From assembly GCA_027623425.1 (NCBI GenBank), contig JAQBTH010000011.1, positions 1 to 38,915 of the forward strand: a DNA stretch of 38,915 bases, given 5' to 3'. Below, one piece after another: positions 1 to 38,915 of this stretch (its first letter is position 1; the number at the start of each line of letters is the position of its first letter). The translations under genes were made by a program, and so were the position numbers. The stretch is from a bacterium (GTDB lineage: Bacteria > Margulisbacteria > Marinamargulisbacteria > UBA817 > JAQBTH01). The notes below the pieces were generated by a model. That model was not told where the DNA came from and searched no databases. It was given only the letters and a program-made list of their open reading frames with translations.

Positions 1-61
1 TTAAAAGCGCAGAGCAAAAATATTGCTCACGCTGCGCAAGCGAAAAACGCCGATGTAACAT
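1..61 (-). CDS. Partial CDS (N-terminus MLHRRFSLAQREQYFCSALL...), truncated at left window edge
   Basis: ATG at 61-59 on the minus strand, preceded by GGAGG (complement of 71-75) at 9-nt spacing; open to the window edge. Not in the ORF track (too short). Confidence 0.5.
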   Translation of the reverse strand, partial: MLHRRFSLAQREQYFCSALL

Positions 62-153
62 CTATTAATGCCTCCAAAAGAAAGATACCAACCACAAATG
101 TAGTTTATTTTAGTATAAATAAATCAAATAGCAATAAATAGATGGAATTTATA

Positions 154-1893
154 TTAAAACAGGTGGCCAAGATTAAAATGAATAATGAAGTCCCCGCCCT
201 TATCCACTTCGCCCCACGCAAAATCCAATCGAAAAGGCGCTAAACCAGTAACATAGCGTAATCCAAACCCATGGCCCGTGCGATAATCAGACATGTCACC
301 ACTAAATTCACCGTCGAACACGTTTCCAACATCATAAAACAAGACGCCATGAACATCTTGCCCTAATGGAAACCGCCATTCGAAGTTTGCTAACGCGCGC
401 TTGACGCCTGAAAACTCAAACTCGGGATACCCTCGCAAGGAAGTTGACCCACCAAGAGAAAATTCTTCGCTTTCAAAAGTCGGCACATTACTGCCATCAT
501 CTCGATCAAACTTACCAATGAATCCCCGCATCGCAATGGCCGACTCAAAAGGAGTGGGTATAAATTGCGCCATATGCAACGTCCAACGTGTAAAGTTTAC
601 GCCCCCAAAATCGGCCGCCCCTAAATAACCCGCCCGTTCAACGGAACCAATAACATACCGGCCTTCTCGACTATTAAAACGATTTATTCGTGTATCCCAG
701 TTTGTAACAAACGCAAGGCTTCTAACATCGTAAGACTGAAAATCATCTCCATCACGCGGCTGCACGCTTTCGCTTTTAAATGTTGTAGAAAAGGTCAGCT
801 CATCTAAAATAATAGGTATACCAAACGTTGTTCCCACCCCACTTCGCACATTGCGTAGCGTATTGTCTTGGCCCGACAACGCCTCATTACGAAACTCTGT
901 CCACCCATCTAGCGCCCAACTAATCGGAATAAGGTTCATTAGCCACGGTTGATAGTAACGCATGGAATAACTGCGCACGCCCACCTCATCGGTTAAGCGT
1001 ATTTGAGGTTTCAACGAAATACGATCACTGGTCATAAACAGATGGTTATAGGTCAAACGTAAAAACGCTGCCACGCCAATATCCCCATTATCTTCATCAA
1101 TTTGCTCAAGCCCCACATCCACTTGATTAATATTTTTTTCAGTCATTTTATAGGTAATCGTAACGTCTTCAGAGGCAGAGTTCATCTGGCCCAACTGGGG
1201 AATTGAAACACCTGAAAAATAACCCGAACGCAACAAGCGAGATCGGTCACGCCTAACGCGCTGAGAATTAAAAATGTCACCCTTTTTCTCTGTAATAGTA
1301 CGTTCCACAATAAAAGGTTCTGTTTTTTCCAATCCCTCAAATACCACTGCGCCAATATGCCCCTCTTCTACGGTAATGCGCAACACATCATCTACTAAAA
1401 CAATCGATGTCACAGCAAATAAATCATAGTGACGAGAATGGTAGTAATCCTCCAATGCTTTTATATCGTCTTCAACATAGGACGAATTAAATACCTGCCC
1501 TGGTTTATTCTTTAATTTTGTCGTAATAAGCAACGGCCAAAACCGGGTCATGCCAACGTATTCAATACGCTGTATAGTTGGATTCTCAACCACTTGATAC
1601 GTCACATAGACCCCTACCCCCTTGCCCTTATCGTCAAAGTTCACTTTTACAGATTCAAAGTAACCCCTAAGATACAAGGCCCGCATATCGAAACGCACAT
1701 CATCCGGGTACAAAGGGCGATTGCGTCGCACTTTAAAGGCGCCAATTTTAGACAAATCAGATTCCGAAATGCGATTAAGACCACTGATCTGTACCTTACT
1801 AACCAACTGCCCATATGGAGCGGCATAGACCGGCACCACAGCCAAAAGCACACAGCAGATTAAAACAGTTGATCGCATCATCTTAAAAATCAT
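154..1893 (-). CDS. BamA/TamA (Omp85) family outer-membrane assembly protein
   Basis: Signal peptide, POTRA-like N-terminal repeats, C-terminal barrel with 'GGSTSLRGYPEFEF' and 'GFGLRYVTGLAPFRLDFAWG' motifs typical of Omp85. Confidence 0.9.
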   Translation of the reverse strand: MIFKMMRSTVLICCVLLAVVPVYAAPYGQLVSKVQISGLNRISESDLSKIGAFKVRRNRPLYPDDVRFDMRALYLRGYFESVKVNFDDKGKGVGVYVTYQVVENPTIQRIEYVGMTRFWPLLITTKLKNKPGQVFNSSYVEDDIKALEDYYHSRHYDLFAVTSIVLVDDVLRITVEEGHIGAVVFEGLEKTEPFIVERTITEKKGDIFNSQRVRRDRSRLLRSGYFSGVSIPQLGQMNSASEDVTITYKMTEKNINQVDVGLEQIDEDNGDIGVAAFLRLTYNHLFMTSDRISLKPQIRLTDEVGVRSYSMRYYQPWLMNLIPISWALDGWTEFRNEALSGQDNTLRNVRSGVGTTFGIPIILDELTFSTTFKSESVQPRDGDDFQSYDVRSLAFVTNWDTRINRFNSREGRYVIGSVERAGYLGAADFGGVNFTRWTLHMAQFIPTPFESAIAMRGFIGKFDRDDGSNVPTFESEEFSLGGSTSLRGYPEFEFSGVKRALANFEWRFPLGQDVHGVLFYDVGNVFDGEFSGDMSDYRTGHGFGLRYVTGLAPFRLDFAWGEVDKGGDFIIHFNLGHLF

Positions 1894-4800
1894 AACTATA
1901 CTTTAAAGAAAACCGCGATTGAAAATCGGTTGAATCGTTATACTCATTTATATTACTTAGATTAAGGGACAAACGCCGAGAAAAGAAGTAGTTAAATTCA
2001 AACTCAGTAAATTGCCACGTCTCAGAATTTTGCCGCGTTTCAGAAGACACGTCCATATCTGTTCGAACACGCACAAACAACTTCTCGGAAAACAGTGCCC
2101 ACATCAGGTTCACGCCCAATCGATTTTCTTCAACAACCCCATCATGATCATTCCCACGCAACGATTGTCCCACGTTCCAATCCAAACGAAAATCGTACAA
2201 ACCTATTTTCTCTGCAAGCTGCCGCTCAAATGGTCGCACACGGCTACGAAACCAAATCGTGGCCTGCCGTTCACCAAACCGGTCGAAACTGGCATCCGTT
2301 GAATCCGCCAACACCCCAGGCATAATCAGGCGCAACCCATCTTGGCTAAACCGGTCACTGGCATTCCCACCACCCAATTGAACCTCATAACGTTGAATAA
2401 AATGCGCATCACGCCCCACCACTGCGCTGCGCGTTTCATACTCCTCAACAATAACCGACTCTTCCAACCGATCCAATCGACCAGTAACCATCAAAACACC
2501 GGCGGTATAGGGGTACTCTTCAACCACACTGCCACTCGCCACTTCGCCCGACAAAAGCGATTTTTCAATAAATGTAATCCCGCGAAAATCAAACACTGGT
2601 ATAAGTTGACGCCGAGTCCCATTCTCAGGCACATCGGTCACAAAAGACACTTTATTAGCACTCACCTTGTCTGGAAACTCACTAAAGAAAAACCGCTGCC
2701 GATCCACTGGCATCACTTCAAATACGCGATCAAAAAAGCTGATTGTACCCTCACGAATAATAATAGCCCCATCAATAACAGGCAGCGCCATACTACCACC
2801 TAGATGCACTTTGGTTTCCGGTGGATGCTCTTGAATTTCAAGAAAGAAATTATTTGCGATACTCCAAATCCCACCGCCAAATAACCCACCTTCTGCGTAC
2901 ATTCCCTTGCCAATGACCAAGTCCAAATCAAGCAGTAGCGAGGGCCGTGAACCTGAACTAGACACGCGAGGTACCGTCACCCGGCCTTCTTCAAAGAAAA
3001 CAGAACCGCTCAAAACAGGTGCTTGTTCATTTGCCGTTCCCCGCTGCCCCAACCGCAATAGACGCGCGTCATTCGAAACCGGAATAACAACAGGCCCTTC
3101 TAAGGCCAGATTGCGCAACTTCACTTTTCCGCGATACATATTTTGCAATTCCAAATCCAAATCACTATCCGCCAAATGCAACTGAGACATAAAACGAAAT
3201 TCACTTAACTCATATAAATTTAAAGACTCGATACGAATAGAACCTGACAGCCCCATTAAATTCGCGGTCTTGCGTTCGGGAATAAAAAAGCGACTACGAA
3301 TCATGCGATTAAGATTCAATTCCACGCGATTCAATTGCAGGTGATTATTGGCAAAGACCACCGACCCCTTCGCTAAGCTTAGGCGGTTACCCACTGACGA
3401 TTTTCCAGGATCAAAATCCACATAAAAACGGTCTAAATCGATAATGGGCGCGGAAAACACAGGAGAGGCTAGCGTACCATCAACTTTTACGAAAACCCGG
3501 CCTTGATTGTGAATTGTTTGTACTTTGGGCACTAAAAATCCCAACATGCTGACATCGTCCCCCTCAAGATCCAATTCTAAACCAACTGGACGCTCTGCCC
3601 CTTTTTTTTGCCAATGCCCCGAAAGAGGGTAAAATCCTGTCAAAAACCCTATTGAATTATGGTTAAATGCCCGAACAAAAGACCGCTCAAAATGCAAATT
3701 TCCTTGTTCATCATATCGCATATCCAACGAGATCTTATCAAAAGACTTCCCAAGAATAAGCCCGTCTTCTAAACGCCATTGGGTTTGCACTCCTGCAGTA
3801 TCCGTTTTAAGATTCAAATCAAACTTAGCCGATGAAACCTGCCCGATATGACCATCCCTTATGCGCAAGTCTCCGTTTATAATGGGCATTTTGTCTGGCC
3901 GTGAAACCAACGTCAGATCACCCTCAAAGATCCCCGCCAAATCAGTCTTAATCAAACGATCATCAGAATTCCCACGCTCAAAATCATGGTCGGCAGACAC
4001 CGAACGAAAGTACTCTACCTCATCACCCCCGCCCCCTAACTGATACACGGCACGAAATCCCGAAGACAATGTGGCATAATGCAAATCCCTCGGCACATCA
4101 TAAACAGTAATATTTCCATTCGAAATCTCTTCTTCTTGATACGTTGTAAACACACGCCGCTCTTTATACTGGGTAAAAATGCGTTCCGAACGACTCAAAA
4201 AATCGATAATGTCAGTTAAATTCACATCATCAAAACGCAACGACATGTCATAATCCCATTCGCCAGGCAGATGGCCAATCACTGAAGATACATCTAAACG
4301 GCCATCAAGCGACACCCGATTCTTGTCCAATTGGGCACGAACATGTGATAAATACAATTGAGAGTTCTCGTAACGCACGCGGCCTTCAAACGAATCCAAT
4401 CCCACACCATTTACCTGAAACTGTTCCAATTGAATAAACATGTTGGCACTAGACTCATTAGTGTTCTGGCCATAAAAGCCATCCACGTCTAAAACACCCG
4501 TGGTATCCCCAAATTGAGCGGTTAAAGAAGCGAAATCACTCAACACGATAGAGGTGCCAGGTTTCAAACGCACATTAAAATTCTGTGTGGATATCCACTT
4601 TCCTGAAGCCAATAATTGCGACTCGTTATAATGTACCGCAAAGTCGTCTACTCGGATTCCAGATTGACTGTATTGCCCCGAAACAAATAACGAATCAAAA
4701 TATTGGCCATGAATATTTCCATCAATAATACGCGCACGCCCCGATATCGCCCGATCATCTAATTCTAATTCACCCGATAATATTCCGCGCACAGGCAAAA

Positions 4801-6856
4801 GCGCTTCAGGCAATCGATCCTGCAGCCAATCCCCATCCACAAAAGGCCAGTCTTCCAACTCCACCTTTAAATGCTGTGAATCCAAGTTCCGATACGTCCC
4901 CGTCACCGCGATCACACCTTCTTCTAAGCGCGCGTTCACCTTATCCAAGTACACCGTATCATCACCATATCGGCCAACAAATTGAGCCTCGCTTAATCGT
5001 TTACCAAACAATGCGCCGCCTTTTAGCCGCACATCAAAAGTGCTAGTAAATGCATCCAACAACCGCTCTCTGACCATACGAGAAAAATCATAAGACACAC
5101 CCACATCAAAAGACATTTTCCCCAATGGACTCGGTCCCACGTTTGGATTAACGTCAAAATAAGTCATATCATCCACGCTCAAATTAAGAGATAAATCGGT
5201 CAGTTCCCTTATATTTCCTGTACCCGTTATCACATCCCCACCAGGAGTAAAGACTTGCACCGATTCTATGGCAATCCGCTGTTTATCTTCTACCACCATG
5301 TGAACGCCTAGCTCTGAAATGGGTTGACTATAGGCCGTAATTGACGAGCCTGTTGCCACGGTATCCACCCAAAATTGATCCCAATTTCCATGCAAGCGCG
5401 ACTCTAAATTTGCCTTGCCGGTCACAAATCGTGCCATCAAAGGAAAGGTAGATTCCAATGAAAAATCACGCACAGAAAAATTCATATTGAATGTGGGGTA
5501 TTCACCAGAAAGATGCAATTCGCCATCGCCCCCAAAATCCCCCGTCATCAGCGTTCCAGACGCAATATCAAAGGCCAACACATGATTTTCAATATGATAC
5601 CTTATATCTGTATTCGTAGGTTCTAAGCCATAAAAATACGCATTTTTTACCGCCAAATCACCTGCGATAACAGGGTGAGAGAGTGGGCCTGTAATTCCAA
5701 CCGCCAAATCCGTATTTCCTGAAAATTTTAATGCGGATAACACAGGGAAAAGACGTCGAAATACGGCAATATCAAATTGTTTAGAATTAAAATTCAAATC
5801 AATAATGGACCGATGAAAATCAATTACCCCGCCACCATCCAATGGCATTCCATCTAAATTTCCTGTGATGCCATCAAATGAAATCTTAATCCCTTGTTTC
5901 TCTGGCTCTTCCGCAAGAAAAATAGTGCCCCTCACCGCATCTACTGGGGAATCAAAAAAAGGAATTTTCAACATCAAATCCGTCGTATCAACCGCGATTG
6001 AATAGGTAAAAGGAATTTCCTTTACGTCCTGTGGCACCGGGTATTTTGACACAATTTGACCTCGCACATTTACCTGGTCTCCCGACACAACATAATCAGG
6101 CATTGGCAACACATAATTGCCCCAATGATCCAAATCCATTTTAGAGAGCAGAAAATTAAACATGTAGCGTCCTGTTTTTGGATGAACAGCACCATTAATA
6201 ACAAAGGGTTGATTGGTGCGCCCATACCGCCCCGAAACATCCAAAGGAGCCCGCGCCGTATCTGCAAAATCCATGTACCCATTTAACCCCGTAAATGTGG
6301 TTAAAAACGGCGCATCACGCAACTCGTGCACCCACCCCCTATCATCTGTGTAAGACCCGCTCACATTATCAAACACCAACTTACCCACAAAGGCAATCTC
6401 GCTACCAGACTCGCTGTTTGGGGCAAAAATAAAATCAAAAAAGTTCCACGTCCCATCACGTGTGCGGTGCACATCCAGGTCCATATTCACAAATGCCACT
6501 TGATCAATGGCCGCTAAAAAATCCCCGCGAGACCGAAACAAGAGGCGAAACAAGCTGTAATCCACAACTACCATATCGGCTCGAACCAAACGGCCATTCT
6601 TCAAATCATCAAAACTCGCGATTTCAACCCCATGGCATTTTACCTGAGAAAGCAAATTCCCAGAAATGCCACTTATTTCAATTTGCCGCTTATATAGTTT
6701 TGATAGCTCGCGTTCAACGATACGCTCGATTTCCCGCTGAGGCACATTGCTTCGATACAACGCAGAAATAGGCACATACGCCATCAAAAAGGCCATTAAG
6801 AGAATAAAAACCACCAGTCGAGTTACACCAGTGAACTTAATCATGTATCCGCTCAA
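1883..6856 (-). CDS. TamB/DUF490-family translocation and assembly module protein (AsmA-like)
   Basis: 1657-aa protein with N-terminal TM anchor, long beta-rich body with repeated 'G.l.l.g.y' segments, TamB-like C-terminus. Overlaps the start of the downstream Omp85 ORF by 11 nt. Confidence 0.85.
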   Translation of the reverse strand: MSGYMIKFTGVTRLVVFILLMAFLMAYVPISALYRSNVPQREIERIVERELSKLYKRQIEISGISGNLLSQVKCHGVEIASFDDLKNGRLVRADMVVVDYSLFRLLFRSRGDFLAAIDQVAFVNMDLDVHRTRDGTWNFFDFIFAPNSESGSEIAFVGKLVFDNVSGSYTDDRGWVHELRDAPFLTTFTGLNGYMDFADTARAPLDVSGRYGRTNQPFVINGAVHPKTGRYMFNFLLSKMDLDHWGNYVLPMPDYVVSGDQVNVRGQIVSKYPVPQDVKEIPFTYSIAVDTTDLMLKIPFFDSPVDAVRGTIFLAEEPEKQGIKISFDGITGNLDGMPLDGGGVIDFHRSIIDLNFNSKQFDIAVFRRLFPVLSALKFSGNTDLAVGITGPLSHPVIAGDLAVKNAYFYGLEPTNTDIRYHIENHVLAFDIASGTLMTGDFGGDGELHLSGEYPTFNMNFSVRDFSLESTFPLMARFVTGKANLESRLHGNWDQFWVDTVATGSSITAYSQPISELGVHMVVEDKQRIAIESVQVFTPGGDVITGTGNIRELTDLSLNLSVDDMTYFDVNPNVGPSPLGKMSFDVGVSYDFSRMVRERLLDAFTSTFDVRLKGGALFGKRLSEAQFVGRYGDDTVYLDKVNARLEEGVIAVTGTYRNLDSQHLKVELEDWPFVDGDWLQDRLPEALLPVRGILSGELELDDRAISGRARIIDGNIHGQYFDSLFVSGQYSQSGIRVDDFAVHYNESQLLASGKWISTQNFNVRLKPGTSIVLSDFASLTAQFGDTTGVLDVDGFYGQNTNESSANMFIQLEQFQVNGVGLDSFEGRVRYENSQLYLSHVRAQLDKNRVSLDGRLDVSSVIGHLPGEWDYDMSLRFDDVNLTDIIDFLSRSERIFTQYKERRVFTTYQEEEISNGNITVYDVPRDLHYATLSSGFRAVYQLGGGGDEVEYFRSVSADHDFERGNSDDRLIKTDLAGIFEGDLTLVSRPDKMPIINGDLRIRDGHIGQVSSAKFDLNLKTDTAGVQTQWRLEDGLILGKSFDKISLDMRYDEQGNLHFERSFVRAFNHNSIGFLTGFYPLSGHWQKKGAERPVGLELDLEGDDVSMLGFLVPKVQTIHNQGRVFVKVDGTLASPVFSAPIIDLDRFYVDFDPGKSSVGNRLSLAKGSVVFANNHLQLNRVELNLNRMIRSRFFIPERKTANLMGLSGSIRIESLNLYELSEFRFMSQLHLADSDLDLELQNMYRGKVKLRNLALEGPVVIPVSNDARLLRLGQRGTANEQAPVLSGSVFFEEGRVTVPRVSSSGSRPSLLLDLDLVIGKGMYAEGGLFGGGIWSIANNFFLEIQEHPPETKVHLGGSMALPVIDGAIIIREGTISFFDRVFEVMPVDRQRFFFSEFPDKVSANKVSFVTDVPENGTRRQLIPVFDFRGITFIEKSLLSGEVASGSVVEEYPYTAGVLMVTGRLDRLEESVIVEEYETRSAVVGRDAHFIQRYEVQLGGGNASDRFSQDGLRLIMPGVLADSTDASFDRFGERQATIWFRSRVRPFERQLAEKIGLYDFRLDWNVGQSLRGNDHDGVVEENRLGVNLMWALFSEKLFVRVRTDMDVSSETRQNSETWQFTEFEFNYFFSRRLSLNLSNINEYNDSTDFQSRFSLKYSYDF

Positions 6857-6862
6857 TCCTCC

Positions 6863-7927
6863 CTATAAATAGGGGGATAAGGCCTCTAAAACAGATTCCC
6901 TGGCGCTTTCGCATTTCGTAGGCTTCGCACTGGCAATCTCAATCGCACGGTCTGGATCTTTCAAGCCATGCCCCGTTAATGTTGCCACTATCACATCATC
7001 TGCCGTAAATGGCGCCGAATCCCGATGCAGTTTAATAATACCCGCAATCGATGCTGCTGACGCGGGCTCGCAAAACACACCGTCTTGTGCCGCTAAAAGC
7101 AACTGCGCTTCGGTAATCTGCTCATCGGTCACCATATCGATGATGCCACCAGACTCATCCCGTGCAGCTTCGGCCTTTTTCCAACTCGCCGGATTACCGA
7201 TACGAATAGCCGTCGCGACAGTATCAGGATGTTCCACGGGATGCCCCAGCACAATTGGTGCCGAACCAGCGGCTTGGAATCCCATCATTTTAGGCAGGGT
7301 TGCATTATGGCCCGCGGCCTTATATTCGTTGTACCCCATCCAGTAGGCTGTGATATTTCCTGCATTTCCCACAGGCAAGAAATGATAAGTAGGCGCAAAA
7401 CCAAGCTGGTCCACAACCTCAAAAGCAGCCGTTTTTTGGCCCTGTATACGATTTGGATTAATGTGGTTAACCAACGTAATTGGATAATGATCTGTAATAT
7501 CGCGCACAATTTGCAATGCCACATCAAAGTTACCTTCAATTTGCAACACCAATGCGCCATGCATCATCGCTTGGCTTAACTTCCCAAGCGAAATTTTACC
7601 TTCTGGTATCACCACTGCGCAGGCCATGCCCGCTTTTGCCGCATAGGCTGCAGCAGAAGCAGACGTGTTTCCTGTAGAAGCGCACATCACCATCTTCGAA
7701 CCCGCCTCTTTCGCCTTGGTAATGGCCATGGTCATTCCGCGATCTTTAAACGACCCTGTTGGGTTTAAACCTTCATATTTCACATACACTTTGGCCGGAA
7801 TGCCCAACTGTGCACACAAATTTTCTATAGGAATAAGAGGCGTGTTACCTTCCTGCAGTGTCACCACAGGTGTAGATTCCGTTACCGGCAGAAATTCTCG
7901 ATACTCTTCTATTAGTCCACGCCACAT
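6863..7927 (-). CDS. thrC: Threonine synthase
   Basis: PLP-fold motifs 'EGNTPLIPI', 'NPTGSFKDRGM', 'CASTGNTSASAAAYAAKAG'; 354 aa. Confidence 0.93.
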   Translation of the reverse strand: MWRGLIEEYREFLPVTESTPVVTLQEGNTPLIPIENLCAQLGIPAKVYVKYEGLNPTGSFKDRGMTMAITKAKEAGSKMVMCASTGNTSASAAAYAAKAGMACAVVIPEGKISLGKLSQAMMHGALVLQIEGNFDVALQIVRDITDHYPITLVNHINPNRIQGQKTAAFEVVDQLGFAPTYHFLPVGNAGNITAYWMGYNEYKAAGHNATLPKMMGFQAAGSAPIVLGHPVEHPDTVATAIRIGNPASWKKAEAARDESGGIIDMVTDEQITEAQLLLAAQDGVFCEPASAASIAGIIKLHRDSAPFTADDVIVATLTGHGLKDPDRAIEIASAKPTKCESARESVLEALSPYL

Positions 7928-8007
7928 ACCAGAATTATACCACCAACAGCCTCAACCGAATAGATGAGAATGAAGGAGGTTTTGTCGCTTTCGAAGAGAA
8001 CCCTGCC

Positions 8008-8616
8008 CTACTGCCCTACATTATCTAACAGATTCTTAATCTGCGTGGTATCCCCAGATTCTAAGGCACTTTGCACCTTCTTAAGCGTGGGGTCTTTCTT
8101 CACCATAGAGGCTTTCTGTTCACTTGCCTTTGCATTTAAGCGACGCAACACTTGCTCCGTCTTTTCTGGGGTAAGCACCTTAGAGGATACAATTGAATTC
8201 AGTGGCTTAGCCATTTGGGAGTCATGATAAACAGCCAGGTCTGTATGAGATAACGGAACAAGAAATGGCAATAAATAAAAAAAGCCCCGCACACCCCCTA
8301 AAAAGCCCCCTCCAATAACATTAACAGGCCAAATAATCGCAATGCGCGTGGCCCGATGCATAAAGTTTCCAACAACCGAAAAGCACCCCCAAAACACCCC
8401 CCAAATTAGGATAAAACTAAAGAAAGTGGAATACGGTGGACGCATGCCAACAAATTCCTGCAACGACAAATCGCCCGCTTGGTAAAACTGTAGCGCCACA
8501 AACACACCGCCAACCAACGCCACCAAATCAAAAAACATACGAATAAGACCACGACGAAACCCAATAAACGCGTTATATAAAAGAACCACCATCACGACAA
8601 CATCAAGAAGATTCAC
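8008..8616 (-). CDS. CvpA family membrane protein
   Basis: N-terminus 'NLLDVVVMVVLLYNAFIGFRRGLIRMFFDLVALVGGVFVALQFY' is typical of CvpA; several TM helices. Confidence 0.8.
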   Translation of the reverse strand: MNLLDVVVMVVLLYNAFIGFRRGLIRMFFDLVALVGGVFVALQFYQAGDLSLQEFVGMRPPYSTFFSFILIWGVFWGCFSVVGNFMHRATRIAIIWPVNVIGGGFLGGVRGFFYLLPFLVPLSHTDLAVYHDSQMAKPLNSIVSSKVLTPEKTEQVLRRLNAKASEQKASMVKKDPTLKKVQSALESGDTTQIKNLLDNVGQ

Positions 8617-9800
8617 GCCCTTTTACCCACCTTCTTCACACCGCCTCGGACCGACTCAACAAAATCTGAGATCCGCGAAATAGCCTCTTTTAGCTCACTT
8701 ATTTCAGTGGCAAAGCAACAACGAATAAACCCTTCGCCGCATTCACCAAAGGCCGTGCCGGGCACCACAGCCACTTTATATTGCTGCAACAACTGCACCG
8801 CAAAATCATGACTACTCAAACCGATGGCCCGAATATCCACAAAACAATAAATAGCCCCATCGGGTGGGGTAACCTTCAAACCAATTCCGTTTAAAGCCTG
8901 ACAAAATAAATTCCGCCGTTGCTGGTACGACCACCGCATCTTTGACACTTCAGATAAACTATTTTGAAGCGCCTCTTCTGCCGCGATCTGAGAAATAATC
9001 GAAGTACAAAGCGCCGAATATTGATGGATTTTACACGCACGCGACACAATTGATTCAGGCGCGCAGATATACCCCACTCGCCAGCCTGTCATGGCAAAGG
9101 ACTTTGAAAACCCCGATAACAACACCGTGTTTTCCTTCATGCCTTCAAAACTTGCAATGCTAACAAAAGGAACCCCATAGCTTAATTCTGCATAAATCTC
9201 ATCCGAAATCACCCAAATATCATGGCGCTTTACCACATCCGCTATAGCGCGCAATTCCGATTCTGGAATGCTCATCCCGGTTGGATTATTTGGGTAACAC
9301 AACACCAACCCTTTGGTCTTTGGCGTAATAGCAGCCTCAATGGCCGCCGCACTTGGCACAAACCCGGTGCCAGACGTGTCTATCGTAACCTGCGTAGCGC
9401 CCGTCATTTTAATGAGTGGCCCGTAACACACATACATCGGCTCAGGCACAATAACCTCATCTCCTGGGTTTAACATTGCCCGCAGCACAATATCCACACC
9501 CTCTGACACACCATTGGTAATCAGAATTTCTTCTTTGGGATCGTACGCACAATCAAATCGGGAACGCATATACTCCGAAATGGCCTCACGCAAACTCAAT
9601 AACCCCTGATTAGACGTATAGGTCGTCCGCCCGCGCTCAAGGGCATAAATGGCCTCTTCACGAATGGTCCAAGGTGTCGCAAAATCAGGCTCGCCCACCC
9701 CAAGCGAGATCACATCTTCTGCACCAATCACAAGATCAAAAAATTCCCGGATCTTCGATTTGGAAATGCCTTCTAAGATTCGGTTAAAGTCATTCTTCAC
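8613..9800 (-). CDS. Pyridoxal-phosphate-dependent class I/II aminotransferase
   Basis: 'SLGVGEPDFATP', 'CYPNNPTG', 'VISDEIYAELSYG', 'SGFSKSFAMTGWRVGY' (Schiff-base lysine motif). Confidence 0.93.
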   Translation of the reverse strand: MKNDFNRILEGISKSKIREFFDLVIGAEDVISLGVGEPDFATPWTIREEAIYALERGRTTYTSNQGLLSLREAISEYMRSRFDCAYDPKEEILITNGVSEGVDIVLRAMLNPGDEVIVPEPMYVCYGPLIKMTGATQVTIDTSGTGFVPSAAAIEAAITPKTKGLVLCYPNNPTGMSIPESELRAIADVVKRHDIWVISDEIYAELSYGVPFVSIASFEGMKENTVLLSGFSKSFAMTGWRVGYICAPESIVSRACKIHQYSALCTSIISQIAAEEALQNSLSEVSKMRWSYQQRRNLFCQALNGIGLKVTPPDGAIYCFVDIRAIGLSSHDFAVQLLQQYKVAVVPGTAFGECGEGFIRCCFATEISELKEAISRISDFVESVRGGVKKVGKRA

Positions 9801-10297
9801 GCCATTACTGCCATGCGTGAAACGCCGTCTTCCTCCTGAAGAATTCGGCCGCTCTCTTTATATTTTTTGAAGATAAAATGAGTATTGGTACTGGTTACGT
9901 TTTCAATGGTGGCCAATTTATCAAATACAAATGCGGCAATATCTTTAGGATTTTCCGCTTCAACGATCACCAAAAAGTCATAATTACCAGACAATAAATA
10001 ATGCCCCACCACATTCGGATAGGAATAAATGCGCTTCGCAATTGCATCGTAACCCGTTTGTTTTACAGGCTGAATTTTCAATTCCACAAACGCACGTATT
10101 TTAGAATCACCATGATCCGCCAGAACTTCATCATTCACAACAGCGCCATACCCAAGAATAATACCTGTTTTTTCCAGCGCCTTAATCGCAGCCGAAACGG
10201 CCGACTCATCGGAATTCACGCGCGATGCAATTTCTTTATTGCTTAATCGTGCATTGTCCTTCAAAACGGTTAATACCTGCTGTTGCAATTCATCCAT
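9797..10297 (-). CDS. Lrp/AsnC family transcriptional regulator
   Basis: N-terminal HTH ('VLTVLKDNARLSNKEIASRV') plus RAM domain. Start chosen at MDELQQQ (10297): GGAGGAG lies 8 nt upstream. The track ORF extends to 10321. Overlaps the aminotransferase start by 4 nt. Confidence 0.88.
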   Translation of the reverse strand: MDELQQQVLTVLKDNARLSNKEIASRVNSDESAVSAAIKALEKTGIILGYGAVVNDEVLADHGDSKIRAFVELKIQPVKQTGYDAIAKRIYSYPNVVGHYLLSGNYDFLVIVEAENPKDIAAFVFDKLATIENVTSTNTHFIFKKYKESGRILQEEDGVSRMAVMA

Positions 10298-10334
10298 AAC
10301 CATACTCCTCCGATTGGGCAAAAACTTGTTTCAC

Positions 10335-10340
10335 ATTATA
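10335..10340 (-). promoter_or_regulatory. Putative -10 element for the Lrp-family gene
   Basis: Perfect TATAAT on the minus strand about 38 nt upstream of the chosen start; -35 is weak (TCGCCT at 17-nt spacing). Confidence 0.4.
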
Positions 10341-10381
10341 ACGTATCTCACCTTGAAAGGCGATAACCGAATCTAGACACA

Positions 10382-10410
10382 TTGCCTTTCTAGGCCCAGA
10401 TTGATATAGT
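10382..10410 (+). promoter_or_regulatory. Putative sigma70-type promoter of ahcY
   Basis: TTGCCT (10382-10387), 17-nt spacer, TATAGT (10405-10410) in the divergent Lrp/ahcY intergenic region. Confidence 0.55.
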
Positions 10411-10441
10411 AAAGCACTAAACTTCCTCCAAGGAGAAACCA

Positions 10442-11854
10442 ATGACCACATCAACTGCCATTCCATATAAAATTGCTGATATTAGCCTCGCTGATTTTGG
10501 GCGAAAAGAAATCGATCTTGCTCAAGAAGAAATGCCAGGATTAATGGCCCTTCGTGAAAAATACGGCGCGGAAAAGCCCCTTAAAGGCGCTAAAATCACA
10601 GGTTCGCTGCATATGACCATTCAAACCGCCGTTTTAATCGAAACGTTAGTGGAGTTGGGCGCCAATGTACGATGGGCGTCATGCAATATATTCTCTACCC
10701 AAGACCATGCCGCCGCTGCAATTGCGCAAGCGGGAATCCCTGTATATGCGTGGAAAGGCGAATCCTTGGAAGAATACTGGTGGTGCACAAACCAAGCCCT
10801 TGTATTCCCTGACGGTTCAGGCCCTGATTTAATCGTAGATGATGGTGGAGACGCAACCCTACTTGTTCACCGTGGAAAAGCAGCAGAAGCAAACCCGGCT
10901 ATTTTAGATGAACCCACTACAAACCCTGAATTAAAGCTGGTAAATGCCCTTCTTAAAGAGTCCCTACAACACACACCGGGAAAATGGACCGCTATCGCCA
11001 ATAAAATCCAAGGCGTTTCTGAAGAAACCACCACAGGAGTACATCGTTTATACCAAATGATGGAAAAAGGTGAGTTATTATTCCCAGCCATTAATGTGAA
11101 TGATTCTGTTACAAAATCAAAATTCGATAACCTCTACGGATGTTTAGAAAGCCTAGCAGATGGCATCAAGCGCGCAACAGACATTATGCTTGCGGGTAAA
11201 GTCGCTGTTATCTGTGGCTATGGCGATGTGGGTAAAGGCTGCGCGCAATCGCTTCGCGCCTTTGGTACGCGCGTTATTATTACTGAAATAGACCCAATCT
11301 GCGCACTTCAAGCAGCAATGGCAGGTTTTGAAGTTAAAACAGTTGAAGACGCGCTAGACGAAGCCAACATTTTTGTGACCACAACCGGAAACAAAGACAT
11401 TATTACACTTGAACACATGAAAAAAATGAAAGACCAGGCCATTGTCTGCAACATCGGTCATTTCGATAATGAGATTCAAGTGGACGCGTTACAATCATTG
11501 CCGGGTATCCAACACAAAAACATTAAACCCCAAGTAGACCAATACACCTTTCCTACTGGTAATAGCATTATTTTGCTAGCAGAAGGCCGCCTAGTCAATT
11601 TAGGGTGCGCCACTGGTCACCCATCATTTGTTATGAGCAATTCATTTACAAATCAAGTACTCGCACAATTAGACTTATGGCAAAACAGCCATGAGGTTGG
11701 CGTATTCACTCTTTCTAAGAAATTAGACGAAGAGGTTGCTCGCTTGCATCTTGATAAACTTGGCGTTAAACTCACTACCCTCAGTAATGATCAAGCCTCC
11801 TATCTAGGAATACCCGTTGAAGGCCCATACAAACCTGATCATTACCGGTACTAA
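10442..11854 (+). CDS. ahcY: Adenosylhomocysteinase
   Basis: 470 aa; '[23 protein letters not shown]', '[17 protein letters not shown]', C-terminal 'YKPDHYRY'. SD AAGGAG upstream. Confidence 0.96.
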
Positions 11855-11863
11855 GGAGCACAC

Positions 11864-12418
11864 ATGAAAGCATTAGAATTTTTAGAACCAGCAAAAAACC
11901 AATACAGCGTATTTTTAAATTTCGTTGTATTCGAACCGTCATCCCAACGCATACCGCCACAAGATATTTTGGCAAAGGGTGACGCTGTACGCGAATACTT
12001 AGACATTGCATTGGCAGAGTCTGGGCAACACACCGACCTTAAACACCAAATTCTAGTCAATCGTTTAACACGCATTGCCACTATGATGAATTTAGTTAAG
12101 AATTTTGAAAATGTCGTATTAACAAAATTTTTAAACAAGGTGTGGCGTCGCTACTCGTTTTACAGCAATTTAGGTGAGCTATTTTTAGATGTGGAAGACT
12201 TTTCTCGATTCAACCCTGAATTCGATGCAAAAAACGAAGATAACTTCCTTCTACGTATTGCCAGTGACGACGATGATGACGACAGCGATGATGACAACCA
12301 CACGACTACCGAAGAAGCCGATTCTAGCGACGACGACGACGCTAAGTCAAAAAAAGACGATAAAAAGAAGCCGGAAAAAGACGGCGCTAAAGCGAAGAAA
12401 ACGACTCCTAAAAAATAA
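11864..12418 (+). CDS. Hypothetical protein with poly-Asp/Glu then Lys-rich C-terminal tail
   Basis: Starts 9 nt after ahcY stop behind AAGGAG; globular N-terminal ~130 aa followed by low-complexity charged tail. Confidence 0.75.
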   Translation: MKALEFLEPAKNQYSVFLNFVVFEPSSQRIPPQDILAKGDAVREYLDIALAESGQHTDLKHQILVNRLTRIATMMNLVKNFENVVLTKFLNKVWRRYSFYSNLGELFLDVEDFSRFNPEFDAKNEDNFLLRIASDDDDDDSDDDNHTTTEEADSSDDDDAKSKKDDKKKPEKDGAKAKKTTPKK

Positions 12419-12452
12419 GCTTTTTTGAGATCTCTTCCGTACAAAAACCATA

Positions 12453-12484
12453 AAAACAGACATCGCGAAATGTGAGTCTGTTTT
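12453..12484. terminator. Putative intrinsic terminator hairpin
   Basis: AAAACAGAC ... GTCTGTTTT (9-bp stem, 14-nt loop, T-rich 3' arm) 35 nt after the charged-tail CDS. Confidence 0.45.
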
Positions 12485-12529
12485 AGGTTGTTTAATTTGA
12501 TGAGATTTTAACCGATAATAAATGAGGGG

Positions 12530-13585
12530 ATGGAAAGGTTAAGAAGACTGGTGAACATCTCCGATTTTGATTACGAACTCCCTAGCGAATTAATAGCCCA
12601 TGCGCCACCACAACATCGTGGGGATTCCAGATTGATGATCATCGATCCCGCATCAGGCCAAATTCACCACCATATGTTTAACGAGATAGTAAAATTGCTC
12701 AACGAGAAATGCGTATTGGTGTTTAACAATACAAAGGTAATTCGTGCACGACTACGGGGCACTAAACCCACAGGAGCCGCAATCGAATGCATGCTCACAG
12801 AACCATTGGGCAATCACGAATGGTTGGCGATGCTAAAACCAGCAAAGCGCCTTAAAAACGGCGATTTAATCCAAATCGGTCCGGGCTTCGACGTGGAAGT
12901 ATGCGAAAAGAACATGGTGGATGGCCTACACCGCGTAAAACTACACCATGAGTCCCCCATGAACGCCATTCACGAACACGGAGAAATTCCATTACCACCC
13001 TACATTTCACCAGATTGCCATCCCAATGAATTGGAAGACCGATACCAAAGCATTATGGCAAAAGAAGATGGCGCAGTAGCAGCCCCAACAGCAAGTTTGC
13101 ACTTTACCACTGAATTATTAGAAAAACTCATCCAAAACGGCGTGCAAATCGAAGAAGTCACCCTGCATGTGGGCCTTGGCACCTTTGCCCCGCTGCAAGA
13201 CCACCATGTAAAAAGCAAAACCCTGCACCATGAACAGTACCACATTTCCCAAGAGGTGGCAGACCGCCTAACACGCGCAAAAGCCAGCGGAAAACACATT
13301 ATTGCCGTAGGAACCACTGTTACGCGCACCCTAGAATCGGCATTTTCTAAAAATGCGTTTCAATCAGGTACCCACCGCACAAACATCTTCATCCAACCGG
13401 GTGACACCTTCCACGCTATTGATGGCTTAATTACCAATTTTCACCTGCCAAAATCCTCATTACTCATGCTCGTATCGGCCTTTTCTGGTGTAAATCACAT
13501 TCAAACAGCCTACCAAATAGCAGTAAAAGAAAAATACCGTTTCTTTAGCTTTGGAGACGCAATGTTAATACGGAAACCAGTATGA
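12530..13585 (+). CDS. queA: S-adenosylmethionine:tRNA ribosyltransferase-isomerase
   Basis: 'DFDYELPSELIAHAPPQHRGDSRLM', 'HVGLGTFAPLQ', 'GTTVTRTLES', 'TNFHLPKSSLLMLVSAF'. The true start may be internal to the track ORF. Confidence 0.95.
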   Translation: MERLRRLVNISDFDYELPSELIAHAPPQHRGDSRLMIIDPASGQIHHHMFNEIVKLLNEKCVLVFNNTKVIRARLRGTKPTGAAIECMLTEPLGNHEWLAMLKPAKRLKNGDLIQIGPGFDVEVCEKNMVDGLHRVKLHHESPMNAIHEHGEIPLPPYISPDCHPNELEDRYQSIMAKEDGAVAAPTASLHFTTELLEKLIQNGVQIEEVTLHVGLGTFAPLQDHHVKSKTLHHEQYHISQEVADRLTRAKASGKHIIAVGTTVTRTLESAFSKNAFQSGTHRTNIFIQPGDTFHAIDGLITNFHLPKSSLLMLVSAFSGVNHIQTAYQIAVKEKYRFFSFGDAMLIRKPV

Positions 13586-16500
13586 TTAAGCGCTCTCTAC
13601 TTACCATCACAATCTGTTTTTCAACCGTCATTCCTGCGTTAGGGCAAACAGCCAATTACCTGCCAAACCTCAGTGCCAGCACGGGGAATACGCAAGAAAA
13701 AACAGCCCCCGTTAAAACCAAAGTAATCCCCCTAAGTATCCAAGATATTACCGAGATTGATGCCGAGCAATTCGCGCAATCCACTCCCATAGAAACAATT
13801 ATCACAACAACAAACATCACCACGCCCACCATAAATAGTGAAAGCACTATAATAAACGCGCCAAGCGGCCCCTTCTTACCCGCGATTCCAGGGCCAGACA
13901 TTCCAGCAACTTGGAATGAAACAACGTCATTTCTAGGTTACAACACCAAGCAAGGGCGGTATCCAGATGTGAAATCCGACGGTTTTCTTGAGCTCGTACT
14001 AAGCAGCAGAGAACACACAAATGACTTGGATAAATTAGACACCATACGAAACGATGAGGTATATAAAAAGATCCCCCTCGATGTGGTCGAAGGTAGCACT
14101 AAATTTGATATGAGCTACGATATAGGTTTAGAGGGTAAATTAGACGATGACCTCACTATTTTTTACGATATCGAAAAGGAACCTGACTTTCCAGGAAAAT
14201 ATAATTTAAAAATCCAAAAAGGCAATCACGAGCTGCAATTTGGTGATTTCGAATCTCAATTTGGGGCTGGCGAATTTATCGATGTTAAAAAGTCCCTTGA
14301 AGGTGCAAAAGTGGAATCGAGAAACCTAAGTTGGAATGGAAAGATTGCCACTGGTAAAACGAAATCTGAACCTCAGAAACTACAAACATTTGGTAATGGC
14401 GGACGCATTTACAATCTAGGTAAGCAGTATATTTTAGAAGGATCCGTTACAGTTTACATCAACAACAGCAAGCAAACTGAAAATACCGATTTTACCATCA
14501 ACTATTTTGAAGGAACGGTAACCTTCACAAAGCCGATTACCAAAGTCGACTTCATTAAAATAATTTATGAGTTTACAAATCCCATACAAGATTTCATTCC
14601 ATCACTATCCCGAAAAAGCTTCACTGGCGCGCAATTTTTCTACGAACCCAATGAGTTTTTCTTTACCGAAAAATTTATCACCGGAACGGCCGATGAAGAA
14701 TTAATCACAACTCATAATCCAATTAAAAATGGCACACACCGCTTCTTTCTAACCCATCCTCACGTGGTGCTTGGGTCTGAAACCGTCTACCTAAATAACG
14801 AACGATTAACACACAAAAGCGATTACTTTCTAAAACACCGAAGTGGCGGCATCACACTACAAAACTTAAGTGTTGGCCCCAATGATTCACTACGTGTTAT
14901 TTACAAATACGTCAAAACAAAACCCATCGAGGAAATCCAATCCGGTCAAAATTCCCAAGGTCCGTATTATCTAGGGCATAAAAATATAGCACCAGACTCT
15001 GTTGTTATCAAAATAAATGGCAAACCCGCACAAGAAACGGTTGATTACACCATCGACTATGACGAAGGAAAACTCTACTTTAATTATAAGGTGCAACGCG
15101 TAGATACCATCGAAATTGAATACACCGCCTTGCTTTCTGTCATCGTCAAACACCAACCTGAGGAATCCCCACTACGAGTTGGTATTACCTATTTAGATGA
15201 AAGCTCCAGTTTAAGAGACGATGTTGTCGTAGAGCGCGCCGGTGAAACGCCATCTCTTGGTGATGATAACCGCACCATATCAACCGATTTTTTCCCGATA
15301 GAACAATCCCGACCCGTGGTCGTAACTGTAAGCGATGTGATAGTAGAGGTGCCCTCCGCCAATATTGACTACTACCGCGGTATCATTACCCTAGACGCCC
15401 CTGCTCCAAATGCAGACAGCATAAAACTGGATTATTTTTACCGAAAAAGCTTTACCGCTGAAGCACAGTTTAAAACCCAAGCGGGTCGAAATACCTACAC
15501 TGTTCTTGAAATCGATCCGCCAAAACTACCCATTCGTTTTGATGGTGTTTCCCGCGTACAAATGCCCGACGGCACCGACCTGTTAGAGGGCGCGCAAAGA
15601 GATTATACGGTCGACTACCTTGATGATGGACAAGACTTTGTTCTAACGATAATCACTAATCAATTAGAATCCCAACTCACCTCTATTCCAGTGGACCAAA
15701 CCTTAAAAATAACCTATAAATTCACCCCCGATTCAGACCTATCTCAAGGTAAATCGCAGCAACAAATGTTCGATTTAATCTTAGATTATGAAGTAAACGA
15801 AAAATGGAAAATCAACACAGAATACGCCTATTCATACTTTGATTTCTCTAAAAATAAGAAAGAAACCAGTGAGCGCATTTTAGTGAGTAGCTCAACCGTA
15901 GACCAAGAATACACACTTGCAAATAAACCCGTTGTAATCGACACAGAGACCATATTTTTAAATGGGTTTCCATTGTCCCGTGATAAAGATTATTTCATCA
16001 ACTACGAGCAAGGTACTGTTCGGTTTCGAAACCTCACATTAAGCAGCAGTGACGAAGTTACAATCAAATACGATTATTTCGAAAATGACAAACCTGATGC
16101 TCAGGCCGCCAACGCCTACAAAGTCGGAACAAGTTATAAAGTCCGCGACAACGTCACTATCCACAGTAGCGCTAAATTCATCGAGCCCAACTTCCGATCC
16201 ATTGGAGAATTAAAAGATGAACCCGGCACATTGGCCGTGAATGGGGGCCTGCTCTGGAATATTTCTAGCAGCGATAATATTAGCGTGGATTACAATAAAC
16301 GCACCCGTTATAACGATGTCTACGATGAAGTGCGAGACGAGCGCGAATTTATCACCAGTGCCAATTTAATAATGCTAAATTTAGACACCACTCACACATT
16401 CAGATTTCAGGAATTAGAAACAACCGGCGACGTTACTGAAAAAGATTTCCGTTTAACCGCATATGAAAATGGCATCGGGTTCGGTCCCAACCATCTTCGT

Positions 16501-18471
16501 GCAAATATCACATCCTTACTCAGCCAAAAAATTGAAAGTTTCAAAGTAGAAGAAGAGCGAGCCGACAGCCTTATTACTGGATATGGAACCTCTCTTTTCT
16601 ATGAGCCAAAAAAACCCCTCATCGTCAAAAACATCAATTTTAAGCCCTACTACAACCACCAAAGTCAAAGTACGGAACGCTTAATTCCCACACAAGACAC
16701 TGTCCAACTTACCGATTATTACGGCATAAAATCCTCAACTAAAATAATCCAAGGTCTCGACAATACGGGTTCATTCGAGAAAAAGACCCTTAGTTTTGGC
16801 TTTCCAGACATTCAGATCGTAGATGATTATTACAACTATTCAAACATCACCACTTACTACCCGTTCTCTTGGTTTACCACGTCCTATGCATTGGATCATG
16901 AAGAAGAAGTAAGCCCAATTCCAGGCCAACGGTACCGGATTAACGACCAGCAAATCTTCCATATTAATCAACTTGGATTGTATAGCGGACTAAAGTTCGT
17001 CCATGCGCCTGCCTACATCTATCGCCGATTCAGTGGCGCAAATGCCACCGCCTTAAACAGCGCAACAAAAACCTTAGAAAACAATGCCTTAAAAAAATAC
17101 AATCAAAAACGCCAATATTACACCCTAAGTAATTTCGCACCATACAGCTGGTTTACCTTAAATTCTTATGGCTTCGAAACCCGAAATTCAGACACCAAAG
17201 ACAGGCAAACAAGCAGCACTCAACTGCGGTTTGATAACACTTTAGACTATGTGAATGCAGACGGAAAACTGACATTTACACCACAAGGAAGAATATTAGA
17301 ACTATTCGAATACAAAATAGATTTCGAAAACTTAGATTCAAATTCCAACAGCAAAACCGTGTTAGCATCTGGCACCGAAAATCGCACTGAACGCATTTTA
17401 ACAGACGATATCCAAAACCATTTAATCACCTTTAAACCAGGTGATTTCAGCCTTGGTAATATGCAAATAAAAAATCCTGTAATGACATTTAACCATAAAA
17501 AGACCAATAAATCAGACCTAGAAGAAACGCAAAGTTTTTCAAACAATATCGCTCTAAACAATCCACGCTTTATACTAGAAAACCAAGAAGTAAGTGGAAA
17601 CACAGTAACCTTAGGTTTTACGCCATTTCGCATCATGGATGTGGATGCCACATATACGGATCAAAAAGAATACTACAACCGAAATAAAGCAATAACAGTG
17701 GCCGGTAGTTTATATAAAACATTTATCAATAGAGAGATAAAATTTGGAATCGACCCATATACCAAATTTCAAACCGATTCCTATTACCGCTTAAATACCT
17801 TAGAACAAAACGAAAACAGCACAATCAATGTCAGCATTAAAGAACTAGAAGGAAGCGATTCAGAAAAGAAATTAAACCTAAAAGAAGATTATTATGGCAC
17901 ACGACTCACTTTTACTCCTTGGTCACCAATATCATTTGTTGGCGCATTTGATGTCATGGATATTACCCAGCGACTCACTCAAAATAATGACTTCAATAAA
18001 GAAGATTTCCAACAGGATAAATACACAACCGGACTCATTATACGCCCACTACGCGATATGTCTCTTGGGGTCGACTATTCAGTAAAACAACTGCAGCAAA
18101 ACCAAGACGAATTTACAGGTTATTCCTCCGTTGCGACATTTTTATATAACCCACTTCGTTTTGAAAACTTTAGACTCGATGTTAATATTTCTCAAACCAA
18201 CTCCTGGGGATATGGATTTAATGAATTAGAACGCGATAGCCTATTGCAAACCAGTGGCGCCATACAAAACTTTTCGATTCGAAATCGTAATGACTCCGTT
18301 TTATTAGCCTCAATTATTCTGTCGCTAGACATTACTTTAGATAATTTCCGCTATCTAGATAAATTAGTGATATCGGGTGAAGCCTACGTCAAACGCATTA
18401 CAGATGAAGTCAATCCAGAAAACGAATATGAGATCAGTGGTATGCTTTTCAAAACATCCATAATGCTTTAA
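13582..18471 (+). CDS. Large secreted/outer-membrane protein with SprA-like tandem beta domains
   Basis: Signal peptide 'MIKRSLLTITICFSTVIPALG'; 'FGDFESQFGAGEF' motif; repeated 'VYlN...DY.I.Y..G.v.F...i...D.i.I.Y.y' units; C-terminal region rich in alternating beta-strand pattern. Overlaps queA stop by 4 nt. Confidence 0.75.
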   Translation: MIKRSLLTITICFSTVIPALGQTANYLPNLSASTGNTQEKTAPVKTKVIPLSIQDITEIDAEQFAQSTPIETIITTTNITTPTINSESTIINAPSGPFLPAIPGPDIPATWNETTSFLGYNTKQGRYPDVKSDGFLELVLSSREHTNDLDKLDTIRNDEVYKKIPLDVVEGSTKFDMSYDIGLEGKLDDDLTIFYDIEKEPDFPGKYNLKIQKGNHELQFGDFESQFGAGEFIDVKKSLEGAKVESRNLSWNGKIATGKTKSEPQKLQTFGNGGRIYNLGKQYILEGSVTVYINNSKQTENTDFTINYFEGTVTFTKPITKVDFIKIIYEFTNPIQDFIPSLSRKSFTGAQFFYEPNEFFFTEKFITGTADEELITTHNPIKNGTHRFFLTHPHVVLGSETVYLNNERLTHKSDYFLKHRSGGITLQNLSVGPNDSLRVIYKYVKTKPIEEIQSGQNSQGPYYLGHKNIAPDSVVIKINGKPAQETVDYTIDYDEGKLYFNYKVQRVDTIEIEYTALLSVIVKHQPEESPLRVGITYLDESSSLRDDVVVERAGETPSLGDDNRTISTDFFPIEQSRPVVVTVSDVIVEVPSANIDYYRGIITLDAPAPNADSIKLDYFYRKSFTAEAQFKTQAGRNTYTVLEIDPPKLPIRFDGVSRVQMPDGTDLLEGAQRDYTVDYLDDGQDFVLTIITNQLESQLTSIPVDQTLKITYKFTPDSDLSQGKSQQQMFDLILDYEVNEKWKINTEYAYSYFDFSKNKKETSERILVSSSTVDQEYTLANKPVVIDTETIFLNGFPLSRDKDYFINYEQGTVRFRNLTLSSSDEVTIKYDYFENDKPDAQAANAYKVGTSYKVRDNVTIHSSAKFIEPNFRSIGELKDEPGTLAVNGGLLWNISSSDNISVDYNKRTRYNDVYDEVRDEREFITSANLIMLNLDTTHTFRFQELETTGDVTEKDFRLTAYENGIGFGPNHLRANITSLLSQKIESFKVEEERADSLITGYGTSLFYEPKKPLIVKNINFKPYYNHQSQSTERLIPTQDTVQLTDYYGIKSSTKIIQGLDNTGSFEKKTLSFGFPDIQIVDDYYNYSNITTYYPFSWFTTSYALDHEEEVSPIPGQRYRINDQQIFHINQLGLYSGLKFVHAPAYIYRRFSGANATALNSATKTLENNALKKYNQKRQYYTLSNFAPYSWFTLNSYGFETRNSDTKDRQTSSTQLRFDNTLDYVNADGKLTFTPQGRILELFEYKIDFENLDSNSNSKTVLASGTENRTERILTDDIQNHLITFKPGDFSLGNMQIKNPVMTFNHKKTNKSDLEETQSFSNNIALNNPRFILENQEVSGNTVTLGFTPFRIMDVDATYTDQKEYYNRNKAITVAGSLYKTFINREIKFGIDPYTKFQTDSYYRLNTLEQNENSTINVSIKELEGSDSEKKLNLKEDYYGTRLTFTPWSPISFVGAFDVMDITQRLTQNNDFNKEDFQQDKYTTGLIIRPLRDMSLGVDYSVKQLQQNQDEFTGYSSVATFLYNPLRFENFRLDVNISQTNSWGYGFNELERDSLLQTSGAIQNFSIRNRNDSVLLASIILSLDITLDNFRYLDKLVISGEAYVKRITDEVNPENEYEISGMLFKTSIML
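14431..16085 (+). repeat. About six degenerate SprA-like protein repeats (DYxIxYxxGxVxF type)
   Basis: Units including 'SVTVYINNSKQTENTDFTINYFEGTVTF', 'SETVYLNNERLTHKSDYFLKHRSGGITL', 'SVVIKINGKPAQETVDYTIDYDEGKLYF', 'SDVIVEVPSANIDYYRGIITL', 'TETIFLNGFPLSRDKDYFINYEQGTVRF'. Confidence 0.7.
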
Positions 18472-18482
18472 AGTAGGCCCAC

Positions 18483-20375
18483 ATGACGGGCATTTCCAAA
18501 CAATTCCTAATCTGCTTATTCCTTTTTATGGCAACTCCCATATTAGCACTAGATGCGGGTTGGCAAGAACTGCCTTCGGCAAACATTTACTTTTCCGAAA
18601 ACCCAATCGATCTCGACCTGCCCATTTTAAAGTATAAAAATGACATATATGTGCCTATTCGTTCCATATTACCCTACCTAAACGGCCGCATCGAATACCA
18701 GAAACGCACCCACTCCTTCATGGTACTGGTAGAAAACCTTACCAGCCCCATAGTCCTGATTCCCAACCACAGGGGTTATACCATCGGTGAAACACGCCAC
18801 GAATTCCCCCACCCCACACTCATGCATTGGTCACGCCTCTACGTCCCCCTCCAACCCTTTCTAAGTATCATTAACTACCAAAGCACTGTTAAAGACAATT
18901 CCATATATATATTTAGCGCTACTGCCCCAAGTGTGGAATCCACGCCTGAGGCATCGCCGAAATCCGCGCCACAAACCCCGATCGATACAAAAGATGGTAA
19001 ATTACTCGCCAAAATCAAACGGGGCTCTGGGTTAAACATATCCACAAGCATTCCCAATTTAAGAACCATTAATCACCCACAATTAAGTATAAATTCTCAA
19101 ACAGTAGACATTACCCACCAATTTTCGTATCAATATGGCACTTTGCATTTGAATATTATTCCTATACTTGAATCGCTGGGCTACGAAAGTCATATTTCAG
19201 GCGGCACCCTAACCCTTAATAAAGGGGGAATTAAATATAAATTCACATCAAATTCCCCAACACTGAATGTAAGTTCTAACTCAGGCAGCACGAATAAAAC
19301 GCTGAATTACGAGCCAAAAATAGAAAATCAAAAGGCCTATTTTCCGATTGGTACTTTTGCTGAAGATTTAGGCTATACCACTTACTGGGATAGTAAAACA
19401 GGCACGATCGAATTATGGCCCATTGTGGATGGAATTGAACTTTGGAAGTACCCAAATGGTCTGTACAAACTGCGAATCATCGCAAAACAACCATTGAACG
19501 CATTGGGCCAATACATGCTCTCTAATCCCCTACTTCTATTTTGGGACTTACCAAACACTGCCATGCAACTCACTCACGATAAATTACAGATCAACGACAA
19601 TCAATTTACACACCTATATGTGGGCCAACACCCTGACAAATTACGAATTTCACTTCGCATTGATCACCGTGTGAAAAGCATTATGTATCCCAACAGTGAT
19701 GGAATGGATATTTATATCACTAAAACCACAAATACAGCCATACCAAAAGCAAGTGAAACAAGCACTAAAGCAATCGCGCCCCCCACACCAAAACCCACGC
19801 AACAACCAAAAAGCACGGTTGCAAAACATGTGTTAAAAGGAAAGATTATCACGATAGATCCAGGCCATGGCGGACGGGACCCTGGCGCGGTTACAAAATC
19901 TGGTGATTTGGAAAAATATTACACCATCGATATATCCAAGCGACTACAAGACTTATTAGAAGGAAAGGGCGCTAAAGTACTTATGGCCCGTACAGGCGAT
20001 CAAAACCCGTCGTTGTACCAACGCACCATGTTAGCCAACACCAACCGTGCCGACATTCTCATAAGTGTTCATATTAACTCTTTCATCAAATCCTATGCCA
20101 ACGGAATTGAAACCTATTATTACAAACGCCAAGACAAGGCTTTAGCCCAACACATCCACAATAAAATGGTCAGTAAACTGGGTTTAAGAGATGCAGGATT
20201 AAAACGGTCTCAAATGTATGTACTCAATCATTCCACCATGCCTGGCGCGCTCATTGAACCCTGTTTTATCACCAATTCAAAAGAATACCGTCAACTCCGT
20301 CAGCCTGAATTCAGACAGAAAATTGCCCAAGCCACATATGAGGGAATAATCAGTTATTTCCAGAGTAAGAATTAG
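18483..20375 (+). CDS. N-acetylmuramoyl-L-alanine amidase with copper-amine-oxidase-N-like and AMIN-like N-terminal domains
   Basis: C-terminal Amidase_3: 'IITIDPGHGGRDPGAV', 'ADILISVHINSF', 'PGALIEPCFITNSKEYRQL'; N-terminal 'DIYVPIRSILPYL', 'QKAYFPIGTFAEDLGYTTYWDSKTGTIEL'. Confidence 0.92.
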   Translation: MTGISKQFLICLFLFMATPILALDAGWQELPSANIYFSENPIDLDLPILKYKNDIYVPIRSILPYLNGRIEYQKRTHSFMVLVENLTSPIVLIPNHRGYTIGETRHEFPHPTLMHWSRLYVPLQPFLSIINYQSTVKDNSIYIFSATAPSVESTPEASPKSAPQTPIDTKDGKLLAKIKRGSGLNISTSIPNLRTINHPQLSINSQTVDITHQFSYQYGTLHLNIIPILESLGYESHISGGTLTLNKGGIKYKFTSNSPTLNVSSNSGSTNKTLNYEPKIENQKAYFPIGTFAEDLGYTTYWDSKTGTIELWPIVDGIELWKYPNGLYKLRIIAKQPLNALGQYMLSNPLLLFWDLPNTAMQLTHDKLQINDNQFTHLYVGQHPDKLRISLRIDHRVKSIMYPNSDGMDIYITKTTNTAIPKASETSTKAIAPPTPKPTQQPKSTVAKHVLKGKIITIDPGHGGRDPGAVTKSGDLEKYYTIDISKRLQDLLEGKGAKVLMARTGDQNPSLYQRTMLANTNRADILISVHINSFIKSYANGIETYYYKRQDKALAQHIHNKMVSKLGLRDAGLKRSQMYVLNHSTMPGALIEPCFITNSKEYRQLRQPEFRQKIAQATYEGIISYFQSKN

Positions 20376-20393
20376 GATGATAAACTTAGTCCT

Positions 20394-21194
20394 ATGGTAA
20401 ATGCACCGATTGGTATTTTTGATTCAGGAATAGGCGGATTAACCGTTCTGCGACAACTTATAAAACAGTTCCCAAATGAAACCTTTATTTATGTGGGTGA
20501 TTCGGCCCGTGCGCCATGGGGCAATAAAGATAAAGCGCTACTTAGCATCTACAACGACCAAATTATGACCTTTTTAAAATCAAAAGGGTGTAAGTTTATT
20601 GTGGTGGCGTGCAACACCAGTCAATCGTATTTTGGGGATCGTGCATCACAAAAATTTAATATTCCTTCAATTGGATTAATCGAACCCACAGGAAAACGCA
20701 TTTCCCAAATTTCAACCACAAAAGAGGTCGCTATTTTTGCCACAGATGGTACGATCAAAACGAAAAGCTATGAAACCGCCATACTACGCGAAGATCCTGT
20801 CACAATCGTTCATAATGTTCCTTGCCCTAAATTAGTACCTCTTATCGAATCAAAACAACTCATCTTAGAAGACCTAAAAGCAGCAATAAACGAGTATTTG
20901 GATAAATTAAAAGGCACCCACTGTGACACCATCGTATATGGCTGTTCCCACTACCCCATTATTCATCCGCTAATTAAAAGTTATGCACCAGCGCATATCA
21001 AATACTTCATCGACCCCGCCACGTGCATAGTGGCGCCAATGAAGGCTCAAATTAACGCCCTCAACCTAAGTGCAGATCCCACAAAGAAAGGCGAAATCCA
21101 CTTTCACGTCAGTGGAGACATCGCCCAGTTTAAGTCCGCCTGCGAACAATTCGAAGTGCCAATTACAAGCCTTAACAAAGTAACGTTAGATTAA
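20394..21194 (+). CDS. murI: Glutamate racemase
   Basis: 'PIGIFDSGIGGLTVLRQL', 'FIYVGDSARAPWG', 'VACNTSQS', 'VYGCSHYPII'. Confidence 0.96.
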   Translation: MVNAPIGIFDSGIGGLTVLRQLIKQFPNETFIYVGDSARAPWGNKDKALLSIYNDQIMTFLKSKGCKFIVVACNTSQSYFGDRASQKFNIPSIGLIEPTGKRISQISTTKEVAIFATDGTIKTKSYETAILREDPVTIVHNVPCPKLVPLIESKQLILEDLKAAINEYLDKLKGTHCDTIVYGCSHYPIIHPLIKSYAPAHIKYFIDPATCIVAPMKAQINALNLSADPTKKGEIHFHVSGDIAQFKSACEQFEVPITSLNKVTLD

Positions 21195-21199
21195 CACTC

Positions 21200-21586
21200 T
21201 TACGGTGCGGTAACTTCTGGTGTGCCAAACAATTTGGCCAGCACATTCAATAATTCTTCCGGTCGAAACGGTTTAGATAATTTATACTCGGTAGGCACTT
21301 CTAATGTAATATTACCTGCAATTTGTGCTGTTGCAGTCAGCAAGACAATCGGGATGTCTTTGAGTGAGGTATCCTTTTGCATTAGATTAACAACCATATA
21401 CCCCGACATACGTGGCATCATAACATCTAATATCATGGCATCAGGACTGTGCTTACGCGCCAAGTCAATTCCATCCTGACCATTTGTAGCTTTAATCACA
21501 GAATATCCTTCAGAGATTAGTAAAACTTCAATAATCTCCAATATGGATTCTTCATCATCTACCAATAAAATTTTCTTATGCGACAT
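21200..21586 (-). CDS. Single-domain response regulator (CheY-like receiver)
   Basis: 'KILLVDDEESILEIIEVLL', 'PDAMILDVMMPRMSGYMVV', 'IPIVLLTA', 'YKLSKPFRPEEL'; no output domain. Confidence 0.93.
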   Translation of the reverse strand: MSHKKILLVDDEESILEIIEVLLISEGYSVIKATNGQDGIDLARKHSPDAMILDVMMPRMSGYMVVNLMQKDTSLKDIPIVLLTATAQIAGNITLEVPTEYKLSKPFRPEELLNVLAKLFGTPEVTAP

Positions 21587-21597
21587 AGTGCCCTATC

Positions 21598-21687
21598 CTA
21601 CTTTTTGTTGGCTTTCATTCGCTTACCGTACTTTTTGTATTTGTGCTTACGCATTTTTTTGCGACGTTTTTTAATTAGACTTCCCAT
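21598..21687 (-). CDS. 29-aa basic protein MGSLIKKRRKKMRKHKYKKYGKRMKANKK, bS22/mS38 (AURKAIP1/COX24 domain)-like
   Basis: Translated by hand; SD AGGAGGTG (complement of 21696-21703) at about 9-nt spacing. N-terminus MGSxIKKRRKKM matches the pattern I recall for actinobacterial bS22. Absent from the ORF track because of length. Confidence 0.85.
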   Translation of the reverse strand: MGSLIKKRRKKMRKHKYKKYGKRMKANKK

Positions 21688-21702
21688 TTAACAATTCACC
21701 TC

Positions 21703-22170
21703 CTAATTACTTACACGACAAAGTGTACACACGGAATCGGTATCCCAAACTTTACCACATTCCGTACATAGCTGGTATCCCAACTTCTGTCGCCGTCGCA
21801 CTTCCTTTCGAATTTTATCATCTAACTGTTGCGAATGAGTTTTAGCCTCATCACCTATTATCGGTCGAGACCCCCCACTTACATTACCAACTTTTAAAAC
21901 AATATTTCGTACTTGATAGCGCTCACGCTTCAGATGAAGGTTTATCTTGTCTAAAAACCCAGTCTTGTAGCGATCAATTTCTGTTCGCCAAACCGGATTC
22001 TCAGCCACTATGTATACCACACCCTCCTTCAAATGACTATACTGAAGCGTACTGGCAAGTTGCCCAAATACCGCACGCCAATGGGCAGCAATTATCCCAC
22101 CAATTTTCACCTCCCTACCAAATCGAGACACCGATTTAGATTCGCCCAAAATATCCCTAAGCCCCTTCAT
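21703..22170 (-). CDS. DUF721/DciA-like protein (putative replicative helicase loader) with C-terminal zinc-ribbon-like CxxC pair
   Basis: 'GGIIAAHWRAVFGQLASTLQYSHLKEGVVYIVAENPVWRTEIDRYKTGFLDKIN' fits DUF721; C-terminus 'CTECGKVWDTDSVCTLC'. Start taken at MKGLRDILG (22170); the track ORF starts at 22209 inside recF. Confidence 0.8.
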   Translation of the reverse strand: MKGLRDILGESKSVSRFGREVKIGGIIAAHWRAVFGQLASTLQYSHLKEGVVYIVAENPVWRTEIDRYKTGFLDKINLHLKRERYQVRNIVLKVGNVSGGSRPIIGDEAKTHSQQLDDKIRKEVRRRQKLGYQLCTECGKVWDTDSVCTLCRVSN

Positions 22171-23266
22171 GTGTGATACTCCCTTCTTCAACTCGTAACA
22201 TGGAAACATCGTTAAATAAGTCTTTATCCATTTTATTGGTACTCGTGTAAACCACCTGCACTTCCCGCATCACAATAGCCATTACCGCATGGCGCATCTC
22301 ATCATCCACCTCAGCCAATACATCATCCAAAAGCAATACAGGCAATGCCGTTCCCTTATCCCGTAACACGCACAATTGAGCCAACTTCGTTAATATACTA
22401 AATATGCGATTGATACCGCGAGAATAGTAGTGACGCAAGTCCAAACCATTCACCAGAACACGATAATCATCCGTCTGAGGGCCATATAGAACCATTCCCG
22501 AGTGTCTTTCTTTATTCATACCTTCTTGCAGTTTAAACGCCAATTTTTCGCCGTATTCCAAACCAGTCGATATATCAGAATCAAGCCGCTTTGCCACAAA
22601 CTCAAAAGCAACAGTTTGAATATCAAGACGAGGTAATTCACGGGCAAATACCTCAATTTGTTTAGATATCAAAGACAACGCAGACAACCAACACTCCACC
22701 ACGGGTACCGAACATGCCACCAAACGCTGATTCCAAAGTTGAAAATCAGACACAGGTGCACCTTGCTTTAATAAATGCCTCTTTTGTTTCAACACGCCTT
22801 GCAATTGCGTGAAGTGATGAGGAAATTCTAAGACATTCAATTCACAAAACCGAACCAAATCACGCCGTCTGGAATCCGAATACCCTTGCATTAATTCAAT
22901 CACATCGGCAGACAAATATTGCACTGGAAAAATATGGGCCAACTGGGCACGTCTGGATACCTTTTCATCATTCAGCATTGCCTCACGCTTGCCATCCGAA
23001 AATAATTTGATATAAATGCGATCCAATTCCCCATTTTCACGCTTAATATCAGCGCCAAGCGTACACATCTGTTCCCCAATACGCACCACACGTTCCAGTT
23101 CACCTGCGCGCGGTGAATCCCCATGGCCTAGACAATAAATGGCTTCCAAAAGATTGGTTTTGCCCTGATTATTATTTCCAACCACGAAAACCGGCTTGCC
23201 CCCCGGTAAGGAAACGACAGTTTCTTTTAAATTTCGAAACTGCCGAATCCATAACTTTTCAACCAT
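22157..23266 (-). CDS. recF: DNA replication and repair protein RecF
   Basis: 'FRNLKETVVSLPGGKPVFVVGNNNQGKTNLLEAIY' Walker A, 'GPQTDDYRVLVNG', 'VLLLDDVLAEVDDEMR' Walker B. Confidence 0.95.
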   Translation of the reverse strand: MVEKLWIRQFRNLKETVVSLPGGKPVFVVGNNNQGKTNLLEAIYCLGHGDSPRAGELERVVRIGEQMCTLGADIKRENGELDRIYIKLFSDGKREAMLNDEKVSRRAQLAHIFPVQYLSADVIELMQGYSDSRRRDLVRFCELNVLEFPHHFTQLQGVLKQKRHLLKQGAPVSDFQLWNQRLVACSVPVVECWLSALSLISKQIEVFARELPRLDIQTVAFEFVAKRLDSDISTGLEYGEKLAFKLQEGMNKERHSGMVLYGPQTDDYRVLVNGLDLRHYYSRGINRIFSILTKLAQLCVLRDKGTALPVLLLDDVLAEVDDEMRHAVMAIVMREVQVVYTSTNKMDKDLFNDVSMLRVEEGSITHEGA

Positions 23267-23277
23267 AAACTACATCG

Positions 23278-24585
23278 TTACGCAGTTACCGTAACATCAT
23301 CCTCCGCAGACGCGGGTTCGGCCGACTCAGACACGATTTCAACATCCGTATTTTCAGCAACATCAGGTGCATCAGCAACCGGCGCTGGCGAAACTGGGGC
23401 TTCAGCCACGGGAGCTGGCGCTGCTACAGGAGCCGGCGCTGCTGTCGCAGGCTGAGCATCAATATCGTACTCGCTAGTCCGAATTGGCATCACGATATAC
23501 AAATACCCTTCTTCAGTAACGGGACGCATTAAACATGGGCTTAATTCGTTATTAAATTCCACCACAATATCGTCTGTTTCAATATTCTTAATCGCTTCAA
23601 GAACCAATTTCACGTTAAATGAAATTTTCACATCACCTTCACCCGATTGGCGATTGACACTGATCGATTCATTAAATTCACCCATTTTAGGGGCAACCGC
23701 ACGAATAGAAACCGAGTCTTGGCCAAACAAAAAGCGCACCACATTATTGCTATGGGCCGCGATAATTTGAGCACGATCCGCAGCGCTAACCAATGTTCGA
23801 CGAGGAATTGTAAACACATTCCCAGAATTCTTTGGTAATACCTGACGATAATCAGGAAACTGACCTTGAATAAGACGCGACACAAGTACGAAGTCCGTCA
23901 TAACAAACGACGCTTGTTTTTCCGATACCGTCATCTTCACGTCACTTTGCCCATCCACTTGCTGCAATATTTTCTGTAATTCATTCATCGCTTTATAAGG
24001 CACGATTGCCGAAAAGTCAGGTTGTTGTTCAGTCAATGCGTTTTGAAATAATGCTAAACGAAAACCATCTGTGGCCACAAAATGCAAATCTTGGCCAGAC
24101 TTACTCACCAAAAGCCCATTCAAAAATTGCTTCGTTTCATCGTGAGACACCGCAAAAACAGTATGGCTAATAAAGCGTAATAAATCCTCTGCTTTTAATG
24201 CCAATGTAACACCGGTCTCAACGGCGGGAAACACGGGGTAATCATCCACAGATGTACCATGAATATCAAATCCAACATGCTCCGACTTAATATGCACCAA
24301 ATTATTGGAATCCGATTCGACTTCCAAACGTTGGTTCGACATTTTTGACACAATACTACTTACGGTGTTGGCCTTAATTAAAACGCTTGAATCGCCAGAT
24401 GCATTCTCAACTGGAATTTTATATTCAATTCCAACTTCCAGATCATTCCCTCGCAATATCAAATCTGACCCTTTTAATTCAAAAAAGATATTTTCCATTA
24501 CTGCCAATGGCGTTCTATTGCTTATCGCCCTCTCAACTAATGTGATCGCCTTTTGTAAAGACCCACTTTCACATGCAAACTTCAT
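23278..24585 (-). CDS. dnaN: DNA polymerase III beta sliding clamp with long low-complexity C-terminal extension
   Basis: 'MKFACESGSLQKAITLVERAISNRTPLAVMENIFFEL', 'VATDGFRLAL', 'QGQFPDYRQVLP', 'LYIVMPIR', then about 60 aa Ala/Pro/acidic tail. Confidence 0.96.
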   Translation of the reverse strand: MKFACESGSLQKAITLVERAISNRTPLAVMENIFFELKGSDLILRGNDLEVGIEYKIPVENASGDSSVLIKANTVSSIVSKMSNQRLEVESDSNNLVHIKSEHVGFDIHGTSVDDYPVFPAVETGVTLALKAEDLLRFISHTVFAVSHDETKQFLNGLLVSKSGQDLHFVATDGFRLALFQNALTEQQPDFSAIVPYKAMNELQKILQQVDGQSDVKMTVSEKQASFVMTDFVLVSRLIQGQFPDYRQVLPKNSGNVFTIPRRTLVSAADRAQIIAAHSNNVVRFLFGQDSVSIRAVAPKMGEFNESISVNRQSGEGDVKISFNVKLVLEAIKNIETDDIVVEFNNELSPCLMRPVTEEGYLYIVMPIRTSEYDIDAQPATAAPAPVAAPAPVAEAPVSPAPVADAPDVAENTDVEIVSESAEPASAEDDVTVTA

Positions 24586-24600
24586 ACTTATCCACTCCTC

Positions 24601-24820
24601 TTAACTGATTATTATTATTTATTAAATATATTTAAAAATATGATAGTAGTATTAGGGATTGTGGATATGTGTATAAGTCCTATTTTGAACTAAAATCTAC
24701 TACTATTTATCCACAATAACCTATGGATAACTTGTGAACGATTTCGGGATAACCACACCCTCCCGACTTATCCACACTTATCCACAAGTTATTAAACCAT
24801 AATCCACAAGTTTATGAACA
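24601..24820. promoter_or_regulatory. oriC: oriC part 1 (dnaA-dnaN intergenic): DnaA boxes, DnaA-trio, AT-rich unwinding region
   Basis: TTATCCACA at 24707-24715, 24768-24776, 24778-24786 (+); TTATACACA at 24668-24676 (-); one-mismatch boxes at 24660-24668 (-), 24722-24730 (-), 24800-24808 (+). Minus strand reads box-box-ATCCC-TAATACTACTATCA-AT-rich. Confidence 0.88.
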
Positions 24821-24831
24821 TCCCCTTTCTC

Positions 24832-26166
24832 TTAATTATTAGACCTAAGGCTCGAAACAAGTGCGTTTATCGCGTGACGAGTTTCCGAATCCGCATCTAT
24901 CAATGTTTTTATTTTATCGCATGCATGCATAACTGTTGAATGATCGCGATTACCAAAGTTTTCCCCAATCTTTGGTAAGGATACATTCGTAAGCTCACGA
25001 GCCAAATACATGGCCACCTGGCGTGCATAGGCCACTTCTTTTGTGCGTTGCTTTGAACACAGAATATCATAATCAATTGAGAAATAATCAGACACCTGTC
25101 GTTTGATGGCAGAGATCGTTAATGGCCGATCTTCTTTAGTGCCCACAATATCCTGAATCACCTGGCTGGCAATACTCAAACTGATTTCCGTATCTAAAAG
25201 AGCAGCATACGCCGTAACACGGGTAAGCGCACCTTCTAATTCCCGAACATTTGAGGGGACCTGCGTGGCTAAGAAATGAATAATTTCATCTGAAATGACA
25301 AAATTACTGTGTTCCATCTTTTTGCGTAAAATCGCAATACGCGTTTCCAGTTCAGGCGCTTGAATATCCGCAATTAATCCCCAGCCAAATCGTGTACGTA
25401 GACGTTCTTGTAAGGTGGGTATATCACGGGGTGGGCGATCTGATGCAATCACAATTTGCTTGTCATTGGCGTGTAGTTCGTTAAATGTGTGAAAGAACTC
25501 TTCTTGTGTGGCCTCTTTTCCAGCTAAAAACTGAATATCATCAATCAACAACACATCAATGCCACGATACCGTTCCTTAAAGGCCGATGTGCGTTTGTCT
25601 TTCAATGCATTGATCAGATCATTCGTAAATTGCTCAGAGGTGACCAACATCACGTTTAAGTGCGGTTTGTCCTGTCGGATCTTATTTGCAATCGCGTGAC
25701 ACAGGTGAGTTTTGCCGATTCCGACGTTTCCGTATATAAACAAAGGGTTATAGGCCTTAGCCGGCTTATTTGCCACTGCAAAGGCCGCAGCGTGTGCAAA
25801 TCGATTATTATTCCCAACAACAAACTGGTCGAAGTTAAAATTACTATTTATCTCAGTCTGAGAGGATTCTTTTGAAAATGAGGCGGGTTGATATTCAAAT
25901 AAATCCAACTGAGGTGTGGCAGGCGTTTGTTCCAAAATCTCATATTGCAAAACGATATTGGCAAAATCGCTTTGAGCAAGTTCTGCTTTTATAATGGGTT
26001 CGCACTTGTCTTTTATCCAGGATTTAGAATACTGATTATTGACGGAGAGATGTAAAATTGTGCCATCCCAATCTATAAAATTGGCAGAGTTCGAAAATAT
26101 CTGAAAGTTGGGCTCAGATAGGTTTTCTTTTAGCGTATTAATGACGGCATTCCACACATTTTCCAT
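24832..26166 (-). CDS. dnaA: Chromosomal replication initiator protein DnaA
   Basis: 'NPLFIYGNVGIGKTHLCHAIAN', 'VLLIDDIQFLAGKEATQEEFFHTFN', 'LPKIGENFGNRDHSTVMHACDKI'. Confidence 0.98.
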   Translation of the reverse strand: MENVWNAVINTLKENLSEPNFQIFSNSANFIDWDGTILHLSVNNQYSKSWIKDKCEPIIKAELAQSDFANIVLQYEILEQTPATPQLDLFEYQPASFSKESSQTEINSNFNFDQFVVGNNNRFAHAAAFAVANKPAKAYNPLFIYGNVGIGKTHLCHAIANKIRQDKPHLNVMLVTSEQFTNDLINALKDKRTSAFKERYRGIDVLLIDDIQFLAGKEATQEEFFHTFNELHANDKQIVIASDRPPRDIPTLQERLRTRFGWGLIADIQAPELETRIAILRKKMEHSNFVISDEIIHFLATQVPSNVRELEGALTRVTAYAALLDTEISLSIASQVIQDIVGTKEDRPLTISAIKRQVSDYFSIDYDILCSKQRTKEVAYARQVAMYLARELTNVSLPKIGENFGNRDHSTVMHACDKIKTLIDADSETRHAINALVSSLRSNN

Positions 26167-26169
26167 AAA

Positions 26170-26305
26170 TTATCCACAAGGTTATCCACAAGTTACCAAT
26201 ACAATCATCATTAGGGTCGTTTTGAGTTCAAATATTTAGGAGAGACATAACAAATTTCTGATCCTGTTCTAGTTCAAAATCAGGTTATCCACAAGGTTAT
26301 CCACA
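26170..26305 (+). promoter_or_regulatory. oriC part 2 / dnaA upstream region: two tandem DnaA-box pairs
   Basis: TTATCCACA at 26170-26178, 26182-26190, 26285-26293, 26297-26305; the 21-mer TTATCCACAAGGTTATCCACA occurs twice, 115 bp apart. Confidence 0.85.
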
Positions 26306-26380
26306 GTTAGGGGTTTTGGGGGTATCTCCAACAACGAGACCTAATTGTAGCACATCAAAAATTTCCCACACAAGGAAATA

Positions 26381-27154
26381 TTATGGTTTTTTCTGAAGAA
26401 GAAGAAACACACTCGGCGCTAAATTCGCCCATGATAGAAACCGCGACAATAGGCGATCAAACATCATCAATAAGGGCAAAGGTATAATACGTTTAATAAA
26501 AGACGAACGTAAGAAATTGGTGTTGTCAACATGTTTCACGTGGAACCCAGCGCGCTTAAATACTTTGATAGCCATCCTTGGATGAAAATTAACGAAAGTT
26601 TCACTAAAAATTAATGGGTCTTTGTGAAATGGGTTCGCCGCACCCCGACCAACTAACCACTTCGCAATATTAAGGGCATGGCGCTTGTTTGGCACTTCCA
26701 CAATTAGGTGTCCTGTTGGTGATAGTGTTTTGTGCACTTCGCTGGCATAGACGTGTAGATCGGGAAGATGATGAATCGTGCGAACCGAGATAAATACATC
26801 GGCCACTCCTTCTTCCAATGGAATGTCATATAAATTACCTTGGATAAATTCGCAAGACTCATGATTACCAAGTCGTTCCTTTGCTTGAGAGATCATGTTT
26901 TCTGAATAATCCATTAAAATATGGCGTTTACCCACATTTGAGTAGGCTGGAAATAGTCTTCCAAAGCCGCATCCAGAGTCTACAACGACATGAATCGGTT
27001 CATGAATGCGAGCGAGCATGCGGCGTACCATATTCTTTTCGCAGGCATCTTCATATCGACGGTCTACTGCCTGCCAAAATTCTTTATCGTAGTCATAGTC
27101 ATTATAGTTACTAATATGTTGGTCTGTGGGTGTTTGTTTTGTTGTTTTATTCAT
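26381..27154 (-). CDS. Class I SAM-dependent methyltransferase
   Basis: 'VVVDSGCGFGRLFPAYSNVGKRHILMDYSENMISQAKER', 'VADVFISVRTIHHLPD'. Start taken at MNKTTKQ (27154) because the track ORF extends into the divergent mnmG upstream region. Confidence 0.82.
   Translation of the reverse strand: MNKTTKQTPTDQHISNYNDYDYDKEFWQAVDRRYEDACEKNMVRRMLARIHEPIHVVVDSGCGFGRLFPAYSNVGKRHILMDYSENMISQAKERLGNHESCEFIQGNLYDIPLEEGVADVFISVRTIHHLPDLHVYASEVHKTLSPTGHLIVEVPNKRHALNIAKWLVGRGAANPFHKDPLIFSETFVNFHPRMAIKVFKRAGFHVKHVDNTNFLRSSFIKRIIPLPLLMMFDRLLSRFLSWANLAPSVFLLLQKKP
26532..26547. promoter_or_regulatory. parS-like site TGTTTCACGTGGAACC
   Basis: 14/16 match to the recognised parS consensus TGTTTCACGTGAAACA; lies inside the methyltransferase CDS. 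Confidence 0.65.
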
Positions 27155-27246
27155 GATTATGATTGTATCAGAACTTAGGTCTCTTCCATAGCCTAGGCAA
27201 GCGTTGGTTAGTCCAGTATAATATCTCACCTAAAGCGAGGGACACC

Positions 27247-29094
27247 ATGTCGGTAGAAAACAAAACAGAATACGACGTTATTATTATAGGAGCGGGCCAT
27301 GCTGGCGTAGAGGCTGGTTTATCTGCTGCACGTTTAGGCTGCAACACACTTATGTTTACCGTTGATAAGGGGAATATTGGCCGTATGCCGTGCAATCCTG
27401 CTATCGGTGGCGCTGCTAAGGGGCAGATGGTAGGTGAGTTAGATGGCTTAGGTGGCGAGATGGGCGTGGCGGCTGATAATACCTTTATCCAAATGAAAGT
27501 GCTTAATCGCTCCCGTGGGCCCGCGGTTCAATGCCTGAGAACGCAAAATGATAAGTATGATTACAGCCAGTATATGGTAAGTGCCGTGGAGAACCAGTCT
27601 AATCTAACTTGTCTTGAATCTATAATTGATCAACTAATGATTCATAACGGTAAGGTTACTGGTGTTATTGACCACAATGGTCGTAAATATGAGGCCAAAG
27701 CTGTTGTCATCACTTCGGGCACGTTTCTTAACGGGCGCATTCATACTGGGTTAAAAAACAGCAGTGCGGGCCGCATTGGAGAAGCTGCTGCATTAAATTT
27801 ATCAGCTAGCATTAAAGCAGCGGGAATTAAGATGGGCCGTCTGAAAACAGGCACAACGCCCCGGGTTGCCTTTGAGTCCTTATCCCTCGCGCGCATGTGT
27901 GAGCAGCCAGGCGACGATGAGTTTTTAAGGTTTTCCTTCCGTACCCAGCCTAATACAAGATATAAGGATCAGATATCATGTTATTTAACAAAAACCACGC
28001 ATGAAACCCACATGATTATTGAAAACAACCTTCATGAATCCCCATTATTCCAGAAGGTGATTGAAGGCACTGGTCCACGGTATTGTCCGAGCATCGAAGA
28101 TAAGGTCATGCGATTTCGTGATAAAGACTCCCATCAAATCTTTGTAGAGCCAGAAGGGCGACACACCAATGAGGTGTATCTGCAAGGGCTAAATACCAGC
28201 TTGTCTGAATCGGCTCAGGATGCCATGTTGCGATCTATTCCAGGCTTAGAATCCGTTGAAATCCTACGTTATGGCTATGCTGTCGAATATGACTTTGTGT
28301 ACCCAAATCAACTTAATCACACTTTGGAAACGAAATTGGTGTCTGGTCTGTTTTGTGCGGGCCAGATTAATGGCACATCAGGTTACGAAGAGGCAGCAGG
28401 CCAAGGCATTATAGCGGGAATCAATGCAGCGCGCTTAGCCAAAGGGTTGCCCTTGTTTGTGACAACGCGCGAAGAGAGCTATATTGGCACAATGATTGAT
28501 GACCTGTGTACCAAGAATGTGATTGAAGAGCCTTATCGTATGTTATCGTCGCGTTCTGAGTTTCGTTTGTGTCTGCGTCAAGACAATGCAACTGACCGCA
28601 TGGCCGAGCATGGCTTTAATCTTGGTTTGGTGTCTCAGTCGGATATTCAGTTTATTCGAGCGCAAAAGGACGAATTAAACGCGTGGATCGCTAAATCAAA
28701 GAAAACCTTTACAGATGCTGCGTTAAACCAAAAGTATGCCCTAAAAGAGAAAATAGCGTTGTTTAGCCTCATTAAAAGACCTGAGGTTTCGTTATCTGAA
28801 CTGTCTAATAGTGCGGTGTGTGCCGATATCAGCCCTGAGCTATTGCAGCGTGCGATGATTGAGGTGCGCTACGAAGGGTACATTGAAAAACAGCGGCGCG
28901 AAATTGACAAGATTCGCAGTATTCAGCAAAAAAATATACCTATTGCTATTAATTATGACAAAATTGGCGGTCTAAAAGTGGAAAGTCGCGAAAAATTTAA
29001 AAAATATCAACCAAAAACATTCTTGGATGCGCAGAAAATTGCCGGCATTAATCCAGCCGATATTGGTGTGTTGTTGGCTTATATGAACCGATAA
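27247..29094 (+). CDS. mnmG: tRNA uridine-5-carboxymethylaminomethyl modification enzyme MnmG (GidA)
   Basis: '[30 protein letters not shown]', '[24 protein letters not shown]', '[19 protein letters not shown]'. Start taken at [11 protein letters not shown] (27247), track ORF begins 27163. Confidence 0.96.
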
Positions 29095-29117
29095 TTTGTC
29101 TGAAAGGTTAAAAAGTA

Positions 29118-29705
29118 ATGCAGAATGATCAAAAAATACTTGAAGATATTGAAAATTATGTCTCAATTCTCAAAAAATACAACGAAACAACTAATATTTA
29201 TAGCCGTAGCGCCTATGATAGATTGGCGTTTCATATTAAAGACAGTCAAATCATTGCTAATTTAATCGGAAATCAGCAGCAAAGAGTGGTTGATATGGGG
29301 TCTGGTAGTGGCTTGCCTTCTATTGTTATCGCCATCTGCAATCCCACTTCCACCGTCATTGCTGTCGAGAGTAAAAATCGTAAACGTCTCTTCTTGCATT
29401 TAGCTAAGAAAGAGTTACGATTAACCAACTTTCATGTTCATGAAGGCGATGTTCAAAGTTATTTGGCTCAAAGTAAAGAAAAAAAGGAAAAAATTGATAT
29501 TTATACTGCAAAAGCCTTTGCTCCCTTGTATAAAATTGAAAAAATTCTAAATACGATGCGGAAAACCGCTTATAAATTGATTGTTCCGTACAGCGTAGAC
29601 CAAGTAAAGGATCATGATAAGGATCATGAGATACATACTCAAATTGATGAAAATGACATGAAATATCATTATTTAATCAGAGAGCATGTCGCACAGCGCA
29701 GCTAG
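29118..29705 (+). CDS. rsmG: 16S rRNA (guanine-N7) methyltransferase RsmG (GidB)
   Basis: 'YNETTNIYS', 'VVDMGSGSGLPSIVIAI', 'VESKNRKRLFL', position directly after mnmG; SD AAAGG upstream. Confidence 0.9.
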   Translation: MQNDQKILEDIENYVSILKKYNETTNIYSRSAYDRLAFHIKDSQIIANLIGNQQQRVVDMGSGSGLPSIVIAICNPTSTVIAVESKNRKRLFLHLAKKELRLTNFHVHEGDVQSYLAQSKEKKEKIDIYTAKAFAPLYKIEKILNTMRKTAYKLIVPYSVDQVKDHDKDHEIHTQIDENDMKYHYLIREHVAQRS

Positions 29706-29726
29706 TGTCGTTCTTTGGGGTTTATT

Positions 29727-30050
29727 TTACAGCTTACTAACGTCTGCGTGCGGCCAAACGGCTAAAATCTCTTTCTTTTGCGCAATAGCATCAAAATATT
29801 CCCATTCGTATCCATTTGTATCAATTTCTGAGTTGAATCCGAAAAAGGCGTCTGATTCCCATCCCATATGCCTTAGGCCTGTTTTGTCGCCTGCTACCCG
29901 ACGCAATGAGATGTTTAGGGCGTCAGTCTTAAAAAGCGCGTATTCGCCTGGTATATGCACGATTGGGCTTGCGCCTAGCCTAGCGGTATAGTCATCTACT
30001 GTTCGCGCAATATCGCGCACGCCAATGGCGAGGTGAAATCTCTTTTCCAT
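29727..30050 (-). CDS. VOC (glyoxalase/bleomycin-resistance) superfamily protein
   Basis: 'FHLAIGVRDIARTVDDYTARLGASPI...LRHMGWESDAF...WEYFD' VOC pattern; 107 aa. Confidence 0.75.
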   Translation of the reverse strand: MEKRFHLAIGVRDIARTVDDYTARLGASPIVHIPGEYALFKTDALNISLRRVAGDKTGLRHMGWESDAFFGFNSEIDTNGYEWEYFDAIAQKKEILAVWPHADVSKL

Positions 30051-30057
30051 GTTGATT

Positions 30058-30933
30058 TTAGCTTGGTTGGGACTTTTGCAGTTGGTCCTGCAGTCTATTG
30101 ACGATTTTAGCCAGTTCTTCTGCGGATCCGTAGTGTATTTCCACTCTGCCCATTCTACCGTTTCCTTTTATGCGCACCTTAGCACTATATTTTGATGTTA
30201 GATATTCTTCTAATTTCAATAACTGCGGCAACTCTTGAAAGCGTTCCGGTTTCTTTTTCGAGCCTGTAATCGACATCGATCGAGCAGCGTCTTCCGTGTT
30301 TCGAACTGACCAATTATCTTTTACGATCTTATCGATTAGCTTATGCTGGTCTTCGGCATCCTCTAATCGTAGAAGCGCTCGGGCGTGGCCCTCGCTAATT
30401 TGGCCTGTTCTAATCATCTCCTGTATATTATCAGGTAGGTTAAGTAATCGTAACGTATTTGTTACTGACGATCGGCTACGCGTAAAGATCTTTGCAATGT
30501 CTTCATGGGACACGTCGAACGTGTCGATCATGTTCTTGTAGCCTAACGCCATCTCAACGGGGTTTAAATCCTGACGCTCTAGGTTTTCGATAATGGCAAT
30601 TTGAAGCGCTTGTTGATCGTTTAGCGTTCGTATAATAGCTGGAATACTGGCAAGGCCTGCTTTTTGTGCCGCGCGCCACCGTCTTTCCCCGGCAACAAGC
30701 TGTATGCCACCATTGATCTTTCTGACAACAATCGGCTGTTGAATGCCATGCTGTTTAATGGATTCGCAAAGGCTATCTATTGCGCCTTGGTCAAAGGTCT
30801 TTCTTGGCTGAAATGGGTTGGGCTGTATGTCAGATAACGGGATCTCTGAGATCGTTTTTGCTGCTGAAACGAGGTTGCGTGGGATTAGTGCTTCTAGCCC
30901 CTTACCTAGTCGTTGTTTGGGATTATTGGACAC
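30058..30933 (-). CDS. parB: Chromosome-partitioning protein ParB
   Basis: 'LGKGLEALIPR', 'IQPNPFQPRKTF', 'VAGERRWRAAQKAG', 'LNPVEMALGY', 'SEGHARALL'. GTG start at 30933 preferred (AAAGGAG about 10 nt upstream); track ORF extends to 31041 inside parA. Confidence 0.95.
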   Translation of the reverse strand: MSNNPKQRLGKGLEALIPRNLVSAAKTISEIPLSDIQPNPFQPRKTFDQGAIDSLCESIKQHGIQQPIVVRKINGGIQLVAGERRWRAAQKAGLASIPAIIRTLNDQQALQIAIIENLERQDLNPVEMALGYKNMIDTFDVSHEDIAKIFTRSRSSVTNTLRLLNLPDNIQEMIRTGQISEGHARALLRLEDAEDQHKLIDKIVKDNWSVRNTEDAARSMSITGSKKKPERFQELPQLLKLEEYLTSKYSAKVRIKGNGRMGRVEIHYGSAEELAKIVNRLQDQLQKSQPS

Positions 30934-31690
30934 GGATAACAAACTCCTTTGCGAGATTAAAGTATGACTTCGATCCCCTTGATAATGGATTGTACAGGGA
31001 TATTGGCAGGCCATGGCTAGGCGCTTCGGCAAGTCGTACATTGCGCGGTATTACGGTGTCAAACACAAGCTCCTTAAAGAAAACTTTGGCGTTGTTGACG
31101 ACCATCTTATTTAAAGAGGTGCGCGAGTCGAACATTGTTAGCACAATACCAGCAATCGTCAGCTCAGGATTAATGCCCTGCTTCACCAAATCTAACGTGT
31201 TAATCAAGTGAGCAATTCCTTCTAGCGCGTAGTATTCGCACTGAACAGGTATTAGCGCTTTATGTGATGCGGCCAGCGCATTTATTGTTAGTAGGCCCAG
31301 TGATGGCGCACAGTCGATGATGACATAATTGTAGAAATGTGAAACTTCAGCCAGAATATTGCGAAGGTAGTATTCGCGGTTCTCAACACCAGATAGCTCT
31401 ATTTCCGCACCGGCCAGGTCGGGTGATGCCGGCAGGATGTGAAGCCCGTCAAATGCGGTCGGGTAAATGCAGTCGCCTAGTAATGTGGCGTCCATTAGGG
31501 CGTCATATACAGTGTGTTTCACGTCATGCTTGTTAATGCCGATTCCTGATGTTGCATTCGCCTGTGGGTCAAAATCCAACAATAATACTTTATGCCCTAA
31601 ATCGGCTAAATATGATGATAAGTTGACCGCTGTGGTTGTTTTTCCAACGCCGCCTTTTTGGTTTACGATTGAAATAATTGTAGTTTTCAT
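30923..31690 (-). CDS. parA: Chromosome-partitioning ATPase ParA (Soj family)
   Basis: 'IISIVNQKGGVGKTTTAVNLSSYLA', 'VLLLDFDPQANATSGIG', 'YVIIDCAPSLGLLTINAL'. Start at MKTTIISIVNQ (31690). Confidence 0.96.
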   Translation of the reverse strand: MKTTIISIVNQKGGVGKTTTAVNLSSYLADLGHKVLLLDFDPQANATSGIGINKHDVKHTVYDALMDATLLGDCIYPTAFDGLHILPASPDLAGAEIELSGVENREYYLRNILAEVSHFYNYVIIDCAPSLGLLTINALAASHKALIPVQCEYYALEGIAHLINTLDLVKQGINPELTIAGIVLTMFDSRTSLNKMVVNNAKVFFKELVFDTVIPRNVRLAEAPSHGLPISLYNPLSRGSKSYFNLAKEFVIRVQ

Positions 31691-31750
31691 ATGTATGAGT
31701 ATAGAGACTCTCGCATGGCAACGCAAGCGTTATTTCATGGCTAACTTTCA

Positions 31751-31766
31751 GGTTTCACGGGAAACA
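31751..31766. promoter_or_regulatory. Degenerate parS-like palindrome GGTTTCACGGGAAACA
   Basis: 14/16 to TGTTTCACGTGAAACA; exact reverse complement of the site at 31801-31816. Confidence 0.5.
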
Positions 31767-31800
31767 CGCTGCTTATTTGTGGACATGGCATGTCTTGAAA

Positions 31801-31816
31801 TGTTTCCCGTGAAACC
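31801..31816. promoter_or_regulatory. Degenerate parS-like palindrome TGTTTCCCGTGAAACC
   Basis: 14/16 to parS consensus; 50 bp from the preceding site. Confidence 0.5.
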
Positions 31817-31875
31817 TTACGTCATGCCAACTTATGCCTCGTTTCTTGCGGTGTTGATTAGTGGGCGCGTCACTA

Positions 31876-31891
31876 TGTTTCCTGTGAAACA
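31876..31891. promoter_or_regulatory. Degenerate parS-like palindrome TGTTTCCTGTGAAACA
   Basis: 14/16 to parS consensus; 75 bp from the preceding site. Confidence 0.5.
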
Positions 31892-32333
31892 TTAAAACGT
31901 TGACGTGGTACATATTAAAATAAATTCATGTATCGTGTGGTAAAAGTAACGGAATAGAATCATGGCATTGTTATTTGCGGTGTTGTTTGTTGCCTTTGTG
32001 CCGATGCGGTGATTAGCTTTTTTTAGCGGCGGGGGCGCTAATTGTGTGATGTTAATGGAGATTTGAAAAATGATAAAAGTCACGAAAATATTGCAAATCA
32101 GGAATAAAAAGTAATGAATCGCATAAAAAAGTCTTAAAGAAGCGCTCAAAAACGGAATATCAGCGCATCTTTTTATTTTTTCCACATCTGATTCTAGCGG
32201 TATGCGCGCCGACTTTAGTGGCGACCGCGTTTTGATGGTGGTTCTGATGGGGGTATATGGGATATATTCAATGTGACAAATTCGTAGTGTCTCATCTATT
32301 ATTCATTTCTATTCGTATTTTTTGGAGTTTTCT

Positions 32334-33281
32334 TTGAAAGCGTTAACACCGTCCACAAGCGGTCTTTTGCCAACTCGGCATAGGTTAGATGCCCTCAGGC
32401 AGTCATTATGTCAGGTTTCTGGGGCTGGATTCTTCTCTCCGGTTGATCTTTTGAACGTGATGTCTGTTCTTCCAAGGGCCATCACAAGCGAGGTGCTTTG
32501 CATGGCGGCGCCTCTTTTGCCTCCAATGCCTTCTTTTGCGCAAAGGGCCCCTGAGTTCTCATCTGAGCTTGAAGAAGCGACGCAAGTGAATCTGTCTCAG
32601 CTGTTGCAGCAGCTTCGTGTGTCTATTGTATCGAGCCCCTTTAACGGCGACCCAAGTTTTGATCCGCAGGTTCTTGTGAGGTTGAAGTTCTGGGCTAGGG
32701 TTGCAGTGAATCAATCTGAAATCATACGTGTTTTAACGGGGTTCTCCGATGCAATTGTGCAGAATCCATCAATGGGGTCGGTTGGCGAGTGGGGTCTGAG
32801 TGCGATCGTAGATATGGTTCAAAATGATGCCGAAACATGTGCAAAGCTCGGCGTGTTGCCGATGCCGCAAATTAACATAGGGCCGGGTTCTAGTTGGCCA
32901 AATTCCCGTATGCAATTGACCCGTCATCGGTTAGGTGAACTGCAAATATTGGGGCTAAGTGCGTATCAGGTTCCTAATATGCTCTTTGGTTTATTGTCTA
33001 TTCTTACAGGCATAGAGGGCCTGTTCTTTAAGATTCCGCGAGCCCCGCTCTTTTTTGTAACAGCGCAGAGTCATATTATCGGGGATAATTGCGTCAGGCG
33101 CGAATTTACGATTCGGCTAGCCTCCAATCAACCTGGTATTTCGTTGGGTTTAGAATTTCAGGTGACCAGTATTAGCGTCGGTGGTGGTCGCCCCAGCGTC
33201 TCGCTTCGTGTTGGCGCAAAAGGGTTAGATCCTGAGCGTCCAGATCAAATGATGCGTATGCCTAGTTCTAAAGTGTCCTGA
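32334..33281 (+). CDS. Hypothetical protein, no recognised family
   Basis: Long ORF; TTG start at 32334 with GGAG 6 nt upstream (track start TTG at 32322). No family recognised by eye. Confidence 0.65.
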   Translation: MKALTPSTSGLLPTRHRLDALRQSLCQVSGAGFFSPVDLLNVMSVLPRAITSEVLCMAAPLLPPMPSFAQRAPEFSSELEEATQVNLSQLLQQLRVSIVSSPFNGDPSFDPQVLVRLKFWARVAVNQSEIIRVLTGFSDAIVQNPSMGSVGEWGLSAIVDMVQNDAETCAKLGVLPMPQINIGPGSSWPNSRMQLTRHRLGELQILGLSAYQVPNMLFGLLSILTGIEGLFFKIPRAPLFFVTAQSHIIGDNCVRREFTIRLASNQPGISLGLEFQVTSISVGGGRPSVSLRVGAKGLDPERPDQMMRMPSSKVS

Positions 33282-33301
33282 GTGGCTTTAATCTAATCAT
33301 T

Positions 33302-33742
33302 CTACCAGCTACCCGAGTTCGCCATGCTTGCCCATGGTTCCTGCGGCGCCAGTTTGTCTCCTGCTTGCAACAGTTCTATTGATATTCCATCCGGGCTCTT
33401 GATGAAAGCCATATACCCATCGCGCGGCGGTCGATTGATCGTAACCCCAGCATCATGCAAGTCATGGCAGAATTGATAAATATCTTCCACTTCAAATGCC
33501 AAGTGACCGAAGTTCCGCCCGCCGTCGTAGTTTTCATGGTCCCAGTTGTAGGTTAGCTCTAGTATGGGGGTTTTCTCAGATGTTGCACGTGAAACGTCCT
33601 GAGGGGCAGCAAGGAACACAAGTGTGAATCGGCCGGACTCGCTGTCGTAGCGCCGAACTTCTTCCATGCCCATCAGGCCACAATAAAACCCGAGGCTATT
33701 CTCTAAATTCGAAACTCGCACCATTGTATGTAAATATCTCAT
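33302..33742 (-). CDS. Lactoylglutathione lyase / VOC family protein (GloA-like)
   Basis: 'MRYLHTMVRVSNLENSLGFYCGLMGMEEVRRYDSESGRFTLVFLAAP', 'NFGHLAFEVEDIY', 'AFIKSPDGISIELLQ'. Confidence 0.9.
   Translation of the reverse strand: MRYLHTMVRVSNLENSLGFYCGLMGMEEVRRYDSESGRFTLVFLAAPQDVSRATSEKTPILELTYNWDHENYDGGRNFGHLAFEVEDIYQFCHDLHDAGVTINRPPRDGYMAFIKSPDGISIELLQAGDKLAPQEPWASMANSGSW
33581..33596. promoter_or_regulatory. parS-like site TGTTGCACGTGAAACG
   Basis: Matches TGTTNCACGTGAAAC(A) except the final base; within the GloA-like CDS. Confidence 0.65.
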
Positions 33743-33950
33743 ACCTTCACTATAGCGTATATTTGCCGCGATTCAACCAGAGTCGTTTTTGGTTTTTGTC
33801 TGCGGTATATTAAAAATGAAATTATGTATATTGTCTTTCCGATATTTCTATAGTTTGATCTGTGCTGGGCGCGAATAGGCTCCAGGCATGATTTCAAATG
33901 TATCAATGTTTTACAAAAAAATAACACATATCTAAACGAAAGGAATGAAT

Positions 33951-34082
33951 ATGAGAACATTACAAGCGCACTCAGCAAGCGCCAGTGCCCCTCAAACTTC
34001 TAGAGCATTACAAGCGAGCTCAGCAAATGCCAGTGTCCCTCATAGAATAGTACTAGCCGTCAATGGATGGCTATTGCTCTAG
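33951..34082 (+). CDS. Short 43-aa ORF (MRTLQAHSASASAPQTSRALQASSANASVPHRIVLAVNGWLLL) overlapping the start of the next CDS in another frame
   Basis: SD-like AAAGGA 6 nt upstream; contains a 48-nt (16-codon) tandem duplication kept in frame. Confidence 0.45.
   Translation: MRTLQAHSASASAPQTSRALQASSANASVPHRIVLAVNGWLLL
33958..34053 (+). repeat. Two copies of a degenerate 48-nt tandem repeat
   Basis: CATTACAAGCGCACTCAGCAAGCGCCAGTGCCCCTCA (from 33958) vs CATTACAAGCGAGCTCAGCAAATGCCAGTGTCCCTCA (from 34006). Confidence 0.8.
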
Positions 34083-35479
34083 CGGCACAGCCCGTCAGAG
34101 GCGAGGGGCCCCGCTTCAAGCCAAAGTCACAAGAAATGACCACGTTTCGCGCCACGAGTAAGGATGAGTTCTGGGATAAGCTGCGTTTGGTGTCAGAGCT
34201 TTTGGTCAGTCACGGTCATATTAAGGGTAGTGATCTTGCTGCGCTTTTAATGATTTTTCCAGCCTCAAATCTCTGCCGCGCAGTGTTAAGCGCCGTAGGC
34301 CCATTGTATGGGCATCCCTTTTCTATTAGCGCAGGCCCATCAACAATTTTACATCAGCAATGTGCTCAGAATCTGACTGAGGGCGCAACATCCCATTTTG
34401 GACTTACGCCAGAGAGTCGAATAGCTCCTGCGGCAGCACGTGTGCGCTTATCTGTCCGCGATGATACGTTTCGGCGCCTATTCGATCAGATGCGTAATGC
34501 TGCCAGAGACGACGTTTTTAATTTGACACCAGCAAGTCAAATGACTCCTTCGGAAGCGCGTTTGCGCTCTCACAGCCTATACATTCAGTTGCAGGCTAGT
34601 TACAGAGAGTCAGGGGAAGATATGAGAACGGCGAGAAGATTAGATGAGTTTTTCGGTGCGCTAAAAACAGGAAGCTTAAATGCGGTGCTTTGTGAAATGC
34701 CGCTTAACCAAGATGTATTTAGAAGTGACAAGGGGCAATTTATTTTGTGCACGGAGCGTATTCCAGAGCCTCAAGGGGGAACCCTGAAAGTGCACACGGT
34801 TTTCTGGAGCCTCAATGGCCAAAACAGCACCCCAGACACAAGCCCTATACGTTTAGACTGGAGCTGGCGCAATGCAGACACGCTTCAAGTTAGAGTGACC
34901 ATAACAGATGTTGATTCTCAAGCGGGGCACCGTATTGTTTTGGAATCAAACCTGTCGGATAACCAGGGGAGAGTCGATGTTTCGGGGATTATTACAAATG
35001 GAGATTCCCAACAGAGGGTGCACCATAGCGGCGCGTTGACAGTGACCACAGAGCAGGGGTGTGAAATAATGAAAATGGTTAAATTAATACAGGGTGATAA
35101 TTTCTCAGCTAAGATTGAGCCTATCTCAGAAGAAGGCTCCTTAATTCGTAAAGGCAGTGTATGGTATAAGAATGGGGATTATGCAGAAGGCAATTTCTTA
35201 TTGACTGATAACGAGCCAAAATTGGTTGACGGAGAAATCAGGTGTTCCGATGGCACGCTGTTGGTGTGTGGGGAGTATGTGCCAAGCTTTCGGCGTGCTA
35301 GGCGCGAGATGTGTAGTCGGCCAGATGGAAGTGCTCATGAACTGATCTTTGAGCGTGAAGTGGCGCCGGGGCACTATAGGGCGAATGGCAGGGTTCGCTC
35401 CGCTGATGGCACAGTTGCGGAAGGGGCCTTCATGGTTAGGGGTAGCGACATTATAAAAATAGAGACGAGCGCTACCTAA
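34067..35479 (+). CDS. Hypothetical protein with internal ~40-aa duplication and MORN-like C-terminal segments
   Basis: 470-aa ORF. 'FGLTPESRIAPAAARVRL' / 'FNLTPASQMTPSEARLRS' duplication; 'KGSVWYKNGDYAEGNFLLTD' resembles MORN repeats. No SD before the ATG at 34067. Confidence 0.65.
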   Translation: MAIALAAQPVRGEGPRFKPKSQEMTTFRATSKDEFWDKLRLVSELLVSHGHIKGSDLAALLMIFPASNLCRAVLSAVGPLYGHPFSISAGPSTILHQQCAQNLTEGATSHFGLTPESRIAPAAARVRLSVRDDTFRRLFDQMRNAARDDVFNLTPASQMTPSEARLRSHSLYIQLQASYRESGEDMRTARRLDEFFGALKTGSLNAVLCEMPLNQDVFRSDKGQFILCTERIPEPQGGTLKVHTVFWSLNGQNSTPDTSPIRLDWSWRNADTLQVRVTITDVDSQAGHRIVLESNLSDNQGRVDVSGIITNGDSQQRVHHSGALTVTTEQGCEIMKMVKLIQGDNFSAKIEPISEEGSLIRKGSVWYKNGDYAEGNFLLTDNEPKLVDGEIRCSDGTLLVCGEYVPSFRRARREMCSRPDGSAHELIFEREVAPGHYRANGRVRSADGTVAEGAFMVRGSDIIKIETSAT

Positions 35480-35540
35480 GTGTAAACAAGAATGTTTTGG
35501 GCGGAATCTGATATTTTTCAGTGCCCACAGTCAAAAAAAG

Positions 35541-35556
35541 TGTTTCACGTGAAGCA
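35541..35556. promoter_or_regulatory. parS-like site TGTTTCACGTGAAGCA
   Basis: 15/16 match to TGTTTCACGTGAAACA in an intergenic region. Confidence 0.75.
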
Positions 35557-35688
35557 CAGTGTGCGAAGCCGCAAAAAAATACCAGCTCTGCATCAATGGG
35601 CTACATGATTAGGTTCATGGTTAGATATCAAATCATCGGCGCCTAAATGACCGTGTTCAAACACACCACAAAAAATAAATGTTTCCAT

Positions 35689-35707
35689 ATTCCCCTTTAG
35701 GGGGAAT
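35689..35707 (+). other. Hairpin in leader of the small membrane-protein gene
   Basis: ATTCCCC-tttag-GGGGAAT perfect 7-bp stem, followed by a second CCCC..GGGG mini-hairpin before the SD GGAGG. Confidence 0.4.
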
Positions 35708-35761
35708 AATGGGTGTAAGCCCCGTTAAAAGGGGTAATCGCAGTCATGTAGGAGGTGTATT

Positions 35762-36004
35762 ATGCATAATGCGAAAAGTTTAGGTATTGCTGGGGGGCTT
35801 ACTGGAGGAATCGTAATGTTGATATTGACCATACTGGGGATGATGGGTGTGGGTGTATCGGTGTTAGACGTGCTGGCAAGTTTATTCACAGGATATACCA
35901 TTAGTTTTGTAGGGTGTCTTATCGGAATGATTTACGGGTTTATTGTAGGCTTTGTTTTAAGCTACATTCATACGATAGTTTTGAGTATCGTAGAAACCGG
36001 TTAG
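35762..36004 (+). CDS. Small (80 aa) two-to-three-TM membrane protein, holin-like
   Basis: Strong SD TAGGAGGT; 'GYTISFVGCLIGMIYGFIVGFVLSYI' resembles small proteins annotated as bacteriophage-holin-like. Confidence 0.7.
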   Translation: MHNAKSLGIAGGLTGGIVMLILTILGMMGVGVSVLDVLASLFTGYTISFVGCLIGMIYGFIVGFVLSYIHTIVLSIVETG

Positions 36005-36016
36005 TCATGTGGTAGT

Positions 36017-36046
36017 CACAGTCTACGCCACAGGGCGTAGGCTGTG
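36017..36046 (+). terminator. Putative terminator hairpin
   Basis: CACAGTCTACGCC-ACAG-GGCGTAGGCTGTG: 13-bp stem with one G-T wobble, followed by a weak T-rich stretch. Confidence 0.55.
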
Positions 36047-36163
36047 CATCTTTGTTGTAACCCAAATATTTAATGCTACGAACTAAAAACAAGCTAGCAC
36101 TTTAACCCCCCACTTATGATATAGTGAAAATAATCAAACATTTAGGAAGGAATATAGGTAAGG

Positions 36164-38689
36164 ATGTTCTCCCGATTTACTGAAAAAGCAATACAAGCCA
36201 TTATGTTAGCCCAAGAGGAAGCCAAGCGCTTTCATCACAATTATGTGGGAACCGAGCATATTCTATTAGGAATATTCGGCGAGGGAGATAATGTCGTCAT
36301 TAAAACCGTCGGCGAAATGGGGCACTCCGCAGACCAGATCAAAGAAACGCTAGAAGAGCGTTTAGAGTATGGCGGCATCACATCTGATAACGCAAATATT
36401 CCATTTACCCAACAAGCCAAGCAGGTGTTGTCAAACGCCTGGGATGAAGCGCGAAAACTGGGTCATAACTATGTGAATGTAGAGCATTTATTTTTATCTA
36501 TTTTCCGCGACCCGACAAACGTTGCGGCGCGCGTCCTGGCTGAAAAGGGCATCAGCAGTACGAAGTTTAAAGAATCATTATTTTCTCAATTAGGAAACAA
36601 AGTCGATGGGTCCCAAAAACCCGTTAACGCAGTCCCTACCCCAACATTAGATTTGTTTGGCCGAGACTTAACCTGGTTGGCTCGCGATAAAAAATTAGAC
36701 CCAGTTATCGGTCGTGAAAAAGAGATGGAGCGCATCATTCAGATTCTATCCAGACGCAGCAAGAATAATCCTGTTTTAACAGGGGAGCCAGGCGTAGGTA
36801 AAACCGCCGTTGTAGAAGGCTTAGCACAACAAATCATAGGCGGAGATGTGCCTGAAAAATTGGCTAAAAAACGCCTAATTACTTTAGACCTAGGATTATT
36901 AGTCGCAGGTACAAAGTACCGTGGAGAATTCGAAGACCGCGTTAAAAAAATAATGGAAGAAGTGCGTAAAGCCAAAGACGTTATTTTATTTATTGACGAG
37001 CTTCATACCATCATCGGTACTGGTGGATCAGAGGGCAGCTTAGATGCCGCAAACTTATTCAAGCCAGCCCTTGCTCGCGGCGAACTGCAGTGCATCGGTG
37101 CCACCACATTAGACGAGTACCGAAAGCACATTGAAGGCGACGGTGCATTAGAGCGCCGCTTCCAGTCGGTTCTGATTGACCAACCATCTAAAGAACAAAC
37201 GCTAGAAATCCTACGCGGAATCAAATCCCGTTATGAAGAGTATCACGAGGTTACCATTACAGATGATGCGCTTGTGGATGCGGTTGAGTTATCAACACGA
37301 TATATTACAAACCGCCAATTGCCTGATAAGGCCGTTGACGTCATCGATGAAGGTGCGTCAAAAGTAATGTTAAAAGCATCTCGTTTGCCAAAAGAGTTGC
37401 AGGCGCTATTAACCGAGGAGTCTCAGCTAAAAGCAGAGATTGAAAAAGCCAAAGAAAATAACGATTCAGCGATGGAAACGATTTTAAAAGAAAAATCGGC
37501 CTCAATTAAAGAGCAAAAGAAAGAATTTAAAGCAGATGAGTTATCTGCTGCACGCAAAATCGTTGATGAGAAGGTTGTTGCAGAAGTTGTTGCCAGCTGG
37601 ACCGGAGTGCCTGTGTCTAAGATTACTGAGGCTGAAGGGCGTAAGCTATTACGCTTAGAGCAAGACCTCAGGAAAAAAGTAATTGGCCAGGAAGATGCGA
37701 TTAAAGCCGTCACGCGCGCGATAAAGCGAGCAAAAGTTGGCCTAAAATCTCCAAATAAGCCCACCGGAACCTTCATGTTTCTAGGGCCAACTGGCGTTGG
37801 AAAAACCGAAATGGCGCGCACAATGGCAGAGTACCTGTTTGGGGATCGTGATGCGCTTATTCGAATTGATATGAGCGAATATATGGAAAAGCATACAGTG
37901 TCCCGTCTGATCGGGTCGCCTCCAGGCTATGTGGGGTTTAACGAAGGTGGGCAGCTTACCGAGCCTGTTCGCCTAAAGCCCTATTCCATCGTGTTATTTG
38001 ACGAGCTTGAAAAGGCCTCTCCTGAGGTCATCAACATACTGCTTCAAATCTTAGAAGATGGTCGTTTAACAGATAGCACAGGGCGTACCGTTGACTTCAA
38101 AAACACCATCATTGTTATGACCTCTAACGTGGGCGCCCAGTACATTCAAAAAGAAAGCTACTTCGGGTTTTCGAAGTCAGGCAATGAAGATGAGGCCAAC
38201 TACCAGAAAATGAAAGCAAAGCTGCAAGACGAAATAGGCAATGCGTTCAAACCAGAATTCATTAACCGTATTGACGATGTCATTATTTTCAAATCGCTCA
38301 CAAAAGAGAACAATCGCAAGATCGTGGATATCATGATTAAAGACCTTAAAGATAGACTAGAAGGCAACGATATTTACATCACCGTAAAAGAGAATGTAAA
38401 AGACTTTCTTGTTGATAAAGGCTTTAATCAAAAGCAAGGTGCCCGTCCATTGCGCCGCGCAATTCAAGAGTACTTTGAAGACCAATTGGCAGACCGATTG
38501 CTTGAAAAGAACATGAGAAGCTTCATTTCGGTGTCCGTCACGATGAAGAAGGGGGCCATTCAGTTTACTCTTCGCAAAGTAAAGCCAAGAGCGAAGAAAT
38601 TATCCAAGATCAATGAACCTGCGCGTGAGTCGTCCAATAGAGCGGGTAGCGCACAAGGAAAGCGACCTAGCACGCTAGTCAGCGCATAA
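36164..38689 (+). CDS. clpC: ATP-dependent Clp protease ATP-binding subunit ClpC
   Basis: Clp_N repeats '[33 protein letters not shown]', Walker A '[15 protein letters not shown]' and '[13 protein letters not shown]', central coiled-coil domain. Confidence 0.95.
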
Positions 38690-38820
38690 ACACCTTGACC
38701 TCGCTAGGCTAGGGTGGTATTGTCTTGAGCACGTTTGAGTGTATTGCCATGTACGCTTGAATTACTGGGGAGTGCCCAAAAACACAAAAAAATTTTTAAA
38801 CCCTTTTAAGGAGGAAACAA

Positions 38821-38915
38821 TGGCTGAAGAAACAAGACAGGCGCCAGTGCGCGACAATAGAGAACATCATTTTCCAAAAGTAGGCGAAAAAGTGACAATG
38901 AGACAGCTGCTCGAA
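38821..38915 (+). CDS. Partial CDS (MAEETRQAPVRDNREHHFPKVGEKVTMRQLLE...), truncated at right window edge
   Basis: ATG preceded by AAGGAGGAAACA; open to window edge. Confidence 0.65.

Follow-up and report, generated by a model that had tools for sequence, protein, structure and literature searches.

A SprA-like giant outer-membrane protein of Margulisbacteria and its candidate type IX-like export partners

A gene from a Marinamargulisbacteria contig encodes a giant protein that probably acts as a divergent outer-membrane translocon of the SprA type, through which a reduced type IX-like system would export its cargo; we put the probability of this reading at roughly two in three. The homology of the protein to SprA is well supported, and its function in secretion is suggested by analogy with characterised systems. 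The initial annotation had proposed that this locus may encode an SprA-like export or adhesion system, and the SprA reading gained support from SprA profile matches, from Foldseek matches to SprA structures and from PorV-family and CTD-bearing partners. T9SS-like genes have also been observed outside Bacteroidota, in phyla related to it. Reviews describe the T9SS as specific to Bacteroidota (PMC7463736, PMC10202324), and in an incomplete literature set our search returned no paper linking Margulisbacteria with type IX secretion or the T9SS.

Gene and genomic context

The window analysed here is the whole stretch of contig JAQBTH010000011.1 (38,915 nucleotides, forward strand). The gene lies in the following arrangement:

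12530..13585, plus strand: queA, order kept in the class (Pfam QueA, 408 bits)
13582..18471, plus strand: giant SprA-like outer-membrane protein gene, 1629 aa, single copy in its genome
18483..20375, plus strand: N-acetylmuramoyl-L-alanine amidase, order kept in the class (Pfam Amidase_3, 184 bits)
20394..21194, plus strand: murI, glutamate racemase, neighbouring gene (Pfam Asp/Glu racemase)

The SprA-like gene proved to be real: its reading frame is intact from an ATG start to a TAA stop, and the protein begins with MIKRSLLTITICFSTVIPALG, a signal-peptide-like N-terminus. The reading frame is not due to chance, because orthologues are present in 53 of 56 Margulisbacteria genomes (29/29 of the high-quality ones) and the order queA, SprA-like gene, amidase (and murI) is widely kept in the window's class. 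The queA stop and the ATG of the SprA-like gene overlap by 4 nt (ATGA), the gap to the amidase gene is 11 nt and the next one, to murI, 18 nt. These short distances had been taken as a sign of co-transcription with the amidase and murI, and hence of a cell-envelope role. The distances were as described; the role did not follow from them, as the neighbours are largely housekeeping genes and other Margulisbacteria classes have different genes around the SprA-like gene. Linkage to the amidase and murI was therefore dropped as a clue to function.

Similarity to SprA in profile searches

The following features were located within the gene:

13582..13644, plus strand: signal-peptide-like N-terminus, about residues 1-21, from sequence
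14089..14406, plus strand: N-terminal barrel block, residues 170-275, collinear with SprA 140-329, profile score 14.0 bits
14239..14277, plus strand: FGDFESQFGAGEF motif, residues 220-232, from sequence, conserved across the phylum
14398..14655, plus strand: stretch matched by TIGR04189 (model 593-675), the first DYxIxY module and then a TNPIxDFxPxLSRK segment
14488..16026, plus strand: beta modules, canonical at residues 303, 414, 488 and 803, two degenerate ones between
16096..18468, plus strand: C-terminal barrel region, residues 839-1629, 35 long strands in AlphaFold model mbbeee40dffe7, mean pLDDT 81.6

The FGDFESQFGAGEF motif had been recognised by the initial annotation, together with "about six" DYxIxYxxGxVxF modules; the motif was found again, and the modules amount to four canonical copies and two degenerate ones, seen by eye near residues 594 and 673. 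Scanned over its full length against Pfam and NCBIfam, the protein gave one match, to a phage-tail-like module, the rest being weak. An identity as a phage distal-tail or DUF2460 protein was rejected, as these matches span one 80-residue beta module only. As phage tail proteins also resemble it, the DYxIxY module alone is not specific to SprA.

The NCBIfam SprA model TIGR04189 matched 29 of 32 orthologue fragments with a best E-value of 1.8e-15. The window's own fragment reached 5.6e-10 summed across two stretches, and the N-terminal 373 residues of the protein scored 20.9 bits. In genome searches TIGR04189 gave matches in 38 of 52 genomes, at about positions 585-717 of the 2319 of the model (one match starts at 525); all were far below the 200-bit cut-off, which no match in the 52 genomes reached. 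The Pfam SprA_N model (PF14349) matched in none of the 52 genomes, nor in any positive control. Searching the PDB sequences with a profile of the family returned no SprA match, and hhalign comparisons with single SprA fragments were weak (77% and 3%).

Since the part matched by TIGR04189 includes the generic module, a module-free block was tested separately. A profile of residues 170-275, which lacks the DYxIxY modules, was compared with a segment of Flavobacterium johnsoniae SprA (chain residues 140-329 of the solved structure, sequence read from the PDB). The SprA fragment scored 14.0 bits, versus 6.2 bits for the best unrelated real protein among ~1,050 and 9.6 bits for the best of 4,000 shuffles; only members of the SprA-like family and of its paralogue ranked above it. 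The alignment is collinear across about 97 residues and places the GDF motif on SprA GNVS, K.LnGvk on SLFGVKT and gKeKSe on SEQKSQ, so that the two families have in common an N-terminal motif block (R..l.i.Gki...leV, GN/GDF, sLfGvK, seqkS) in addition to one DYxxDYxxGxV module. For the TN..LSRK segment no match to SprA is claimed, as 65 of 2000 shuffles scored as well. The SprA resemblance first noticed from the sequence is thus backed by the TIGR04189 matches and by this module-independent reciprocal profile test.

Predicted structure

Two overlapping AlphaFold models were computed, for residues 126-1000 (mean pLDDT 79.5) and 430-1629 (mean pLDDT 81.6). They consist of hairpins, small modules and then, in the C-terminal 791 residues, 35 long strands, the halves having been modelled separately; the long beta-rich C-terminal half described earlier corresponds to these strands, which begin after residue ~839. 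When searched against the PDB with Foldseek, the N-terminal half matched SprA structures at ranks 1-3 (2.2e-11, 1.4e-10 and 4.1e-9; next hit 1.3e-7) and the C-terminal half matched them at ranks 1, 3, 4 and 5, the best matches of the models being 8gl6, 8gl8 and 6h3i. SprA therefore came out on top for both halves of a many-stranded beta fold, as the annotation had anticipated, with TM-scores of 0.14-0.25 for halves modelled alone. Because these TM-scores are low, the matches do not fix the global shape, and in the list for the C-terminal half TonB receptors come close to SprA.

These last observations would also fit a convergent origin of the similarity, in which generic beta-hairpins and short Ig-like modules decorate an unrelated large barrel, for instance a TonB receptor or an usher. 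TonB receptors and ushers do follow SprA in the Foldseek lists, and the DYxIxY module matches phage tail families as well. However, the module-free N-terminal profile ranks SprA above the ~1,050 real proteins, PorV and BamA-type barrels included, and partners characteristic of the T9SS occur, and are paired, in the same genomes. We consider convergence very unlikely.

The lower ranks of both Foldseek lists contain LptD structures, and like LptD the SprA-like protein would be a large outer-membrane barrel present in single copy. It might then stand in for LptD as an LPS exporter, inserting LPS into the outer leaflet. LpxC, which acts in lipid A synthesis, was found in 38 of 48 genomes and the LptD model PF04453 in none of them, although this model detected Escherichia coli and Caulobacter. 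It also missed the Synechococcus control, however, which may mean no more than that LptD has diverged in this lineage; moreover, the SprA-like protein has no OstA/LptD domain match, and its structural match to LptD is orders of magnitude weaker than that to SprA. An LptD substitute is thus a highly improbable identity for the protein. As a separate observation, the LPS exporter of the Margulisbacteria is either absent from these searches or diverged.

Compared with SprA/Sov (TIGR04189; PDB 6h3i, 8gl6, 8gl8), the preferred reading as a divergent SprA-type translocon involves a giant single-chain beta-barrel, predicted in our case, and the top structural match for both halves. The differences are of length (2403 aa in F. 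johnsoniae SprA against 1330-1870 aa in the Margulisbacteria family), of profile score (far under the TIGR04189 cut-off, with no PF14349 match) and of host (Bacteroidota for SprA, a phylum close to Cyanobacteria for the family described here).

Distribution in the phylum

The genomes with orthologues include the named relatives Marinamargulisbacteria, Saganbacteria/WOR-1 and Termititenax. Their alignments display a single conserved design, composed of an N-terminal hairpin block (consensus YDIEQEPDFPxKYDV...FGDF...GEF...K.LNGV...GK.KS), the modules and a long variable beta-rich region. The last residue of the orthologues from named contigs is Phe in 23 of 25 and Leu in the remaining 2/25. Part of the Margulisbacteria also encode a second, shorter SprA-like paralogue (ORFs of 801-1081 aa), which often follows a gene for an NHL beta-propeller of ~330 aa and whose best match to TIGR04189 is 51 bits. 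The giant protein is the only SprA-like one found in the genome of the window and in most of the class to which it belongs.

CTD cargo and PorV-family carriers

Among the other T9SS parts named by the initial annotation, PorV-family proteins and CTD-type substrates were found, whereas GldL and GldM were not. In 51 of 52 genomes, versus 1 of 14 control genomes, the T9SS-type CTD model TIGR04183 scored above its curated cut-off. Proteins of the PorV/PorQ family (NF033709) are likewise encoded in 51/52 genomes and exceed the cut-off in 30. The families over cut-off, with their genes adjacent, are thus those of the T9SS (NF033709, TIGR04183, PF18962); the Margulisbacteria differ in their many PorV-family copies, up to about 20 per genome, and in CTDs that are mostly FlgD_ig-like.

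The pairing of the two families was counted among 150 listed matches of each model. A CTD match followed on the same strand by a PorV match within 400 nt occurred 30 times among the matches listed, versus 0.06 expected, and no other arrangement in proximity was seen among them. The window's own genome has such a pair, formed by a subtilase-Ig protein with a CTD (3092 aa) and a PorV-family gene (NF033709, 127.6 bits). This 3092-aa protein (L104:2372-11650), encoded directly before the PorV-family gene (L104:11637-12815), contains 17 Ig-like repeats in addition to its subtilase domain and the CTD. The converse order, a PorV-like gene and then a CTD protein, was found in 14 further genomes. The members tested of this second group are S8 subtilases in which the D, H and S motifs are visible in the sequence, and in the one scanned against NCBIfam the CTD was hit by the C-terminal end of the PorU model (3.9e-13). 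In Bacteroidota, porU and porV are neighbours. The two arrangements are alike in that the gene of a protease with a CTD adjoins that of a PorV-like barrel, and they differ in the protease, a subtilase (S8) in Margulisbacteria and a C25 cysteine protease in PorU.

When distinct CTDs were compared, 53 of 56 lay at the protein C-terminus, and a K or R stood 6-9 residues from the end in 53/56. In type A CTDs a conserved lysine contacts PorV (PMC10994853); judged from sequence, the K/R near the end is in keeping with type A CTDs and may correspond to this lysine. Elsewhere, two tandem proteins of 1000-1150 aa (L112:2422-8895) carry terminal type A CTDs of textbook form (NYPNPFNP...KKMVLTK). PorV-family ORFs of 600-780 aa also occur (L108:4595-6499, L110:6911-8860); to the eye their C-terminal tail has an SLH-like appearance, and it may connect the barrel with the cell wall.

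A CTD subtilase gene immediately adjoins the SprA-like gene in the Saganbacteria/WOR-1 class. Only in this class, and in one genome outside it, was the SprA-like gene seen linked to genes for CTD or PorV proteins, which would suit a different function: the protein may be SprA-derived and yet export or display non-CTD material, or be a structural or adhesive surface barrel, the CTD proteins leaving the cell by another way. The existence in part of the phylum of the shorter paralogue, usually placed after the NHL beta-propeller gene, points in the same direction. Against this stand the Saganbacteria arrangement itself and the findings in the window's own genome and the majority of its class, where no other SprA-like protein was found and CTD-PorV pairs are nevertheless present. 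We regard such a function as unlikely.

Motor and sortase searches

GldL had no match in the Margulisbacteria genomes, nor in any control genome. For GldM, three genomes had weak matches (best 1.8e-4), none above the cut-off, and again no control genome was detected. A C25/PorU peptidase was found in only 2 of 48 genomes, with no control genome detected either. The absence of the motor is provisional, because the GldL and GldM searches detected no control and SprA itself is diverged in this phylum. As the SprA matches stayed below the model cut-off and the motor and sortase searches gave these results, we do not class the system as a full T9SS.

Discussion

The most economical reading of these data, by analogy with F. 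johnsoniae, is that the giant protein serves as an SprA channel. In F. johnsoniae the CTD binds within the SprA pore to loops of PorV that reach through the lateral opening, and PorV and its cargo come free of the translocon only with energy from the GldLM motor (PMC10994853). In Margulisbacteria, proteins with FlgD_ig/T9SS-type CTDs would cross the inner membrane by Sec, and the cargo CTD would enter the SprA-like barrel, where a barrel of the PorV/PorQ family, docked at the side opening, would bind it. Cargo and PorV/PorQ-family barrel would then exit sideways together to the cell surface. The CTD subtilase encoded beside a PorV-like gene may process or anchor the cargo and so replace the cysteine protease PorU. 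Both the lateral exit and the subtilase role are put forward by analogy.

A broader proposal, which we advance tentatively and consider somewhat doubtful, is that Margulisbacteria universally use a stripped-down T9SS made of an SprA-type channel, PorV-type carriers, CTD cargo and a subtilase in place of PorU, without the GldLM motor. The T9SS might in that case be much older than Bacteroidota, or have been rebuilt on another energy source. A phylum-wide set of SprA-type channel, carriers and tagged cargo, far from Bacteroidota in the bacterial tree, would bear on the age of the T9SS and on its minimal core, and in a version with no recognisable motor the source of power for export becomes a directly testable question. 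For the uncultured Margulisbacteria, one member of which is an animal symbiont (PMC6784892), such a set also suggests a way of placing large proteins on the cell surface.

The window contains a further gene pair of interest, ~7 kb away from the SprA-like gene. On the minus strand, at 154-6856, a BamA/TamA-like barrel gene overlaps a TamB/AsmA-like gene (1657 aa; TamB C-terminal match of 22.6 bits), and the two form a TamA-TamB-type pair.
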